Below are positions 1-64,000 of a stretch of 64,000 nucleotides of DNA, one piece after another. The stretch comes from Micrococcus terreus. Its GTDB lineage: Bacteria; Actinomycetota; Actinomycetes; Actinomycetales; Micrococcaceae. Below the pieces are notes generated by a model. That model was not told the origin of the DNA. It worked only from the letters and a program-made list of their open reading frames with translations, and searched no databases. Numbering within the stretch: the first letter of the stretch is position 1; every line of letters starts with the position of its first letter. The position numbers were made by a program, and so were the translations under genes. The stretch covers positions 62,001 through 126,000 of the forward strand of contig NZ_FPCG01000009.1 in NCBI RefSeq assembly GCF_900116905.1. Reading direction: 5' to 3'.

Positions 1-1
1 C

Positions 2-478
2 GACCGCTTCGCCCGGGAGCTGGTGATGGCGGTGGCCGAGACAGCCGTGGCCGGAGAGCTGCACCGGCTCAAGGTCTGCGCCGGGACGGACTGCGCCAAC
101 GCGGTGGTGGACGCCACCCGCAACCAGTCCAAACAGTTCTGCGACGAGGCCAACTGCGCCAACCGCACCCACGTGCGCGCCTACCGGGAACGTCAGGCCG
201 CCGGCGAGGCACCGACCTCCACAGCCACCACCCCCAGCGCAGCACCCGCCACCACTGACCCGGCCCCCTCCTCCGGCGCGGCGAAGGACTCCGGGGAGTC
301 GCCGTCGTCGGGAATCTCCAAGAAGATCCGCAAGCTCTCCGCACGCCTGCAGGACCCGGAGCTGTCCAAGAAGGACCGCAAGAAGGTGGTCAAGAAGTTC
401 AAGAAACTGCGCAAGCAGCTCAAGGGCTCCGCCGATGTGGAGCTGCTGGAGCGGCTGGCGCCGGACGTCAAGAAGTAG
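2..478 (+). CDS. CGNR zinc finger protein, 3' part
   Basis: The reading frame is open from the window edge, so the N-terminus is missing and 158 residues are visible. A zinc-finger block begins with KVCAGTDC and ends with CDEANCANR, the cysteine pattern of the CGNR family (here CANR), followed by an arginine-rich helix. In the family this finger sits at the C-terminus of an ABATE-type domain and is thought to bind nucleic acid in a stress-linked regulator. An unusual extension follows: about 40 Pro/Ala/Thr residues, then a Lys-rich tail (KKDRKKVVKKFKKL) that may add nonspecific nucleic-acid affinity. The target is unknown. Confidence 0.8.
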   Translation, partial: DRFARELVMAVAETAVAGELHRLKVCAGTDCANAVVDATRNQSKQFCDEANCANRTHVRAYRERQAAGEAPTSTATTPSAAPATTDPAPSSGAAKDSGESPSSGISKKIRKLSARLQDPELSKKDRKKVVKKFKKLRKQLKGSADVELLERLAPDVKK

Positions 479-560
479 CCCACAGCGGGTCCGGGCCGCC
501 TTGGCGGATAGGCTCGAAGCGCACTATCTCCACCCTCTCCAGCCACCCGAGGACCCCGCC

Positions 561-1517
561 GTGAGCACTCCCCTGACCCCGTCCGCGCCCCAGCAGTTCA
601 GCACCTCTCCCGGGCAGAAGATCGACCCGGTCCTGGCCCGGTCCTGGCTGCTGGTCAACGCTGTGCAGCCGGAGCGGTTCGCCGCGGCTGAGGAGTCCGA
701 GGCGGACATCGTGATCCTGGACATCGAGGATGCGGTGGCCCCCAAGGACAAGGACGCCGCGCGTGACCACGCCGTGCAGTGGCTCAACGGCGGGCACAGC
801 GCCTGGGTCCGGCTGAACGGCTACGGCACCAAGTGGTGGGAGGACGACGTCGCCGCGCTCGCCCAGACCCTGCCCCAGTCCGTGGGCGGACCCCTGGCCC
901 AGGGCGGTCTGGCCGGCGTGGTGCTGGCCATGGTCGAGTCCACCGACCACGTCAACGAGACCGCCGCCCGCCTGCCCGGCATCCCTGTGGTGGCGCTGGT
1001 GGAGACCGCCCGCGGGCTGCAGCGCATCAACTCGATCGCCGCCGCCAAGGGCACCTACCGCCTGGCGTTCGGCATCGGCGACTTCCGCCGCGACACCGGG
1101 TTCGGGGAGTCCCCCGCCGCCCTGGCCTACGCCCGCAGCAAGTTCACCATCGCCGCCAAGGCCACCGGGCTGCCCGGCGCGATCGACGGCCCCACCGTGG
1201 GCACCACCGGTGTGAAGCTGGCCGAGGCCACCGCCGTGACCGCCGAGTTCGGCATGACCGGCAAGCTCTGCCTGACCCCGGAGCAGTGCGGGGCGATCAA
1301 CGAGGGTCTGAGCCCCTCCCAGGACGAGATCACCTGGGCCCACGAGTTCCTCGACGACTTCGAGGCCGACGGCGGCGTCATCCGCAACGGCTCCGACCTG
1401 CCCCGCAAGGCCCGCGCCACCAAGATCCTGACCCTGGCCGAGGCCTTCGGGGTCCGCTGGCTGCACGAGGACGACGACGACCACGCCCCCGCCCCGTCCG
1501 ACACCTTCCACTACTGA
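561..1517 (+). CDS. HpcH/HpaI aldolase/citrate lyase family protein (CoA ester lyase)
   Basis: A 318-residue CitE-like protein. The family cleaves or forms C-C bonds in acyl-CoA esters such as malyl-, citramalyl- or citryl-CoA. The N-terminal block LLVNAVQPERF followed by DIVILDIEDAV is the TIM-barrel signature with the metal-binding Asp/Glu, and VALVETARGL and the FGIGDFRRD stretch match later active-site strands. I chose the GTG at 561; the frame stays open further upstream, but that extension is Arg/Pro-rich and overlaps the previous gene. No operon partner is visible and the physiological substrate cannot be read from the sequence. Confidence 0.85.
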   Translation: MSTPLTPSAPQQFSTSPGQKIDPVLARSWLLVNAVQPERFAAAEESEADIVILDIEDAVAPKDKDAARDHAVQWLNGGHSAWVRLNGYGTKWWEDDVAALAQTLPQSVGGPLAQGGLAGVVLAMVESTDHVNETAARLPGIPVVALVETARGLQRINSIAAAKGTYRLAFGIGDFRRDTGFGESPAALAYARSKFTIAAKATGLPGAIDGPTVGTTGVKLAEATAVTAEFGMTGKLCLTPEQCGAINEGLSPSQDEITWAHEFLDDFEADGGVIRNGSDLPRKARATKILTLAEAFGVRWLHEDDDDHAPAPSDTFHY

Positions 1518-1528
1518 TCCTCCCCTTT

Positions 1529-1595
1529 CGGATCACGTGCGCAGAAGATCGTGCGGCGCGCCGAGCCGAAACCGAGTTGGCGCGCACGTGATCCG
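1529..1595. repeat. 63-bp intergenic dyad element, family A copy 1
   Basis: Terminal inverted repeats of 14 bp (CGGATCACGTGCGC at 1529-1542 and its complement at 1582-1595) frame a 63-bp core at 1531-1593. The core starts GATCACGTGCGCAGAAGA and ends CACGTGATC, with CGCCGAGCC near its middle. Three more 63-bp copies lie at 6393, 6933 and 57223. It sits between the CoA lyase stop and the ldh promoter and has no coding frame of its own. Confidence 0.85.
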
Positions 1596-1612
1596 GAGGG
1601 GCGGGCAGCCCG

Positions 1613-1624
1613 TAGGCTGGTGCC
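1613..1624 (+). promoter_or_regulatory. Leaderless-type -10 element of ldh
   Basis: TAGGCT at 1613-1618 is followed by 6 nt and then the GTG start at 1625. There is no Shine-Dalgarno in this space. The arrangement matches the TANNNT-plus-6-to-9-nt pattern seen before many genes in this window and supports the GTG as transcription and translation start. Confidence 0.55.
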
Positions 1625-2641
1625 GTGACCACACCTGACGTGCACAGCCTCCCCTCGTCCACCGATCACTCCCCCACACCAGCACCCGCCGCCGCTGGAC
1701 GCTCGAGCAGGCTGGCCGTCGTCGGGGCCGGTGCGGTGGGGACCTCCACCGCCTATGCCGCCCTGCTGCGCGGGGTGGCCCGGCACGTGGCCCTGTATGA
1801 CATCGACCGGCCCAAGGTGGAGGCCGAGGTGCTGGACCTGGCCCACGGCACCCTCTACACCGGGTCCTCCTCGATCACCGGGGGCGACGATCCTGCGGTG
1901 ATGGAGGGGGCCGACGTCGTGGTCATCACTGCTGGCGCCAAGCAGCACCCGGGTGAGACGCGGCTGGACCTGGCCGCCACGAATGTGCGCATCCTCGAGC
2001 AGCTGATGCCCGTGGTGCAGGAGCAGGCGCCGGACGCCGTGTACATCCTGGTCTCCAACCCCTGCGATGTGCTGACCCTGGCCGCGCAGCGCATCTCCGG
2101 ACTGCCCGCCGGACGCGTGATGGCCAGCGGCACCACCCTGGACACCTCACGGCTGCGGTGGCTGCTCGCCCAGCAGGCCGGGGTCTCGCGGCAGTCCGTG
2201 CACGCCTACATCCTGGGTGAGCACGGGGACACCGAGTTCCCGGTGTGGTCCTCGGCGACCATTGGCCCGGTGCCGATCCTGGACTGGCGGCGCGAGGGCC
2301 GGAAGGTGTTCACCGAGGACGGTCTGGATGCGCTGGCCGATCAGGTGGTCAACGCCGCGTACACCGTGATCCAGGGCAAGGGCGCCACGAACTACGCGAT
2401 CGGGGTCTCTGCGGTGCGGATCGTGGAGGCGGTGCTGGGTTCACAGAACGCGGTGCTGCCGGTGTCCACGGTGCTGGACGGGCAGTACGGGATCTCCGAT
2501 GTGGCCCTGTCCGTGCCGTCCGTGGTGGGCCGGGGCGGGGTGCGCGAGGTGCTGGAGATCAACCTGTCCGCACAGGAGCTGCGGCGGCTGCAGCATTCGG
2601 CGCAGACACTAAAGCAATCGGCTGCCGAGCTGGGGTTCTGA
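1625..2641 (+). CDS. ldh: L-lactate dehydrogenase
   Basis: A 338-residue NAD-dependent L-lactate dehydrogenase interconverting pyruvate and lactate in the cytosol. After a 25-residue Pro/Ser-rich N-terminal extension comes the Rossmann motif VVGAGAVGTSTAYA, then TAGAKQHPGETRLDL (mobile loop with the catalytic Arg region), VSNPCDVLT, the substrate Arg in LDTSRLR and the catalytic His200 in GEHGDTEF. The length is slightly above the usual 315-320 because of the extension. The GTG start is supported by a -10 hexamer 6 nt upstream. A lactate permease gene lies elsewhere in the window (36491-37981) but is not linked. Confidence 0.95.
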   Translation: MTTPDVHSLPSSTDHSPTPAPAAAGRSSRLAVVGAGAVGTSTAYAALLRGVARHVALYDIDRPKVEAEVLDLAHGTLYTGSSSITGGDDPAVMEGADVVVITAGAKQHPGETRLDLAATNVRILEQLMPVVQEQAPDAVYILVSNPCDVLTLAAQRISGLPAGRVMASGTTLDTSRLRWLLAQQAGVSRQSVHAYILGEHGDTEFPVWSSATIGPVPILDWRREGRKVFTEDGLDALADQVVNAAYTVIQGKGATNYAIGVSAVRIVEAVLGSQNAVLPVSTVLDGQYGISDVALSVPSVVGRGGVREVLEINLSAQELRRLQHSAQTLKQSAAELGF

Positions 2642-2674
2642 GGCGCTGACTCGGCTCAGCCGGCGGGGCTCAGG

Positions 2675-3151
2675 TCAGCGGGTGGGGTGGTCCGAGGAGG
2701 CCGAGGTGCCAGGCTGTTCGCCACCGCCGTCCCGTCCTGCCTGAGCCTGGCGGCGCTGCTCCTCGGCGAGCTCGAGCTTGCGCCGGGCGACCTGATCGCG
2801 GTGCAGCTCCTCAGAGGAACGGTGGATGCCCGAACCCTGGGAGAGGTGCTCGGGGTTCTCCTTGGAGGCCAGCTGCAGCATGGCCACCACCACCAGGGAG
2901 GTCATGAAGAACACACCGAAGGCGATCAGCCCGATGTCCACGCGGATGGGGTTCTCGGTGCCGCCGGATGCGGTCATCATCGCCACCACTCCGCCCACCA
3001 GGCCCAACACCAGGGAGAACACCAGCGGACCCTTGATGGAGGCCAGGAAGCTGTTCTTCACCTCCGGCAGGTCGCGGCTGCTGCGGTCACCGGCCGGACG
3101 GGCGGGACGGCCAGACGTGCCCCGGTTCGGGCCGGAGGTGGACGAGCTCAC
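2675..3151 (-). CDS. Small membrane protein, two transmembrane segments, function unknown
   Basis: A 158-residue protein with a disordered Ser/Gly/Pro N-terminus, two hydrophobic helices (about residues 40-60 and 70-95) and a charged C-terminal half rich in Arg, Gln and Glu (QVARRKLELAEEQRRQ), likely helical and cytoplasmic. The GTG at 3151 is preceded by AGGAG 8 nt away, which decides the start over longer in-frame options. It converges with ldh. I recognise no family beyond generic actinobacterial membrane proteins of this size. Confidence 0.7.
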   Translation of the reverse strand: MSSSTSGPNRGTSGRPARPAGDRSSRDLPEVKNSFLASIKGPLVFSLVLGLVGGVVAMMTASGGTENPIRVDIGLIAFGVFFMTSLVVVAMLQLASKENPEHLSQGSGIHRSSEELHRDQVARRKLELAEEQRRQAQAGRDGGGEQPGTSASSDHPTR

Positions 3152-3321
3152 AGGTGCTGCTCCTGACGGTTCGGGGGGCTGGAGGTCCTCACAGGAGGAT
3201 CCAGTCAGGGATGCGGTGTGCGCAGGACGCACCCGGTCATTCTACGCCGTGTAGAGAACGAGGCGGTCCGGCTGATCGGCGCTGACGCGAGACGAGGTCC
3301 ACAGTGCGCCGATCCGGAGTG

Positions 3322-3924
3322 TCAGTCCTTCGGCGCCCCGCCCGGGAATCCACCCGAGGCCGCACTGTCCGCCTCGGAGCCGGCGTCGTGCCGGAAGCCG
3401 AATCCGGAGATCGCCATGACCACCGCGATGATGATGGCCCCGCCACCGATGATGCCCAGCAGGCCGTGCGGATCCAGGTGGTTGAACAGGGCCAGACCCA
3501 CAGCGGTGCCCACCCCGATCAGGCCGGTGTAGAGCTGGTCGCGCGCGGGGATGAACTCGCGGCGGTGCCGGGCCCAGGCCACCAGCTCGGCGATCCCACC
3601 CAGCAGCAGCGTGGCGGCGGCCACCCAGGCGATCGCCACGGTGTCCGAGAGGAACAGCAGCACGATGGCCCCGACCATCCAGGCGGCGGCCGCCATGGAC
3701 AGCGGGCCGCGCATGGCCTCGGGGACGGGCTCACGCCGCAGGTACTCCCACATGGCCGTGCCGGAGAACACCAGGTAGGCGGCCACGCCGTACTTCAGCA
3801 GCGAGACCTCCGGGTCCCGCAGGAAGATGGTGGAGATCCCGAAGATCGCGGCCACCAGGGCACGGATCAGCACGGGCTTCCAGACGGCGACGGCGGTCTC
3901 AACGGGGGTCTTCACGGCAGGCAC
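3322..3924 (-). CDS. HdeD/DUF308-like membrane protein
   Basis: A 200-residue integral membrane protein with about six short hydrophobic segments arranged as repeated helix pairs, e.g. LIRALVAAIFGISTIF, VGAIVLLFLSD and GIIGGGAIIIAVVMA. The pattern resembles the HdeD/DUF308 family, whose role is poorly defined. The GTG start at 3924 lies 6 nt behind TAGACT (3931-3936), so the mRNA is probably leaderless. The C-terminal 25 residues are acidic and Gly-rich. It follows the MATE gene in the same direction and could be a separate unit given its own -10. Confidence 0.6.
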   Translation of the reverse strand: MPAVKTPVETAVAVWKPVLIRALVAAIFGISTIFLRDPEVSLLKYGVAAYLVFSGTAMWEYLRREPVPEAMRGPLSMAAAAWMVGAIVLLFLSDTVAIAWVAAATLLLGGIAELVAWARHRREFIPARDQLYTGLIGVGTAVGLALFNHLDPHGLLGIIGGGAIIIAVVMAISGFGFRHDAGSEADSAASGGFPGGAPKD

Positions 3925-3956
3925 CGATCCAGTCTAGGCCGCTCGCCGCCGGGCGC

Positions 3957-5342
3957 TCACTCCGCGCCGGCGCGCATCCAGGCATCCGAGCGGGCCCGCC
4001 AGCCCAGCGTCACGGCGCGCGCCCCCAGGTACACCCCGGCGAACCCGGCCCACAGCAGGGCCAGCTGCACGCCTGCAGTGGGGGCCTGACCCGGGTCTGA
4101 CCAGTCCTGGGTCCAGCCCAGTCCCCCGCTGGCCACCCACACCAGCCCGGCCAGCGCGGGCAGGTAGACCACCAGGTTCACGACGCCGGCCAGCGCCAGA
4201 TAGCGGGCATCGCCGGCTCCGATCAGCACGCCGTCCAGGACGAAGACGTACCCGCCGATCGGCTGGGACACGGCCAGCACCAGCAGTCCGGCGGTGGCCG
4301 CGGCCTGCACGGCCGGCTCGGGCGTGAACAGCGGCGGCAGCACCCAGGCCAGGGCGGCCAGCAGCGCCCCGGTGATCACCCCGAACCACACGCCCCACCG
4401 TTCCATGGTCCGGGTCAGCTCCCGTGCCACCTGGGTCCGGCCGGCGCCCAATTCCTTGCCGATCAGCGCCTGGGCGGCGATCGCCAGCGCGTCCAGGGCG
4501 AAGGCGAGGGTGGAGTACAGCGTGAACACCAGCTGGTGCGCGGCCAGGGTGGCGGTGCCCAGCCCGGTGGCGGCGATCACGGTCACCAGGATGGCGGCCC
4601 GCAGGCTCGCGGTGCGCAGCAGCAGCCAGGATCCCACCTGGGCGGTGGCCCGCATTCCGGTTCCCGACGGCGCCAGGTGCGTCCCAGCGGCACGGAACCG
4701 GGGCAGCAGCACGGCCAGGTAGGTCACGAGCATCCCCCATTGGACGAGGCTGGTGCCGATCGCCGAACCGGCCACGCCCAGCCCCAGCCCGTAGACCAGG
4801 GCGAAGTTCAGGGCGATGTTGATCCCGAACCCGGCACCGGCCACGATCAGCGGGGTCCTGGTGTCCTGCAGTCCGCGCAGCACGCCGGTGGCCGCCAGCA
4901 CCCCCAGCAGGGCGGGCAGACCGGGCATGGACCACTGCAGGTACGCCACAGCGTGATCCTGCACAGCGCCCTCGGCACCGATCAGTCCGGTCAGCGCGGG
5001 AGCCGTCACCCACCCGACCACCGCGAGGGCGAGGCCGATCAGCAGACCCAGCCAGACGCCGTCGCGCCCTCTGGCCATGGCCGCACCCAAGTTCCCCGCC
5101 CCCAGGTACCGGGCCACCGCGGGCGTGGTGGAGTAGGCCAGGAAGATCAGCAGTCCCGTGGCAGTGTGCAGCACCGTGGTGCCCACGCCCACACCGGCCA
5201 GCTCGGCGGTCCCCAGGTGCCCGACGATCGCGGTGTCGGCGAGCAGGAACAGCGGTTCGGCCAGCAGCGCCCCGAAGGCGGGGACGGCCAGGGCCAGGAT
5301 CTGGCGGGAGAGCGGACGACTGTCCGGGGCGGAGGTGCTCAC
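3957..5342 (-). CDS. MATE family efflux transporter (DinF-like)
   Basis: A 461-residue polytopic protein with about twelve hydrophobic segments. The N-terminal LAVPAFGALLAEPLFLLADT followed by AIVGHLGTAELAG is the MATE hallmark, and the second half repeats it (RTASLRAAILV, LAAHQLVF). MATE proteins export cationic drugs or metabolites using a proton or sodium gradient; DinF-type members fit best. The start is GTG at 5342, 22 nt after the CPBP gene stop, so the two genes probably share a transcript. Substrate unknown. Confidence 0.9.
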   Translation of the reverse strand: MSTSAPDSRPLSRQILALAVPAFGALLAEPLFLLADTAIVGHLGTAELAGVGVGTTVLHTATGLLIFLAYSTTPAVARYLGAGNLGAAMARGRDGVWLGLLIGLALAVVGWVTAPALTGLIGAEGAVQDHAVAYLQWSMPGLPALLGVLAATGVLRGLQDTRTPLIVAGAGFGINIALNFALVYGLGLGVAGSAIGTSLVQWGMLVTYLAVLLPRFRAAGTHLAPSGTGMRATAQVGSWLLLRTASLRAAILVTVIAATGLGTATLAAHQLVFTLYSTLAFALDALAIAAQALIGKELGAGRTQVARELTRTMERWGVWFGVITGALLAALAWVLPPLFTPEPAVQAAATAGLLVLAVSQPIGGYVFVLDGVLIGAGDARYLALAGVVNLVVYLPALAGLVWVASGGLGWTQDWSDPGQAPTAGVQLALLWAGFAGVYLGARAVTLGWRARSDAWMRAGAE

Positions 5343-5364
5343 AGTGTCGGTTCGGTTCCGGCGC

Positions 5365-6330
5365 TCAGCTGACCAGCGGCAGCAGCGTGTAGGCCACGGT
5401 CAGGGCGATCAGGTTGTTGAACACGTGCAGGATGTACGCGTACGCCAGGGACATCCCCGTGAACACATAGGCCAAGGTGATCACGGTGGCCAGGGTCAGG
5501 TACGGCAGCACCTCCACCGGGTTGAAGTTGAACCCGGTGGCCACGAAGTGCAGCAGGGCGAAGGTGAAGATCGAGATCACCACGCAGACCCAGACGTTCA
5601 GGTGGCGGGAGAGCTTGCCGATCATCAGGTGCCGGAACAGGTACTCCTCCACGAACGGCCCCATCACCACGGCCACCAGGGCCATCAGGGGGAACGGGAC
5701 GGAGAGCGTCATCGCCTCGATGCCCAGCTGGTTCTCGCTCTTGATCGGCTCCCCGGCCAGGGTCACGATCAGCGCGTTGACCGCGATGGTGGCCAGCCAG
5801 CCCCCCGGGATCAGCCCGATCTTCAGCCAGGTCTGAGTGCGGAAGGTCTGCAGGGACTGCACGAACGGGCGCCAGCAGGCGATCAGGGCCAGCACTGTGA
5901 GGATCACGTAGGCCGTCAGGTTGACCGCGAACCCGGCGGTGGTCTGGTCCAGGGTGCCCTCGGCGTCCCGGAACATCTCCTGGACGGTGGGGATGAACAG
6001 GATCAGCGAGGCCAGTCCGACGATCATCAGGGCGATGTACGCCAGCACCGTGACCAGGTCCATCCAGCGGAACGGGCCGGCCTCGGAGCGGATCTGCCGC
6101 CGGTTCTGCCGGCCGGGCCAGCCCGGCGGAATGTGCGCGGGCACCTGGTACGGCTGGTTCGCGGGGTACCGGTCCGGGGTGCCGTGGTGCTGAGGCTGCC
6201 CGTAGGGCTGCGGGGGCTGCCCGTACGGCTGCGGAGGCTGGCCGTAGGGCGGAGGGACCTGCTGACCGTACGAGCCGCCATTCGACGGCGCGGGCTGCTG
6301 GGCGTGCGGCTGCTGCGGGTCCGTGGTCAT
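5365..6330 (-). CDS. CPBP family intramembrane metalloprotease
   Basis: A 321-residue protein with a Pro/Gln/Tyr-rich N-terminus containing repeated PYGQPPQ units (about residues 20-50), then several membrane helices. The core carries the CPBP (Abi) motifs: EEYLFRHLMIG supplies EExxxR and FTFALLHF supplies FxxxH, the predicted metal-binding and catalytic residues. Family members cleave prenylated or membrane substrates, or act in bacteriocin self-immunity in Firmicutes. The ATG at 6330 is 7 nt behind TACGAT (6338-6343); a second ATG 9 nt upstream is possible. No substrate can be inferred. Confidence 0.85.
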   Translation of the reverse strand: MTTDPQQPHAQQPAPSNGGSYGQQVPPPYGQPPQPYGQPPQPYGQPQHHGTPDRYPANQPYQVPAHIPPGWPGRQNRRQIRSEAGPFRWMDLVTVLAYIALMIVGLASLILFIPTVQEMFRDAEGTLDQTTAGFAVNLTAYVILTVLALIACWRPFVQSLQTFRTQTWLKIGLIPGGWLATIAVNALIVTLAGEPIKSENQLGIEAMTLSVPFPLMALVAVVMGPFVEEYLFRHLMIGKLSRHLNVWVCVVISIFTFALLHFVATGFNFNPVEVLPYLTLATVITLAYVFTGMSLAYAYILHVFNNLIALTVAYTLLPLVS

Positions 6331-6392
6331 GCGCTCCATCGTAGGCACCGAGTCTGGGCCGGACCTCATCGCCGTGACCCCCGCCTGCTGGG

Positions 6393-6455
6393 GATAGCGT
6401 GTACGACGGATGTCGATCCGCCCGGCGAGTCTCGACCTCCAGCGTTCACGTGGTC
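6393..6455. repeat. 63-bp intergenic dyad element, family A copy 2
   Basis: Same length as the other copies and closely related to copy 3: both contain GTGTACGACG near the left end and GGCGAGTCTCGACCTC in the right half. The terminal repeat is decayed (GATAGCGTG at the left, CACGTGGTC at the right). It lies between the divergent CPBP and VOC genes. Confidence 0.75.
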
Positions 6456-6491
6456 TGTTGCGCGGCGGATCGCCGGAGTAACGTTCCGGCC

Positions 6492-6908
6492 ATGTCACTG
6501 TTCCAGCAGCCCGTCTTCATCAACCTGTGCAGCTCCGACCTCGAGCGGATGCGCACCTTCTGGACCGCGCTCGGGGCGGACATCAACGAGGAGTACACCG
6601 CCACGGACATGTGTCTGTGCGTGATCCTGACCGACTCCACCTACGCCATGTACCTCACGCCCCAGCACTATGAGAACTTCACCGGCGGTCGGCCCCGCGC
6701 GGACACCTTGGCCACCTCGGCCGCACTGTTGGCCCTGACCGTGGGCACCCGCGAGGAGGTGGATCGGGTGGCCGAGACCGCCCTGAAGGCCGGTGCCACC
6801 GAGGTCGAGCTGACCGAGGAGATCCGCACCGAGATGGGCCAGGCCGGCATGCACGTCCGAGAGATCGTGGACCCGGACGGACACCAGTGGGAGTTCTGCA
6901 CCGCCTGA
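6492..6908 (+). CDS. VOC family protein (glyoxalase-like)
   Basis: A 138-residue single-domain vicinal-oxygen-chelate protein. It opens with PVFINLCSSDLERMRTFWTA, typical of the betaalphabetabetabeta fold, and ends with VREIVDPDGHQWEFCTA, the usual C-terminal strand with a metal-ligand Glu. Members include small dioxygenase-like, isomerase and antibiotic-binding proteins; this one looks like the general extradiol-like subgroup. The ATG at 6492 lies 7 nt behind TAACGT (6479-6484). It stands alone between two family A elements. Confidence 0.85.
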   Translation: MSLFQQPVFINLCSSDLERMRTFWTALGADINEEYTATDMCLCVILTDSTYAMYLTPQHYENFTGGRPRADTLATSAALLALTVGTREEVDRVAETALKAGATEVELTEEIRTEMGQAGMHVREIVDPDGHQWEFCTA

Positions 6909-6932
6909 ACCGCCACCCGCCCACCACCAGCC

Positions 6933-6995
6933 GATCACGTGTACGACGTATGTGGACTTCCTCGGCGAGTCTCGACCTCGAGCGTGCACGTGATC
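6933..6995. repeat. 63-bp intergenic dyad element, family A copy 3
   Basis: Perfect terminal repeats GATCACGTG and CACGTGATC bound a 63-bp unit. The middle reads CTCGGCGAGTCTCGACCTCG. The right end overlaps the stop codon of the EamA gene on the minus strand (TGA complement at 6994-6996), so the element supplies that stop. Confidence 0.85.
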
Positions 6996-7968
6996 ATGAG
7001 GGGGAGGGGGAGCCGGGCTGGGGGTCGGAGGCCGTGGCGGTGGAGCCGGCGCTGGCGCACACCACCAGGACCACAGCACCGATCGCCAGGGCGCTGACCC
7101 CCTGACCCAGCAGCATCCACCCGGCGATGGTCGCGATCACCGGCTCCAGACTCAGGAGCAGTCCGAACACCGGCCGGGGCAGCCGCCTCAGCGCCGCGAA
7201 CTCCATGGAGTACGGGATCACCGAGGCCAGCAGCGCCGCGCCCAGGCAGAGCAGCAGCAGCCGCCCGTCCCACTCCACTCCCACGAACCCGGAGGCCCCG
7301 AACGGCAACACCGCCAGGGTCCCTACTGTCACCGCCGCCGCCAGGCCGCCGGTGCCCGGAACGGTGGCGCTGACCCGGTGCCCGGCCAGGATGTACAGCG
7401 CCCAGAACAGTCCGGCGATCAGCACGAACGCCACTCCCAGCGGGTCCAGCCGGGAGGTGCCCAGCAGGTCGTCCACGAAGAAGAGCCCGACGCCGGCCAG
7501 GGCCAGTCCGATCCACAGCGCGTCTCTCCAGCGGCGAGACAGGGCGGCGGCCAGGGCCAGCGGACCCAGGAACTCGATGGACACGGCGATCCCCAGCGGG
7601 ATCCGTTCAATGGCCGCGTAGAAGAACCCGTTCATCCCGGCCAGGGTCAGCCCGAACAGCGTCACGGCCAGCCACTGCTGACGGGTCCACTGCCACACCT
7701 TGGGGCGGAACACGGCCAGCAGGAGGATCGAGGCCGCCCCCAATCGGATCACCGTGGTGCCCCAGCTGCCGAACACCGGGAAGAGCTGGGTGGCCAGCGC
7801 CGCCCCGAACTGCAGCGAGAGGCAGGAGCCGATCACCAGCATCACGCCGGTGGCCCGGGGGCTGCGCGGTGCCGGGACACGGCGCAGCCGCGGCAGGCGT
7901 CGGCCCGGGACCCGATCAGCTGAGACAGCCGGGTGGACGATGGGGATCGGTGCGGTACTGGGTGTCAC
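6994..7968 (-). CDS. EamA/DMT family transporter
   Basis: A 324-residue drug/metabolite transporter with ten hydrophobic helices in two EamA repeats. Sequences such as GTTVIRLGAASILLL, FFYAAIERIPLGIAV and SLEPVIATIAGWMLLGQ are typical of RhtA/YdcZ-like exporters of amino acids or metabolites. I take the GTG at 7968, which has CACACT 7 nt upstream; a GTG at 7989 is the alternative. The last codons and stop run into a family A element, suggesting the original 3' end was altered when the element arrived. Substrate unknown. Confidence 0.85.
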   Translation of the reverse strand: MTPSTAPIPIVHPAVSADRVPGRRLPRLRRVPAPRSPRATGVMLVIGSCLSLQFGAALATQLFPVFGSWGTTVIRLGAASILLLAVFRPKVWQWTRQQWLAVTLFGLTLAGMNGFFYAAIERIPLGIAVSIEFLGPLALAAALSRRWRDALWIGLALAGVGLFFVDDLLGTSRLDPLGVAFVLIAGLFWALYILAGHRVSATVPGTGGLAAAVTVGTLAVLPFGASGFVGVEWDGRLLLLCLGAALLASVIPYSMEFAALRRLPRPVFGLLLSLEPVIATIAGWMLLGQGVSALAIGAVVLVVCASAGSTATASDPQPGSPSPS

Positions 7969-7993
7969 GCCCTCCAGTGTGGCCCTCACACAG

Positions 7994-8041
7994 CTCCGCC
8001 GCGGTCCGGTGTCGTCATCACGTCACCAGACCGCGGCGGAG
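7994..8041. terminator. 18-bp inverted repeat between unknown gene and EamA gene
   Basis: CTCCGCCGCGGTCCGGTG (7994-8011) pairs with 8024-8041 with one mismatch around a 12-nt loop. It lies 40 nt past the stop of the minus-strand gene at 8082-8414 and just upstream of the EamA start. A terminator for the bacteriocin-like operon is the simplest reading; there is no clear U-tract, so it could also be another intergenic dyad element. Confidence 0.5.
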
Positions 8042-8081
8042 AAGGCGGGAAGGCCTCGACGACGGCCACGCACCTGAGCGG

Positions 8082-8414
8082 TCAGCTCAGCGGGTGCATC
8101 ACCCGGAAGCGATAGTCACCGACCTCGAAGGTCTTGAACAGCTTCAGCCGAGAGGGATCCCAGTCCGGGACCGGACGGGTCTCCACGACCCGGCCGTCCT
8201 GGACGCCGACGAGGGTGGCCTGCCGGTCCTGGGTGACCAGCATCCAGCGCCGATCCAGGTTCGAGAACCGCTCGGCGTCGGTGAAGATGCCGAAGGTGAA
8301 CAGGTCGACGACGTTCATCAGGCCTGAGCGCTTCTTCAGGCGGTCCAGTGCGTGCACCGTGTCGCCGGGGCGGACGACGCCGTCCAGGATGCGCAGGGTG
8401 GCTGAGTCGGCCAT
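8082..8414 (-). CDS. Soluble 110-residue protein of unknown function at end of bacteriocin-like locus
   Basis: MADSATLRILDG begins a soluble, mostly beta-predicted protein with no signal peptide or membrane helix. The ATG at 8414 is preceded by AAGGAG 7 nt away, so it is translated independently. It has a mixed charged/hydrophobic pattern (FGIFTDAERFSNLDRRWMLV) that could fit a PH-like beta-barrel, but this is only an impression. It starts 67 nt after the membrane protein gene and precedes the hairpin at 7994, so it may be the last gene of the operon. A cytosolic immunity or regulatory role is possible but unproven. Confidence 0.65.
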   Translation of the reverse strand: MADSATLRILDGVVRPGDTVHALDRLKKRSGLMNVVDLFTFGIFTDAERFSNLDRRWMLVTQDRQATLVGVQDGRVVETRPVPDWDPSRLKLFKTFEVGDYRFRVMHPLS

Positions 8415-8481
8415 GTCATGTCTCCTTGAGTGTGAGTGGTGATTGGTGGGTCGTGCAGTCACGGCTGCGGTGTCGATGGAT

Positions 8482-9804
8482 TCACCGTAGGGCCGCCTCG
8501 GGGACAGGCACTACGTCCATTCGGTCAGAGTGGGCTGACCGAAGGGGTGCAGTCCTGGAGTGCGGGCGGTGCAGGGCCGCGGCGGCGCGGAACGAGGGAG
8601 CGTAGAGCATCGTCACCAGGATGATGAGCACGGTCACGGCACTGACCGCGGCTCCCCCGATCGCCACACCCAGGGTGAAGGACACGGTCAGGGTGTAGCG
8701 CACCGTGACCCTCCACCAGCCCAGCCGGCCCATGTCTGCGAGCAGTCGGGGCACATCGACGATGTGCACCGCCACCATGACCAGGGCGGCCAGGAGCAGG
8801 TGGATGAGGGGGGCTGCTGTGAGCAGGCCGATGACCAGGACGATGCTCCACGCCAGGACCGGATGGATCGCCAGGACGCGCAGCAGGTGACGACGCAGAC
8901 GGGTCCGGTCAGCGTGCAGGATGTGCATGCCGAAGTGATCGTCCTGCAGAATCCGGTACCCCTGGCGGTCCTTGGACATGAAGACGTTCTCCTGCAGGCA
9001 GACCACAGCCAGTGGCACCGCCCAGGCCGCGGGCGTGGAGATCATCAACAGGGCGAACAGTGCCGCGGAGGACAGCAGTGTGCCGACGGCCGGACGCCAC
9101 AGCAGCATCAGGTCCTTGTACAGCAGCGGCTTCCGGTTCACCAGCCAGCCGAGCATCCGACGGGCATCCGAGCTGCTCAGGCCCGAGCCGGAGGAGCGGA
9201 CCGCGATCGCGTCCATGGCCAGGGTCTGCAGCGCGCCCGCTAGGACCAGGATCCCGGCCACCCGCATCGGCGAGTCCATCAGCAGGTCAGGTGCTTGGAC
9301 GACGATCACGCCCAGGCCGACCAGAGCGGCGAGCAGCAGGACGATGTAGACCTGGACGGCTCGGGCGGGTGCGCGCGCACCGAACCGGACCACGGAGGGC
9401 AGCGGCATCAGAGCCATCACGTAGAGTCCGGCGACGAGGGCCAGCAGCTGCGCCTCGTCCAACACCAGGGCGGTCACGGTGAACAGGCTCAGTCCGATCG
9501 CGTGGGACAGCAGCCAGTCCGATGCCGCGTAGTGGCCCAGATAGGCCAGCCGGGTCTGCAGGCCGAACCGCTCCAGCCCGAAACGTCGCAGGTCGTCCAT
9601 GCGCAGGAACACGTCGGTGTCCCACAGACACATGACGTGCACCAGGCCCACATAGGCGCAGCCGAGCAGGATCAGCCACTCCGGGAACAGGATCATGCCG
9701 GCCACCAGGACGGCACCGAGGATCAGCCCACCGAGGATCTCGCGCCCGCGGCGCCGAGGTCGGCGCCGCCGGGTGGTCTGGGCCAGGGCCAGCGCGAACC
9801 TCAT
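8482..9804 (-). CDS. Polytopic membrane protein of bacteriocin-like locus (putative ABC permease)
   Basis: A 440-residue protein starting MRFALALAQTTRRRRPRRRG, a basic cytoplasmic N-terminus, followed by about ten to twelve hydrophobic segments. Its ATG (9804) overlaps the ABC ATPase stop by 4 nt (ATGA), indicating translational coupling. With no other obvious permease paired to that ATPase, it is likely the transmembrane subunit exporting the small peptide or providing producer immunity. I recognise no named family. The C-terminal 30 residues are hydrophilic and rich in Arg and His. Confidence 0.75.
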   Translation of the reverse strand: MRFALALAQTTRRRRPRRRGREILGGLILGAVLVAGMILFPEWLILLGCAYVGLVHVMCLWDTDVFLRMDDLRRFGLERFGLQTRLAYLGHYAASDWLLSHAIGLSLFTVTALVLDEAQLLALVAGLYVMALMPLPSVVRFGARAPARAVQVYIVLLLAALVGLGVIVVQAPDLLMDSPMRVAGILVLAGALQTLAMDAIAVRSSGSGLSSSDARRMLGWLVNRKPLLYKDLMLLWRPAVGTLLSSAALFALLMISTPAAWAVPLAVVCLQENVFMSKDRQGYRILQDDHFGMHILHADRTRLRRHLLRVLAIHPVLAWSIVLVIGLLTAAPLIHLLLAALVMVAVHIVDVPRLLADMGRLGWWRVTVRYTLTVSFTLGVAIGGAAVSAVTVLIILVTMLYAPSFRAAAALHRPHSRTAPLRSAHSDRMDVVPVPEAALR

Positions 9805-10385
9805 GACACTGCCCTCTCGAGTCGGCGACCGGTCACCGCGTAGACGGCCTCCACGGAGCGCTCCAGCTCCTCCAGATCGTGGCTGACCACGATGCACCGG
9901 CGGTCCTCGGTCTTCAGCAGGGCGGTCAGGTAGTCGTTGGACTGGCGGTCCAGCCCCTCGAACGGCTCGTCCAGCAGGAGGATCTCCGCCCGAGAGCACA
10001 GTCCCATCACGAGGGAGACCTTCTTCGCCGTCCCCTTGGAGAGCTCCCCCACCGGCACGTCCAGGTAGTCCGTCATGCCCAGCTGCTCCACGTATTCCAG
10101 CGCCCGCCGGGTGTCGAAGGACTCCAGGACCGAGCACAGGCTCAGCAGGTCGCGGGCGTGGAAGTGCTTGAAGCGCCCGAGGTCGTAGTCGACCAGGTAG
10201 GTCTCGCCGCTGACCCTCAGAGCGCCGTGCTCAGGCTCAAGCCGACCGTCCACGAGTTTCAACAGGGTGGTCTTCCCGGTGCCGTTGCGCCCGACGATGC
10301 CCACCCGGTTCTCCACGATCCGGTCTGAGTAGTCCTTGAACAGGTAGTCACGGAAGCGGAAGCTCAGATCATCAAACTCCAACAA
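9801..10385 (-). CDS. ABC transporter ATP-binding protein of bacteriocin-like locus
   Basis: A compact 194-residue nucleotide-binding domain. Walker A is VGRNGTGKTTLLK (about residues 29-41), the signature is degenerate (ELSKGTAKKVSL, LSKGT in place of LSGGQ), Walker B is EILLLDEPFEGLD and the switch His lies in VVSHDLEEL. LSKG-type signatures occur in small bacteriocin-immunity or export ATPases. It overlaps the SpoIIM-like gene by 14 nt upstream and the membrane gene by 4 nt downstream. It probably energises the neighbouring membrane proteins for peptide export or self-protection. Confidence 0.85.
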   Translation of the reverse strand: MLEFDDLSFRFRDYLFKDYSDRIVENRVGIVGRNGTGKTTLLKLVDGRLEPEHGALRVSGETYLVDYDLGRFKHFHARDLLSLCSVLESFDTRRALEYVEQLGMTDYLDVPVGELSKGTAKKVSLVMGLCSRAEILLLDEPFEGLDRQSNDYLTALLKTEDRRCIVVSHDLEELERSVEAVYAVTGRRLERAVS

Positions 10386-10956
10386 CGGCGGTTCCTTCCA
10401 GAATGGCCGCCACCAGGGTGATGGCCAGGATGAGCAGATAGCCCGGCAGCAGCCGGCGCAGGTCCCGGCCCAGGACGGGCAGGTCGCGCTGTGGGCTGTC
10501 GGTGAATCGCCGCAGGGCGAAGAGCATGCGGTAGCTCAGGGCCACCGACATGAGCAGGGCCACGGCCTCCAGGGAGGCATGGCGGTAGAGCAGGTCGAAC
10601 TGGCTGGTGAAGGGAAGGTTCAGCATCGCGCCCGTCGTCACTCCGAGCATGAAGAACTGGGGCAGCACCAGCAGGAGGTTCACCACCGGCAGCACGCTGA
10701 CCAGCAGGAAGAAGAGCAGGTTCGTCCGGAGGATGAAGGCGAACTCTCGGTGGTCCGAGGAGATCTGGATCGTCCCGTTGCCCTGCAGAAGGGTGGACAG
10801 GCCCGGCACCAGCTCGACGGCGGCCAGATGGACCAGCGCCAGGCCGACGACGAACGTGAAGGCTGCCAGAGCCATGTGGGCCTTCATGACCTCCCCCAGG
10901 GTGGACACGGGGCTCCATCGCACGCTCGAGGGTGCGGACAGTGCCACGGTGCTCAT
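10372..10956 (-). CDS. SpoIIM/DUF95-like membrane protein
   Basis: A 194-residue protein with about five membrane helices. The stretch ILRTNLLFFLLVSVLPVVN followed by FFMLGVTTGAML and the block YRHASLEAVALLMSVALSYRM matches the SpoIIM/DUF95 layout (an Asn-containing helix, then a small-residue helix, then H-x-x-x-E before a helix). DUF95 proteins are regular components of circular bacteriocin clusters, where they act in maturation or secretion, although stand-alone family members also exist. Its ATG overlaps the preceding gene's stop (ATGA, 10953-10956). Confidence 0.7.
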   Translation of the reverse strand: MSTVALSAPSSVRWSPVSTLGEVMKAHMALAAFTFVVGLALVHLAAVELVPGLSTLLQGNGTIQISSDHREFAFILRTNLLFFLLVSVLPVVNLLLVLPQFFMLGVTTGAMLNLPFTSQFDLLYRHASLEAVALLMSVALSYRMLFALRRFTDSPQRDLPVLGRDLRRLLPGYLLILAITLVAAILEGTAVVGV

Positions 10957-11432
10957 CCGACATATCCGAACGAGACCATGGCGGCATCGGCCCCCAGCCA
11001 CACCAGACTCGGCAGGGCGGCCACGAGTCCGGGAAGCGTGCGGAATCGGCCGCTGCGCGCCAGGCTGAGGCACAGCACCGCCGCAGGGACGAGGAAGATC
11101 AGTCCGCTCTCCGGGCCGGCGCCGGACTGCCTCAGGAAGGCGACGGCGACGTGTGCGGCCAAACCGGTCGTCAGCACCGGGGTCAACAGCGTGGTGACCT
11201 GGCGGGGCATCCAGGCCTGACGGTCCACCAGTCGGAAGGCGAACCGGCTGAGGAAGGTCACGATGACCACCCCCAGAATGGTGGGGATCAGGTACACCAC
11301 GAACAGGGCGCCCATCACCGCCCACGAGTGATCGCCGAGGGCTCCGGCGATCCTATCGTCCATGGAGCGCCACCCCAGCCAGGCGTTGGCGAGTCCGTGG
11401 GCCACGATGGTGACCCGAAGAAGATGCGTCAC
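10953..11432 (-). CDS. Four-helix membrane protein of bacteriocin-like locus, unknown function
   Basis: A 159-residue protein with four hydrophobic helices (about residues 37-60, 85-105, 112-125 and 132-150) and short polar loops. It is the first gene after the hairpin that follows the small-peptide gene and is coupled to the SpoIIM-like gene by a 4-nt overlap. Small polytopic proteins at this position in bacteriocin loci often serve maturation or immunity; nothing in the sequence separates these. I recognise no family. Confidence 0.7.
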   Translation of the reverse strand: MTHLLRVTIVAHGLANAWLGWRSMDDRIAGALGDHSWAVMGALFVVYLIPTILGVVIVTFLSRFAFRLVDRQAWMPRQVTTLLTPVLTTGLAAHVAVAFLRQSGAGPESGLIFLVPAAVLCLSLARSGRFRTLPGLVAALPSLVWLGADAAMVSFGYVG

Positions 11433-11459
11433 AGCTGATGACCTTTCTGTGGAGTCGAT

Positions 11460-11521
11460 ATCAGGTCACGCAGGCCGGGAGGTCCGTCCGAGGTCAGTCC
11501 TCCCGGCCTGCATGACCTGAT
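11460..11521 (-). terminator. Long hairpin after peptide gene (attenuator or processing site)
   Basis: Arms of about 23 nt (left from 11460, right to 11521) pair with a single G-T-type mismatch around a 16-nt loop. The stem contains GCAGGCCGGGAGG and its complement. It lies 12 nt beyond the peptide stop and 27 nt before the next gene. It would limit read-through into the transporter genes and stabilise the peptide mRNA, as is common after bacteriocin structural genes. No U-tract is visible. Confidence 0.65.
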
Positions 11522-11533
11522 CTCATGACTGGG

Positions 11534-11776
11534 TCACAGCCACCCTGTGGCTGCACCGACGATGGCACCGACGGGGCCGGCCAGAGCGGCATTGGCTCCG
11601 AGGATCGTGGCCAGGTAGCCGGCCGCTGCGGTGGCACCGACGGTGGCGACACGGGAGACGATGGCCTTGGCCAGCGTCTTGCCGACCTTGGAGGCGATCC
11701 AGTTGATCACCCAGTTGGTCCCGTTCTCCTTCAGCTTCCTCTGGATCCACTTTCCGAAGAGGTATCCTGCCTGCAT
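11534..11776 (-). CDS. Candidate bacteriocin structural peptide, 80 residues, cationic and Gly/Ala-rich
   Basis: The peptide starts MQAGYLFGKWIQRKLKENG and ends in GAIVGAATGWL. The N-terminal half is amphipathic and basic (six Lys and two Arg against one Glu); the C-terminal half is a hydrophobic Gly/Ala/Val stretch. It has no Cys, no cleavable signal peptide and no double-Gly leader. AAAGGAG lies 6 nt before the ATG at 11776, so I prefer this start over an ATG 27 nt upstream. Size, charge and the DUF95-like, ABC and membrane neighbours fit a circular or leaderless bacteriocin. However, the Lys-rich region is N-terminal, unlike AS-48 or uberolysin, so the class is unresolved. A pore-forming toxin is another reading. 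Confidence 0.65.
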   Translation of the reverse strand: MQAGYLFGKWIQRKLKENGTNWVINWIASKVGKTLAKAIVSRVATVGATAAAGYLATILGANAALAGPVGAIVGAATGWL

Positions 11777-11782
11777 GTCATT

Positions 11783-11789
11783 CTCCTTT
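11783..11789 (-). promoter_or_regulatory. Strong Shine-Dalgarno of the candidate bacteriocin gene
   Basis: AAAGGAG on the minus strand stands 6 nt before the ATG at 11776. This is one of the best ribosome binding sites in the window and sets the 80-residue start. The upstream in-frame ATG at 11803 would place this site inside the coding region. Confidence 0.75.
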
Positions 11790-11882
11790 GATGAGAGTTT
11801 CATTCCAGATCGGTGATCCGAATTGAAATGCGATGCCTTGATGTGTTTGCTGAGCGGGGCTCGCCGCCGTTCAACAATTCAC

Positions 11883-11925
11883 AATCTAGGCGGGAGAAGA
11901 TACAGGGAATACGCCCATTCAGGCA
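11883..11925 (-). promoter_or_regulatory. Candidate regulated promoter of the bacteriocin-like gene
   Basis: On the minus strand TAGATT (11888-11883) is a good -10 with only a weak -35. The start would fall near 11876, giving a leader of about 100 nt. A dyad at 11912-11925 (plus strand CGCCCATTCAGGCA) is centred near -42. It resembles the perfect dyad TGCCCGTTCGGGCA found before the response regulator gene at 13648-13661, so it may be the regulator's binding site. This assignment is inference. Confidence 0.4.
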
Positions 11926-12009
11926 CTCCTGGACCGACCGGAAAGGCCATACGGGATGACCTTAAGGACGACGGGGGGGTGGGGTGAGCCGCGACCGAAG
12001 ACGTCCGGG

Positions 12010-13251
12010 TCAGCGGGTGAGGGGGATCTCCACGTCCACGGACCAGCGGCCGTCCCGAACGCCTGCATGGGCCGTGCCGCCCACCAGGTGCGTGCGCTCG
12101 CGGATGTTCAGCAGCCCGTAGCCACGCGTGGCCGGCCATGCACCGTCGCCGCGGGGAGTGGCCGAGCCCTCACGAGGTGCGCCGTCCAGGTCATTGACCA
12201 CCTGGAGCACGAGGTGGTGATCCATGACGGTCAGGAAGATCTCGCAGCGCGCGCCGCGGGGGGCATGCTTGAGCACGTTGGCCGTCGACTCGATGAGGAT
12301 CCTGTGGAGGCCGACGAGCGCCGAACCGGGGACCTGGGCCTGGTCGTGGACGGAGGAGTGCACCTGGGTGGGCCGCCCGCTCTTCTCCAGCGCCTCACGC
12401 GCTGACTCGATGCCCACGACGATGTCTCCCACCGACCTCAGCTCGAGACCGTCGATGGCCTCGGGGCCCGCAGACCGGTTGCCGTCATCGGTGGAGATGT
12501 ACAGCACGTCCAGCAGCCCTCGGAGCTCGGCGTGGGCCTGGCGGGCCACTGCACCGAGCGTGCTGATCATCTGGGTCCGCTCCGCCTCGTCACGCACATG
12601 GTTCAACGCCTCGGCCTGCAGGGCGAGCACCGCCAGGTGGTGGGCCACCAGGTCGTGGAGGTCACGAGCGATGCTGCGCCGCACCTCGACGACCATCCGG
12701 TCGTGCCGTTCCCATTCCTCGGACCGCTCACTGGCCGCCCTGCGGGTCTCGGCATTCTGGCGTCGGAAGGCCAGGCCGAGATAGGCGCCGGCGAGCAGCC
12801 CCAGGAGCGCGATCACCACGCTCACTCCTGCCTCCGGGAAGAACAGGAGCGTCACGGCCTGGATCAGGGCCTGGCCGATGAGGAACACCAGGATGCTGTG
12901 ACGCCGCAGGTACAGGAAGGCGGCGGCGGTGATGAAGGGGACGGTCAGCAGTGGCAGCAGGGCTGATCCGACCATGGCGGCACTCGCGCCGACGATCAGA
13001 CTGGAGAAGACCATGACCGGAACGCTCACGGTCACCAGGAGCAGTGCCACGGCCAGCTGGCCGGTCACGGCGACGTAGGACCAGCCGATCTCCGACGCAG
13101 GTCGTCCCCCGGCGATGTCCAGGGCCACCAGAGCCCCTTCCAGGCCGATCAGGAGGACGGCCAGCAGCACGGTGGCCACGACGAATCGTCGCCCTGGGCG
13201 CGGCGGCTCTTCCTGGATCAGTGTCCAGAGCCTCTCGATCACAGCCCCCAT
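12010..13251 (-). CDS. Sensor histidine kinase (HisKA_3/NarL type)
   Basis: A 413-residue kinase with an N-terminal membrane domain of about six helices (residues 22-165), a short coiled region, the dimerisation/phosphoacceptor helix SIARDLHDLVAHHLAVLALQ with the His in RDLHD near residue 200, and a C-terminal HATPase domain ending in a G-box region (ATRGYGLLNIRERTHLVGG). There is no large extracytoplasmic loop, so the stimulus is probably sensed in or at the membrane, as in peptide-sensing kinases. The ATG at 13251 has GGAGG about 4 nt upstream. It is divergent from its likely partner regulator at 13732 and lies upstream of the peptide gene. Confidence 0.85.
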   Translation of the reverse strand: MGAVIERLWTLIQEEPPRPGRRFVVATVLLAVLLIGLEGALVALDIAGGRPASEIGWSYVAVTGQLAVALLLVTVSVPVMVFSSLIVGASAAMVGSALLPLLTVPFITAAAFLYLRRHSILVFLIGQALIQAVTLLFFPEAGVSVVIALLGLLAGAYLGLAFRRQNAETRRAASERSEEWERHDRMVVEVRRSIARDLHDLVAHHLAVLALQAEALNHVRDEAERTQMISTLGAVARQAHAELRGLLDVLYISTDDGNRSAGPEAIDGLELRSVGDIVVGIESAREALEKSGRPTQVHSSVHDQAQVPGSALVGLHRILIESTANVLKHAPRGARCEIFLTVMDHHLVLQVVNDLDGAPREGSATPRGDGAWPATRGYGLLNIRERTHLVGGTAHAGVRDGRWSVDVEIPLTR

Positions 13252-13359
13252 GAGTCCTCCCCCTCGTCGCCTGCTAGGTCCATGATGACCTGTGCAGGGC
13301 CTGGAACACCGCCTGTGTCAGGCGTGTCAGGGGGAGATGCTCAGAGGCAGGCTCTCAGT

Positions 13360-13611
13360 TCACCGCTTCTTCGGACAGGCACGGGGGAAGGCCTTGCAGA
13401 GCAGCTCCTGGATGACGTCGGGGTCCTCCGCCTCCGGCGCGTCCGCGGCCCGGGCCGGGGAGACCAGGACCGCGACCTCGGCCGGGTCAGCGGTCTCGTG
13501 CGCGATCGCCGGCACGGTCGAGCCGAACAGGGCCCCGGTGACCAGTGCCGCCACGGCCCCGAGGCGGATCGGAAGGGTGAGACGGGATGCGGTGCAGGTG
13601 ATGTGCGTCAT
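13360..13611 (-). CDS. Secreted small peptide with C-terminal two-cysteine loop
   Basis: An 83-residue precursor. Residues 1-37 form a signal peptide: a basic n-region, hydrophobic LGAVAALVTGALFGST and a VPAIA cleavage site. The mature part is acidic, then ends LLCKAFPRACPKKR, a basic tail with two Cys six residues apart that could close a disulfide loop. A third Cys is in the signal peptide. The gene lies between the kinase and regulator genes, which suggests an autoinducing pheromone for that two-component system or a second antimicrobial peptide. The start is weakly supported: GGAG is only 2 nt from the ATG. Confidence 0.55.
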   Translation of the reverse strand: MTHITCTASRLTLPIRLGAVAALVTGALFGSTVPAIAHETADPAEVAVLVSPARAADAPEAEDPDVIQELLCKAFPRACPKKR

Positions 13612-13647
13612 GGCTCCATGGTCGACTCGGTCCGCCGGTGGGGACTA

Positions 13648-13680
13648 TGCCCGTTCGGGCAGTGAGATCTGCCCTTTCGG
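13648..13680. promoter_or_regulatory. Tandem operator-like repeats before the response regulator gene
   Basis: TGCCCGTTCGG (13648-13658) recurs as TGCCCTTTCGG (13670-13680), exactly 22 bp apart, about two helical turns. The first also forms a dyad, TGCCCGTTCGGGCA. The spacing on one DNA face fits cooperative binding by a dimeric response regulator; a related dyad lies before the small-peptide gene at 11912. Confidence 0.5.
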
Positions 13681-13731
13681 CCTGACTGACTCTGGCCTCA
13701 TGGTCACCGGGGTCGACGTTATCCTGACGGC

Positions 13732-14436
13732 ATGCATGAGATCACCGTCCTGGTCGCCGACGACGAGCCGTTGCTGCGCCAGGCCTACACCCTGATCCTG
13801 AACGCCGATCCGGAGTTCCGAGTGGTGGGCGAGGCCTGCGACGGCCGTGAGGCCGTGAAGAAGTATGACGAACTGCGTCCCGATGTGGTGATCATGGACC
13901 TGCGGATGCCCCGCCTGAGCGGAGTGGAGGCCACGGCCGAGATCATGGGCTCCTCGCCGCAGGCCCGCATCCTGGTGGTGACCTCCATGACGACCGAGGA
14001 GTATCTGGCGCCGGCGCTGGCCAACGGCGCCAGCGGGTATCTGACGAAAGACACCGACGGCGACCGGCTCAAGCAGGCCCTGCGGGATGTCGCCGCCGGA
14101 ACGGTGGCGCTGGGACCGGTGGTCGCCGAGAAGCTGGTCCGCCTGGTGGTGCAGAACCGTGCCACGGAGTCTGCGCTGCCGGAGCACGAGACCTCCGCTC
14201 CTGCCAGCCGCCCCGCCGCCGCTCCGCTGGCGGAGCCGTTGACACCCCGCGAGCAGAGCGTGCTGGACCTGCTGGCGGAGGGGCTGACGAATCAGGAGAT
14301 GAGCGAGCGGCTCTTCCTCTCCGACTCCACCGTCAAGGCCAACCTGGCCCGGGTCATGCACAAGCTGGGAGCCTCCAATCGCGTCCAGGCGCTCGTCCTC
14401 GCCGTCCGGCAGGGACTGGTGACCATCGGCGAGTGA
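13732..14436 (+). CDS. NarL/LuxR-family response regulator
   Basis: A 234-residue regulator. The receiver domain (residues 1-120) has the acidic pair Asp10/Asp11, the phosphoacceptor Asp56 in VVIMDLRMP and the conserved Lys in GYLTKDT. A linker of about 35 residues leads to a LuxR-type HTH (LTPREQSVLDLLAEG, TVKANLARVMHKLG). The ATG follows TATCCT (13720-13725) by 6 nt, indicating a leaderless transcript. It is divergent from the kinase gene and most likely controls the bacteriocin-like operon. It converges on the ABC exporter gene with a 10-nt gap. Confidence 0.9.
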   Translation: MHEITVLVADDEPLLRQAYTLILNADPEFRVVGEACDGREAVKKYDELRPDVVIMDLRMPRLSGVEATAEIMGSSPQARILVVTSMTTEEYLAPALANGASGYLTKDTDGDRLKQALRDVAAGTVALGPVVAEKLVRLVVQNRATESALPEHETSAPASRPAAAPLAEPLTPREQSVLDLLAEGLTNQEMSERLFLSDSTVKANLARVMHKLGASNRVQALVLAVRQGLVTIGE

Positions 14437-14446
14437 CCGCCGTCGG

Positions 14447-16681
14447 TCAGGGACGACCACTCCCGGGCACGTCCGGCTCCACGGAGCCCTGGCCGGGTGC
14501 CTGCGGCGCGGCGAGACCGCCCGTGGCGGCGACCCCAGGATCTCCGGTGCCCTCGCGCTCAGCCGGTGTGACGTCGTCGGGGCCTGCCTGGACCGGGATG
14601 GGACCGGTGCCCGGGGCCACCGCTGCGGCCTGGGCATCCAGGTCCACACCCTGGGTGAACTGGGACATGTACAGCCGGTGGTAGGCACCGCCGGCGGCCA
14701 GCAGCTGCTCATGGGAGCCCTGCTCCACGATGTCCCCGTGCTCCATCACCAGGATCACGTCCGCATCCCGGATGGTGGAGAGGCGGTGGGCGATCACGAA
14801 CGATGTACGGTCCGTGCGCAGGGCCGCCATGGCCTGCTGGACCAGCACCTCCGTGCGGGTGTCCACCGAGGAGGTGGCCTCGTCCAGGATGAGCAGGGCG
14901 GGATCGGCCAGGAAGGCGCGGGCGATGGTGATCAGCTGGCGTTCGCCGGCCGAGATGTTCGCGCCCTCGTCCTCGATCACCGTGTCATACCCCTCCGGCA
15001 GGGTGTGCACGAAGCGGTCCACGTAGGTGGCACGGGCCGCGGCCATGACCTCCTCGTCCGTGGCGTCCAGCCGGCCGTAGCGGATGTTCTCGCGGATGGT
15101 CCCGCCGAACAGCACCGCGTCCTGCAGCACCATGCCGACCTGTCCGCGCAGCACCCCGCGGTCCAGGGTGGAGGTGTCCACCCCGTCCAGCAGGATCCGG
15201 CCGGAGTCGATCTCGTAGAACCGCATGATCAGGTTGACCAGGGTGGTCTTGCCCGCGCCGGTGGGGCCGACGATCGCCACGGTCTGCCCCGGTTCGGCGG
15301 TCAAGGACAGGTCCGAGATCAGCGGCTTGTCCGGGGTGTAGGAGAAGGCCACGTGCTGGAACTCGATCCGCCCGCGCACCGGCTGGGCCAGCTCGTTGCG
15401 GCCGGCGCCCTCGGTGAGGTCCGGCTCCTGCTCGTCCGCGTCCAGCAGCTCGAAGATCCGCTCGGCCGAGGCCACCCCGGAGATGAGCATGTTGGACATG
15501 CCGGCCACCTGGCCCAGCGGCTGGTTGAACTCGCGGGAGTACTGGATGAACGCGGTCACCGCGCCCAGGGTCATCTGCCCGGTGGCCACGCGCAGTCCGC
15601 CCACCACGGCGATCCCCACGTAGCCCAGGTAGTTCACCCACTGCATGATCGGCATGATCATGCCCGAGTAGAACTGGGCCTTGAACGAGGCCTGGTAGAG
15701 CTCCTCGTTGCGCTCGTCGAACCGCTCGCCCATGTCCTGCTGGCGGCCGAACACGGTCACCAGTTCATGCCCGGTGAAGGACTCCTCGATGTGCCCGTTC
15801 AGCTGACCGGTGTGCCGCCACTGGGCGGTGAACAGCTTCTGGGACTTGGTGCCGATGATCCCGATCACCACGCCGGACAGCGGCAGGGCGATCAGCGCGA
15901 TCAGCGCCAGCTGCCACGAGAGCCAGAACATCATGAAGATGATGCCGATGATGGTCAGCACCGAGTACACCAGGGTGGCGAAGGCCTGCTGCATGGCCGA
16001 CTGCACGTTGTCCACGTCATTGGTGGTGCGCGAGAGCAGGTCGCCGCGCTGACGGGTGTCGAAGTAGCTCAGCGGCAGGCGGTTGACCTTGGCCTCGATG
16101 TCCTGACGCAGCCGGTAGACCACGCGCATCACGATGTCGTTGAGCACCCGGCCCTGCAGCCACATGAACAGCTGGGCCACCACGTACATGCCCAGCACGA
16201 TCAGGATCAACCGGGCCAGCTCGCCGAAGTCGATCCCCTGCCCCGGGACGAAGGCCATGCCCGAGAGCATGTCCGCTGCCTGGCCGTTCCCGGTGGCGCG
16301 CAGCCCCTCGATCACCTGGTCCCGGGTGAGGTCGGCGGGCATCTGGGCGGACAGGACGCCGCCGAAGATCACGTTCATGGCGTCCCCCAGGATGGAGGGT
16401 GCCCACACATTGAAGACCACCGCGACGACGACCATCGCCACCACGGCGATTATCCCCACCTTCTCTGCCCCGAAGGTCGCGAACAGTCGCTTGGCGGAGG
16501 GCCAGAAGGCCTTGGCCTTGCGGGGCGCGCCGCCTCCCCACTCGTCCGTCACGCCCTGCTCCTGGAACTGGGCGATCTCCTCTTCGGTGAGGTCCGTCGT
16601 CGTGATGTCCTGCTTCTTGGTGCTGCCGCGCTTCAGCTTCGCCGCGGACGAACCGCGGGTCTTCGCGTGCCTGCCGCTCAT
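14447..16681 (-). CDS. ABC exporter half-transporter, heterodimer subunit with consensus Walker B
   Basis: A 744-residue protein: a long polar N-terminus of about 75 residues, a six-helix exporter domain, then an ATPase domain with Walker A GPTGAGKTT and Walker B LLILDEATSSVD (catalytic Glu present). Its signature is degenerate (ISAGERQ rather than LSGGQ). The partner at 16678 has the opposite pattern, so together they form one canonical and one degenerate ATP site, the hallmark of heterodimeric exporters such as TM287/288. The Pro/Gly-rich C-terminal tail of about 70 residues is unusual. The start overlaps the partner stop by 4 nt. It likely exports drugs or lipids. Confidence 0.9.
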   Translation of the reverse strand: MSGRHAKTRGSSAAKLKRGSTKKQDITTTDLTEEEIAQFQEQGVTDEWGGGAPRKAKAFWPSAKRLFATFGAEKVGIIAVVAMVVVAVVFNVWAPSILGDAMNVIFGGVLSAQMPADLTRDQVIEGLRATGNGQAADMLSGMAFVPGQGIDFGELARLILIVLGMYVVAQLFMWLQGRVLNDIVMRVVYRLRQDIEAKVNRLPLSYFDTRQRGDLLSRTTNDVDNVQSAMQQAFATLVYSVLTIIGIIFMMFWLSWQLALIALIALPLSGVVIGIIGTKSQKLFTAQWRHTGQLNGHIEESFTGHELVTVFGRQQDMGERFDERNEELYQASFKAQFYSGMIMPIMQWVNYLGYVGIAVVGGLRVATGQMTLGAVTAFIQYSREFNQPLGQVAGMSNMLISGVASAERIFELLDADEQEPDLTEGAGRNELAQPVRGRIEFQHVAFSYTPDKPLISDLSLTAEPGQTVAIVGPTGAGKTTLVNLIMRFYEIDSGRILLDGVDTSTLDRGVLRGQVGMVLQDAVLFGGTIRENIRYGRLDATDEEVMAAARATYVDRFVHTLPEGYDTVIEDEGANISAGERQLITIARAFLADPALLILDEATSSVDTRTEVLVQQAMAALRTDRTSFVIAHRLSTIRDADVILVMEHGDIVEQGSHEQLLAAGGAYHRLYMSQFTQGVDLDAQAAAVAPGTGPIPVQAGPDDVTPAEREGTGDPGVAATGGLAAPQAPGQGSVEPDVPGSGRP

Positions 16682-18435
16682 GCCAGCTCCTCCGCGGTGA
16701 TCTGGGAGTCGACGATCTCCCGGTAGGTCTCAGAGCTGTCCAGCAGCTCGTGGTGGGTGCCCTGGCCGACGATCTTCCCCTCGTCCAGGACGATGATCTG
16801 ATCGGCCTCGGTGATGCTGGAGACGCGCTGGGCCACCATGATCACGGTGGCGTCCTGCGTGTACTCCCCGAGCGCGGCCCGCAGCTTCGCGTCCGTGGTG
16901 ACGTCCAGTGCGGAGAAGGAGTCGTCGAACAGGTAGACGCGCGGCCGAGCCACGAGCGCACGGGCGATGCACAGGCGCTGGCGTTGACCGCCGGAGACGT
17001 TGGTGCCGCCCTGCGAGATCCCGGACTCCAGCCCGGTCCTGACGTCCTCCCCAGACCCGGTGGTGCGCTCGGAGACGAAGTCGGTGGCCTGGGCGGTGTC
17101 CAGGGCGGCCCAGAGCTCATCCTCGCTCGCCTCCGGGCGGCCGAAGCGCAGGTTCTCCGCCACGGTGCCAGAGAACAGGTAGGGCTTCTGCGGGACCAGC
17201 CCGACGGCGCGGGTCAGGGTGGCCCGGTCCATCTGCGTCACCGGGACGCCGTCCACCAGGACCTCGCCGGAGGTGGCGTCGTACAGCCGCGGGATCAGGT
17301 TGACCAGAGTGGTCTTGCCCGAGCCCGTGGACCCGATGATCGCGGTGGTCTTCCCCGCCGGGGCGGTGAAGCTCACGCCGTCCAGCACGGGGGCCTCGGC
17401 TCCGGGGTAGGAGAAGGTGACCTCGCGGAACTCCACGGTCCCGTCATGGTGTTCGGGGGTGCGCGGGTGCGCCGGCTCCATCAGGGACGCCGGCGTGGTG
17501 AGGACCTCCATGATGCGCCGGGCGCAGATCACCGCGCGCGGGAGCATCATGAACATGAAGGTGCCCATCATCACCGCCATCAGGATCTGCAGCAGGTACT
17601 GCATGAACGCCGTCAGGGAACCCACCTGTACCAGCTCCTGGTCCACACGATGTCCGCCGAACCAGAGGACGGCGGCGGTGGCCAGGTGCAGGATCATGGT
17701 GATGATCGGACCCATCAGCACGAACAGCCGGCCGATCCGCACCGAGGTGTCCGTCAGGGCGGCGTTGGCGTCCGTGAACCGTTCAGCCTCATGGCGTTCC
17801 CGCACGAAGGCGCGCACCACGCGGATGCCCATGATCTGCTCACGCATCACGCCGTTGATGGCGTCGATGTTGTCCTGCATCCGCTGGAACAGGGGCATCA
17901 GCAGGCCCACGATGATCCCCACGATCACCAGCAGGATCGGCACCGAGACCCACACCAGCCAGGACAGGCCGGCGTCCTCCTGCACGGCCATGATGATCCC
18001 GCCCACGGACATGATCGGCACCATGACCATGAAGTTCAGTGCCATCAGCACGACCATCTGGACCTGCTGGACGTCATTGGTCCCGCGCGTGATCAGGGTG
18101 GGCGCACCGAAGCGGCCCACCTCCTCCGCGGAGAACCGGTCCACGCGGGTGTAGACCGAACGGCGGATGTCCCGGCCCATCGCCATGGACACCCGGGCGC
18201 CGAACCAGACGGCGGAGATGGCCGCGATCACCTGGACCAGGGCGACGCCGAGCATCACGGCGCCGGTGCGCCAGATGTAGTCGGTGTCCCCCACGGCCAC
18301 GCCCTGGTCGATGATGTCCGCGTTCAGGCTGGGCAGGTACAGCGTGGCCAGGGTGGAGACCAGCTGCAGCACCAGCACGGCGATGATGTGGCCCGTGTAG
18401 GGGCGCGCGTGCTCGCGCACGAGTTTCCAGAGCAT
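16678..18435 (-). CDS. ABC exporter half-transporter, heterodimer subunit with degenerate Walker B
   Basis: A 585-residue protein with a six-helix type-IV exporter domain (residues 1-310) and an ATPase domain with Walker A GSTGSGKTT and a canonical signature VSGGQRQRL. Walker B reads VYLFDDSFSALD: the catalytic Glu is replaced by Asp. This is expected for the subunit contributing the degenerate site of a heterodimeric multidrug-type exporter. It is the first gene of the pair and lies 168 nt after the TipAS-type MerR gene, which probably controls it. Confidence 0.9.
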   Translation of the reverse strand: MLWKLVREHARPYTGHIIAVLVLQLVSTLATLYLPSLNADIIDQGVAVGDTDYIWRTGAVMLGVALVQVIAAISAVWFGARVSMAMGRDIRRSVYTRVDRFSAEEVGRFGAPTLITRGTNDVQQVQMVVLMALNFMVMVPIMSVGGIIMAVQEDAGLSWLVWVSVPILLVIVGIIVGLLMPLFQRMQDNIDAINGVMREQIMGIRVVRAFVRERHEAERFTDANAALTDTSVRIGRLFVLMGPIITMILHLATAAVLWFGGHRVDQELVQVGSLTAFMQYLLQILMAVMMGTFMFMMLPRAVICARRIMEVLTTPASLMEPAHPRTPEHHDGTVEFREVTFSYPGAEAPVLDGVSFTAPAGKTTAIIGSTGSGKTTLVNLIPRLYDATSGEVLVDGVPVTQMDRATLTRAVGLVPQKPYLFSGTVAENLRFGRPEASEDELWAALDTAQATDFVSERTTGSGEDVRTGLESGISQGGTNVSGGQRQRLCIARALVARPRVYLFDDSFSALDVTTDAKLRAALGEYTQDATVIMVAQRVSSITEADQIIVLDEGKIVGQGTHHELLDSSETYREIVDSQITAEELA

Positions 18436-18586
18436 GGGTCGCTTCCAGATCAGTTCGGCTCGGGGCGGGATGCCGCCAGGAGGATCACAGCACAGCGTGC
18501 TGACACGTTACGGGCGGACGTGGGTGCCGCGGGTGAACGTCAGAGGACCATTGTGCACCACGCTCCGGGGCGGTGGGACCGTCCCG

Positions 18587-18607
18587 CTGACCGGTCCTGC
18601 CGGTCAG
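18587..18607 (-). terminator. Short hairpin at the end of the MerR gene
   Basis: CTGACCGG and CCGGTCAG form an 8-bp stem around a 5-nt loop overlapping the MerR stop codon. It could cause partial termination before the exporter genes. There is no U-tract, so the assignment is weak. Confidence 0.3.
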
Positions 18608-19467
18608 TTCCGCGCGGCCAGGCGGTCGGCGTTCGCGTGGATCGCATCCCGCAGGTAGGCCGCCAGACCCGGCCGGACGTCGTCGTAGGTCTTCGTGAAC
18701 CGTGGATCCTGGACGTACATGTCCCCCAGGCAGCGATGGAACTCCCCGTCCAGCGGGTAGAACCAGGTGTCGATCACCAGGCGGGCGGCCTCCGCGGCGT
18801 CCATGGCCTGCTCGGAGTCGGCGGGCAGTCCGGCGTCCAGCGCGGCCGCGATCTGCTCGTTGGCCCGGTCCGTGTCCGCCTTGATCTGCTCCCACTCGGA
18901 CTTGCCGTACCCCTTGGTCCGGCGGCGCGACTCCGCCCACGCCTCCGTGTCACCCCAGCGCTCCTGGGCCTCCTCGGCGTAGTCGTCGTTGAAGCCGTTG
19001 CCGAAGAGCTCCTTCTGCTCGTCCGGGCTCAGTTGATGTCCCTTCATGTCTGCCTCCAATGCAGTGTCCACAGCGGCCAGCAGCCGCGTGAGCTCGGTCA
19101 GTCTCTCCTCGATCAGGTCCCGCTGCCGCTCCAGCGCCCGGCGCGTGCCGGCCCCACCGGATCCCGGCTCCGCGTCCACCACGGCGGCGATGTCCTCCAG
19201 GGACATCCCCAGACGGCGGTACGCCACCACCTGCTGCAGCCGGTCCAGGTCCGCGTCCGAGTACAGGCGGTACCCGGCGGAGCTGCGCGCCTGCGGCGTG
19301 ACCAGCCCGATCCTGTCGTAGTGGTGCAGCGTGCGCACCGTGACCCCGGTGGCCTCGGCGGTCTCCCCCACGGTCATCAGCGCCACCTCCGGGTGGACGG
19401 GGCGCCGGACGGACGAGGGTCCCGACGGCGGCCCCTCACCGGGGCGGGCAGGTCCTGATCTCTTCAT
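18604..19467 (-). CDS. MerR family regulator with TipAS ligand-binding domain
   Basis: A 287-residue activator. After a 25-30-residue Pro-rich extension comes a MerR HTH (VGETAEATGVTVRTLHHYDR), a coiled-coil dimerisation helix (about 110-150) and a C-terminal TipAS-like helical domain (FNDDYAEEAQERWGDTEAW). TipAS domains trap thiopeptides and other multidrug ligands, leading to activation of resistance genes. The ATG at 19467 sits 7 nt behind a promoter with a 19-bp spacer, so I prefer it over the GTG at 19473. It precedes the heterodimeric ABC exporter in the same direction, which is its probable target. Confidence 0.9.
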   Translation of the reverse strand: MKRSGPARPGEGPPSGPSSVRRPVHPEVALMTVGETAEATGVTVRTLHHYDRIGLVTPQARSSAGYRLYSDADLDRLQQVVAYRRLGMSLEDIAAVVDAEPGSGGAGTRRALERQRDLIEERLTELTRLLAAVDTALEADMKGHQLSPDEQKELFGNGFNDDYAEEAQERWGDTEAWAESRRRTKGYGKSEWEQIKADTDRANEQIAAALDAGLPADSEQAMDAAEAARLVIDTWFYPLDGEFHRCLGDMYVQDPRFTKTYDDVRPGLAAYLRDAIHANADRLAARN

Positions 19468-19474
19468 GGTCACC

Positions 19475-19505
19475 AGTGCACACCCTCACGCCACGTCAGG
19501 GTCAA
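19475..19505 (-). promoter_or_regulatory. MerR-type promoter with 19-bp spacer and internal dyad
   Basis: On the minus strand TTGACC (19505-19500) and TGCACT (19480-19475) are separated by 19 bp, the stretched spacing that MerR proteins untwist. The spacer region holds an imperfect dyad, CCCTGACGT-G-GCGTGAGGG. The -10 lies 7 nt before the ATG at 19467, so the transcript is predicted leaderless and autoregulated. Confidence 0.6.
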
Positions 19506-19559
19506 GCCCCGGCCAGTACACTCTCCGGGACGGGACAGGATCTCTGAGAGGGAGCGCAC

Positions 19560-20120
19560 ATGATTCTTGCCGCCATCATCGCCTGCGAAATCGGTTTCTG
19601 GGTGGCGATCCTCGCCGGGCTGTGCGCTCGGTACCTTCTGCACAGACCGCGTCTGGGCGCTGTCCTGCTCGCACTGGTCCCTGTGATCGACCTCCTCCTG
19701 CTGGCCCTGGTCACGGTGGACCTGCTCGGCGGGGCCACCGCATCCTGGCACCACGGCCTGGCCGCCGTCTACATCGGACTGTCCGTGGCCTACGGTCGGC
19801 GGATGGTGCAGTGGGCCGACCTCCGCTTCCGGCATCGCTTCGCCAGCGGCCCGCCGCCCGTGCGGCTGACCGGCTGGGAGCACACCCGCGCGTGCTGGGG
19901 CAATGTCCTGCGCACGCTGCTCGCTGTCGGGATCGCGGCCGGCCTCCTCGCCGCGATGATCGCGATCGTCGGCGACGCAGGCCGAACAGCAGCACTGGCC
20001 GGGTACTTCAGCATCCTGGCGGTCATCCTCGCGATCGACGTCCTCTATGCCGCCAGCTACACGATCTGGCCGAAGAGGCCCGGCCTCGCCCCGTCCACGC
20101 TCGCGGAGCGGGGCGCCTGA
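19560..20120 (+). CDS. Membrane protein of unknown function, about five helices
   Basis: A 186-residue protein with hydrophobic segments at about residues 2-22, 31-53, 64-80, 118-140 and 145-165. A polar loop between the third and fourth carries YGRRMVQWADLRFRHRF. A good ribosome binding site (GAGAGGGAG) precedes the ATG. Small actinobacterial proteins of this layout are common but unassigned. It runs divergently from the MerR gene and converges on the metallo-hydrolase gene, with a weak CTCACC/GGTGAG hairpin between the convergent ends. Confidence 0.75.
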   Translation: MILAAIIACEIGFWVAILAGLCARYLLHRPRLGAVLLALVPVIDLLLLALVTVDLLGGATASWHHGLAAVYIGLSVAYGRRMVQWADLRFRHRFASGPPPVRLTGWEHTRACWGNVLRTLLAVGIAAGLLAAMIAIVGDAGRTAALAGYFSILAVILAIDVLYAASYTIWPKRPGLAPSTLAERGA

Positions 20121-20131
20121 CCCTCACCCGC

Positions 20132-21010
20132 TCAGGTGAGGTGGTCGTTGCGGCCCTCGGCCCAGTCCGCGTGGCGCTGCGCCGAGCGGCGGACCACGTC
20201 CGCGGCGTCCTGACCCCGCCCGGGGGCGCCGAGCACCGCGCCGAAGTTGTCGTACAGCCGCGCGTACCGGTACCGCTCCAGGTGGTCGGCGATCCGCAGG
20301 GCCACCGCCCCGGAGAGCGGCAGGTAGTTGGGGAACGAGCGCATGAACGTGGCCCAGCGCCCACTGCGGGACACCCCCACCGTGTCCCCGTTGAGCAGCA
20401 CGCCCGCACCGTCGGCAGCGGTCCAGTGCACCACCGCGCTGCCCGGGAAATGGCCCCCGGGCTGGGACGCCGTCACCCCGGGCAGCGGCTGCAGCGTGCC
20501 GGACCACACGTTCAGGTGGGCCGGGCGCCGTGCCAGCCAGCCGACGTCGGGCTCGGAGATGTGGACGGGAGCACCGCCGAAGGCGAGCGACCACTCGGAC
20601 TGGACCCCGTACATGTGGGGGTGGGAGGCGAGGATCCCGGCCAGTCCGCCCAGCCGAGCCACCGCGTCCACCGCCTCCTGGTCGATGTACGCGGGGACGT
20701 CCACCATCAGGTTCCCGTGCTCGGTGGTGAGGATCTTGGCGCGCTGTCCGATCCCGGCGCCCCCGGACACCGGCAGGGACCACAGCCCCGGTTCAAGCTC
20801 CCGCAGGCCGATGGACGCTCCGTCCGCGCGGAGTCGGCCCACCGTGGTCCACTCCTGACCGGCCGGCGGGACGTACTGGCGGTCGTCCGCACAGATGGCG
20901 CAGACCTCGGGCAGCGGGTGGGATGCGGTGTCCTCGTGCTCCACGCCGCAGGTGGCGCACAGGACCGACTCGTCCCAGGAGAAGCGCGCGGGTCCGGAGG
21001 GTGCTGCCAT
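20132..21010 (-). CDS. MBL-fold metallo-hydrolase with N-terminal zinc ribbon-like segment
   Basis: A 292-residue protein. The first 50 residues contain two CxxC pairs (CATCGVEH and CAICADD), likely a structural zinc site. The rest resembles a divergent metallo-beta-lactamase fold: NLMVDVPAYIDQEAV, ASHPHMYGVQSEW in the metal-loop position, GGHFPGSAVVHW and LLNGDTVGV. The classical HxHxDH motif is not intact (HPHMYG), so catalysis is uncertain. The stop of the upstream thioesterase gene (21015) lies 4 nt before its start, so they are co-transcribed. Confidence 0.75.
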   Translation of the reverse strand: MAAPSGPARFSWDESVLCATCGVEHEDTASHPLPEVCAICADDRQYVPPAGQEWTTVGRLRADGASIGLRELEPGLWSLPVSGGAGIGQRAKILTTEHGNLMVDVPAYIDQEAVDAVARLGGLAGILASHPHMYGVQSEWSLAFGGAPVHISEPDVGWLARRPAHLNVWSGTLQPLPGVTASQPGGHFPGSAVVHWTAADGAGVLLNGDTVGVSRSGRWATFMRSFPNYLPLSGAVALRIADHLERYRYARLYDNFGAVLGAPGRGQDAADVVRRSAQRHADWAEGRNDHLT

Positions 21011-21014
21011 CAGC

Positions 21015-22031
21015 TCAGCCGGCGGCCCATTCGTGCGCGGAGCGGTTGCGCAGGCCCACCAGCTCCACCGCACGGCGCTCCAGCACCCGATCAGCCTCCG
21101 TGGTGGGCTCCCACTGGCGGATCTGTTGGGCTCGGCCGTCCTCCCCGGTGGCCACCATGACGGCCAGCCCGTGGGCGATCAGCGAGGGGACCGGGTTGCG
21201 GCGGTCCCCCGCGCGCGCCTGGACGGAGACGTGCATGGAACGCGGTCCGGTGTGGACCAGCCGTGCCTCCAGCTCCACGAGGTCACCCACCCGGACGGGC
21301 TCATAGAAGCGGACGCCGCCGCCGAACACGGCCACCACCGACTCCCCGCACCACCGGGAGGCGCAGACGTCGGCGGCCTCGTCGATCCACCGCATCACGG
21401 ATCCGCCCTGGATGGTCTCCCCGGGGTAGACGTCCTTGGTGGTGGCCAGGAAGCGCAGCACGATCCGCTCGGCCGTGGAGCCCTCAGGCCGGGGTGCGGA
21501 GGCGATCAGCTCCTCGACCTCGCGGCGCATGTGGCTGCGGATCTTGGCCAGGCGCTCGCGCTCCATCTGGGCGGGCGTGGCGGGCTCCCACGGGGTGACC
21601 GGCTGGGGACGGTGCTGCTCGTCCACCGAGACGTAGACCATGACGCATTCGGTGCAGACCACCGGCTCGGTGCTCGACTCGCCGGAGCCGGCCGCCACTC
21701 CCGCGGCCACCACGCCGCCGGCCGCCTCCGCGCTGCCGGCAGGTCCGCCCGGCAGATCAGGCAGGATCACGCGGGTCTGGACGTGGATGGAGGTGGTCCC
21801 GGTGTGCACCACGCGGGCCTGCACCACCACCCGGGTCTCCACGGGGACCGGGTGGGCGAAGTGCATGTTCCCCACATAGGAGGTCACCACGTTCGTGCCG
21901 GACCAGGACGCGGCGGCGGCGTAGGCGGCCTTGTCGATCCACGTCATCACGGTGCCGCCGTCCACGGTGCCGTCCGGATGATCGTACGACTCCGCACGGA
22001 ACTGGAGAGCAACGGAACTGCGACGGGCCAT
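21015..22031 (-). CDS. Acyl-CoA thioesterase with two hotdog domains
   Basis: A 338-residue ACOT7-like protein with two 4HBT domains (about residues 1-140 and 170-310). Each has the helix motif G-x-V-M-x-W-I-D (GGTVMTWIDKAAY and GGSVMRWIDEAAD) and a VHTG strand (VVHTGTTSIHV, LVHTGPRSMHV). Such enzymes hydrolyse acyl-CoA to free acid and CoA. A Gly/Ala/Ser-rich insertion (about 95-120) interrupts the first domain. The ATG follows TACGTT (22038-22043) by 6 nt. It is divergent from a paralogue of the same architecture, suggesting an old duplication-inversion. Confidence 0.88.
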   Translation of the reverse strand: MARRSSVALQFRAESYDHPDGTVDGGTVMTWIDKAAYAAAASWSGTNVVTSYVGNMHFAHPVPVETRVVVQARVVHTGTTSIHVQTRVILPDLPGGPAGSAEAAGGVVAAGVAAGSGESSTEPVVCTECVMVYVSVDEQHRPQPVTPWEPATPAQMERERLAKIRSHMRREVEELIASAPRPEGSTAERIVLRFLATTKDVYPGETIQGGSVMRWIDEAADVCASRWCGESVVAVFGGGVRFYEPVRVGDLVELEARLVHTGPRSMHVSVQARAGDRRNPVPSLIAHGLAVMVATGEDGRAQQIRQWEPTTEADRVLERRAVELVGLRNRSAHEWAAG

Positions 22032-22127
22032 GTCTTGAACGTAGCACCCCGCACGGACGCAGTGTGACGGATGCCACCCGCGGACATCAGGGGTCCGTTC
22101 CGGGCGCGCATCGGCGAAGATGGTGCC

Positions 22128-23255
22128 ATGCGCCCTGATCCCCACTCCACTGCACCTGCCAGCGCCCCTGGACCGGCCGTCGTCGGGAAGGATCCGGTGT
22201 CCGCCGGAGCCTCCCCCGCCCCGCCGGCACCGGGCCGGCACGAGGTGACCCTGCGGTTCTTGGCCGCCCCCACGGACCAGGGCCACTCCGGGACGGTGGA
22301 TGCCGGGCGCGTGCTGGAGTGGGTGGACAAGGCGGCGTTCGCGGCGGCCACGGCGTGGTCGGGCAGCTACTGCGTGACGGCATATGTCGGCAACATCCAC
22401 TTCCGCCACCCGGTGACCGTGGGCGAGATGGTGGAGGTGACCGGGACCGTCCTGTACACCGGCAGCACCTCGATGCACATCAACACCGTGGTGCGTTCCG
22501 GCGATCCCAAGACCGGCGAGCTGACCGAGCGGGCCCGCTGCCTGGTGATCTTCGTGGCGGTGGGGACGGACGGCAAGCCGACCCCGGTGCCGGAGTTCGT
22601 GCCGCGCTCGCTGGAGCAGGAGCTGGCCCGTGACTGGGCGCTGTCCCGCGTGGCCGTGCGCGATGAGATCAACGAGGCGATGAAGGACCAGACCTACACG
22701 GAGGCCGGGACCGCCGAACGGGTGGTGCTGCGCTTCCTGGCCGCCCCCACGGACGTGAACTGGGGCGGGAAGGTGCACGGCGGGATCGTGATGGAGTGGA
22801 TCGACACCGCCGCCTACCTCTGCTCCGCGCGCTACGCCGGGCAGGACACCGTGGCCGTGTTCTCCGGCGGCATCCGCTTCTACCGTCCGCTGCTGATCGG
22901 GGACCTGGTGGAGGTGGAGGCGCGGCTGATCTACACCGGGAACAAGGGGATGCACATCGCCGTGCACGTGCGCTCCGGGGACCCCAAGGGCGCCGAGCTG
23001 CACCTGACCACGTACTGCCTGACCGTGATGGTGGCGCGCAACGAGGACGGCGACGCGGTGCCCGTGCCCGCCTGGGAGCCGGTCTCGGATGAGGACCGTG
23101 CCCTGTGGCAGCACGCCCGGGACCTGCTGGAGATCCGCGGCCGGGCGCAGGGCAACCGCCTGCCGAACCACCTGCTGGAACAGCGCCGTCCCGACGACGG
23201 GCGGTCGGCTCCCAGCGCGGGCTCGGCTGAGCAGGGCGAGGGTGGAGACGCGTGA
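22128..23255 (+). CDS. Acyl-CoA thioesterase with two hotdog domains, paralogue
   Basis: A 375-residue protein with two hotdog domains (residues 38-165 and 200-330) matching the divergent neighbour: GRVLEWVDKAAFAAA in the first, GGIVMEWIDTAAYLC in the second, plus VLYTGSTSMHI and LIYTGNKGMHI. It has a Pro/Ala-rich N-terminus of 38 residues and a polar C-terminal tail. The ATG lies 6 nt behind GAAGAT (22116-22121) with no Shine-Dalgarno. The stop overlaps the start of the HEAT-repeat gene (GTGA), so the two are co-translated. It likely acts on medium- or long-chain acyl-CoA. Confidence 0.88.
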   Translation: MRPDPHSTAPASAPGPAVVGKDPVSAGASPAPPAPGRHEVTLRFLAAPTDQGHSGTVDAGRVLEWVDKAAFAAATAWSGSYCVTAYVGNIHFRHPVTVGEMVEVTGTVLYTGSTSMHINTVVRSGDPKTGELTERARCLVIFVAVGTDGKPTPVPEFVPRSLEQELARDWALSRVAVRDEINEAMKDQTYTEAGTAERVVLRFLAAPTDVNWGGKVHGGIVMEWIDTAAYLCSARYAGQDTVAVFSGGIRFYRPLLIGDLVEVEARLIYTGNKGMHIAVHVRSGDPKGAELHLTTYCLTVMVARNEDGDAVPVPAWEPVSDEDRALWQHARDLLEIRGRAQGNRLPNHLLEQRRPDDGRSAPSAGSAEQGEGGDA

Positions 23256-23833
23256 GCGAACGCGCTGAGTGGGACGTGACCCTGCCGGCGTCCGGGGCGG
23301 AGCGGGATGCGGCGATGATCCGGGCCGCGGCGGACACCCTGGGTGAGGCGCGGCTGGCGGACTGGGCCGTGCGTCTGCTGACCGGTGCGGCGAGGGTGGG
23401 CGATCCGGCTGATCCGGACCCCGTACTGATCGGCGCTGTGCCCGGGTGGATGCCGTACTGGTCCCGCGTGTGGGGCGCCCGGGTGCTGCTGCACGTGTGG
23501 CCGTCCCGGGCGGGCGTGGCCGAGTCCGCCGTGCTGGCGGGGCTGTCCGACGAGGAGTGGCGCGTGCGGGTGCTGTGCGCGCAGATCACCGCGGTGCACG
23601 GGGTGCGGGGAGCCGAGGACACTCTCGTCCAGCTCACCGGGGATCCGGTCCCCCACGTCCGGTCCGCCGCCGCCCGGGCCCTGGGCGAGGTGGGGTCCGA
23701 CCGCGCGGCGCCCACGTTGGACCAGCTGATGATGGACCCGGACTCGGTGCTGGCCGACGCCGCCGAGACGGCCCTGGCCCGCCTGGCCGAGCGCCTCGAC
23801 CGCCCTGACCTGCGCCCCGATTCGGAGTACTGA
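23252..23833 (+). CDS. HEAT-repeat protein
   Basis: A 193-residue, mostly helical protein coupled to the thioesterase gene by a 4-nt overlap. The C-terminal half has recognisable HEAT/PBS-lyase repeats: VPHVRSAAARALGEVGSD and DSVLADAAETALARLAERL, preceded by two less regular units (EEWRVRVLCAQITAVHG). Such repeats form a solenoid for protein binding. Its partner is unknown; the coupling hints at a scaffold or regulator of the thioesterase. Confidence 0.8.
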   Translation: MSERAEWDVTLPASGAERDAAMIRAAADTLGEARLADWAVRLLTGAARVGDPADPDPVLIGAVPGWMPYWSRVWGARVLLHVWPSRAGVAESAVLAGLSDEEWRVRVLCAQITAVHGVRGAEDTLVQLTGDPVPHVRSAAARALGEVGSDRAAPTLDQLMMDPDSVLADAAETALARLAERLDRPDLRPDSEY

Positions 23834-23844
23834 CGCCCTCCCGC

Positions 23845-23916
23845 CGTTCTTCACCCCCGGCCCGGACTCCCACCGCCCTACAGGGCGAGGAGTTTCCGGG
23901 CCGGGGGTGAGAAACG
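23845..23916. repeat. 72-bp dyad element between convergent genes (family D)
   Basis: Arms of 22 nt (23845-23866 and 23895-23916) match with two mismatches and contain TCACCCCCGGCCCGG. A smaller perfect dyad, CGCCCT-AC-AGGGCG (23874-23887), sits in the centre. It lies between the HEAT gene and the ArsA gene, both ending here, so it may serve as a bidirectional terminator. The architecture also resembles the other intergenic dyads in this window. Confidence 0.6.
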
Positions 23917-23934
23917 CTCGTCGGATCGCGGACC

Positions 23935-24963
23935 TCAGTCCAGCAGCGCGGCGAACCGCCCCACGGCTGCGGCCCCGGTGACCTCGCCGGGCAGCAGCGG
24001 CAGCTGCACCAGGGGCACGCCGGGCACCTGCCGGCGCAGTTCGGCCACGTGCTCCCCCTCGGCGGTGGACCGTCCGGCCAGGAACTCCCCGGCGTCGGTC
24101 GGCGAGCGCCGGTTGACCACGGCTGCGGCCACGTCCACGCCGATCCCCCGCAGCTGTCCGTGCAGCTCCACGGTCTCCAGCACGGGCATCCGCTCGGCGG
24201 CCAGCACCATGACGAACGCGGTCCGCTGCGCATCGGTGAGCAGCTCGCGCATCCGCACGAACAGGTCCCGCCGTCGCTCCAGCACACGGCGGATCTCAGC
24301 GTCCCGCACCTCCTGGGAGGACCGCGCAGCATCCGCCCGTCGCCCCTCCAGCCCGCGCATGGCATCGGAGAACCGCTCGGACTTCGTGCGCCGGCTCAGC
24401 AGCCCCTCGGTCCACGCGGACATCAGCTGCGGCAGCTCGAGCAGTCGGGCGGTGTGGCCGGTGGGGGCGGTGTCGAACAGCACGGCGTTGTAGCGCTCCA
24501 GCCCGTCCAGCACCACCTCGGACATCCGCTCGAGCAGGGCGGCCTCCTGAGTCCCGGGCGACTGCCGGGCCAGGGCGAAGTACCGGTCCACCTCGCGGTG
24601 CAGGTGCTCGGGCATCATGCCCTTCACGGTCCGGCCCACGGTGCTCAGGTGCGCCTGCGCCACAGCGTCCGGATCGATCTCCATCCCGGTCACCGACCCC
24701 GCACCGGCCTCCGCGCCACCAGCGTCCCCAGCACCAGCACCAGCATTCGCATCACCGCCCCACAGCAGCGTCTCCCCGGCACCCACCTCGGCTCCCCACA
24801 GATGCCCGAGGTTGTGCGCCGGATCGGTGGAGACCACCAGCACGGACCGCCCCGCACGCGCCAGAGCGAGCGCGCACGCGGAGGAGACGGTGGTCTTGCC
24901 CACGCCGCCCTTGCCCCCGAAGAACACCACGCGGCGCTCCCCCAGCAGCCCGGTCAGTCCCAT
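23935..24963 (-). CDS. ArsA/Get3-like ATPase
   Basis: A 342-residue P-loop ATPase of the SIMIBI class. The deviant Walker A FFGGKGGVGKTTV (about residues 13-25) has the signature Lys of ArsA/Get3/MinD enzymes; VVSTDPAHNLG is switch I and LFDTAPTGHTARLLELP switch II. Metal-binding Cys residues of arsenite pumps are absent, so it is unlikely to be an arsenite ATPase and closer to actinobacterial paired ArsA homologues. I chose the ATG at 24963 (AGGGA 5 nt upstream); a GTG at 25008 is also possible. It directly follows the cory-CC-star gene. Confidence 0.85.
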   Translation of the reverse strand: MGLTGLLGERRVVFFGGKGGVGKTTVSSACALALARAGRSVLVVSTDPAHNLGHLWGAEVGAGETLLWGGDANAGAGAGDAGGAEAGAGSVTGMEIDPDAVAQAHLSTVGRTVKGMMPEHLHREVDRYFALARQSPGTQEAALLERMSEVVLDGLERYNAVLFDTAPTGHTARLLELPQLMSAWTEGLLSRRTKSERFSDAMRGLEGRRADAARSSQEVRDAEIRRVLERRRDLFVRMRELLTDAQRTAFVMVLAAERMPVLETVELHGQLRGIGVDVAAAVVNRRSPTDAGEFLAGRSTAEGEHVAELRRQVPGVPLVQLPLLPGEVTGAAAVGRFAALLD

Positions 24964-25011
24964 CTCAGTCCCTGTCCCTGTCCGTTCCGTCGCCACAGCA
25001 TTCACCACCCC

Positions 25012-25278
25012 TCAGCAGCACGAGAGCGAGTCCAGCGGCGAGCGCTCCATGCCCATCCGGCGGTGCCACTCATGGAACCGTTCGTACACCACGGGCAGCA
25101 GCTCCACGGTGTAGTACGTGGCGGGGTTGGGCACGCCCAGGGCGTCGGAGAAGACCATCATCATGAACAGGTCCTCCTCGTCCCGCCGGGCCCGCGCGAA
25201 GGTCTCACGGTAGGGCCCGGCGTAGAACTCCTGGAGATTGCTCCCGACGGCGGCCCACCAGTCACCCATTCGGCTCAC
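25012..25278 (-). CDS. cory-CC-star family protein
   Basis: An 88-residue protein ending SCC at the stop codon, the feature that names the family. The middle contains AGPYRETFARARRDEEDLFMMM and GVPNPATYYTVELLPVVYERF, which I recognise as its conserved core. It is soluble, with no signal peptide. The gene lies 31 nt after cstA and a few nt before the ArsA-like ATPase. The family's function is undescribed; the two terminal Cys could bind metal or be a client tail for the ArsA/Get3-like ATPase. The latter is my inference. Confidence 0.85.
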   Translation of the reverse strand: MSRMGDWWAAVGSNLQEFYAGPYRETFARARRDEEDLFMMMVFSDALGVPNPATYYTVELLPVVYERFHEWHRRMGMERSPLDSLSCC

Positions 25279-25309
25279 CGTGAGTGCCCCGTCCGGCTCG
25301 CTGGCATGT

Positions 25310-27031
25310 TCAGAGCTTCGAGCTGGAGGCGCTCAGTCGGTCGTCGGCGTCCTCCTCCTCAGCGGTGGGCAGCTCGATGGCCGGAGCCTTCCGGGCCCGG
25401 TTCATGGCGGCCACGGCCTCCACGATCACCCAGAGGGCGCAGACCAGGATGATCACGTCCAGCACCAGCAGCAGCCAGTTCTGGGTGGTGAAGAAAGTGC
25501 CGAGCTGGATGATCAGGGCGTAGACGCTGACGATCGCCACGAACACCAGCGGGATCAGCACCGGCCACACTGGGCGGCGCAGCTGGATGAGCATCACGGC
25601 GATGATGGACAGCGTCAGGGCGGCCATCAGCTGGTTGGTGGTGCCGAAGAGCGGCCAGATGACCATGCCCCCGGAGCCGTCCGCACCGGCGCCGAAGGCC
25701 AGGCCCATGGTCACCACGAGCACGATGATCGTGGCCACCCAGGTCTTGAGCTTGAAGCCCATGATCTCGCCGATCTCGGCGACGACGAACCGCTGCAGGC
25801 GCACGCCGGTGTCCATGGTGGTGGCGGCGAAGAGCACGGCCATGGTCGCCAGGATGGTGGCGGACAGCGACTCAGGGATGCCCAGACCGGAGTTGAGGAT
25901 GGAGCCGCCGGCCTGCACGAAGGCGACCACGCCGCCCTCGTTGAACGCGGAGTAGACCTCTTCCCACTCGGCCAGGGTGCGGAACCCGGCGGTGGTGGCG
26001 ATGATCGTGCCCAGGGCCAGCAGTCCCTCTCCCACGGCACCGAAGTAGCCCACCAGGCGGGCGTCGGGCTCCTTGGCCAGCTGCTTGGCGCTGGTGCCGG
26101 AGGCCACGATCCCGTGGAACCCGGAGATGGCACCGCAGGCGATGGTGACGAACAGCAGCGGGAAGATGCCGGGGGTGCCGTCCGGGACGTTCTCGTTGAT
26201 CGCCGGCGCCACGATGGTGGGCGAGGAGATGATGATCGCGCCGTAGAGGATGCCCAGGCCGATGAACAGCTGCAGGCCGTTGATGTAGTCACGCGGCTGG
26301 AGCAGCATCCACACCGGCAGCAGCGAGGCCACACCGGCGTAGAGGAAGAGGATGACGATCCAGAAGGCGTTGGCGCTCAGGCCCAGGATGGTCTCGGGCA
26401 GCTCGATCGGGTACATGTCGCCCAGGATCATCAGGCCGTACAGGGCCACCACGCCCACGATCGAGACCGCAACCAGGTTCCACTTCAGGCGGTAGATGGC
26501 CTGGCCGATGAGCAGGGCGACCACGATCGCACCCCAGGTGGGGATCACGGCGGTGGGGGTGGAGACCAGGAGGTTGGAGATCACCACGGCGAAGGCGGCA
26601 TTGACCATGAGCAGCAGCAGGAAGATGACGATCAGGAACAGGTTCCGTCCGTGCCGGCCGATGTAGCGCCCGGAGAGGGTGCCGATCGAGCGGGCCTTGT
26701 TCCGATTGGAGGCCCACATGGCGCCCAGGTCATGCATGCCGGCGAAGAAGATGGTGCCCAGCGTGACCCATAGGAAGGCGGGCAGCCAGCCCCAGATCAC
26801 GGCCACAGCGGGACCCACGATCGGGGCGGCGCCGGCCACCGAGGTGAAGTGGTGGCCCCACAGCACCCACTTGTTCGTGGGGACGTAGTCCACGCCGTCC
26901 TCGAAGCGGTGTGCTGGCGTGGTGTAAGCCGGGTCCAGCTTGTAGACCTTCTGGGACAGGAACTTCGAGTACAGGAAGTAGCCGAGCAGGATCATACAGA
27001 CCCCGACGACGGCCAGGACCAGAGAATTCAT
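25310..27031 (-). CDS. cstA: Carbon starvation protein CstA (peptide/pyruvate transporter)
   Basis: A 573-residue transporter with about fourteen membrane helices. N-terminal GYFLYSKFLSQKVYKLDP and DYVPTNKWVLWGHHFTSVAG are CstA hallmarks, as are AGMHDLGAMWASNRNKARS and GFHGIVASGTSAKQL. CstA/BtsT proteins import peptides or pyruvate under carbon limitation. The ATG at 27031 has GAGGT just upstream. The usual small partner YbdD is absent; instead cory-CC-star follows, suggesting it takes that place in this lineage. The upstream 216 bp hold the promoter and the terminator of the aldo/keto reductase gene. Confidence 0.93.
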   Translation of the reverse strand: MNSLVLAVVGVCMILLGYFLYSKFLSQKVYKLDPAYTTPAHRFEDGVDYVPTNKWVLWGHHFTSVAGAAPIVGPAVAVIWGWLPAFLWVTLGTIFFAGMHDLGAMWASNRNKARSIGTLSGRYIGRHGRNLFLIVIFLLLLMVNAAFAVVISNLLVSTPTAVIPTWGAIVVALLIGQAIYRLKWNLVAVSIVGVVALYGLMILGDMYPIELPETILGLSANAFWIVILFLYAGVASLLPVWMLLQPRDYINGLQLFIGLGILYGAIIISSPTIVAPAINENVPDGTPGIFPLLFVTIACGAISGFHGIVASGTSAKQLAKEPDARLVGYFGAVGEGLLALGTIIATTAGFRTLAEWEEVYSAFNEGGVVAFVQAGGSILNSGLGIPESLSATILATMAVLFAATTMDTGVRLQRFVVAEIGEIMGFKLKTWVATIIVLVVTMGLAFGAGADGSGGMVIWPLFGTTNQLMAALTLSIIAVMLIQLRRPVWPVLIPLVFVAIVSVYALIIQLGTFFTTQNWLLLVLDVIILVCALWVIVEAVAAMNRARKAPAIELPTAEEEDADDRLSASSSKL

Positions 27032-27192
27032 GGTGACCTCATCAGTGCAGTGGGGTGCGGTGCGTGTGGGTTCAGTGGTGCAGCTCCCCCCACGCGGTTT
27101 TCACTGCGCCGGGGTCGACTACACTGTAACTCAGCTCACATCCCCACGTGAGGCAGACGCCTCGAGGTGACGCGGCCGTCGTCGTGCTCTGA

Positions 27193-27237
27193 CCGTCCGG
27201 GCAGGGCCGTCGCCGAACGGTGGCCCTGGCCGGACGG
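27193..27237 (-). terminator. Hairpin terminator after the aldo/keto reductase gene
   Basis: CCGTCCGGGCAGGGCC and its near complement GGCCCTGGCCGGACGG form a GC-rich stem of about 16 bp with an 11-13-nt loop, 11 nt past the reductase stop. There is no strong U-tract, as is usual in high-GC actinobacteria. Confidence 0.6.
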
Positions 27238-27247
27238 AGGATGATGC

Positions 27248-28093
27248 TCAGAGCTGGGTGAAGGCGGCAGTCGCAGGGTCGGCGCCCACGCGCTTGTCGG
27301 TGTCCAGGGCGCTGATCGCCTCGATCTGCTCAGCGGTGAGCTGCACGTCCACGGCGCCCAGGTTCTCGGCCATCCGCTCCGGCCGGGAGGACTTGGGGAT
27401 CACGATGGTCCCCTGGGCCAGGTGCCAGGCCAGCACCACCTGGGAGGCGGTGACGCCCAGGTCCGCGGCGATCCCCTTGACCACCTGCTCCTTGAGGTCC
27501 ACGCCCTGGCCGATGGGTGAATAGGCCTCCACAGCGATCCCGCGCTGGCGGGTGGCCTCCTGGGTGGCGCGCTGCTGGAAGGAGGGGTGCAGCTCGATCT
27601 GGTTCACGGTCGGCACCACCTCAGAGCTCTGCTCCAGGCGCTCCAGGTGTTCGGGCAGGAAGTTGGAGACGCCGATCGAGGTGGCCAGGCCCTCCTTGCG
27701 GGCGGCGACCAGCTCGGCCCAGGCCTCGGTGTACAGGTTCTGCGAGGGCACCGGCCAGTGGATCAGGTAGAGGTCCACGCGGTCCAGGCCGAGGGCTGCC
27801 AGAGAGTTCTCCAGGGCCATCCGGGTCACACCCTGCTCGCCGTTGCGCAGCTTGGTGGTGATGAACACCTCATCCCGCGAGATGCCGGTGGCGGCCAGTG
27901 CCATGCCCACGCCGTCCTCATTGCGGTACGCGGCGGCGGTGTCGATGTGGCGGTACCCGGCGGCGAGCGCCTCCTCCACGGCCTTCTGGGTCTCGGCGGG
28001 CGGGACCTGGAAGACCCCGAAGCCCAGCTGGGGGATGGTGTGGCCGTCGTTCAGGGTGACGGTGGGGACGGAGGGGATGGATGCTGCGGTCAC
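27248..28093 (-). CDS. Aldo/keto reductase
   Basis: A 281-residue NADPH-dependent reductase of the 2,5-diketo-D-gluconate reductase type. The tetrad is visible: Asp and Tyr in HIDTAAAYRNEDGVG, Lys in FITTKLRN and His in LYLIHWPVP. The C-terminal cofactor motif is IVIPKSSRPERMAEN. The GTG at 28093 is preceded by AGGAG. Family members reduce a broad set of aldehydes and ketones; the physiological substrate is not deducible. It is divergent from rlmC, with 77 nt between them. Confidence 0.93.
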   Translation of the reverse strand: MTAASIPSVPTVTLNDGHTIPQLGFGVFQVPPAETQKAVEEALAAGYRHIDTAAAYRNEDGVGMALAATGISRDEVFITTKLRNGEQGVTRMALENSLAALGLDRVDLYLIHWPVPSQNLYTEAWAELVAARKEGLATSIGVSNFLPEHLERLEQSSEVVPTVNQIELHPSFQQRATQEATRQRGIAVEAYSPIGQGVDLKEQVVKGIAADLGVTASQVVLAWHLAQGTIVIPKSSRPERMAENLGAVDVQLTAEQIEAISALDTDKRVGADPATAAFTQL

Positions 28094-28170
28094 GGAGTGC
28101 TCCTGACGATCGGGGGGGGTGTGGATCAGGCGCAGATGAGCCTACTCCGCCCCGGTACGCTGGACCCGCC

Positions 28171-29442
28171 ATGCAGTGTCCCCACTTCGATGCCGGCGAA
28201 TGCCGCTCCTGCCCGCTGATGGGTGTGTCCCACCCCGTCCAGGTGGCGGACCAGCAGCGCGTCCTGCGCGAGCTGTTGGACCCCGTGACCGGCCCGGACG
28301 TGCACTGGCACGAGCCGCTGGCCGGCCCCGAGTCCGGGTTCCGCAACAAGGCCAAGATGGTGGTGACCGGTTCGGCACAGCGGCCCCTGCTGGGCATCCT
28401 GGACCCCCGCCAACACCCCAGGCACCACGACGGCACCGGCGTGGACCTGCGCGACTGCGGTCTGTACGAGCCCGGGATCGCCACGGCCCTGCCGCTGATC
28501 GCCCGCACCGTCACCACCGCTGGTCTGCCCCCGTATGACATCGCCTCCCGCACCGGCGAGCTCAAGCACGTGATCGTCACCGTCTCCCCGGACGCCGAGT
28601 TGATGGTGCGCTTCGTGCTGCGCTCCACGGACACCCTCCCCCAGCTGCGCCGCGCCCTGCCCGAGCTGCAGGACTCCCTCGCCGCCGCCGGTGTCCCCGC
28701 CCGGGTCATCACCGCGAACATCCTGCCCGAGCACCAGGCCCTGTTGGAGGGACCCGAGGAGATCCACCTGGCCGGCGCCCCCACCCTGACCATGCGCGTG
28801 AACGGCCTGCCGCTGAACCTGCGCCCGCAGGGCTTCTTCCAGACCAACACCCCGATCGCCGCCGAGCTCTACGCCCACGCCTCGGCCTGGCTGGACACCA
28901 CCGACGCCCGCTCGGTCTGGGACCTGTACTGCGGAGTGGGCGGGTTCGGGCTCCAGCTGGCCGAGGTCCGCACCCCCGGCGGACCGCTGCCGGTGGGCAC
29001 CCCGCGCGAGGTCTGGGGCCTGGAGACCAGTGCCGACGCCGTGGCCGCCGCACAGGTCACCGCGGAGGAGCTCGGGCTCGCGGACCGGGTCCGCTTCGCT
29101 GTGGGAGACGCCACCCAGGTCCCGACGACGTCCCCGCACCCGGGTGCCTCCCTCGCCTCCCTGCCCCGCCCGGCGGAGCCAGGGGGCAGGGAAGGCGACC
29201 TGCCCGGCGAGCTGCCGGGCGCCGTCGTCGTGAATCCGCCCCGCAGGGGGATCGGTGAGGACCTGGCGGACTGGCTGGAGCGTTCCGGGATCCCCCACGT
29301 GCTCTACTCCAGCTGCAACGCCACCACCCTGGCGCGGGACCTGGCCCGGATGCCGACCTACCGGGCGGTGCAGGCGCGGATGCTGGACATGTTCCCGCAG
29401 ACCGCCCACCACGAGGTGCTGGTGCAGCTGGCCCGGCGCTGA
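28171..29442 (+). CDS. rlmC: 23S rRNA (uracil-C5)-methyltransferase RlmC
   Basis: A 423-residue TrmA/RumB-type enzyme methylating a uracil in 23S rRNA. The N-terminal CPHFDAGECRSCPL plus DLRDCGLYEPG supply four Cys for the [4Fe-4S] cluster. LRPQGFFQTN, WDLYCGVGGFGLQLA (AdoMet site), VVVNPPRRGIGEDL and the catalytic Cys in YSSCNATTLARD follow in order. A Pro/Gly-rich insertion of about 30 residues precedes the NPPRRG motif and has no counterpart that I know of. TACGCT lies 9 nt before the ATG. The 3' end is partly duplicated 270 nt downstream. Confidence 0.92.
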   Translation: MQCPHFDAGECRSCPLMGVSHPVQVADQQRVLRELLDPVTGPDVHWHEPLAGPESGFRNKAKMVVTGSAQRPLLGILDPRQHPRHHDGTGVDLRDCGLYEPGIATALPLIARTVTTAGLPPYDIASRTGELKHVIVTVSPDAELMVRFVLRSTDTLPQLRRALPELQDSLAAAGVPARVITANILPEHQALLEGPEEIHLAGAPTLTMRVNGLPLNLRPQGFFQTNTPIAAELYAHASAWLDTTDARSVWDLYCGVGGFGLQLAEVRTPGGPLPVGTPREVWGLETSADAVAAAQVTAEELGLADRVRFAVGDATQVPTTSPHPGASLASLPRPAEPGGREGDLPGELPGAVVVNPPRRGIGEDLADWLERSGIPHVLYSSCNATTLARDLARMPTYRAVQARMLDMFPQTAHHEVLVQLARR

Positions 29443-29704
29443 TCTGGTCTGATCGGGAGTGACCGGGTGCTGAGCGAGGCCCGGCCTGGATCCCTGATGC
29501 ACGGATCGTCGATCACCTGATCTCTGCTGCACAGCCTGTCGCTGGCTTCGTCTCCGATGCATGATTCGGCGAGATCTGGGTCCGAACTGGACAGACTGTG
29601 CAGCACAGACACGGACATCGACAAGGACTGCGACAGCGAATCCGCACGGCTCACGGTGCCTATGGCCCCACCGCCACCACGAGGTGCTGGTGCAGCTGGC
29701 CCGG
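29401..29704 (+). repeat. Duplicated 3' tail of rlmC as direct repeat
   Basis: The last coding bases of rlmC (29401-29436, ending GGTGCAGCTGGCCCGG) recur at 29670-29704 with a single-base deletion. The second copy is outside any gene and is a relic. The 233 nt between the copies hold the family E dyad and nothing else that I recognise. Confidence 0.8.
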
Positions 29705-29872
29705 AGGTGATCCATCCTGGAGCGGGATTCCGCTCACAGCACAGCGGCCTCCCGGGCCAGGCCGCGGCTCAGCGTGCGCCCAGGGGACCGGCCGTGCATA
29801 GCATGGGACTCGAACCGTACTCGGGCGACCGCGACCGAGCACCCCGACCAGGAAGACCAGGACCCGCCCCCC
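29443..29872. other. 430-bp non-coding stretch between rlmC and the GH65 fusion gene
   Basis: No supported gene lies here. It holds the family E dyad (29521-29609), the relic copy of the rlmC tail (29670-29704) and a possible -10 (TAGCAT at 29799-29804) for the following gene. Open frames crossing it are antisense or out-of-frame extensions of neighbouring genes. Confidence 0.7.
29521..29609. repeat. Long dyad element in the rlmC downstream region (family E)
   Basis: TGCTGCACAGCCTGTC (29525-29540) pairs with GACAGACTGTGCAGCA (29590-29605) with one mismatch. A weaker inner dyad (TCTCCGA ... TTCGGCGAGA) surrounds the centre near TGCATGA. The element is bracketed by the duplicated rlmC tail, so it may have arrived or moved together with the duplication. 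Confidence 0.55.
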
Positions 29873-32800
29873 ATGCATCCCCTGAACCGCCCAGCCCCCT
29901 GGGATGGACCCGCCCGCCGCCACTCGCTGCGCCACTTCCGCGCGGTGGTGTTCGACATGGACGGCGTGGTCACGGACACCGCCGGCGTGCACGCCCAGGC
30001 ATGGAAGGACCTCTTCGACTCCGCCCTGGCCGAGGTCGGGGCGCTGCCACAGAACGCGGACGCGGTGGCCGCAGCGCCGGAATGCCTGCGCCCGTTCGAG
30101 CTGGGCTCGGACTACCTGCAGTTCGTGGACGGACGGCCGCGGGAGGACGGGGTGCGCTCCTTCTTCGCCTCGCGCGGGCTGAGCGTGCCGGAGGAGGGCG
30201 GAGAGCTGACCGTCTCCGCGCTGGCCGAGCGCAAGCAGGGCTTCTTCGAGGACGTGCTGGAGCGGGACGGCGTGCGGGTGTTCCCCGAGACCCTGGAACT
30301 GCTGGAGCAGCTGAAGCAGGACCGGATCCCCACCGCCCTGGTCACCTCCTCGCGCAACTCCTCCGCCGTGCTGAACGCCGGCGGGGTGGCCCACTTCTTC
30401 GACGTGGTGGTGGACGGGAACACCGCCGTGGAGCGCGGCATCCCCGGCAAGCCGGACCCGGAGATGTTCCTGGAGGCCGCTCGCGAGTTGGGCGTGGACC
30501 CGGCGGATGGGATCGTGCTCGAGGACGCCGCCTCCGGTGTGCGGGCCGCGCACGACGGCGGCTTCGGCCTGGTGGTCGGCGTGGACCGCGCCCAGGACCC
30601 GGACCGCCTGCGCAACGCCGGTGCCGACGTGGTGGTCCAGGACATCGCCACCCTGAACCTGGGCCGGCGCACCACTCGCCCGCACGACCCGGACTGGGTG
30701 CTGGTCTGGGAGGACTTCGACCCGGAGAACGAGGGCACCCGCGAGGCACTGTGCACCCTGGCCAACGGCTACTGGGGCACCCGCGGCTCGGTCCCGGGCA
30801 CCGTCTCCGGCGCCGTCCACTACCCCGGCACCTACCTCGCCGGAGTCTTCAACCGACTCACCTCCACCGTGCAGGGCCGCCAGGTGGAGACCGAGCACAT
30901 GGTCAACTGCCCGGACTGGACGTTCCTGCGCGTCACCCCCACCGGCGGGCAGCCCCTGCTGCCGGAGAACCCGGACCTGATCTCCTACCGGCAGGAGCTG
31001 GACCTGCGCCGCGGACTGCTCTCCCGGACCATGCGCTTCCGGGACAGCCACGGACGCACCACCCGGGTGCACACCCGGCAGTTCCAGTCCATGGCCGGCC
31101 ACCATCTGGCCGCGCTGCAGATGAGCGTGGAGGCCGAGGACTGGACCGGCACCGCCACCGTGCGCTCGATGATCGACGGGCGGGTCTCCAACCAGAATGT
31201 GGCCGCGGACCGGGAGCTGGCCGCCGACCACCTGGACGTGGTCCAGTCCCGCGAGCTGGACGGCGAGACGGTGCTGCTGGAGACCGTCACCAACCAGTCC
31301 GACATTCACATCGCCACCGTGGCCCGGACCCGGTTCATGGCCCCCGGCAATGCCCCGGAGCCGATCCGCACCCCCGTGGAGCACGGCCCCGCCGTAGTGG
31401 GACACGACCTCTCCATCACCCTGGAGCCGGGCCGGCCCGTCGTGCTGGAGAAGATCGCCGCCACCGCCAACACCCATGACCACGCGGCCTCCACCGTCTG
31501 GCACAACGCGGCCAAGCGCGTGGAGCGGGCCGGGTCCTTCCGGCAGCTGCTGACCTTCCACGAGGAGATGTGGGGGATCAACTGGAACCGCTTCGCCATG
31601 GAGCTGGAGAAGGTCCCCGCCCAGGTCGCCCCGGCCGGCGGGACCACCGGCGCCACGGACGAGCTCGCCCTGCCCTCCGGTGCGGGAGACCGCCACCAGC
31701 TGGCGCTGAACTTCCACACCTTCCACGTGCTGCAGACCTCGTTCGGCTCCCGCCGGGACCTGGATGCCGGTCTGGGCGCACGCGGACTGCACGGCGAGGG
31801 CTACCGGGGGCACATCTTCTGGGATGAGATGTTCATCTACCCCATGCTCACCCTGCGCCGGCCGGAGCTGACCCGGGGACTGCTGATGTACCGGTACCGC
31901 CGGCTCGGGGAGGCCCGCGCCAACGCCCGTGCGGAGGGCTACGCCGGTGCCATGTACCCGTGGCAGTCGGGGTCGGACGGCCGGGAGGAGACCCCCACCG
32001 AGCTGTGGAACCCGCGCTCGGAGATGTGGATGCCGGACAACTCGCACAACCAGCGGCACGTCTCCCTGGCGGTGGCGTACTCGGTGCTGCGCTACATCGA
32101 GGCCACCAAGGACCTGACGTTCATCTCGGACTACGGTGCGGAGATGCTGGTGGAGGTCTGCCGGTTCTTCACGTCGCTGACCCACTTCAACGAGGAGTCG
32201 GGACGGTATGAGATCCACGGGGTGATGGGACCGGACGAGTACCACGACGGCTCCCCGGACACCCCGGGCTCGGGCCTGCGCAACAACGCGTACACCAACG
32301 TGCTCACCTCCTGGGTGCTCTCCGAGACCGTGCGGCTGATCCGCTGGATGGACGGACGGGATGATCCCCTCACCGAGTGGCTGGACGTGTTCGAGGACGA
32401 GCTGGACCAGTGGGAGCGGATCAGTCTGAAGCTGAAGATCCCCATCCAGTCCGGGCGGATCGTCTCCCAGTTCGACGGGTACGAGGACCTGGAGGAGTTC
32501 GACTGGGACCACTACCGGCAGAAGTACGGCAACATCGGCCGCCTGGACCTGATCCTGCAGTCCGAGGGTGACACCACCAACCGGTACAAACTCTCCAAGC
32601 AGGCCGACGTGCTGATGCTGGCCTACCTCTTCTCCTCCGAGGAGCTGCAGGAGATCATGGGGCGGATGGGCTACGCGTTCACCTCGGAGGACTTCACCAA
32701 CACGGTGGAGTACTACCTGGAGCGCACCTCGCACGGCTCCACGCTCTCCCGGCTGGTGCACGGCTGGGTGGCCGCCCGTACAGACCGGTCCAGCTCCTGG

Positions 32801-33229
32801 CAGCTGTTCGAGGAGGCGCTGGAGGCCGATCTGTCCGACACCCAGGGCGGCACCACCCGTGAAGGCGTGCACCTGGGCGCCATGGCCGGCACGGTGGACA
32901 TGATCATCCGCTGCTACGCCGGGGTGGAGACCCGCGGGGACACCCTGCGCCTGCACCCGTTGCTGCCGCTGGAGCTGCCGGGAGTGCAGTTCACCATCCG
33001 GTTCCGCCAGCAGCCGTTGAGCGTGCGGATCACCCAGTACTGCATCACCCTGCAGCTGCTCGAGGGCTCGGCCCATCCCATCACGCTCAACGTGGAGGGA
33101 CGGGAGAAGACCATGGAGCCCGGGGAGAAGTGGACGGTGCCGCTGATCAACCGCCATCCCTCCCTCGTCGGAGATGTGGACCCCATGGCCTGCGTCTCCC
33201 CGAACGCCGCCGCCCTGGGCATCCTGTGA
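29873..33229 (+). CDS. Fusion of beta-phosphoglucomutase and GH65 disaccharide phosphorylase
   Basis: A 1118-residue two-domain protein. Residues 20-265 form a HAD hydrolase of the beta-phosphoglucomutase type: VVFDMDGVVTDT with Asp28/Asp30, TSSRNSSAV, KPDPEMFL and LEDAASGVRAA. Residues 275-1110 are a GH65 phosphorylase: general acid Glu789 in GVMGPDEYHDG and the phosphate-site motif SHGSTLSRL. GH65 enzymes phosphorolyse trehalose, maltose or kojibiose to beta-glucose 1-phosphate, which the mutase half converts to glucose 6-phosphate. The exact disaccharide is not clear; trehalose or maltose is most likely. The start is the ATG at 29873, with a weak ribosome binding site. Confidence 0.9.
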   Translation: MHPLNRPAPWDGPARRHSLRHFRAVVFDMDGVVTDTAGVHAQAWKDLFDSALAEVGALPQNADAVAAAPECLRPFELGSDYLQFVDGRPREDGVRSFFASRGLSVPEEGGELTVSALAERKQGFFEDVLERDGVRVFPETLELLEQLKQDRIPTALVTSSRNSSAVLNAGGVAHFFDVVVDGNTAVERGIPGKPDPEMFLEAARELGVDPADGIVLEDAASGVRAAHDGGFGLVVGVDRAQDPDRLRNAGADVVVQDIATLNLGRRTTRPHDPDWVLVWEDFDPENEGTREALCTLANGYWGTRGSVPGTVSGAVHYPGTYLAGVFNRLTSTVQGRQVETEHMVNCPDWTFLRVTPTGGQPLLPENPDLISYRQELDLRRGLLSRTMRFRDSHGRTTRVHTRQFQSMAGHHLAALQMSVEAEDWTGTATVRSMIDGRVSNQNVAADRELAADHLDVVQSRELDGETVLLETVTNQSDIHIATVARTRFMAPGNAPEPIRTPVEHGPAVVGHDLSITLEPGRPVVLEKIAATANTHDHAASTVWHNAAKRVERAGSFRQLLTFHEEMWGINWNRFAMELEKVPAQVAPAGGTTGATDELALPSGAGDRHQLALNFHTFHVLQTSFGSRRDLDAGLGARGLHGEGYRGHIFWDEMFIYPMLTLRRPELTRGLLMYRYRRLGEARANARAEGYAGAMYPWQSGSDGREETPTELWNPRSEMWMPDNSHNQRHVSLAVAYSVLRYIEATKDLTFISDYGAEMLVEVCRFFTSLTHFNEESGRYEIHGVMGPDEYHDGSPDTPGSGLRNNAYTNVLTSWVLSETVRLIRWMDGRDDPLTEWLDVFEDELDQWERISLKLKIPIQSGRIVSQFDGYEDLEEFDWDHYRQKYGNIGRLDLILQSEGDTTNRYKLSKQADVLMLAYLFSSEELQEIMGRMGYAFTSEDFTNTVEYYLERTSHGSTLSRLVHGWVAARTDRSSSWQLFEEALEADLSDTQGGTTREGVHLGAMAGTVDMIIRCYAGVETRGDTLRLHPLLPLELPGVQFTIRFRQQPLSVRITQYCITLQLLEGSAHPITLNVEGREKTMEPGEKWTVPLINRHPSLVGDVDPMACVSPNAAALGIL

Positions 33230-33264
33230 CGCCCACCCCGCACCCCCTCCCCCACTCATCGAGA

Positions 33265-33320
33265 GGTCAGTTACCACTCTCATTCCCAGATGTGAGGCCC
33301 CATGACGCAGATAACTGACC
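33265..33320. repeat. 56-bp dyad element overlapping the nitronate monooxygenase start (family C)
   Basis: GGTCAGTTA (33265-33273) and TAACTGACC (33312-33320) are perfect 9-bp terminal repeats. Between them lies CTCTCATTCCCAGATGTGAG, itself weakly self-complementary. The right arm encodes part of residues 4-7 of the next protein, and the element also contains its start codon and GAGG. Confidence 0.6.
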
Positions 33321-34414
33321 GCCAGTTGCGGCAGGTCCGCTCCGAGGCCCCCGTGTGGGCCGCTCCCATGGCCGGCGGCCCGTCCACGTGGCGACTCGCC
33401 GCTGCGGTCGCGAACGCGGGCGGGGTCGGGTTCCTGGCCGGGGGCATGGTCTCGGCGCAGAGGCTGACCGAGGACCTCCGCGCAGCTCGTGAGGCCGCCC
33501 CGGGGCGCACGATCGGGGTGAACCTGTTCGTGCCGGAGCCGGCCAACACGGCCATCCCCGCGCAGGACCGCTCCGCGGATTCAGACGCCCGACGACGGCG
33601 CGCTGAGCAGGTGCGCCAGTTCCGCTCCAGCCTCCTCACCCCGGCGGAGCAGGCGGGCGTCACGCTCCCAGAGATGACCGACCTGGACCCGGACGCGATG
33701 GACGACTGGGACGCCAAGCTCGATGCCGCCGTGGCCGAGTCCTGGCCCCTGGTCACCTTCACCTTCGGGCTGCCCAGCCGCGAGGTCTTCGAGCGCCTCC
33801 ATGCCGCCGACTGCACCCTCGGCGTCACCGTGACCACCCCGGAGGAGGCCCGTGCGGCGCTGGACCACGGCGCCGATCTGCTCACCGTGCAGGGACCGGA
33901 GTCCGGCGGCCACCGCTCCACGCACCACCCCGCCGCCACTCCCCCCACCGCGTCTCTGCTGGAGCTGATCGCCCAGGTGCGTGACGCCGTCGGGACGGAT
34001 GTCCCCCTGGTGGCCGCCGGCGGACTGATGACCGCCGAGGACGTGCGCCGCGTGCTGGAGGCCGGCGCCGTCGCCGCCCAGTGCGGGACCGCGTTCCTGC
34101 GCGCGGATGAGGCCGGGACCAACCCGGTGCATCGGCAGGCGCTGGACGCCAGCGCCGCCGGCACGGCATTCCCGACGACGGCCCTCACCCAAGCCTTCTC
34201 CGGCCGGTGGGCACGGGGCCTGGAGAACGCGTTCATGCGCACGCACACGGACGCGCCGGCCGCCTATCCCGAGGTGAACGTGCTGACCGGGCCGTTGAAG
34301 AAGGCGGCCACCGCGGCCGGTGACCCGGAGGGCACCAACCTGTGGGCCGGCGTCGGGGTGGCCCAGGCCCAGACCGGACCGGCCGAGCGGATCCTGCGCA
34401 CCCTCACTCCCTGA
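33302..34414 (+). CDS. Nitronate monooxygenase (2-nitropropane dioxygenase family)
   Basis: A 370-residue FMN-dependent TIM-barrel enzyme oxidising alkyl nitronates such as propionate 3-nitronate. APMAGGPSTWRLAAAVANAGG and FLAGGMVSAQRL form the N-terminal FMN region; VQGPESGGHRS carries the catalytic His region; LVAAGGLMTAEDVRRVL and AAQCGTAFLRADEAG bind phosphate. The ATG at 33302 has GAGG 4 nt upstream, both within a dyad element, so the first residues (MTQITD) derive from the element or have replaced an older start. The frame is closed by stops upstream. Confidence 0.88.
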   Translation: MTQITDRQLRQVRSEAPVWAAPMAGGPSTWRLAAAVANAGGVGFLAGGMVSAQRLTEDLRAAREAAPGRTIGVNLFVPEPANTAIPAQDRSADSDARRRRAEQVRQFRSSLLTPAEQAGVTLPEMTDLDPDAMDDWDAKLDAAVAESWPLVTFTFGLPSREVFERLHAADCTLGVTVTTPEEARAALDHGADLLTVQGPESGGHRSTHHPAATPPTASLLELIAQVRDAVGTDVPLVAAGGLMTAEDVRRVLEAGAVAAQCGTAFLRADEAGTNPVHRQALDASAAGTAFPTTALTQAFSGRWARGLENAFMRTHTDAPAAYPEVNVLTGPLKKAATAAGDPEGTNLWAGVGVAQAQTGPAERILRTLTP

Positions 34415-34489
34415 TCCGCCTCCGGCACGGCACGGATCAGCCTGGAGACGGACGCCCGGGATGCTCTCGCGCGGCTACGGTGGTGGACC

Positions 34490-35746
34490 GTGAACCCTCT
34501 TCGCCGCATGGACGCCTGGTTCCGCCGCCGCCCGGTCCTGGTGGACTGCCTGGTCACGGCGGTGCTGCTGTTCCTGTTCAGCGTGAGCAACGTCGGCTTC
34601 TTCGGCTTCTATGAGGAGCCGCTGCACCCCACGTTCGTGCAGGAGCAGGTCCTGCTCATGATGCTCACGGTGGGCCAGCTCGCGCCGTGGGCCATCCGCC
34701 GGTGGAATCCGCTGCTCTCAGCCGGACTGATCACTGCAGCGTGCCTGATCCAGCTGTTCTGGGGTCCGGAGTTCCTGGGCTCGCTCGTGGCCGTGCCGAT
34801 GACGGTCTACAACCTGGCGGTCCGTGGCCCGGTGTGGGCCTCATTCACCGGGATCGGGCTGGCGGTGGCCGGTGCCCTCGCCAACGGGTTCAAGGTGTGG
34901 CTGTGGCCCCGGCCGTGGCTGGCCCCGGACGGGACGCAGATCAGCGCCACCCCGGGCGACGTCACCGCGTTCCTGATCATGTCCATCATGTGCTCGGCGG
35001 TGGCCCTGGCCGCCTGGGCGTTCGGCGACCTCGCCCGCACCCGGCGGATCGCGCTGCAGCAGCTGGAGGACCGCGCACGGCAGTTGGAGGTGGAGGCCGC
35101 CCAGGAACGGGAGCTGGCCGCCGCGGACGAACGCAACCACATTGCCCGGGAGATGCATGACATCGTGGCCCACTCCCTCCAGGTCATCATCACCCAGGCC
35201 GACGGCGGCCGGTATGCCGGTGCGGCGGACCCGAAGGTGGCCGTGCAGACCCTGGAGACGATCTCCGGGACCGGTCGGCAGGCCCTGGGCGAGATGCGCC
35301 GACTCCTGGGCGTGCTGCGCGGACCGGAGGCCACCGAGCTGCGGCCCCAGCCGAGCCTGGCGGACGTGGCGGAGCTGGTGGACGGGATCCGCCTGACCGG
35401 ACTGGACGTGGAGCACACTGTGGAGGGCCAGCCGCGGCGGGCCCTGCCGGCGGGCTCGGAGCTGGCCGCCTACCGCGCCATCCAGGAGTCCCTGACCAAC
35501 ACGGTCCGCCATGGCGGGCCCCGGGCCCGGGCCTGGGTCACGCAGCGCTGGACTCCGTCCGGTCTGGAGATCGAGGTGCTCGACGACGGCCGGGGCGCCG
35601 CGGCCTCCCAGGAGACGCAGGGGTCCCAGCAGGGCCTGATCGGGCTGAAGGAGCGGATCGCGATCTTCGGCGGGACCGTGCAGGCCGGTCCCCGCCAGGG
35701 CGGCGGCTTCCGGGTCTTCGCCACCCTGCCCTACCAGGAGGTCTGA
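34490..35746 (+). CDS. Sensor histidine kinase (HisKA_3/DesK-like)
   Basis: A 418-residue kinase with five or six N-terminal helices (residues 15-180), a coiled segment, the phosphoacceptor motif ERNHIAREMHDIVAHSLQV (His in REMHDIV) and a HATPase domain with LTNTVRHGGPRA (N-box) and VLDDGRGA (G1). The GTG at 34490 follows TACGGT by 8 nt, so the mRNA may be leaderless. The response regulator gene begins 26 nt later. The signal is unknown; the membrane domain has little extracytoplasmic loop, as in kinases sensing envelope or antibiotic stress. Confidence 0.88.
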   Translation: MNPLRRMDAWFRRRPVLVDCLVTAVLLFLFSVSNVGFFGFYEEPLHPTFVQEQVLLMMLTVGQLAPWAIRRWNPLLSAGLITAACLIQLFWGPEFLGSLVAVPMTVYNLAVRGPVWASFTGIGLAVAGALANGFKVWLWPRPWLAPDGTQISATPGDVTAFLIMSIMCSAVALAAWAFGDLARTRRIALQQLEDRARQLEVEAAQERELAAADERNHIAREMHDIVAHSLQVIITQADGGRYAGAADPKVAVQTLETISGTGRQALGEMRRLLGVLRGPEATELRPQPSLADVAELVDGIRLTGLDVEHTVEGQPRRALPAGSELAAYRAIQESLTNTVRHGGPRARAWVTQRWTPSGLEIEVLDDGRGAAASQETQGSQQGLIGLKERIAIFGGTVQAGPRQGGGFRVFATLPYQEV

Positions 35747-35772
35747 TCGCTCCTGCCTGCTTGAATGGAGCC

Positions 35773-36501
35773 ATGAGCACTCCTGCAGACAGCCCCATCC
35801 GCGTGGCCCTGGTGGATGACCAGCAGCTGGTCCGGTCCGGGCTGGCCATGCTGATCAACTCCCAGCCGGACCTGGAGGTGGTGGCCGAGGCGGACAACGG
35901 GCGCGCAGCCGTGGCCTCGAACGCCGTACGCAGTGCGGACGTGGTGCTGATGGACGTGCGCATGCCGGAGATGGACGGGATCGCCGCCACCCGGGCCCTG
36001 CTGGGCGAGCAGCCGTCATCTCCCACCGATCCGGAGTCCGAACGCCCAGCCGGTCCGCGCATCGTGGTGCTGACCACCTTCGACCTGGACGAGTACGTCA
36101 TGGAGGCCATCGAGGCCGGCGCTTCCGGGTTCCTGCTCAAGGACGCCCCGCCGGAGGTGCTGCTGGGCGCGGTGCGCACGGTGCACCGCGGGGACGCCGT
36201 GATCGCCCCCTCCACCACGCGCCGCCTGCTGGACCACATGGCCCCGCGCCTGCGCCAGAGCAATGCCCAGGACGCGGGAAGCCAGTCTGAGCGGGCCGCC
36301 GTCGAGTCCCTCACCCCCCGCGAGCGCGAGGTGCTGGTGCTGATGGCCCGGGGAGACTCCAACCAGGAGATCGCCGCGGAGCTGTTCCTCTCCGAGGCCA
36401 CCGTGAAGACCCACGTAGGACGAGTGCTGGCCAAACTGGCCGCCCGGGACCGGGTCCAGGCCGTAGTGACCGCCTACCGCTCCGGCCTGGTCACCCCGTA
36501 G
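35773..36501 (+). CDS. NarL/LuxR-family response regulator
   Basis: A 242-residue regulator with phosphoacceptor Asp61 (VVLMDVRMPEMDG), Asp15/Asp16 and Lys in SGFLLKDAPPE. The C-terminal HTH is canonical (LTPREREVLVLMARGDS, EATVKTHVGRVLAKL). Its ATG is preceded by GGAG. It is paired with the kinase at 34490. A short insertion (PSSPTDPESERPAG) lies within the receiver domain between strands. The 3' end overlaps the convergent lactate permease gene by 11 nt. The target is unknown; no transporter gene follows directly. Confidence 0.9.
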   Translation: MSTPADSPIRVALVDDQQLVRSGLAMLINSQPDLEVVAEADNGRAAVASNAVRSADVVLMDVRMPEMDGIAATRALLGEQPSSPTDPESERPAGPRIVVLTTFDLDEYVMEAIEAGASGFLLKDAPPEVLLGAVRTVHRGDAVIAPSTTRRLLDHMAPRLRQSNAQDAGSQSERAAVESLTPREREVLVLMARGDSNQEIAAELFLSEATVKTHVGRVLAKLAARDRVQAVVTAYRSGLVTP

Positions 36502-37981
36502 CGGGCAGGACCAGCACCGCGATCAGTCCGTAGACCACGAGCGAGACCAGCACAGTGGGCAGCAGTACCACCAGCAGGTTCCGCCGCGTGGCGGTCAGGC
36601 CACGGTGCTCCGGACGTTGGTGCGGCATGGCCAGCCGGTAGGCCAGTTCGATGCGGGCCGGACCGGCGATGATCCCCCAGCCGGCCGAGGAGTTCTGCAC
36701 GGCCATCAGCCACAGCGGTGAGACGCCCAGGGACTGCGCCGCGGCCACCTGGATGGACCCGACCATCGCGTTGGCCCCGGTGCCGGAGGCGGTGATGTAC
36801 CCGCTGAGCCCGCCCACGAACGGCGCCAGGAACAGGTAGGCCGGGCCCAGTCCGGTCAGGGCCTGGCCCATCACCGCGGCCAGTCCGCCGCCGGCGACCA
36901 TCACGCCCAGCACCATGTACAGGGCGGTCGGCAGTCCGGCCTGCATCCACAGCCGTCCGGCGTCACGCAGCACGGCGCTGTGCTGGTTCCGCGCCAGGTG
37001 CAGCAGCCACGCGGCGGTCAGGGCCGCGGTGAAGGACCACAGTGCCGGCGAGCTGATGACCTCGCCCACAGGTCCGAGCTCCAGAGAACGGTTCAGCATC
37101 TGGCCGGCCACCGTCCCGCCCATCAGCACCAGGTACGGCACCAGCGGCCGTCCCGGTCCCGGCCGCAGCCGACCCCGGCGCAGCACCAGCAGCCACAGCA
37201 GGGAGACCACCAGTGTGGCCACCGCACCTGCCACGGGGGTGCCCAGCACCAGGTTGGCCACCAGCACCAGTCCCCACAGGACCACAGCGGACACGACGCC
37301 GGCCCCCAGCCAGGTCAGGACGGCGGCGGGTGGGATGCGGCGCAGGGGAACGGGACGGCCGTCCGCGTCGGCACCGTGGGCGGTGCCCCCTCCGGCGATC
37401 ACGGCGGCCACCAGGCCCGAAGCCAGAAACGCCACCCCGTTCACCACGCCAGAGGCCAGGCCCATCTCCTGGAGCGTGACCCCGGCGTCCTGGGAGGCGA
37501 GCAGCGTGCCGGGTCCCATGGAGCCCCACGGGCCGATCATCAGGCCCAGCAGGGTCAGCAGGGCAGCCCGGTAGGGCGTGAACCCGAAGCCCAACAGCAG
37601 GGGCAGCCCGATCATCACGGACACCCCGAACCCGGTGACCGTCTCCATGAACGGGACCACGCCGTGGACCATCAACAGGGCGGCGGCGACCGTCGGCCCG
37701 CCGCCGGAGGAGAGCCAGCCGGCCAATCGGGCCTGGGCCCCCGTACGGTCCATCACCCGGGAGAGGAGCACGCCGCCGGCGATGATCGCCATCACCTCCA
37801 CGAGCGTCCACGCCCCGGTGCCAACGGTCTGCAGGATCTGCGCCCCGGAGGTCTCGAACCAGGTCAGGGCCAGCAGCAGCGCGGCCAGCGCACCGGCGGC
37901 GGGCGGTACCCATCCAGGCAGGCGCGTGGGGTACAGGACCAGGGCCAGCAGGATCGGGGTGGCCGCCATGAGCACATCCAC
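36491..37981 (-). CDS. lctP: L-lactate permease (LctP family)
   Basis: A 496-residue transporter with about thirteen hydrophobic helices. MVHGVVPFMETVTGFGVSVM, LLTLLGLMIGPWGSMGPGTL and the C-terminal GYITASGTGANAMVGSIQ and LSPLWLMAVQNSSAGW regions (VSPLW in this protein) are LctP hallmarks. It imports lactate or glycolate with protons. The GTG at 37981 has GAGAGGAG 5 nt upstream, which decides the start. Lactate metabolism is also represented by ldh at 1625, but the genes are 34 kb apart. The end overlaps the response regulator gene convergently. Confidence 0.9.
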   Translation of the reverse strand: MDVLMAATPILLALVLYPTRLPGWVPPAAGALAALLLALTWFETSGAQILQTVGTGAWTLVEVMAIIAGGVLLSRVMDRTGAQARLAGWLSSGGGPTVAAALLMVHGVVPFMETVTGFGVSVMIGLPLLLGFGFTPYRAALLTLLGLMIGPWGSMGPGTLLASQDAGVTLQEMGLASGVVNGVAFLASGLVAAVIAGGGTAHGADADGRPVPLRRIPPAAVLTWLGAGVVSAVVLWGLVLVANLVLGTPVAGAVATLVVSLLWLLVLRRGRLRPGPGRPLVPYLVLMGGTVAGQMLNRSLELGPVGEVISSPALWSFTAALTAAWLLHLARNQHSAVLRDAGRLWMQAGLPTALYMVLGVMVAGGGLAAVMGQALTGLGPAYLFLAPFVGGLSGYITASGTGANAMVGSIQVAAAQSLGVSPLWLMAVQNSSAGWGIIAGPARIELAYRLAMPHQRPEHRGLTATRRNLLVVLLPTVLVSLVVYGLIAVLVLPATG

Positions 37982-38133
37982 GGCGACTCCTCTCGATCTG
38001 GGGCACATCGCCCGTCCCGCTCGGCGGGTACTGGCATGCTATCGGCGTTCATCCCCTGGTATGACGTGTCTCGCCATGAGTCCCGCCCCCGGTCCGATCC
38101 CCGGAGACCCCCTCTCGCGGAACACTGAGGAGC

Positions 38134-38928
38134 ATGGATGCCTCTCAGACCACCGATCCCACCACCGCACCCGCTTCTCCGACAGCACCGTCTGCACCGT
38201 CTGCCCCTGCGGTCTCGGCACGCGGGCTGTTCAAGACCTATGGTCGCGGGGAGGCCGCCGTCCAGGCGCTGAACGGCGTGGACGTGGACTTCGCCGCCGG
38301 TCAGTTCACCGCCATCATGGGCCCCTCCGGCTCCGGCAAGTCCACCCTGATGCACTGCCTGGCCGGGCTGGACACCGCCGACACCGGCCAGATCGTCCTG
38401 GGCGGACAGGAGATCACCGGCCTGGGCGATGCCGACCTGACCCGACTGCGCCGGGACCGCGTGGGCTTCGTCTTCCAGGCCTTCAACCTGGTCCCCACCC
38501 TCACCGCCGAGCAGAACATCCTGCTGCCCCTGGAGCTGGCCGGAAGGAAGCCGGACCGGGCCTGGTTCGACTCGATCGTGGACACCCTGGGCCTGAAGGA
38601 CCGTCTCTCCCACAAGCCCCATGAGCTCTCCGGCGGACAGCAGCAGCGCGTGGCCGTGGCCCGAGCCCTGCTGACCCGCCCGGACGTGGTGTTCGGGGAC
38701 GAGCCCACCGGCAACCTGGACTCCACCACCGGCGCAGAGGTGCTCTCCCTGCTGCGCCGCTCCACCCGGGAGATGGGCCAGACCATCATCATGGTCACCC
38801 ATGACCCGGCCGCCGCCTCCTACGCGGACCGAGTGGTGCTGCTCGACGACGGCCGCCTGGTCGGCGAGATCACCTCACCCACCCCGGACAACGTGCTGGC
38901 CGCCCTGGCGAAGCTGGGGGTGGCCTGA
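38134..38928 (+). CDS. ABC transporter ATP-binding protein (MacB/LolD-like)
   Basis: A 264-residue ATPase. After a Ser/Pro/Ala-rich lead of 30 residues come Walker [11 protein letters not shown], the LolD/MacB-type block [19 protein letters not shown], signature [15 protein letters not shown] and Walker [15 protein letters not shown]. It is 3 nt from the FtsX-like permease gene and forms its energising subunit. Such systems act by mechanotransmission rather than classical transport and often handle antimicrobial peptides or lipoproteins. Its ATG has GAGGAGC upstream. Confidence 0.93.
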
Positions 38929-38931
38929 GCC

Positions 38932-41565
38932 ATGCTGAAGCTCGCACTGTCCCAACTGCGGGACCAGCCCCGCCGCTACATCTCGGTGCTGCTGGCGATC
39001 ATCGTGGGCGTGACCTTCCTGGCCTCGGCCCTGATGGTCGGCTCCTCCTCCAACGCCAGCCTGCGCAACTCCCTGGGCAGCACCTACTCCACCTCGGACC
39101 TGGTGGTGGCCGCCAGCGACTCCGCTGAGGACCCGTGGGAGACAGGCCAGCGGATGACGGCCGCCGCCGGCACCGCCTCCAGCCCCGGGCTCCTCTCCGA
39201 CGTGGACGGCGTGCAGGAGGCCTTCGCGCCGGTGTCGACCTACGTGGGTCTGCAGCGCCCCGGCTCCCTGGAGGGGCGTGGCACCGCTTCGGAGTCCGCT
39301 GACTTCGCCGCCGTCACCACCCTGCCGCAGAACCCGGAGCTGGTCCCGGAGCAGCTCCTGGAGGGTGAGCTGCCCGCCGCCGACTCCGCCACCGAGATCG
39401 CCCTGGACCAGGCGACCGCACAGAAGCACGGCCTCACCGTGGGAGACACCACGTTCCTGCTGGCCGGCTCCCCGGATGACACCGAATCCGGCATCCGGGT
39501 GAGCGTCTCAGCCCTGCTCGAGCCCTCCCAGGACCCAATGCTGGCCGGAAGCTCACAGATCCGTGCGGCCGACCCGCTGATCCGCCAGATCGAGACCGTC
39601 TCCCGGGGCGGCTCCGAGACTGGTGAGGACACCGAGGAGATCTCGTACCAGCCCGTCGCCGAGTACGTGCTGATCGCCGTCGAGGACGGAGCAGACCCGG
39701 CTGCGGTGATGACCCGGGTCCAGTCCGCCCTGGACCGGGAGGGCATCGCCGCCACCGTGAAGACCCCGGACGAGCAGGTCCAGGCCCGCGTGGCCCAGAT
39801 GGCCGGATCGAACATCTTCGTCTACGTGCTGGCGGCCTTCGCGGCGATCGCCCTGCTGGTGACCGCCCTGGTCATCTCCAACACCTTCTCGGTGCTCGTG
39901 GCCCAGCGCTCTCGCGACCTGGCCCTGCAGCGCGCCCTGGGGGCCAGCCGGAACCAGATCCGCGGCTCGGTGCTGGTGGAGGCTGCAGTGATCGGCGTGG
40001 TCGGCTCGCTGATCGGCTTCGCCCTGGCCGCGGGGATCGTGGCCGGATTGATCGCCATCGGCTCGGCCCTGCCCGGCTTCTCCTTCCTGACCTTCGGGAT
40101 CGACCCCGGCACCGTGCTGATCTCGGTGGGGGTGGGCGTGCTGCTGACCGTGCTCGCCTCGCTTGCCCCAGCCGCCCTGGCCACTCGCGTCTCTCCCCTG
40201 GAGGCCATGCGCCCCCGGGAGGATGCAGCGCTGGGCAACCGGGCCGGCGTCGTGCGCCTGGTGGTGGGGGGACTGACCCTGCTGGCCGGTGCCGCCGCCC
40301 TGGTCTGGGGGTCCTTCACCGGGAACATCCTGGTGGCGGTGGCCGGTGGTGCCGTGTCCTTCCTGGGCGTGCTGATGCTGGCGGTGCTGTTCGTGCCCGC
40401 CGCCGTGAAGGTGGCCGGTGTGGCCGCACGTCCGGCCGGTGTTCCCGGGGTGATGGCCCGCCTCAACGCCGTGCGCAACCCGGGTCGGACGGCCTCCACC
40501 GCGGCGGCACTGCTGATCGGGACCACACTGGTGGCCATGATGCTGACCGGCGGACGCACCGCCCAGCACCAGATGGACACCATGATGGCCAACGAGTACC
40601 CCGTGGACCTGCAGGTCACCCTGGTGGACGAGCAGTACGAGACGCAGTCCCTGGTCCAGGCCGAACAGGCCCGCGAGCGCGTGGCCGCCGTGCCGGATGT
40701 GGCCGATGCCGCCCTGCTCAGCCCAGCCGGGACCACCGAGAACGGGACCACCGTGCTGGCCGCGGATCCCGCTCAGCTGCGGGCCGTCGTCGCCGGTCTG
40801 GACGGTGACGGGATGCAGCGCCTGGGCCGGCCCGGGACCATCCTGGTGCCGGCGATCGTGGAGACGGACACCCTGACGGTGAACGGTCCGTCCGGCAGCG
40901 TGGAGCTGGAGACCGTCCGCTCCACCTCCGGCGGCATCGCCCCGGTGATGACCGTGGAGGATGCGGCCCAGATCGGCTCCACTGCGGAGCGGACAGCGGA
41001 CGGTGCACCCCACGAGGTGTGGGTCAAGACCGGCGAGGGGCTGACCCTGGACTCCGCGCAGGACATCACCAGCCAGGTGACCACGGCGGCGGAGACCTCC
41101 CAGGGGAACGTGTCCGGCTCGCTGACCCTGCGCCTGCTGTACACCTCGATCATCGACGGCATGCTGCTGGTGGTCACCGCGCTGCTGGCGGTCTCGGTGC
41201 TGATCGCGCTGATCGGTGTGGCCAACACGCTCTCCCTCTCGGCGATCGAGCGGACCCGGGAGAACTCGCTGCTGCGGGCCCTGGGGCTGACCCGGAAGGG
41301 ACTGCGCGGGATGCTCGCCCTGGAGGCGGTGCTGATCGCCGGGGTGGCCGCGGTGCTGGGCTGCACGCTGGGCACGCTGTACGGCTGGATGGGCGGTCAG
41401 GCCGTGCTCGGCGGGATCGTGGGCGGGACCATCTGGCCCACCGTGCCGTGGTGGGAGCTGGGCGTGATCGTGCTGGTCTCCGTGGGCGCCGGGCTGCTGG
41501 CCTCCGTGGCCCCGGCCCGCCGCGCCACGCGTCTCTCCCCCGTCCAGGGTCTGGCCACCGCCTGA
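38932..41565 (+). CDS. FtsX-like ABC transporter permease
   Basis: An 877-residue permease with the duplicated actinobacterial layout: an N-terminal helix, a large extracytoplasmic domain (about 45-285), three helices (295-420), two more helices, a second extracytoplasmic domain (about 545-735) and three final helices. FtsX motifs are visible: RSRDLALQRALGASRNQIRG and ERTRENSLLRALGLTRKGLR. It partners with the ATPase encoded 3 nt upstream. The substrate is unknown; cell-envelope peptides or antibiotics are plausible. A strong terminator hairpin follows at 41589. Confidence 0.93.
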   Translation: MLKLALSQLRDQPRRYISVLLAIIVGVTFLASALMVGSSSNASLRNSLGSTYSTSDLVVAASDSAEDPWETGQRMTAAAGTASSPGLLSDVDGVQEAFAPVSTYVGLQRPGSLEGRGTASESADFAAVTTLPQNPELVPEQLLEGELPAADSATEIALDQATAQKHGLTVGDTTFLLAGSPDDTESGIRVSVSALLEPSQDPMLAGSSQIRAADPLIRQIETVSRGGSETGEDTEEISYQPVAEYVLIAVEDGADPAAVMTRVQSALDREGIAATVKTPDEQVQARVAQMAGSNIFVYVLAAFAAIALLVTALVISNTFSVLVAQRSRDLALQRALGASRNQIRGSVLVEAAVIGVVGSLIGFALAAGIVAGLIAIGSALPGFSFLTFGIDPGTVLISVGVGVLLTVLASLAPAALATRVSPLEAMRPREDAALGNRAGVVRLVVGGLTLLAGAAALVWGSFTGNILVAVAGGAVSFLGVLMLAVLFVPAAVKVAGVAARPAGVPGVMARLNAVRNPGRTASTAAALLIGTTLVAMMLTGGRTAQHQMDTMMANEYPVDLQVTLVDEQYETQSLVQAEQARERVAAVPDVADAALLSPAGTTENGTTVLAADPAQLRAVVAGLDGDGMQRLGRPGTILVPAIVETDTLTVNGPSGSVELETVRSTSGGIAPVMTVEDAAQIGSTAERTADGAPHEVWVKTGEGLTLDSAQDITSQVTTAAETSQGNVSGSLTLRLLYTSIIDGMLLVVTALLAVSVLIALIGVANTLSLSAIERTRENSLLRALGLTRKGLRGMLALEAVLIAGVAAVLGCTLGTLYGWMGGQAVLGGIVGGTIWPTVPWWELGVIVLVSVGAGLLASVAPARRATRLSPVQGLATA

Positions 41566-41588
41566 CCCACCCGCTCCCACGAAGCCTG

Positions 41589-41628
41589 CGAGGGCCGGAT
41601 GTCTCAGAACGGGGACATCCGGCCCTCG
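41589..41628 (+). terminator. Perfect 15-bp hairpin terminator
   Basis: CGAGGGCCGGATGTC (41589-41603) and its exact complement (41614-41628) flank a 10-nt loop, 24 nt after the permease stop. It is the cleanest terminator in the window and ends the MacB-like operon. Confidence 0.75.
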
Positions 41629-41745
41629 TGCGTGACGGCGGACCGTCATACGCACCTGAACCTGTGACTTGGGACACGGAAGTGGACACAATGGGAGCAG
41701 GCTGCACTTCGCCGACCGCCGACCGCCGATGACAGGAGTCACGCC

Positions 41746-42603
41746 ATGACCGAGTCCGCCCCCTCAGCACCCCTGGTCTCCGGGACCACCGACCTCGCCC
41801 AGGCCCCCCGCGAGGGCTCTCCGGTCTGGATCGACCTCTCGGTGCCGGACGTCGCGGCGGACCAGGACTTCTACCGCGAGCTCTTCGGCTGGAGCTTCCG
41901 CGATCTCGAGGCCGGTGACGGCTACCACGTGGTCGAGCGTGAGGGCGGCGCCGTGGTGGGCGGGGCGCGCTCCACGGGAGACCAGCCCTCGGTCCAGCAC
42001 AACGGACAGCACGACGACGGCCGCCCCACCTGGACGGTGTACCTCGCCTCGGATGACCTCCAGGAGACGATGACCACGGTGGAGGCTGCGGCCGGCAAGG
42101 TCCTGACCGCACCCACCCCGGTGGGCGAGGTGGGTGCCCGGGCGGTGGCGATCAGCCCGGCCGGCGACCGGGTGGGCTGGTGGCAGTCCTACGGCGGCGC
42201 CGAGGCGCTGGCCACGGATCTGTCCCGCCCGGGGCACGGCGCCCCGGTGTGGTTCGAGCTGATGAGCCTGAACTATGACACCCACCTCTCCTTCTACCGT
42301 CAGGTCAGCGGCTGGGAGCCGGCCCCGTGGCAGGGCGATCACCTCTCGGCCCGGTACACCACGGACTTCCCCGGGGAGCAGGCCACCGCCGGCATGCTCG
42401 AGGCCACCAACTATCTGCCGACCGGGACCATCTCCTACTGGCGCGTGTACATCGGAGTGGATGACCTGGAGGCCGCCGTGCAGAAGGCCCAGGAGCTGGG
42501 CGGCACGGTGCTGGCTGGACCGGTGGACTCCCCGCACGGTCGGATGGCCGTGGTCCGGGACCCCCAGGGCGCCGGCTTCCCGATCGTCCAGCTGCCCTCC
42601 TGA
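41746..42603 (+). CDS. VOC family protein with two glyoxalase domains
   Basis: A 285-residue protein with two vicinal-oxygen-chelate modules. The first (about 24-145) opens SPVWIDLSVPDVAADQDFYR and the second (about 160-283) opens APVWFELMSLNYDTHLSFYR, each followed by a Gly-rich strand and ending in AISPAGDRVGWWQ or VVRDPQGAGFPIVQ. It resembles actinobacterial CFP30B-like proteins of unknown chemistry. An AGGAG before the ATG (6-7 nt) fixes the start. It stands between a terminator and the next two-component system. Confidence 0.88.
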   Translation: MTESAPSAPLVSGTTDLAQAPREGSPVWIDLSVPDVAADQDFYRELFGWSFRDLEAGDGYHVVEREGGAVVGGARSTGDQPSVQHNGQHDDGRPTWTVYLASDDLQETMTTVEAAAGKVLTAPTPVGEVGARAVAISPAGDRVGWWQSYGGAEALATDLSRPGHGAPVWFELMSLNYDTHLSFYRQVSGWEPAPWQGDHLSARYTTDFPGEQATAGMLEATNYLPTGTISYWRVYIGVDDLEAAVQKAQELGGTVLAGPVDSPHGRMAVVRDPQGAGFPIVQLPS

Positions 42604-42674
42604 CGGGTTCGCCCGGTCCATCTCCGCCCTGCGGTGGAGGTCCGGGCGCACGGTCCTGGGTAGGGTCAGGGACT

Positions 42675-44042
42675 GTGTCAGCTGTCACCGATCTGCCCAC
42701 CGAAGCGACTGAACCGACGCCGGAGTCCACGCCTGCGGCCCTCCGCCGCCGCAGCCTGCCCGAGAGCTGGTTCCGTCAGGACCTGATCCTGACGGTCATC
42801 CTGGCCCTGGCCGCCGTGGAGATGACCTACCTGATGGCCGGGGCCGGCATGACCGAGGGCATCTTCCAGCTCGACGTCCCCTGGGTGGCCCTGTGCAGTT
42901 CCCTGCTGGCCCTGCCCGTCCTCACGCGCCGCCGGTGGCCCGCCGCCTCCGCCGTGGTGATGTCGGCCGGCTACATCCTGCTGGGCACGTTCGTGGGGAT
43001 CGAGCTGTACGCCTCGCAGGTGATGCTCTTCCTGACCTTCTACGCGGTGGGCGCCTGGGACCCCCACCGCCGCCGCGCGTTCATCACCCGGCTGGTGATC
43101 GCCGTGGCCATGGCCGCCTGGCTGGTGAGCGCGGCTGTCCAAGGGTTCTATGACCCGGAGTTCGGTGAGCGCGGCGTCAACGCGTACCTGTCCATGCTGG
43201 GCATCCAGCTGGCCACCAACATCGCCTACTTCTCCGCCGCCTGGTTTTTCGGCAACCGCGCGTACCAGCAGGCCCTGGAGCGGGAGGAGCTGGAGCGCGC
43301 CCATGCCGAGATCCGCGACCAGCAGGACCAGCTGCGGCGCAACGCTGTGGAGCTGGAGCGGATGCGGATCGCCCGGGAGCTGCACGATGTGGTGGCCCAC
43401 CACGTCACCGCCATGGGCATCCAGGCCGCGGCCGGTCGGCGCCTGATCACCCGGGACCCTGATGCTGCAGAACAGCAGCTCAAGGGGGTGGAGGGATCAG
43501 CCCGGGAGGCGATCGTCGAGCTGCAGTCCATGGTCCGGACCCTGCGCTCCGGGGACGACTCCGACGAGCGCACCCCCACCCTGGAGGACCTGGACGAGCT
43601 GATCGGGCAGGCTCGCCAGAGGGGCCAGCAGGTCCACCTGCACCGCGTGGAGGACCTGCCCGAGCTCTCCCCTGCCGCCGAGCTGACCGTCTACCGCGTG
43701 ATCCAGGAGGCACTGACCAACGCCCGCAAGCACGCCGGGCCGCTCGCAGCCGTGGAGGTGCGGCTGCGCGGACGCCCGGACCGGGTGGAGGTGGAGGTCA
43801 GCGACACCGGCCGCGGCCAGCCCGCCGGACGCCCCCTCGGAACCGGGATGGGCGTGCAGGGCATGCGCGAGAGGCTGGGCTCGGTGGGCGGGACCCTGGA
43901 GGCCGGCCCCCGTCCGCGCCTGGCCGGCGACGACCACGGCGGCTGGCTGGTCCGCGCCGCCGTCCCCGCGCGCGGTGCCGCACCCCTGGGCCGGACCGCC
44001 ACAGACTCCTCCACCCCGACCCCCGAAGGACACCCCGCATGA
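42675..44042 (+). CDS. Sensor histidine kinase (HisKA_3)
   Basis: A 455-residue kinase with an N-terminal membrane domain (four to six helices, residues 35-200), a coiled segment (EELERAHAEIRDQQDQL), the phosphoacceptor motif MRIARELHDVVAHHVTAMG and a HATPase domain with LTNARKHAGPLA and VSDTGRGQPAG. The GTG at 42675 is 8 nt behind TAGGGT, with no Shine-Dalgarno. Its stop overlaps the response regulator start (ATGA). With the ABC transporter genes 130 nt after the regulator, this looks like a drug- or envelope-stress-sensing unit. Confidence 0.9.
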   Translation: MSAVTDLPTEATEPTPESTPAALRRRSLPESWFRQDLILTVILALAAVEMTYLMAGAGMTEGIFQLDVPWVALCSSLLALPVLTRRRWPAASAVVMSAGYILLGTFVGIELYASQVMLFLTFYAVGAWDPHRRRAFITRLVIAVAMAAWLVSAAVQGFYDPEFGERGVNAYLSMLGIQLATNIAYFSAAWFFGNRAYQQALEREELERAHAEIRDQQDQLRRNAVELERMRIARELHDVVAHHVTAMGIQAAAGRRLITRDPDAAEQQLKGVEGSAREAIVELQSMVRTLRSGDDSDERTPTLEDLDELIGQARQRGQQVHLHRVEDLPELSPAAELTVYRVIQEALTNARKHAGPLAAVEVRLRGRPDRVEVEVSDTGRGQPAGRPLGTGMGVQGMRERLGSVGGTLEAGPRPRLAGDDHGGWLVRAAVPARGAAPLGRTATDSSTPTPEGHPA

Positions 44043-44833
44043 CCAGCACCTCGGCCCCGCACCTGCGCATCCTGCTGGTGGACGACCAGCCGCTGATCCG
44101 CACCGGCTTCCGCACCATCCTGGAGTCCGAGCCGGGCCTGGAGGTGGTCGGCGAGGCCTCCAACGGCGCCGAGGCGCTGGCCCTGGCCCCGCAGCTGGAC
44201 CCGGACGTGATCTGCATGGACGTGCAGATGCCGGTGATGGATGGGATCGAGGCCACCCGCCAGCTGGTGGACTCGGGGGTCGGCGGATCCATCCTGATCC
44301 TGACCACCTTCGACCGGGACGACTTCCTCTTCCAGACCCTCCAGGCCGGCGCCAGCGGCTTCCTGCTCAAGACCGCCGAGGCCGAGGAGCTCATCCGCGC
44401 CGTCCAGGTCCTGGGCAGCGGCGAGGCCCTGCTGGACCCCCAGGTCACCCGCCGGGTCCTGGCCCGCTTCAGCACCCCGGGCGCACCCGCTCCTGCACAG
44501 CGTCCCGACGACGGCTCCCGCACCTCCCAGCCCACGGTCGCCTCCCAGCACAGCGCCTCCGGTGAGGCCACGCCTGAGGCGACCGGCGAGGCACCGGTGA
44601 CGGAGCCGCCGTCGGGCATGCCGGTGCCTCCTGGTGGGGCACTGACCGGGCGCGAGAGCGAGATCCTGCTGCTGCTGGCACGGGGCTGGTCCAATGCAGA
44701 GATCGCCGCGAACCTGGTGGTGGGCGAGGCCACCGTGAAGACCCACGTGTCCAATGTGCTGATGAAGTTGGGCGCCCGAGATCGGATCCACGCGGTGATC
44801 TGGGCGTACGAGAACGGGCTGGTCGGGGCCTGA
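44039..44833 (+). CDS. NarL/LuxR-family response regulator
   Basis: A 264-residue regulator coupled to the kinase by a 4-nt overlap. Phosphoacceptor Asp61 is in VICMDVQMPVMDG; Lys is in FLLKTAEAEE. A long Pro/Ala/Ser-rich linker of about 55 residues (147-200), longer than usual, joins the receiver to the HTH (LTGRESEILLLLARGWS, EATVKTHVSNVLMKLG). It probably activates the NatAB-like transporter genes just downstream. Confidence 0.92.
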   Translation: MTSTSAPHLRILLVDDQPLIRTGFRTILESEPGLEVVGEASNGAEALALAPQLDPDVICMDVQMPVMDGIEATRQLVDSGVGGSILILTTFDRDDFLFQTLQAGASGFLLKTAEAEELIRAVQVLGSGEALLDPQVTRRVLARFSTPGAPAPAQRPDDGSRTSQPTVASQHSASGEATPEATGEAPVTEPPSGMPVPPGGALTGRESEILLLLARGWSNAEIAANLVVGEATVKTHVSNVLMKLGARDRIHAVIWAYENGLVGA

Positions 44834-44950
44834 CCGCCCCGTCAGGGACCCGTCCCTCCCCCGCAGGGTGGAGAGAGAGCACGATCGACGCGATCCTGAT
44901 CTGGGCCGAAGTTCCACCCCACGCCGGAGGCCCACGGCCCTGATCCTGCC

Positions 44951-44962
44951 TAGCGTGGAAGC
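44951..44962 (+). promoter_or_regulatory. Leaderless-type -10 element of the NatA-like ATPase gene
   Basis: TAGCGT (44951-44956) lies 6 nt before the ATG at 44963. The transporter genes therefore probably have their own promoter, separate from the upstream two-component genes, where the regulator could act. Confidence 0.5.
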
Positions 44963-45844
44963 ATGATCAGCCTCAGAGACGTGAACCGCTCCTTCGGGGA
45001 CCACCGGGTCCTGAAGGACATCTCCTTCGACATCCGCCCCGGACGCATGACCGGGTTCGTGGGCGGCAACGGCGCCGGCAAGACCACCACCATGCGCATC
45101 ATCCTGGGCGTGCTGACCCCGGACAGCGGATCGGTGGAGGTGGACGGCGCACCGATCACCCCCGGGTACCGCGCGAACATCGGGTACATGCCGGAGGAGC
45201 GCGGCCTCTACCCCAAGATGCAGATCCTGGACCAGCTGGTCTACCTGGCCCGCCTGCACGGCAAGACCCAGAAGGAGGCCACCGCCAACGCCCAGGGCCT
45301 GCTGGAGCGGCTGGGCCTGGGCGAGCGGATGAAGGACCCCCTGGAGGACCTCTCCCTGGGCAACCAGCAGCGCGCGCAGATCGCCGCCGCCCTGGTGCAC
45401 GACCCCGTGGCCCTGATCCTGGACGAGCCGTTCTCCGGACTGGATCCGGTGGCCGTGGACACCACCGTCGAGGTCCTGCGGGACGTGGCCGACTCCGGCG
45501 CACCCGTGCTGTTCTCCTCCCACCAGCTGGACGTGGTGGAGCGGCTCTGCGACGAGCTGGTGATCCTGGCCGACGGTCAGGTCCACGCCCAGGGCACCCG
45601 CCAGGAGCTGCTGGCCAGCGCCACCGAGCCCGAATGGGAGCTGCATGTGGATGCGGACACCGGCTGGGTGCGGGACACCGGAGTCCGGGTCCAGGCCTTC
45701 GACGGCGGCCGCGTGCGGTTCGCCGCCAGCTCACCCGAGCAGGCCAACCAGGTCCTCGCCGAGGCCCAGCGCCGCGGCACCGTCCACCACTTCGGCCAGA
45801 CCAGCCGCACCCTGCACGAGATCTTCAAGGAGACGATCCAGTGA
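44963..45844 (+). CDS. ABC transporter ATP-binding protein (NatA/YhaQ-like)
   Basis: A 293-residue ATPase. Walker A is GGNGAGKTTTMR, the signature is SLGNQQRAQIAAAL (LGNQQ type, usual for ABC-2 exporters), Walker B is ALILDEPFSGLDP and the switch His lies in FSSHQLDVVERLCD. The C-terminal 75 residues form a DUF4162-like domain. It overlaps the permease gene, with which it forms a NatAB/YhaQP-type exporter for sodium, drugs or peptides. Confidence 0.92.
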   Translation: MISLRDVNRSFGDHRVLKDISFDIRPGRMTGFVGGNGAGKTTTMRIILGVLTPDSGSVEVDGAPITPGYRANIGYMPEERGLYPKMQILDQLVYLARLHGKTQKEATANAQGLLERLGLGERMKDPLEDLSLGNQQRAQIAAALVHDPVALILDEPFSGLDPVAVDTTVEVLRDVADSGAPVLFSSHQLDVVERLCDELVILADGQVHAQGTRQELLASATEPEWELHVDADTGWVRDTGVRVQAFDGGRVRFAASSPEQANQVLAEAQRRGTVHHFGQTSRTLHEIFKETIQ

Positions 45845-47028
45845 TGACACCGAGCACCGAGACAGTGCAGAGCACACAGAACAGTCCGCACGTGCCGAAC
45901 ACCGGGAGCGGCACCGCCACCACGCGCGACACCCGTGGCCTGCGCCGCACGCCGTTCTGGCAGGCGGTCGGGGTGGTGTCCGGACGCGAGATCCGGGTGC
46001 GCCTGGCATCCAAGGCGTTCATCATCACCACCGCCATCATGCTCGGCGGCATCCTGCTGGGCTCGCTGGTCCTGCCCCGCCTCTCGGACGCGTTCTCCTC
46101 CACGGAGACCGTGGCCGTGACCACCGCCTCCCAGTCCGAGGTGGCCGCCCTGGGCGACGACGTCGAGGCGATGCCCGTCGACTCTGCCGAGGCAGCGCGA
46201 GCCGCCGTGGAGTCCGGGGAGGCGAGCGCCGCCGTCGTGCCCTCCGGTGACTCTCCCACCGGCCTGACCGTGATCGCTGAGCGGGACGTGCCCACCGGAC
46301 TGGTGCAGGCGCTCTCGCAGTCCCCGGCCGTGGAGCTGCTGGACCCCAACGCCCCCAACCCCATGCTGGTGTACTTCATCGCGCTGGGCTTCGGACTGGT
46401 GTTCTTCATGGCGGCGAGCCTGTTCGGCGCCACCATCGCGCAGTCGGTGGTGGAGGAGAAGCAGACGCGGATCGTGGAGATCCTGCTGGCCACCGTGCCG
46501 GCCCGGGCGATCCTGGCCGGCAAGGTGATCGGCAACTCGGTGATCGCCCTGGGTCAGGTGGCCCTGTTCGCCGCGGCGGCGCTGCTGGGCATGCAGATCA
46601 ACGAGGACACCCTGCCCCTGGACGGGCTGGGCATGCCGATCCTGTGGTTCGTGCTGCTCTTCGCCGTGGGCTTCGTGATGCTCGCCGCCCTGTACGCCGC
46701 GGCCGCGTCCCTGGTGTCCCGTTCGGAGGACATCGGCTCGGCCACCTCTCCGGTGATGATGCTGGTCATGCTCCCGTACTTCGCGGTGATCGTGTTCAAC
46801 AACAACCCGGACATCCTGCGGGTCATGTCCTTCATCCCGTTCTCCGCACCCGTGGCCGTGCCGCTGCGCGTGTACCTGGGTGAGGGCGCGCTGTGGGAGC
46901 ACCTGCTCAGCCTGGGCATCCTGCTCGCCACCACCGCCGTGGTGCTGTGGCTGGCCTCCCGGGTGTACGAGCGCTCGGTGCTGCGCACGGGCAAGCGGAT
47001 CAGCTGGAAGCAGGCCCTGGCGGGCTGA
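45841..47028 (+). CDS. ABC-2 type permease (NatB/YhaP-like)
   Basis: A 395-residue permease with a polar N-terminus of about 35 residues, one helix (residues 58-77), a large extracytoplasmic domain (about 80-180) and five or six C-terminal helices. The coupling helix EEKQTRIVEILLATVPARAIL is diagnostic of this family. The GTG at 45841 has AAGGAG 8 nt upstream and overlaps the ATPase stop (GTGA); an ATG 3 nt later is the alternative. It is probably induced through the upstream two-component system. Confidence 0.9.
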   Translation: MMTPSTETVQSTQNSPHVPNTGSGTATTRDTRGLRRTPFWQAVGVVSGREIRVRLASKAFIITTAIMLGGILLGSLVLPRLSDAFSSTETVAVTTASQSEVAALGDDVEAMPVDSAEAARAAVESGEASAAVVPSGDSPTGLTVIAERDVPTGLVQALSQSPAVELLDPNAPNPMLVYFIALGFGLVFFMAASLFGATIAQSVVEEKQTRIVEILLATVPARAILAGKVIGNSVIALGQVALFAAAALLGMQINEDTLPLDGLGMPILWFVLLFAVGFVMLAALYAAAASLVSRSEDIGSATSPVMMLVMLPYFAVIVFNNNPDILRVMSFIPFSAPVAVPLRVYLGEGALWEHLLSLGILLATTAVVLWLASRVYERSVLRTGKRISWKQALAG

Positions 47029-47108
47029 TGCGGGCAACCGCCGAAGACACCGGCCGGGTCGACCAGAACGGGCGACTCGGCCGGATTCCGTCTGTCCTCG
47101 GACTGCTC

Positions 47109-49127
47109 TCAGCCGGCGATCCCGTACTGCTGCAGGGCCTTCTTCGCCGCCTCGGTCCCCTGGTTCTGCAGGGCCAGCAGCTCCGCGTAGATCCCGCCGG
47201 AGACCGCCAGCTCGGCCGGGGCGCCGATCTCATCCACCTGGCCGTCGCGCAGGGTGACGATCCGGTCCACTGCGGCGATGGTGGAGAGCCGGTGCGCCAC
47301 GATCAGGCTGGCCCTGCCCACCATCAGCTGGTCCAGCGCGGCCTGCACCAGCCGCTCAGACCGGGTGTCCAGGGAGCTGGTGGCCTCGTCCAGGATCAGC
47401 ACCGGGGCGTCCTTGAGCACCGCACGGGCCACCGCGATCCGCTGCTTCTGGCCGCCGGAGAGCTTCAGTCCGCGCTCGCCGATCAGGGAGTCGTAGCCCT
47501 GCTCCAGTCGCTCCACGAACCGGTCCGCGTTGGCCACCCGAGCGGCGGCACGGACCTGTTCGTCCGTGGCGTCCGGACGGGCGTAGGCGATGTTCTCGCG
47601 GATGGTGCCGGAGAACAGTGAGGGGTCCTGGAACACGGCGGCCACTCCTGCACGCAGGACCGGGACGGGCAGCTCGTCCACATCCGCCCCGAACACCTCC
47701 ACGGCCCCGGAGTGCACCGGATACAGTCCCATCAACAGGCTGGCCAACGTGGACTTGCCGCCGCCCGACTCGCCCACCAGCGCCACCTTCTCGCCCTGCC
47801 CCACGTGGAAGGAGATGCCCCGCAGCACGTCTGGACCATCCTCGTACCCGAACGTCACGTCCCGGAACGCCACCGCCGGGACGGCCTCCTGACTGCCCGG
47901 CCCGTCCTGCCCGGCCACTGCGCTGGCCCGCAGCGCGCGCAGATCACTCACCTCCAGCTCGGCCCGCGGTGAGGAGGGCTTCCCGACGACGGCACGCACC
48001 GACGCGTTCTCCTCGCCGGAGGCGGGGGCCGGGTGAGGCGAGGCCTCCGGTGAGCCGGATGCGTCAGGCGAGGCGGCCGTCGTCGGGGTGGTGGTGTTGG
48101 TCTGTTCCACCGGACCGATGGCGGCGAGGATGCGGGGATCGGGCTGGCGGTCGTGACGCTGGTCCATCACCTCGAAGTAGTCGGTGGACCCGGCGATGGC
48201 GCGCTGGGAGGCGTCCACGAGGTAGCTCATGGAGGTGACCGGCTGGCGGGCCATGGCCATGAGTTGGATGAGCATGACCATGTCTCCCACGGAGAACTCG
48301 CCGGTGGCTGTGCGGATGAAGATCAGGGCGTACAGGCCGAAGAACACCAGGTTCAGGGCCGCGCGGCGCCAGGCGTCCATCCCGTGCCAGTAGCGGGACT
48401 GGGTGCGGGTGACGCCGATGATGCGGTGGTAGTGCCGGCTGAATCCGGCGTGCTCGTGCGGCTCCTGGACGAAGGACTTCACCACCGGCATCTGGGCCAC
48501 GACCTCGGCGAAGCGGCCCGCGGCCACGTCCACCTCGTGGTTCTTCTCCTTCTCCAATGCCTGCCAGCGCACGGAGGTCTTGGCGGTGAGCCACATGTAG
48601 ATGGGGAAGATGGTGGCCAGCAGCGCCGCCAGGGGCCACCAGTAGATCGCCGAGATGACCAGGACTGCCACCGTGGTGATCAGCATGGTGAAGGCGTTGT
48701 TGGCGAAGAAGTTCAGGAACTGGGTCAGCTCGGTGATGGAGCGGTTCAGTCGTGAGGTGATCTTGCCGGTGAGCTCGTTGTCGAAGTAGCGCTGGGGCAG
48801 GGCGAGCAGCTGGGCGAAGTAGCGGGTGGAGAGGATGGTGCGCATCCGGGCTGCCATGACATCGCCCCAGTAGCCGCCCACGGAGCTGACCAGGGTGGAG
48901 ATCAGCTCGACCACCAGGAAGGCCCCGGCCAGCCAGAGGACGGCCTCGATGGTGGTGTCCACGGTCTGGCTGCCGTTGAGCCCGGCGACGATCTGATCCG
49001 TGGCGGCGCCGGTGATGAACGGGACGGCCAGGGTGAGCAGAGACGTGATCACCGCCGCGACGACGATCCCCACGTAGAGCGGGGTCAGTTCGCGGGTGAA
49101 GGACAGGATGCGCGCCAGAGATCTCAC
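47109..49127 (-). CDS. ABC exporter (homodimeric type, fused permease-ATPase)
   Basis: A 672-residue protein with a six-helix exporter domain (residues 10-320), an unusual Pro/Ser/Ala-rich disordered linker of about 95 residues and an ATPase domain with canonical Walker A GESGGGKSTLAS, signature LSGGQKQRIAVARAV and Walker B VLILDEATSSLD. Unlike the pair at 14447-18435, all catalytic residues are present, so a homodimer is expected. I chose the GTG at 49127; a TTG 12 nt upstream is possible, and the open frame further upstream is not convincing. It converges on the NatB-like gene. Substrate unknown. Confidence 0.88.
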   Translation of the reverse strand: MRSLARILSFTRELTPLYVGIVVAAVITSLLTLAVPFITGAATDQIVAGLNGSQTVDTTIEAVLWLAGAFLVVELISTLVSSVGGYWGDVMAARMRTILSTRYFAQLLALPQRYFDNELTGKITSRLNRSITELTQFLNFFANNAFTMLITTVAVLVISAIYWWPLAALLATIFPIYMWLTAKTSVRWQALEKEKNHEVDVAAGRFAEVVAQMPVVKSFVQEPHEHAGFSRHYHRIIGVTRTQSRYWHGMDAWRRAALNLVFFGLYALIFIRTATGEFSVGDMVMLIQLMAMARQPVTSMSYLVDASQRAIAGSTDYFEVMDQRHDRQPDPRILAAIGPVEQTNTTTPTTAASPDASGSPEASPHPAPASGEENASVRAVVGKPSSPRAELEVSDLRALRASAVAGQDGPGSQEAVPAVAFRDVTFGYEDGPDVLRGISFHVGQGEKVALVGESGGGKSTLASLLMGLYPVHSGAVEVFGADVDELPVPVLRAGVAAVFQDPSLFSGTIRENIAYARPDATDEQVRAAARVANADRFVERLEQGYDSLIGERGLKLSGGQKQRIAVARAVLKDAPVLILDEATSSLDTRSERLVQAALDQLMVGRASLIVAHRLSTIAAVDRIVTLRDGQVDEIGAPAELAVSGGIYAELLALQNQGTEAAKKALQQYGIAG

Positions 49128-49375
49128 GGTGGTGGTCAACCTCGGGAGGGGGTGGATTGTTCCTGGTCCCGTGGCGTTCCGGCGGGTCGTGGGGTGGGTG
49201 GACGGCAGAGGGAAGATCCGTGGCTGACCGAGCGTCGGCGGAGAACCAGCCGAGCACCGGAAACCGTCCCCACCCTGTGGATTCCCCGGGGTCGACTCCT
49301 GCACAGGTGACCTGTCTCGGGTGGCTGTCCACAGATTTCGGCCGGCCCTTTATCCCGTCCGTGGTTCGTGGTCGA

Positions 49376-51253
49376 ATGGAAATAGTCGAACATATCTTCG
49401 AACAGCGGACAGGTGTTCACACGGAAGAGGTGGTGAGGATGACGGCACAGCTGACCGACTCAGGCTCCCGCGCGCCCCTGGCCGTCATCCCCGTGCGCAG
49501 CATCGAGTCAGCGAGCCCACTGTCGGAGCTGTCCCTGCACGAGCTGATGGACCGCGCGCAGACGGCGCTGGTCGAGCTGGGCCGTCGCCTGGAGGCCCCG
49601 GAGGCCGTGGATCAGTTCCGCCAGCTCACCGTGCCCGAGCACCCGGGAGCGGACTGGGGCGCCCACCTGCCGCCACCTGAGCCCGAGGCATCGCCTGCAC
49701 TCGTGCCGCTGGAGCCCGTGACCACCCCGTCCCTGCCGGAGGCCAACCAGCACGTGGAACGGATCAGCCGAGCGGTGACCCGGGTGCAGGTGCAGCTGGC
49801 CGGCCATGCCGAACGCGCCTACCTCGATCAGTCGATCCGGCCCCGGGTGCTGGGCATGCCAGCCGGGATGACCGCCTTCCGCTGCCCAGCGGACTACCTG
49901 CGTCAGAGCCTGAACATCGAGCTGAAGGCCGCCCGCACCCGCTTGAGCCGGGCCGGGCATCTCACTGCAGCTCCGGCCGCGCTGGGGCAGCCCGCCACCG
50001 AACCGACCTACCCTGTGCTCGCAGGGGCTACGGCAGAACAGACGGTGGCCTGGGCCTCGGCGGACCACATCACCTCGATCATGGAGAAGGTCCGCGGCCT
50101 GGCCGAGGCGGGACCAGCCGGACCGGAGCTGATCGAGACTGTGCTGGCCGAAGGTGAAGCGATGCTGACCGGAGAGGCCCGCACCCTGGACCCGGACGGC
50201 GTGCGCAGGGTCTGCGCCCGCTGGGCTCGGCTGGCCGAGTCCGTGCTCAACCCAGACGGAGACGAGCCGGTGGACGGTGACTACGACCACCGGCGAGGGC
50301 TGTTCTACCAAGGCCAGCGGCAGGGACTGCACCGTTGGCTGATCACCGCCGACGACCTGGAGCATGAGATCATCACCACCGTGGCCGAAGCGGCCGCCAA
50401 CCCCCGGGCTCGTGGTCCCTTCGATCCGGTCGAGGACCTCTTCACGGCAGCGGCCATGGACCCGGACCCCGATGCGGAGAACCCCGGTGAGATCCACCAG
50501 CTGCCCACCGATCCACGCAGCGTGGCCCAGAAGCAGATGAACGGACTCATCTCCGCGCTCCAGGGGGCGCTGCGCATGACCAGCGGCAACGGGCTGCCCA
50601 ACACCGGAGGCACCCGCCCGCAGGTGATGGTCCACATCGACTACCAGCAGCTGCTCGGTCAGGTGCAGGCCACCCACGCATCAGTGGGTCCACACCCGGC
50701 AGCGCCGAGATCCGACTCTCCCGGAACCATCAGTCCGCCAGGCCAGGCCGACCTGCCCGGGATCTCACCGCCTGGCTCACCACCGCCAGACCTTCCCGCC
50801 CCCACCACCGTGCTGCGCACAGGACAGGCCAGTGGGATCAGTGAGGCCACCTTCCTCGGACCCATCCACCCCACCCACATCCGGGCACTGGCCTGCGACG
50901 CCGACCTCCTCCCCGTCGTCTTCGGCGGCGAGGGAGAGGTCCTGGACGTGGGGATGGCCGAGCGGTTCTTCACCGGGCCCCTGCGGCAGGCGATCATCGC
51001 CCGCGACGGCGGCTGCACCGCACCGGGGTGCCGCATCCCCGCCCCCTGGTGCGAAGCCCACCACGTCCAGGAGTGGATCCATGACGGCCCCACCTCCCTG
51101 GCGAACGGGGCCCTGCTCTGCTCCCACCACCATCACGCCGTTCACGCCGGCGCCTGGAGCATCACCATGGATCAGGGCCGCCCCTGGTTCACCCCTGAGC
51201 CCTGGCTCGACCCCCACCAGACACCCCAGCGCAACAGGGTCTTCAGACCCTGA
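49376..51253 (+). CDS. DUF222/HNH endonuclease (13E12 repeat family)
   Basis: A 625-residue protein. The N-terminal DUF222 region (about 60-430) contains RQGLHRWLITADDLEHEI and QVMVHIDYQQLLG; a Pro/Ser-rich linker follows. The C-terminal HNH domain is ARDGGCTAPGCRIPAPWCEA, then HHVQEWIHDGPTSLANGALL and CSHHHHAVHAG, with zinc Cys and the catalytic His in HHVQEW. The family is multicopy in actinobacterial genomes and sometimes behaves as a group-II-like or selfish nuclease reservoir. The start is uncertain: ATG at 49376 has no ribosome site, while ATG at 49439 has AGAGG about 8 nt upstream. Confidence 0.88.
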   Translation: MEIVEHIFEQRTGVHTEEVVRMTAQLTDSGSRAPLAVIPVRSIESASPLSELSLHELMDRAQTALVELGRRLEAPEAVDQFRQLTVPEHPGADWGAHLPPPEPEASPALVPLEPVTTPSLPEANQHVERISRAVTRVQVQLAGHAERAYLDQSIRPRVLGMPAGMTAFRCPADYLRQSLNIELKAARTRLSRAGHLTAAPAALGQPATEPTYPVLAGATAEQTVAWASADHITSIMEKVRGLAEAGPAGPELIETVLAEGEAMLTGEARTLDPDGVRRVCARWARLAESVLNPDGDEPVDGDYDHRRGLFYQGQRQGLHRWLITADDLEHEIITTVAEAAANPRARGPFDPVEDLFTAAAMDPDPDAENPGEIHQLPTDPRSVAQKQMNGLISALQGALRMTSGNGLPNTGGTRPQVMVHIDYQQLLGQVQATHASVGPHPAAPRSDSPGTISPPGQADLPGISPPGSPPPDLPAPTTVLRTGQASGISEATFLGPIHPTHIRALACDADLLPVVFGGEGEVLDVGMAERFFTGPLRQAIIARDGGCTAPGCRIPAPWCEAHHVQEWIHDGPTSLANGALLCSHHHHAVHAGAWSITMDQGRPWFTPEPWLDPHQTPQRNRVFRP

Positions 51254-51259
51254 GCGTGG

Positions 51260-51691
51260 TCAGCGGGAGGCAGAAGACAGGTCCTCGAAGACCTCCAGCA
51301 GCAGAGGAGCGATGCTGAACCCGGCCGGGGCCACGGGATTGCGCGGATCCATCCAGGTCAGCTGCTCGATCTCGGCGGCGGGGACAGGGCGCTCACTCTC
51401 GGTGAGCGGCTGGCGCACCATGAACACTTCGGAGTGCAGCAGGCGGCCGGGTTCGTTGGCCGCGGCCGTGTCCCAGGCCCCCAGGTGATCCAGCTCCTCG
51501 AGCGCCACCGCCAGGCCCGTCTCCTCCACCAGCTCACGGCGAGCCGTCTGCAGAGGTGACTCGCCGTCGTCGTGCTTGCCGCCGGGGAACATGAACATCA
51601 CCGTCCCGGCCTTGCGCACCGTGAGCACCTGTCCGTCCGCGCGCCGCACCACCACGGCGGAGACCTTGATCACCGCACCATCACTCACCAC
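51260..51691 (-). CDS. Nudix hydrolase
   Basis: A 143-residue Nudix protein. The box is complete: GKHDDGE then SPLQTARRELVEETGL fits Gx5Ex7REUxEExGU. Such enzymes hydrolyse nucleoside diphosphate derivatives such as oxidised dNTPs. The GTG start at 51691 lies 6 nt after the DinB gene stop, so both genes are probably one transcript. The substrate is not deducible. Confidence 0.9.
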   Translation of the reverse strand: MVSDGAVIKVSAVVVRRADGQVLTVRKAGTVMFMFPGGKHDDGESPLQTARRELVEETGLAVALEELDHLGAWDTAAANEPGRLLHSEVFMVRQPLTESERPVPAAEIEQLTWMDPRNPVAPAGFSIAPLLLEVFEDLSSASR

Positions 51692-51697
51692 AGGACC

Positions 51698-52318
51698 TCA
51701 GAACTGCTCGGCGATCTGACGCAGTCGGCCCGTGAAGTCGGACCACCACCGCTCATCATCGGAATCGTGGCCGCTGGGCAGGTTCGAGTTCCCCGGCATG
51801 AGTCCAGCCTGGCCGTCGAGGAGCTCTCGAACGATGTCCACGTGCCCCAGGTGCCGCGCGTACTCGTCCACCATGTGCGTCAGCAGACGGCCCAGCGTGA
51901 CGTCCGGCTGAGACCACCACGGGACACGACCCGATGCATCCAGGTCCAGCGCCTCGATCGCCTCATCCGCTTCAGCGGCACACCGGTCGGCGAAGGCCAG
52001 AACCTGCTCAAGCGACTCCTCTGCGGTGGCATACATGTCCCCGTTCGGCTCGGCGTCATCGGCGAACCAGGGCACCTCGATCGACGTAGGTCGCCCCATG
52101 CACTCGGTGAAATAGCCGACCTCCACCGAGGCCACGTGCTTGAGCACTCCGAGCAGGTTGGTGCCCGTGGGGGTCATCGGCATCCGCAGCTGCCGCTCGG
52201 TCAGACCCTCCAGCTTCCACCGCAGGGTCTGCCGCGACCTCCGCAGATACCAGTGCAGAACAGCCTTGACCCCGCCGTCGGCATCGGTTCCGGACGGGGC
52301 AGGACGCGATTCAGTCAT
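51698..52318 (-). CDS. DinB/DUF664-family protein
   Basis: A 206-residue four-helix protein. The motif LKHVASVEVGYFTECMGRP carries the first metal-ligand His, and LLTHMVDEYARHLGHVDIV carries the His pair typical of DinB/DUF664 thiol-dependent enzymes, which in actinobacteria often use mycothiol. The ATG at 52318 lies 7 nt behind CAGGAT. The start region is back-to-back with the truncated aztD remnant, so the promoter lies in the junction. It is followed by the Nudix gene. Substrate unknown. Confidence 0.85.
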   Translation of the reverse strand: MTESRPAPSGTDADGGVKAVLHWYLRRSRQTLRWKLEGLTERQLRMPMTPTGTNLLGVLKHVASVEVGYFTECMGRPTSIEVPWFADDAEPNGDMYATAEESLEQVLAFADRCAAEADEAIEALDLDASGRVPWWSQPDVTLGRLLTHMVDEYARHLGHVDIVRELLDGQAGLMPGNSNLPSGHDSDDERWWSDFTGRLRQIAEQF

Positions 52319-53285
52319 GGGGTCCATCCTGCACCCTGTCCGAGTGGCCGTGGAGACCTCCACCGAGAACGCGCACCACGGCGTGGCTCTGGAGCTGACC
52401 GACGGCAGCCTGCTCACCACGCAGGGAACCGAAGAGGGCCGCAACACCGTCCAGGTCCTGGAGCGCGAGTCCGGAAAGGTCCTGGCCGAGACCACCGACT
52501 GCCCCGGCGTGCACGGCGAGACCGTCGCCGCCGATGAAGCAGTGGTCTTGGGCTGCGAGAACGGCCCCGTGGTGTACCGCGACGGAGCGTTCCACAAGGT
52601 CCCGGTGGAGACCGAGTACCAGCGTTCGGGCAACCTGGCCGGCACCAAGGCCTCCAGCATCGTGCTCGGAGACCACAAAGTGGACGCCGATGCCGAGCAG
52701 GAGCGTCCCACCGAGATCGCGCTGATCGACTCCGTCCAGGACACCCTGACCACCGTGGACCTGGGCTCCTCCTACTGGTTCCGCTCACTCGCGCGCGGGC
52801 CGGAAGGCGAGTCACTCGTTCTGACCTACGACGGCGAGCTGAACATCCTGGACGAGTCCGGGAAGATCCTCCACGAGGTCAAGGCGATCGAGCCCTGGGA
52901 GGAGAAGGCCGAGTGGCAGCAGCCCGGCCCCATCCTGAAGTCGGCCGACGGCCTGGCCTACATCACCGACGCCGAGCAGCAGAAGCTCGTGGTCGTGGAC
53001 ATCGCCCAGGGCACTGTGGAGCGCACCCTGGACCTGCCGGTGGCCCCGGTGGAGATGGTGGTGGTCACCGGTCATGCCGAGAGCACCCCGAACGCCGAGG
53101 GCGCGGCGAAGGACTCAGGCCAGAAGGCAGGGCACGACGACGGCCACACCAGTCACGCCGACGAGCAGGGTTCCAGCGGTGAGTCCGGCACCGAGCCTGC
53201 TGACCACTCAGACCACGAGGGTCACGAGGGTCACGAGGGTCACGAAGGTCACGAGGATGAGGGTCATGAGGGCCATGACCACTGA
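52317..53285 (+). pseudogene. aztD: 5'-truncated zinc metallochaperone AztD
   Basis: About 322 codons remain, of which the first 15 or so are not aztD-like. AENAHHG-type sequence (TENAHHGVALELTDGSLL), CPGVHGETVAADEAVVLGC and the blade YWFRSLARGPEGESLVL match the C-terminal half of AztD, a beta-propeller zinc carrier for the AztABC importer. The signal peptide and first blades are missing: the frame starts at an ATG back-to-back with the DinB gene start. The tail is GHEGHEGHEGHEDEGHEG, a 9-bp tandem repeat in DNA (about 53216-53262). With no export signal it is probably non-functional. Confidence 0.65.
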
Positions 53286-53318
53286 TCGCTGATCTCGATC
53301 CGGATCACCACAGACCGG

Positions 53319-53354
53319 GAGGCGGCGGGCCCATGCGAGGGAACCCGCCGCCTC
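53319..53354. terminator. Hairpin between aztD remnant and convergent membrane protein gene
   Basis: GAGGCGGCGGG (53319-53329) and CCCGCCGCCTC (53344-53354) form an 11-bp perfect stem with a 14-nt loop between two convergent genes, consistent with a bidirectional terminator. Confidence 0.6.
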
Positions 53355-53394
53355 TCACTGTGTCCGGCCACAGACCCGCCTCAGGCCGGCTCCC

Positions 53395-54507
53395 TCACCC
53401 GGTGCGGGTGTAGGCGGCGGCGCGGACCACGGCCTCGTTCTCCAGTCCGGCGCCCAGTGCGCCGCCCAGGGTGGCCAGGCCTCCCACCAGCCAGGCCAGC
53501 TTCAGGTACTCGGGCAGATCCGCAACCTCCCCGGTGACCTCGGTGAAGACGTCTGCATCCACCAGCAGCAGGGCCCCGCCTAAGGACGCGACGAACAGCA
53601 TCAGGTGCAGCACCATCACGCCGATCAGCACGGTCAGCACCGTGGCCGCGTTGAACAGGGTCACCTGCTCGCGCTCCCCGTCCCGGCGGGCCTGCTCCCA
53701 CAGTCCAGCGCCCACGATCAGCGCCCCGGTCACGGCCCCGACGGACACCAGTCCCAGCAGTGTCATCTGCAGTGGCGAGTACTCCGAGGAGAGCAGCCAC
53801 AGGTCCGTGGTGACCAGGGTCAGAACACCGGATGCGAGCGCCACGGTCAACGACTTGGACAGCCGCACGGCCAGCAGCCATGGGCGGTTGGTGCGAACCA
53901 TGCCCAGCAGCAGCCGCACGTTCCCGCCCAACACCCTGGCCGTGTACGAAGTGACGTTCTCCTCCTGCCGGTCCTCCACGTCCGTGGCGAGCTGACGCGC
54001 CCTCTCCGCGACCGCCTCCGGTGAGCCGCCGCCGTCGGGATCCACTCCCAACACCACACCCACGGCCGCCACCACCGTCTCCGCGACCCGCGCGCTCGTG
54101 GTGGTCACACCCAGCGCGGGGACGGAGATCACGCCGGCCGCGTGCGCGGCCGAGACCTGTTGGGCGTACGTGTGCCGGCCCTGGCGCAGCACCTCGTCGG
54201 TGATCGCCACGGCGATGTCCCAGTCCTCGTCCAGCATGCGGTCGCGCGTGGCCTCCAGCAGGCCCAGGGCGTCCTCGGCCGGATCGTCCCGGTCCTCCGT
54301 GGCGGTGGACAGGATCCATTCCACGCCGGGGAACCGGGACTCCAGCAGGTCGGGGAGCTCGGCCAGCAGCGGGTCGCGGTACCGCCCCACCAGGTCCGGG
54401 GCGAAGATCAGGCCCAGGTGGACTGGGGCCGCGGGGGCTGAACCGGTGGACGCGGTGGAACTGGCAGAACGGGAGCCGGGGGCGGGGTCACGGGGTGCAG
54501 GGGTCAC
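53395..54507 (-). CDS. Uncharacterised actinobacterial membrane protein with soluble N-terminal domain
   Basis: A 370-residue protein. Residues 30-190 form a soluble alpha/beta domain (HLGLIFAPDLVGRYRDPL, DWDIAVAITDEVLRQGR) with an Asp-rich strand; four to five membrane helices follow (residues 225-350, e.g. SLTVALASGVLTLV and LLGLVSVGAVTGALI). I recall similar proteins being mislabelled as methylene-tetrahydrofolate dehydrogenase, but see no cofactor motif. The GTG at 54507 follows GATGAT by 6 nt. Function unknown. Confidence 0.75.
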   Translation of the reverse strand: MTPAPRDPAPGSRSASSTASTGSAPAAPVHLGLIFAPDLVGRYRDPLLAELPDLLESRFPGVEWILSTATEDRDDPAEDALGLLEATRDRMLDEDWDIAVAITDEVLRQGRHTYAQQVSAAHAAGVISVPALGVTTTSARVAETVVAAVGVVLGVDPDGGGSPEAVAERARQLATDVEDRQEENVTSYTARVLGGNVRLLLGMVRTNRPWLLAVRLSKSLTVALASGVLTLVTTDLWLLSSEYSPLQMTLLGLVSVGAVTGALIVGAGLWEQARRDGEREQVTLFNAATVLTVLIGVMVLHLMLFVASLGGALLLVDADVFTEVTGEVADLPEYLKLAWLVGGLATLGGALGAGLENEAVVRAAAYTRTG

Positions 54508-54665
54508 CCGTCCATCATCCCGGTGACCTGGGCGAGTGCGGAAATCCGACGCCTGAGAGTGGCCCCTTTCACCGGCCGGGGTCCGTGGTGAAGACTGGAG
54601 CCAGACCGAGATCGGCGGGCTCCACCCCACCGGTCCACGCACCCCTACATCCCCAGGAGGACGCC

Positions 54666-55403
54666 GTGGCAGAGAAGTCAGACGCGCAGCCGGAGCAGAC
54701 CGAGCAGGCTGAGCAGAAGCAGGCCGAGCAGAAGTCCCCGGAGGTGAAGATCACCCGGCTGGAGGGCGCCACCATGGCTGGCGTGCCCGCCGAGCTGTCC
54801 GGCCCGGACCAGGTGGGCGAGGTGATCGGCGGGATGTTCAGCACCGCCGCAGAGAAGATCGCCGCCGCAGGAGGCACGCCCGGCACCGGCATCAGCGTGT
54901 ATGACATGGACCCCGAGCACCCGGAGAACGGCCTGAGCTTCACCGTGGGCTACCTCTACGCCGAGGGCCCGGTGGAAGGGCTGCAGCTGGCCGACCTGCC
55001 CGCCACCGAGGCCGCCGTGCTGGCGCACCGGGGGTCCATGCAGAGCATCGGGCAGTCCTGGCGGGCGTTGGAGCAGTGGATCGCCGAGAGTGGGGAGTGG
55101 GTGGCGTCCGGCCCCAGCCGCGAGGTCTACCTGCAGTCCGGCGAGGACGTGCCCATGGACGAGTGGGTCACCCACCTGCAGCAGCCCGTCCAGCCCACCG
55201 TGGTGGCCGAGGCCGAGCACCTCGAGGAGGAGCTGGAGGTCTCCGAGCAGGATCCGAACGGCTCAGCGAAGGCGGGCAGCGGAGAGGCACCCGCCGAGGG
55301 CGAGGACACCGCAGACGACTCGCACGACTCCGAGGCTGAGCAGAGAGCCGGCGCGGAGAACGACGCCGAGGACGCCCCCAAGGTCTCCGAGCCCGGCGCC
55401 TGA
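54666..55403 (+). CDS. GyrI-like small-molecule binding domain protein
   Basis: A 245-residue protein starting with GTG after GGAGG. A charged Gln/Glu-rich N-terminus of 25 residues leads to a GyrI/SOUL-type domain (about 30-190): DQVGEVIGGMFSTAAEKIA, GISVYDMDPEHPENGLSF, AVLAHRGSMQSIGQSWRALE and REVYLQSG. There is no DNA-binding domain, so it may bind or neutralise small molecules like SbmC/GyrI. A long acidic, low-complexity C-terminal tail of about 60 residues follows. It converges on lysE. Confidence 0.75.
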   Translation: MAEKSDAQPEQTEQAEQKQAEQKSPEVKITRLEGATMAGVPAELSGPDQVGEVIGGMFSTAAEKIAAAGGTPGTGISVYDMDPEHPENGLSFTVGYLYAEGPVEGLQLADLPATEAAVLAHRGSMQSIGQSWRALEQWIAESGEWVASGPSREVYLQSGEDVPMDEWVTHLQQPVQPTVVAEAEHLEEELEVSEQDPNGSAKAGSGEAPAEGEDTADDSHDSEAEQRAGAENDAEDAPKVSEPGA

Positions 55404-55407
55404 CCGG

Positions 55408-56220
55408 TCAGCCCACCACCAGGGCGCCCGCGACCACCAGCACCACGCAGCCCACGGCCACGTCGATCACCTTCCAGGTGCGCGGCGTCTTCAGCACAGG
55501 GGCGAGCGCGCGGGCGCCCAGTCCCAGCGCGAGCAGCCACACGGCTGACCCGACGACGGCCCCCGCGGCATACGCCCAGCGGTCCGGTCCGAAGGCGGCC
55601 GCCAGAGTGCCGAGCATGACGGTGGAGTCCACGATGGCCTGCGGGTTCACCCAGGACACGGCGAACGCGGTGAGCATCACACGCAGCAGCGGGGCGGGGC
55701 GCGGCATCCGGAGCCGGGTGCGCTGAACGCTCGGAGTGATGCGCGGCCAGGCGCTGGTGCCCGGTCGGGCGTCCGTGCGGGTGGCGAGGGCGACCCCACC
55801 CTCGCGCGGAGCGGCGAACGGCTCCGGTGCGGGCGACTCGATGACCTCAGGCTGGACCACGAGAGCGGCGGACTCAGACACGTCGGCGGGCTCTGCCGGC
55901 TCGTCGGACACGTCCACCGTCAGCCGCTGGGTGGTGAAGGCCGAGCGGAACGAGCTGAGGGCGAACCAGACCAGGTACGCCGCGCCGCCCCACCGCAGCA
56001 CCTCCAGCAGCCACGGGGCGCGGTCGGTCACCACACCCACGCCCGCGGTGCCCGCGAAGATCAGCACCGCGTCGCCGGCGATGCAGACCGCCAGCACGGC
56101 GGCCAGATGCTCGCGCCGGATCGCCTGGCGCAGCACGAAGGCGCTCTGCGCACCGATCGCCGCGCTCAGGGCGAGGCAGGTCAGCAGGCCGGTCAGGAAG
56201 ACAGTCATCACGGGAGTCAC
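55408..56220 (-). CDS. lysE: LysE/ArgO family amino acid exporter
   Basis: A 270-residue exporter. The start FLTGLLTCLALSAAIGAQSAFVLRQAI is the LysE/ArgO hallmark for lysine/arginine export; AYLVWFALSSFRSAF and FAVSWVNPQAIVDS continue it. A polar insertion of about 70 residues (about 98-165, rich in Pro, Ala and Arg) separates the third and fourth helices, longer than usual. The GTG at 56220 is 6 nt behind TACAGT (56227-56232), indicating a leaderless mRNA. It is divergent from a LysG-type activator, matching the lysGE pair of Corynebacterium. Confidence 0.9.
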   Translation of the reverse strand: MTPVMTVFLTGLLTCLALSAAIGAQSAFVLRQAIRREHLAAVLAVCIAGDAVLIFAGTAGVGVVTDRAPWLLEVLRWGGAAYLVWFALSSFRSAFTTQRLTVDVSDEPAEPADVSESAALVVQPEVIESPAPEPFAAPREGGVALATRTDARPGTSAWPRITPSVQRTRLRMPRPAPLLRVMLTAFAVSWVNPQAIVDSTVMLGTLAAAFGPDRWAYAAGAVVGSAVWLLALGLGARALAPVLKTPRTWKVIDVAVGCVVLVVAGALVVG

Positions 56221-56229
56221 CCCGTGACT
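56215..56229. promoter_or_regulatory. Palindrome at the lysE promoter
   Basis: AGTCAC-CCC-GTGACT is a perfect dyad overlapping the lysE -10 region and start codon. Its position fits an operator, possibly for LysG, but LysR-type sites usually lie further upstream, so the role is uncertain. Confidence 0.35.
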
Positions 56230-56290
56230 GTAGACAGGTGTGAAGCGTCCGCTCCACGTGAAGATCCTTCAGAGTCCTAAGCTTTCCTTC

Positions 56291-57208
56291 ATGAACACCG
56301 ATCATCTGCGCGCCCTGGCGGCCGCCGTGGACGAGGGCACCTTCGAGGCGGCGGCCGACCTGTTGCGCATCTCCGGGTCCGCGTTCTCCCAACGGATCAA
56401 GGCGTTGGAGAAGGACATGGGCCAGGTGCTGCTGACCCGCACCGTGCCCGTGGCCACCACGCCGGCCGGGGACCGCGTGCTCCGGCTGGCCCGTCAGGTG
56501 GCGGTGCTGGAGGACGACGCCCGGCGCTCGCTCGGCCGGGGCAGCGGCGGACGGACGGTGCTGCGCGTGGCGGTCAACGTGGACTCGCTGGCCACCTGGT
56601 TCGTGGAGGTGCTGCGCCAGGCGGCCACCTGGGACGATGTCGCGCTCCAGCTGCAGACCGAGGACCAGGAGCACACCCACGAACTGCTGCGCTCCGGTGC
56701 GGTGGTGGCGGCGGTGACCGAACGCCCCACCCCCGTGTCCGGCTGCGTGTCCATGGAGCTGGGCGAGATGGGGTACCACGCCGTGGCCGCCTCAGCCCTG
56801 CTGGACCGGTACCGAACGGGCGGCTCCGGGGACACTGTCGGCAACGGGCAGGCGCCCGTGGACTTCGGCGCCATGCCCGTGGTCGACTTCGGCACGCGAG
56901 ACAACCTGCAGCGCTCCCGCCTGGCCCGGCTCGGCCGCGAGCGTGGGCTGACCCTGGACCCGCCGCGTCATGTGGTCCCCGACGCGGAGACCTATCTGCA
57001 GGCGGTGGAGCTGGGCATGGGCTGGGGCATGTTCCCGGACGCGCAGCTGCCGCCGGGCGTGCTGGAGGGCGCCCACCCTGAGCTGGAGGCGATCCCGGAG
57101 CTCGGCGCAGCCCAGGTCCAACTGCACTGGCAGCGGTGGTCCGCCGGGACGGAGGCGCTGGACCGGCTCACGGCCGCCGTCCAACAGGCCGCCCGCCACA
57201 TGGTCTGA
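56291..57208 (+). CDS. lysG: LysR-family regulator, LysG/ArgP type
   Basis: A 305-residue regulator. The HTH is LAAAVDEGTFEAAADLLRIS and SAFSQRIKALEKDMGQVLL; the effector domain holds VLRVAVNVDSLATWFVEVLR and WGMFPDAQLPPGVLEG, typical of LysG/ArgP, which sense lysine, arginine or histidine and activate the exporter. The ATG follows TAAGCT (56278-56283) by 7 nt. It is divergent from lysE, its likely target. Confidence 0.9.
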   Translation: MNTDHLRALAAAVDEGTFEAAADLLRISGSAFSQRIKALEKDMGQVLLTRTVPVATTPAGDRVLRLARQVAVLEDDARRSLGRGSGGRTVLRVAVNVDSLATWFVEVLRQAATWDDVALQLQTEDQEHTHELLRSGAVVAAVTERPTPVSGCVSMELGEMGYHAVAASALLDRYRTGGSGDTVGNGQAPVDFGAMPVVDFGTRDNLQRSRLARLGRERGLTLDPPRHVVPDAETYLQAVELGMGWGMFPDAQLPPGVLEGAHPELEAIPELGAAQVQLHWQRWSAGTEALDRLTAAVQQAARHMV

Positions 57209-57222
57209 GCTGCCACCCAACG

Positions 57223-57285
57223 GATCACGTGCGCAGAAGACTCTGCGACACGCCGAGCCCGACCCCAGTTGGCGTGATCATGATC
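57223..57285. repeat. 63-bp intergenic dyad element, family A copy 4
   Basis: Closely related to copy 1: both begin GATCACGTGCGCAGAAGA and share CGCCGAGCC and AGTTGGCG. The right end reads TGATCATGATC, partly decayed. It overlaps the end of the DUF2087 gene, whose stop codon (57278-57280) lies in the element, and it sits 14 nt after the lysG stop. Confidence 0.8.
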
Positions 57286-57835
57286 GGGGCAGGGCGTACT
57301 GCGTACCGGTGGGCGTGCGCTCGAGCAGTCCGTGGTCCACCAGGTACCGGCGAACCAGGGCGACGTCCTCATGGAACACGCGCAGCCGCTCGTTCAGCTG
57401 CGGCTCAGTGAGCACCTCGCCGGGCCGCAGCGCCGCGTCCCGCACCCACATCAGCAGCTCGCGCCGCTCCCCCGGAGCCGCCGGCAGGGCCTGGATCCGT
57501 GGTCCCAGACCGCCCACCAGGAACTTCCCGACGCCGGCCCGCGCCTTCTGCTCGCCCCGCACCTGGGGTGCGGCGAGGGTGGCGCGCAGGAGGCCACCGT
57601 CCACGGTGACCGAACCGGCTGAGGTGACGGGGCCGTCGTCGGGAACCTGGGTGAGGACACCGAGCGAGAGCCAGGTCTGCAGGGCCTTGGCCTCCCGGGA
57701 GTTCAGCGCCGCGCGGGCCTGCGCGTCCAGGGTGCCCAAGGCGGCGTGGGCGAAGACGGTCCGGGCGGCCTCGTTGCCCAGGGCGGCGAGGATCGGCTTC
57801 CAGTCGGGTGCGGGTGCCGGGTCAGAACTGCTCAT
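57278..57835 (-). CDS. DUF2087 domain protein
   Basis: A 185-residue protein. The C-terminal 70 residues match DUF2087: PGERRELLMWVRDAAL, TEPQLNERLRVFHEDVALVRRYLVDHG and LLERTPTGTQYAL, a winged-helix-like fold that occurs with ArsR- or MarR-type regulators. The N-terminal part (WKPILAALGNEAARTVFAHAAL) also resembles an HTH, so a regulatory role is likely. The ATG lies 6 nt behind CAGGAT. The stop codon is provided by a family A element, so the C-terminus may have been altered. Confidence 0.8.
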   Translation of the reverse strand: MSSSDPAPAPDWKPILAALGNEAARTVFAHAALGTLDAQARAALNSREAKALQTWLSLGVLTQVPDDGPVTSAGSVTVDGGLLRATLAAPQVRGEQKARAGVGKFLVGGLGPRIQALPAAPGERRELLMWVRDAALRPGEVLTEPQLNERLRVFHEDVALVRRYLVDHGLLERTPTGTQYALPRS

Positions 57836-57861
57836 CCGACCATCCTGCCCCACCCCCCCCA

Positions 57862-57915
57862 GGCACAAAGTGACCACGCCCGGTCACTGTAGTGGGGGTC
57901 TGGTCACTTTGTGCC
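57862..57915. repeat. 54-bp intergenic dyad element, family B copy 1
   Basis: Begins GGCACAAAGTGACC and ends GGTCACTTTGTGCC, a perfect 14-bp terminal repeat, with a third GGTCACT in the middle. A second copy lies at 62434-62487 in the opposite orientation; I count 46 identical positions of 54. It lies upstream of the DUF2087 start and after the ABC permease stop. Confidence 0.85.
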
Positions 57916-57925
57916 CGAAGGAGGA

Positions 57926-59578
57926 TCAGGCGCGGGAGAGGTCGCGGCGACGCATCAGGGGCACGGCGACGAGGAGCCCCGCCACGCCGATCCCCGCCAG
58001 CACACCCAACGGCCAGAACTCCGGCTCGCCCACGGAGAGGTCGGGCACGTGCTCGAAGACCACCAGGTCCATCAGCCACTGCGGCGGGTCCAGCAGGCCA
58101 CCGAGCCAGGCCAGCGTGGCCGAGACCGTCACCAGCGCCCACATCAGCCAGCTCAGACGCGGCAGTCCGGCCACCATCACAGTGGCCAACCCAGCCAGGC
58201 ACAGCGCCGCAGGCCACTGCAGCACCAGGTAACCCAGGGTCTCGTCGAGCGCCGCCTCATCCCCCAGCTGACCCTGTGCCACCAGAGCGGTCACCCCACC
58301 GGCCAGCAGCAGCATCACCAAGGACCCGACGGCGGCCGTCAGCAGGGCGGCCACCAGCGGCTCCCAGCGGCGCCGGCCGGTGGTCAACTCGACGTCCAAG
58401 AGACCTTCGCGCTCGTCGGCCCGGACCCGCAGGACCGTTCCCACGGCGTAGATCGCCCTCAGGATGCCCCCGAACATGGCCGTCATGCGGAAGAACATCG
58501 AGGTGACGGACCCCTCCCCCAACATCTGCTGCACGATCTGCGCGGTGGCATCGGACCCTTCGATCAGCTCCAGGATCCCCGAGCTCATCCCGGCGAACAG
58601 GGCTGCCAGTCCCACCACTGCCACCGTCCAGCCCACCCAGGAGCCGACCCCACGCCGCAACGCAAAGGCCAGCGGGGAACGGACCCTCATCCGCGCCGAG
58701 CTGCCCCGGGTGCGGGCCAGCAGGCCGGACCGGTACTCGCGCCGAGCGGACAGCCCCAGCCCAGCGCCCAGCAACACCACGGCCGCCGCACCGAAGGCGA
58801 GGAACGGCCCCATCTGGTCGTCGGTGTACGGCGCCACCACCTGCGCCCAGCCGAGCGGCGAGATCCAGTGCAGGACCGTCACCGGAGCACGGTGGGACGC
58901 GTCCAGGGTGGCGGTGGCGTCCGGGACGGCCCGGGCCAGGAACGCCGCCGCCAGCACGATCAGCGCCCAGGACCGGGCGGTGCGTGCGTCGGCGGCCAGC
59001 TGGCAGCACACCACGGCGATCAGGGCGAACACCAGGCTCACCGCGGACACCAGCAGCCCGAAGGCCATGGCTCCGGACTCCGTCAGCTCGGCGATCCGCT
59101 GTGCCTGCACCCATAGGATCAGGCCCGCCCCGCCACCCAGGGTCAGGCACTGTCCGATCAGCACGGTCAGCGCCGCAGCCGCCGGGACCCAGGGGGCGGT
59201 TCCCGTGGAACGGATCAGCTCCAGGGTGCCCTCGTCCTCAGGCCGGCGCACCAGGGCCACCGCGAGCAGGATGCCCATCAGTGCGCCGAGCACCAGCACG
59301 TACGTCCCGGTCTCCCACACCAGCAGCTGACCCAGGCGGCCCGGGTCCGGCAGCGGACCGTAGAGCAGTGTGGTGGCGGTGTTCGCCCGCAGCGACTCCA
59401 CCATGAACGTGCGCTGGGACAGCTCCGGATACGTGGTCTCATACGCGGGGGCGGTGATCACCACGAGCAGCAGCAGCCCGCCCAACCAGGCTCCGAGCAT
59501 CAGCCAGTGCCGCCGCAGCACCAGTCGGATCAGCCGCCGGTACTGCCCGGACCCGGAGGTCGGCTGCGCCCGGCTCAT
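57926..59578 (-). CDS. ABC-2 type permease, antibiotic-exporter like
   Basis: A 550-residue permease with about twelve hydrophobic helices in two halves, resembling the tetronasin-type 'polyketide antibiotic exporter' permeases of actinobacteria. Typical stretches are LIRLVLRRHWLMLGAWLGGL, YVLVLGALMGILLAVALVRR and LRVRADEREGLLDVELTTGR (coupling segment). Its start overlaps the ATPase stop (ATGA). The third gene of a merR-ATPase-permease operon, it probably exports a drug that the MerR protein senses. Confidence 0.88.
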   Translation of the reverse strand: MSRAQPTSGSGQYRRLIRLVLRRHWLMLGAWLGGLLLLVVITAPAYETTYPELSQRTFMVESLRANTATTLLYGPLPDPGRLGQLLVWETGTYVLVLGALMGILLAVALVRRPEDEGTLELIRSTGTAPWVPAAAALTVLIGQCLTLGGGAGLILWVQAQRIAELTESGAMAFGLLVSAVSLVFALIAVVCCQLAADARTARSWALIVLAAAFLARAVPDATATLDASHRAPVTVLHWISPLGWAQVVAPYTDDQMGPFLAFGAAAVVLLGAGLGLSARREYRSGLLARTRGSSARMRVRSPLAFALRRGVGSWVGWTVAVVGLAALFAGMSSGILELIEGSDATAQIVQQMLGEGSVTSMFFRMTAMFGGILRAIYAVGTVLRVRADEREGLLDVELTTGRRRWEPLVAALLTAAVGSLVMLLLAGGVTALVAQGQLGDEAALDETLGYLVLQWPAALCLAGLATVMVAGLPRLSWLMWALVTVSATLAWLGGLLDPPQWLMDLVVFEHVPDLSVGEPEFWPLGVLAGIGVAGLLVAVPLMRRRDLSRA

Positions 59579-60588
59579 CGCGCACCCACCTCATAGTGAC
59601 GCAGGAACAGCTCCTCCAAGGAGGCCGGGGTGCAGGTGATGTCCTGCGCCCCCGACTCCGCCAGCAGACCGAGCACACCGGTCACCTGCTCGCGGTCCAC
59701 GGAGCCCCGCAGTCGGACCTCCCCCTGCCCCTCCGCGCTGGGAGCCGGTGCGGTGCTGGGAGCCGAGAGGCCGTCGTCGGGCCTTGCCAGGCGCAACCCG
59801 CGCTCGGCGAGCCGGGCACTCAGCTCCTCCGCCCGCGCCGCCGGGACCGAGGCCGTCACGCTGGAGGCCGCCAGGTGCCGCATCTGCTCCAGGTGACCGG
59901 ACTCGACCAGTCGGCCGTCGCGGATGATGGTGACCTCCGTGCACAGCTCCTCGACCTCGGCGAGCAGGTGGCTGGAGAGCAGCACGGTGCGCCCCTGCCC
60001 CACAGCCTCGCGCACACAGCGGCCGAACTCGATCTCCATGAGCGGGTCCAGGCCCGCGGTGGGCTCATCCAGCAGCAGCAGTGGGGCCTCAGCGGCGAAT
60101 GCGGCCACGAGCATGACCTTCTGGCGGTTGCCGGTGGAGTAGCTGCGCACCTTCTTGGTGGTATCCAGCGCGAACCGCTCGATCAGCTCGGCCTCGCGCC
60201 GGTGGCTGTACCGCCCGCGCAGTCCGGCCAGCACGTCCAGCGCCTGCCGTCCGGTCAGGTTCGGCCACAGGCTCACATCCCCGGGGACGGAGGAGATGCC
60301 CCGGGTCGCCTCGGCAGGATGGGTGGCGGGATCGTGCCCCAACACCCGGACGGTTCCCGACGACGGCCGGTACAGTCCCAGCAGGACGCGCATGGTGGTG
60401 GATTTCCCGGCCCCGTTGGGCCCGAGGAACCCGTGCACGGTGCCGGCCTGGACGGTCAGGTCGAAGTCCTCCACGGCGGTGAAGGAGCCGAACCGCTTGG
60501 TCAGGCCGCGGACCTCGACGGGGTGCTCGGTGCCCAGGCGCTCGGTGCCGGCGTGCTCAGCGCTGGGCGTACTGGGCTTACTGGTCAT
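59575..60588 (-). CDS. ABC transporter ATP-binding protein, antibiotic-exporter like
   Basis: A 337-residue ATPase of the DrrA/NodI type. Walker A is GPNGAGKSTTMRVLLG, the signature is YSTGNRQKVMLVAAF (STGN in place of LSGG), Walker B is LLLLDEPTAGLDPLM and the switch His lies in LSSHLLAEVEEL. A C-terminal domain of about 100 residues follows. The gene overlaps the MerR gene by 11 nt and the permease gene by 4 nt, a tight operon. Confidence 0.92.
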   Translation of the reverse strand: MTSKPSTPSAEHAGTERLGTEHPVEVRGLTKRFGSFTAVEDFDLTVQAGTVHGFLGPNGAGKSTTMRVLLGLYRPSSGTVRVLGHDPATHPAEATRGISSVPGDVSLWPNLTGRQALDVLAGLRGRYSHRREAELIERFALDTTKKVRSYSTGNRQKVMLVAAFAAEAPLLLLDEPTAGLDPLMEIEFGRCVREAVGQGRTVLLSSHLLAEVEELCTEVTIIRDGRLVESGHLEQMRHLAASSVTASVPAARAEELSARLAERGLRLARPDDGLSAPSTAPAPSAEGQGEVRLRGSVDREQVTGVLGLLAESGAQDITCTPASLEELFLRHYEVGAR

Positions 60589-61471
60589 GAGATTCCCACC
60601 CCTTCAGTGCTCGGTGGTCCTCGGCGGAGAGCCGGACGCCCAGCTCCTCGGCGATCGCCTGGGCGTAGATGCGGTAGTGCCGCCCGGGGAAGGCCAGGAT
60701 GAACGGGCGCCAGGCCCAGGCATAGCTGCCGTCCTCCATCAGGTCCTCCCAGTCCGCCACCACCTCCGGGGCCACCGCGCGGCTGAACTGCGCCACTTCG
60801 GCGGCCAGTGCACGCAGGCGCTGCTCGGTGTCTGGCGCACGGCTGCCGGAGAGCTCTTGGAACCGGTCGAAGAACTCGGCGATCCGGTCCAGGTCGGAGG
60901 CACTGAGCCGGTCCACGAACTCGACCACCCCGTGCGGCAGCTCCATCCGGTAGCAGGCGACCTCGAGCACGTCCCATTCGGACTGCATAATCCGGCGGGC
61001 GCGCTGGCTGGGAGCCCGGCGTATCAGCTCGGTGTACATCCAGACCAGCTGGGGCGGGACCGGGGTCAGGGACCCGTCGGACTCGACCGAGGCGATCAGC
61101 GCCGCCAGCCGTTCCCGCTGGGTGGTGAGGTCGGCGATCTGCCGGTCCACGCCCTCCAAGGTGTGGCGCAGGTCGGTGAGGATGGAGGTTCGGGCGAGGG
61201 AGCCGTCGCCGGGAAGGTCGGCGGAGCCTGGTGCACCCGGCGGGACCGTGAACGGGGAGGACGGCTCGGCGGCGAGCATCTCCTTGACCTGGGCCAAGGG
61301 GACGCCGGCGTCCACCAGCCAGCGCACGCGCAGCAACCGGGCGACGTGCGCCATCCCGTAGTCGCGCCACCCGTGCCGCTGGGCGGGCAGGGGCAGCAAG
61401 CTGATCTGGTGGTAGTAGCGCACCGTGCGGACGGTGGTGCGGGCCAGTTCGGCGAGCTCCTTGACCTTCAT
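60578..61471 (-). CDS. MerR family transcriptional regulator
   Basis: A 297-residue regulator. The N-terminal HTH is VKELAELARTTVRTVRYYHQ and LLPLPAQRHGWRDYGM, followed by a coiled coil (LRHTLEGVDRQIADLTTQRERL) and a C-terminal helical ligand domain of about 170 residues of no named type. The ATG at 61471 follows a promoter with a 20-bp spacer and dyad by 6 nt, so I prefer it to longer starts. It heads the operon with the ABC exporter genes and likely activates it on drug binding. Confidence 0.9.
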   Translation of the reverse strand: MKVKELAELARTTVRTVRYYHQISLLPLPAQRHGWRDYGMAHVARLLRVRWLVDAGVPLAQVKEMLAAEPSSPFTVPPGAPGSADLPGDGSLARTSILTDLRHTLEGVDRQIADLTTQRERLAALIASVESDGSLTPVPPQLVWMYTELIRRAPSQRARRIMQSEWDVLEVACYRMELPHGVVEFVDRLSASDLDRIAEFFDRFQELSGSRAPDTEQRLRALAAEVAQFSRAVAPEVVADWEDLMEDGSYAWAWRPFILAFPGRHYRIYAQAIAEELGVRLSAEDHRALKGWESHDQ

Positions 61472-61477
61472 GCACCC

Positions 61478-61509
61478 ATCATGCAGGTGTGACGTTGCGT
61501 CACTGTCAA
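61478..61509 (-). promoter_or_regulatory. MerR-type promoter with perfect dyad spacer
   Basis: On the minus strand a consensus TTGACA (61509-61504) and CATGAT (61483-61478) are 20 bp apart. GTGACG-CAA-CGTCAC (61503-61489) is a perfect dyad directly after the -35. The -10 ends 6 nt before the ATG at 61471. This is the layout of an autoregulated MerR promoter. Confidence 0.65.
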
Positions 61510-61608
61510 CCCTGGACCGCCGCAGAGTCCTGATATATGCCGACGGACCGGCCCCCACAGGGAGGCCGGTCCGTCGTTCAGCGGATCCGCCGAGTCAGGC
61601 GGGACGGA

Positions 61609-61969
61609 TCACGGTGCGCCGGGGGTGCCCAGTCCTCCGGTTCCTCCCATGCCGCCGGGTCCGCCGCGGCGCGGGGCGTCATCCACGTCCACATGACCCT
61701 CGGCCCGGTTCAGGTGGCCGTCACGGTGGTCCACATGGTCGTCGATCCGGTGGTCCACATGGTCGTCGCGGTGGTCCGTGCGGTGGTCGCGACGGTCCGC
61801 GTGGACATGCTCCACGTGGTCACGGCGCTTGCGCAGACCGGCCAGGCCGGCCAGGCCCAGCAGTCCGGCCAGGCCCCAGAGGCCGTTGTTGTTGCCGTTG
61901 TCGTCGTCCTCCTGGGTGACCGTCGTGGTGGGCGACGGGCTTGCGAAGCTCCAGGGTGCGAAGTTCCAT
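61609..61969 (-). pseudogene. WGxxGxxG-like small protein, start and core in different frames
   Basis: A good ribosome site (AGAGGAAGG, 6 nt) precedes an ATG at 61969 that reads MELRTLELRKP, but this frame soon becomes Arg/Gly-rich and ends at 61820. In the next frame the DNA encodes TTTVTQEDDDNGNNNGLWGL followed by AGLLGLAGLAGLRKRR, a recognisable WGxxGxxG membrane-anchor motif, then a His/Asp/Arg-rich tail with DHVDHR repeats ending at 61609. No start codon serves that frame closely. A one-base frameshift, or a sequencing error, best explains the mismatch. The tail's DNA has a 24-bp direct repeat. Confidence 0.45.
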
Positions 61970-62134
61970 GATGAACCTTCCTCTCGTGCACGGCGCGTGG
62001 GAGGGTCCTGCGGTGTGCCGGACTCCGGGTGCGCCCACGATCGACGCCGTACCTCTGATCCGGGCGCTACGGCGCAGGCCGGGGAGCTTGGCAAGTGCTG
62101 GCCGGCGGCTGGGTGGGAGTCGTAAGGTCAGTCC

Positions 62135-62386
62135 ATGGAAGCCCCACGTCAGAGTCGACGCTCGCGCCTCCTCGTCCCCGCCGCACTCATGGCCGCCGGC
62201 CTGGCGCTGGGCGCGTGCTCCGCTCAGGGCACCGCCGAGGGCCCGACCGCCTCAGCCCGGGCCGTGCACTGGATCGTGGTGGACGTGACCGGGGTTCCCT
62301 CGCGTGCAGAGAGCGACCTTCCCCGAGCTGACTCCGAGGACGTGGCCGCCCTCGCCGAGTCGTGGAGCGCCTCCTACACCGGCTGA
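62135..62386 (+). CDS. Small lipoprotein
   Basis: An 83-residue precursor: Arg-rich n-region, hydrophobic LLVPAALMAAGLALGAC with lipobox LGAC at residues 25-28, then a short mature part of about 55 residues (ARAVHWIVVDVTGVPSRAES). It is probably anchored to the outer face of the membrane. The ATG is 6 nt behind TAAGGT (62123-62128), with no Shine-Dalgarno. Function unknown; no family recognised. Confidence 0.7.
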   Translation: MEAPRQSRRSRLLVPAALMAAGLALGACSAQGTAEGPTASARAVHWIVVDVTGVPSRAESDLPRADSEDVAALAESWSASYTG

Positions 62387-62433
62387 CAGCGAAGACGGTG
62401 CAGACGGCGCCCATCTTCCGGCAGCTCTCCCCA

Positions 62434-62487
62434 GGCGCACAGTGACCAGACCCCCACCAAAGTGACCGGGTTTCGTCACTCTGTGCC
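62434..62487. repeat. 54-bp intergenic dyad element, family B copy 2
   Basis: Inverse orientation relative to the copy at 57862. Ends are GGCGCACAGTGACC and GTCACTCTGTGCC. It lies between the convergent lipoprotein and LLM oxidoreductase genes, where it may also terminate transcription. Confidence 0.85.
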
Positions 62488-62502
62488 TAGGGGGGCGCGG
62501 CG

Positions 62503-63627
62503 TCAGGACCCGGCGAGCATGTCCAGCACCATCGGCTTGACCTGGGTGCCGTAGAGCTCGATCGACTCCATCATGTCCTCGTGCGGCAGGGAGCCGTTGC
62601 CGTACTTCATGCCGAACCGGCCGGCGCCCAGGGCCTTCACCGTGGTGGCGATCTTGCGGGCCACGGTCTCCGGGGAGCCCAGGTGCAGCGCGCCCTGAGT
62701 GATCTCCTGCCGGAACTGGGCCGGGCTCGGAGCCGGCCAGCCGCGTTCGGCGCCGAGCTTGCGCATGGACGCCTCCCAGTGCGGGTAGTACCGCTCGGCG
62801 GCCTCCTCATCGGTCTGGGCCACGAATCCGTGGGAGTGCACGGCCACGCGGCGCGGCTCCATGCCGTTCTCCTGGATCTGGCGTCGGTACAGGTCGGCGA
62901 ACGGGGCGAAGCGGGCTGGCTGACCGCCGATGATCGCCAGCTCCAGGCCCAGTCCGTACCTCGCCGCACGGACCACCGATGCCGGGGTGCCCCCCACCGC
63001 CACCCACGCCGGAAGACCCGAGGCGTGGGCCGTCGTCGGGAAGATGCTCTGGCGGGACAACGCGGACCGCGTGCTGCCCTGCCAGGTGACCGGGCCCTCG
63101 CTGCGCAGGGCGGCGAACAGGTCCAGCTTCTCCTCGAAGAGGCGCTCGTAGTCCTGCAGGTCGTAGCCGAACAGCGGGAAGGACTCGATGAACGAGCCGC
63201 GGCCCAGGGAGACCTCCGCGCGGCCGCCGGTGATGCCGTCCAGCGTGGCGAAGCGCTGGTAGACGCGCACGGGGTCGTCCGAGGAGAGGACGGTGACCGC
63301 GGAGATCAGCTTGATCCGCTCGGTCTGGGCGCCGATCCCGGCCAGGACCATGTCCGGCGCGGAGACGGCGTAGTCAGGACGGTGGTGCTCCCCCACGCCG
63401 ATCACGTCCACGCCCACCTGGTCCGCGAGGACGCCCTCGGCCACCACGTTGCGCAGGACCTCAGGGTGGTCCAGGCGGGTGCCGGAGCGGTCCGCGGTGA
63501 TGTCACCGAAGGTGTGCAGGCCGAACTCCAGGGTGCCAGCGGGCACGGAGTCTGCCATCTCGGTGGACGGGTTGGGCGTGGGCGCGGCGAGCGCGGGGGT
63601 GGAGGCAAAGCTCTGGTTCTCAGTCAC
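62503..63627 (-). CDS. LLM class flavin-dependent oxidoreductase
   Basis: A 374-residue luciferase-like TIM-barrel monooxygenase. LEFGLHTFGDITADRSG, VDVIGVGEHHRPDYAVSAP and VSLGRGSFIESFPLFGYDL are typical of the group using reduced FMN (or F420). Motif FVAQTDEEAAERYYPHW follows. N-terminal 28 residues are polar. The substrate is not deducible. The ATG at 63627 is the first in the frame; a start near residue 24 (MADSVPAG) is possible. Confidence 0.88.
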   Translation of the reverse strand: MTENQSFASTPALAAPTPNPSTEMADSVPAGTLEFGLHTFGDITADRSGTRLDHPEVLRNVVAEGVLADQVGVDVIGVGEHHRPDYAVSAPDMVLAGIGAQTERIKLISAVTVLSSDDPVRVYQRFATLDGITGGRAEVSLGRGSFIESFPLFGYDLQDYERLFEEKLDLFAALRSEGPVTWQGSTRSALSRQSIFPTTAHASGLPAWVAVGGTPASVVRAARYGLGLELAIIGGQPARFAPFADLYRRQIQENGMEPRRVAVHSHGFVAQTDEEAAERYYPHWEASMRKLGAERGWPAPSPAQFRQEITQGALHLGSPETVARKIATTVKALGAGRFGMKYGNGSLPHEDMMESIELYGTQVKPMVLDMLAGS

Positions 63628-63706
63628 GCCGGGTACAACACCTCCCGACGACGGAACATTCCTTGAAATTTGAACGTCCAGTTCAGGCGGGGGTCCAGGG
63701 GTGAGA

Positions 63707-64000
63707 TCAGAGGGCGAGACGCTGGCGGAGTGTGGGGACGCCGGGCCCGGTCAGGTTCGGCAGGAACGCGGAGCGGCCGGACATCACCATCAGCAGGTCC
63801 AGCACCGGCCCCTCCACGCGCGGGCCCTGGCCGTGGTGGAACGGAGCGTCCGTGGCCGCCAGCTCCAGCTCCTCGACCATGGTGCTGGAATGGACGGCGA
63901 AGTCCCGCTCGGCGAAGTGCTGGGCCACGTAGGTCACCGCATCCGTGTCCGGTGCGGAGTCGATCCCGAGCGGGAAGCGGATGTCCGTGCCGTGCACGAT
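63707..64000 (-). CDS. Maleylpyruvate isomerase/mycothiol-dependent enzyme-like protein, C-terminal part
   Basis: The frame is open to the window edge and about 97 residues are visible. The end reads DLLMVMSGRSAFLPNLTGPG then VPTLRQRLAL, which resembles the C-terminus of actinobacterial maleylpyruvate isomerase (mdmp) proteins that use mycothiol. The N-terminal DinB-like helical part lies outside the window, so catalytic residues cannot be checked. It is transcribed towards the LLM gene. Confidence 0.55.
   Translation of the reverse strand: MVHGTDIRFPLGIDSAPDTDAVTYVAQHFAERDFAVHSSTMVEELELAATDAPFHHGQGPRVEGPVLDLLMVMSGRSAFLPNLTGPGVPTLRQRLAL

Follow-up and report, generated by a model that had tools for sequence, protein, structure and literature searches.

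Several described systems couple a ribosomally synthesized peptide to a membrane kinase encoded in its vicinity. In the ComQXPA system of Bacillus, a peptide pheromone (ComX), a multi-pass kinase (ComP) and a NarL/LuxR-type regulator (ComA) are encoded together; the signal is hypervariable with a conserved layout, and ComX carries an isoprenylated Trp that depends on ComQ. Agr-type systems (AgrBDCA) use a short C-terminal ring peptide and a membrane kinase sensor, and feature autoinduction and a divergent promoter. In the three-component regulation of class II bacteriocins, such as plantaricin and sakacin, the induction peptide adjoins the kinase and regulator genes, and the cluster is controlled via repeated operators. 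These induction peptides have double-glycine leaders and are exported by ABC transporters, and the regulators are of the LytTR type.

The locus analyzed here lies in a 64,000-nt stretch of Micrococcus terreus DNA, hereafter the window, and by analogy would work like ComX/ComP/ComA or Agr, although as far as tested it appears to fail their defining chemistry and enzymes. With a probability of roughly 75%, we consider the small peptide encoded at this locus to be a Sec-exported, probably disulfide-closed pheromone that acts through a HisKA_3 kinase and a NarL regulator in autoinduction and bacteriocin activation. The genes and peptide segments concerned are the following:

13360–13611, minus strand: peptide precursor gene, 83 aa, with ATG at 13611 and TGA at 13362–13360
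13501–13611, minus strand: signal-peptide-like region, residues 1–37, MTHITCTASRLTLPIRLGAVAALVTGALFGSTVPAIA, assigned by inspection, hydrophobic score 2.31
13375–13398, minus strand: Cys loop Cys72-KAFPRA-Cys79, with two Cys, a six-residue loop and Pro at loop position 4, followed by a PKKR tail
12010–13251, minus strand: membrane sensor histidine kinase of the HisKA_3 type (PF07730, 5.6e-12), the presumed receptor, whose relatives carry peptides
13732–14436, plus strand: divergent NarL/LuxR response regulator (PF00072, 2.1e-27; PF00196, 6.4e-18)

As in ComQXPA, candidate pheromone, membrane kinase and NarL-type regulator are found together, with a hypervariable peptide of conserved layout; the kinase is of the HisKA_3 type and the regulator of the NarL/LuxR type (PF07730, PF00072 and PF00196), and the kinase has four or more TM-like segments. 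Unlike ComQXPA, the window system is actinobacterial and has a Sec signal peptide, a two-Cys ring and a divergent regulator; there is no ComQ isoprenyl transferase gene, or any gene besides that of the peptide, in the interval between kinase and regulator, and Trp is absent from the peptide. With Agr it shares a C-terminal ring peptide, a membrane kinase, a divergent promoter and the proposed autoinduction. It differs in having two Cys instead of a thiolactone Cys, a Sec signal peptide, and a HisKA_3 kinase with a Response_reg plus GerE regulator in place of an HPK10-type kinase and a LytTR regulator, and a search of the whole producer genome for the AgrB processing protease (PF04647) gave no match. 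The resemblance to class II bacteriocin regulation lies in the candidate signal beside the kinase and regulator, the putative repeated operators and the bacteriocin-like cluster, whereas Sec export, the Cys ring and the NarL regulator set the system apart from class II induction peptides. On inspection, the peptide has no GG site of a double-glycine leader before the C-terminal core, and its N-terminus is of the Sec type.

The peptide ORF is real and coding. GC content by codon position is 0.71/0.56/0.90, and the GC3 profile peaks at 0.88–0.98 across the ORF and drops on either side, so that the GC-frame signal is bounded by the ORF ends; antisense ORFs at the locus have no such profile. A GGAG precedes the ATG with a spacing of only 2 nt, which is a weak Shine-Dalgarno context. 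The first-pass annotation had described a signal peptide, an acidic spacer and a two-Cys C-terminus, and all three are seen in the 83-aa ORF. Residues 1–37 have, by inspection, a Sec-type appearance with two Arg, a hydrophobic core and the sequence AIA|HE, and are followed by the acidic spacer and the C-terminal end LLCKAFPRACPKKR. The position between a kinase and a regulator gene also holds: the kinase gene is downstream in the same orientation, and the regulator gene is divergent.

No homologue of the peptide was found by sequence search of 8 genus and 395 family genomes, and the only matches in GTDB contigs, viral contigs and plasmids were chance ones to the signal peptide. The sequence of the peptide is thus an orphan, whereas its genomic slot and C-terminal layout are recurrent. 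A search of 245 family genomes with the kinase only returned 43 places, 42 of them testable for a peptide. These were scanned blindly for ORFs of 35–140 aa with a hydrophobic N-terminus and a C-x4-8-C motif at the very C-terminus, and in 36 of the 42 a Cys-loop peptide is encoded between regulator and kinase in the orientation of the kinase. With all bait sets combined and duplicates removed, the same holds for 55/64 unique divergent pairs and for 0/108 tandem pairs; because part of the later locus set was retrieved with an alignment of peptide-associated kinases, 36/42 is the cleanest figure. The background of the scan is 30 matches in 1.44 Mb, both strands counted (0.0104 per kb per strand, or about 0.4% per 400-nt gap), which makes a Cys-loop ORF in the kinase/regulator gap unlikely by chance. 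A GTDB scan with a regulator alignment was too generic, and its 80 generic NarL-regulator loci were reused as a control set; a single convincing peptide came out of this set, from Kocuria marina, and it lies precisely in the expected slot at the one divergent pair among them. The expectation of the first-pass annotation that homologues should accompany this kinase is therefore borne out for two-Cys peptides as a class, and not for the exact sequence.

The two closest kinase relatives, from another genus, have the same arrangement of three genes with other peptides, ending in IFCKFFRSC and YICRRVPIIPC, and the peptide of another kinase relative ends in VVCRWLPTWCYGR. A class-level search beyond the order gave 14 new loci, almost all of them lacking a peptide and one divergent with a peptide; the peptide of the one family member outside the order (L217) ends in YALCSYYPDWCGPQWQIPQK. 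In the kinase tree, peptide-bearing kinases group together, with 7 label changes compared with at least 30 in shuffles. A second peptide/kinase/regulator system of this kind is present in the same genome (L193:9008–11282, contig C10), where the peptide ends in WLCKVFGIFCG. Its neighbors are, by inspection, GcvT-like, UmuC-like and DsbA/FrnE-like genes, likewise found in L207, a related genome from the same genus.

Nine divergent relatives yielded no peptide in the scan, five with gaps of 58–184 nt and four others. The pairs L053–L055, L194 and L204, all from one genus, are divergent with a 58–184 nt gap, and the absence of a scanned peptide may reflect either loss or a signal encoded elsewhere. 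The regulator–kinase gaps of L187 and L190 hold short ORFs that have no leader but encode the same Cys ring (MFASSIWTALCKLLRACS and MFGVVPMGFWTWLCEASGFCK), which suggests a leaderless variant of the Cys-loop peptide. At L188 and L189, a short ORF without Cys (MGIFYIFGKMIGIFR) is present and no Cys-loop peptide was found by the scan. In a differing arrangement, L155, L156 and L172 have a Cys-loop peptide gene antisense between tandem regulator and kinase genes. A related tandem pair adjoins a signal-peptide ORF (L192:1094–1369) that ends in DLACQVLGDFFEKC, with a nine-residue loop that exceeds the limits of the scan.

Of 50 unique peptides, 43 have a six-residue loop, 6 a five-residue loop and 1 a seven-residue loop, and the tail after the second Cys has 0–5 residues. 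Position 4 is Gly or Pro in 20 of 22 non-redundant six-residue loops; hydrophobic or aromatic residues predominate at positions 3 and 6, and the remaining positions are variable. The two Cys are fixed by the design of the scan, whereas the loop length of 6 and the Gly/Pro at position 4 were not imposed, and background ORFs show no comparable peak in loop length. Outside these features the peptides are hypervariable, and the charge of the loop is not conserved. The window loop KAFPRA fits the pattern, with Phe at position 3 and Pro at position 4, and the window system as a whole has the family layout of a secreted C-x5-7-C peptide codirectional with a HisKA_3 kinase, and a divergent NarL regulator. 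None of 11 peptides scanned matched Pfam or NCBIfam.

In one genus, constraint on the peptide is strongest over the C-terminal 16 codons, which are under purifying selection (pN 0.089 and pS 0.77, vs 0.20 and 0.59 for the upstream remainder), in agreement with the earlier suggestion that conservation would concentrate at the C-terminus. Distances among kinases and among peptides correlate, and peptide and kinase are co-inherited; the sensor part of the kinase shows no excess covariation with the peptide relative to the catalytic part (partial Mantel r about 0, p 0.67–0.80). These small secreted peptides apparently constitute an undescribed, fast-evolving family, found in many actinobacteria next to sensor kinases of one type, and a literature search of partial coverage found no published description of it.

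The proposed regulatory circuit involves the following elements:

13648–13683, no strand assigned: putative regulator operator in the divergent peptide/regulator promoter, palindromic repeat TGCCCGTTCGGGCA-N8-TGCCCTTTCGG / TGCCCGTTCGGGCA-N8-TGCCCTTTCGGCCT
11882–11925, minus strand: putative target promoter from a pattern search, half-site TGCCTGAATGGGCG, 37 nt from half-site start to TAGATT
11534–11773 (longer start at 11803), minus strand: bacteriocin-like peptide, 79 aa, the presumed target gene, a hydrophobic/cationic small ORF with the shared promoter upstream
8082–11432, minus strand: presumed bacteriocin export/immunity genes, encoding small membrane proteins, an ABC ATPase, a large membrane protein and a 126-aa protein

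The TGCCCGTTCGGGCA-N8 operator at 13648–13683 has no other exact match in the genome, and when the genome was searched more widely for a regulon under the double operator, the additional matches were at chance level only. Its 22-nt period is also present in the relative L031/L059. In L059, the operator element occurs in the divergent promoter and in four copies, spaced by 21–22 nt, upstream of a circular bacteriocin gene, with 8 sites observed vs 0.87 expected. In L060, a single exact site precedes the PF09221 gene. A target-promoter pattern derived from L059 and L060 alone, consisting of the operator half-site and TAGATTC at a fixed distance, has one match in the window, located upstream of the bacteriocin-like gene, with 0.00 expected; loosened to fit the window site, it occurs once in the genome. 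The half-site before the window gene is degenerate, two changes away from TGCCCGAACGG. A promoter composed of half-site and TAGATT is thus common to the window gene and to the two PF09221 genes beside the nearest relatives.

Circular bacteriocins of the uberolysin family (PF09221) are relevant in this respect: the two nearest relatives adjoin PF09221 genes that bear the shared operator-promoter, unlike the window 79-aa peptide, which has no match to PF09221. The precursors (L059:12558–12848 and L060:3534–3824) are accompanied by SpoIIM-like and ABC genes and lie under the putative operator; both pass the PF09221 cut-off (26.8 bits vs 23.6), and the genomes appear to be Micrococcus-like. The 79-aa peptide belongs to no Pfam or NCBIfam family, matches neither PF09221 nor TIGR03651, and has no homologue in 245 family genomes. 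Comparison likewise gave no support for its homology to the circular bacteriocin of the relatives, or for that of the membrane protein at 10372–10950 to their SpoIIM protein. Because the 79-aa product is an orphan and falls outside PF09221, calling it a bacteriocin is based on context, and it is a presumptive antimicrobial. Among the adjoining genes, that at 9801–10385 encodes an ABC ATPase (ABC_tran, 5.7e-19), and the 126-aa protein shares 52% identity over 122 aa with a protein near L060. This protein, of no known family, recurs: it is encoded at 8082–8462 in the window and twice in L060 (2941–3303 and 10496–10816). On the other side of the regulator, 14447–18435 and 18604–19473 hold a pair of ABC exporter half-transporter-like genes and, after them, a MerR regulator, which has a TipAS antibiotic-recognition domain (PF07739).

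In the proposed mechanism, the precursor would be exported by Sec, and the two C-terminal Cys would close an eight-residue ring, C-KAFPRA-C, probably through a disulfide; a further cut may free the cyclic C-terminal part. At high density the peptide would activate the multi-pass HisKA_3 kinase encoded just downstream, which would phosphorylate the divergent NarL-type regulator. Binding of the regulator to TGCCCGAACGG-type repeats in the shared promoter would result in autoinduction, and binding to the half-site 37 nt before the TAGATT of the bacteriocin-like gene in target activation. The data show that the ORF is coding, that its position, orientation and Cys-loop layout are conserved, that its C-terminus is under purifying selection in one genus and that promoter elements are shared; we infer the ring chemistry, processing, ligand–receptor contact, DNA binding and density dependence.

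Other readings of the same locus have to be considered. That the peptide ORF arose by chance in a high-GC intergenic region would agree with the weak Shine-Dalgarno context and with the lack of a homologue of the exact sequence, but it does not account for the GC3 profile, for a frequency of 55/64 against an expected 0.4% or so, or for the constraint on the C-terminus in one genus, and is highly improbable. The peptide could instead be a secreted accessory or inhibitor that locks or tunes the kinase in the envelope of its own cell, and not a diffusible signal. Close linkage and codirectionality with the kinase gene would fit any kinase ligand, this one included, whereas a signal peptide without anchor or lipobox, a small Cys ring, and loops that diverge strongly among lineages, as in pherotypes, speak against it; we regard such a role as unlikely.

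The first-pass annotation had offered two roles, a pheromone or a second antimicrobial peptide. As the latter, the product would belong to the bacteriocin locus, and the kinase would sense its own product or damage, as for self-induced bacteriocins; some lantibiotics self-induce, which provides a precedent, and a short peptide with a cationic C-terminus and hydrophobic loops next to a bacteriocin-like cluster is compatible with this role. However, other copies, including the second one in the genome, are located among ordinary genes with no recognizable bacteriocin genes adjoining, and on this ground we favor the pheromone. The conserved feature is the slot between regulator and kinase and not linkage to bacteriocins, and loop charge varies across the family, which makes a second antimicrobial quite unlikely. 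The same annotation held that the pheromone proposal would fail if homologous kinases lacked the peptide, or if the Cys were not conserved; both conditions were examined on the kinase relatives, and the proposal survived.

Returning to the pheromone reading, it is likely, at slightly less assurance than for the window system itself, that Sec-exported disulfide-ring peptides with dedicated HisKA_3/NarL systems form an unrecognized pheromone class, which would be widespread and hypervariable (pherotype-like) in Micrococcales, extend to at least one other actinobacterial order, and sometimes control circular or other bacteriocin clusters. Little is known of peptide-based quorum sensing in actinobacteria; for quorum sensing of any kind, a 2016 review listed experimental evidence in just nine genera of the group (PMC4748050), and according to a 2018 review the activators of kinases adjoining circular bacteriocin clusters had not been identified (PMC6131525). 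Across dozens of genomes from culturable actinobacteria, Kocuria included, the family offers candidate signals that can be synthesized, along with a receptor, a regulator, an operator and a target promoter.
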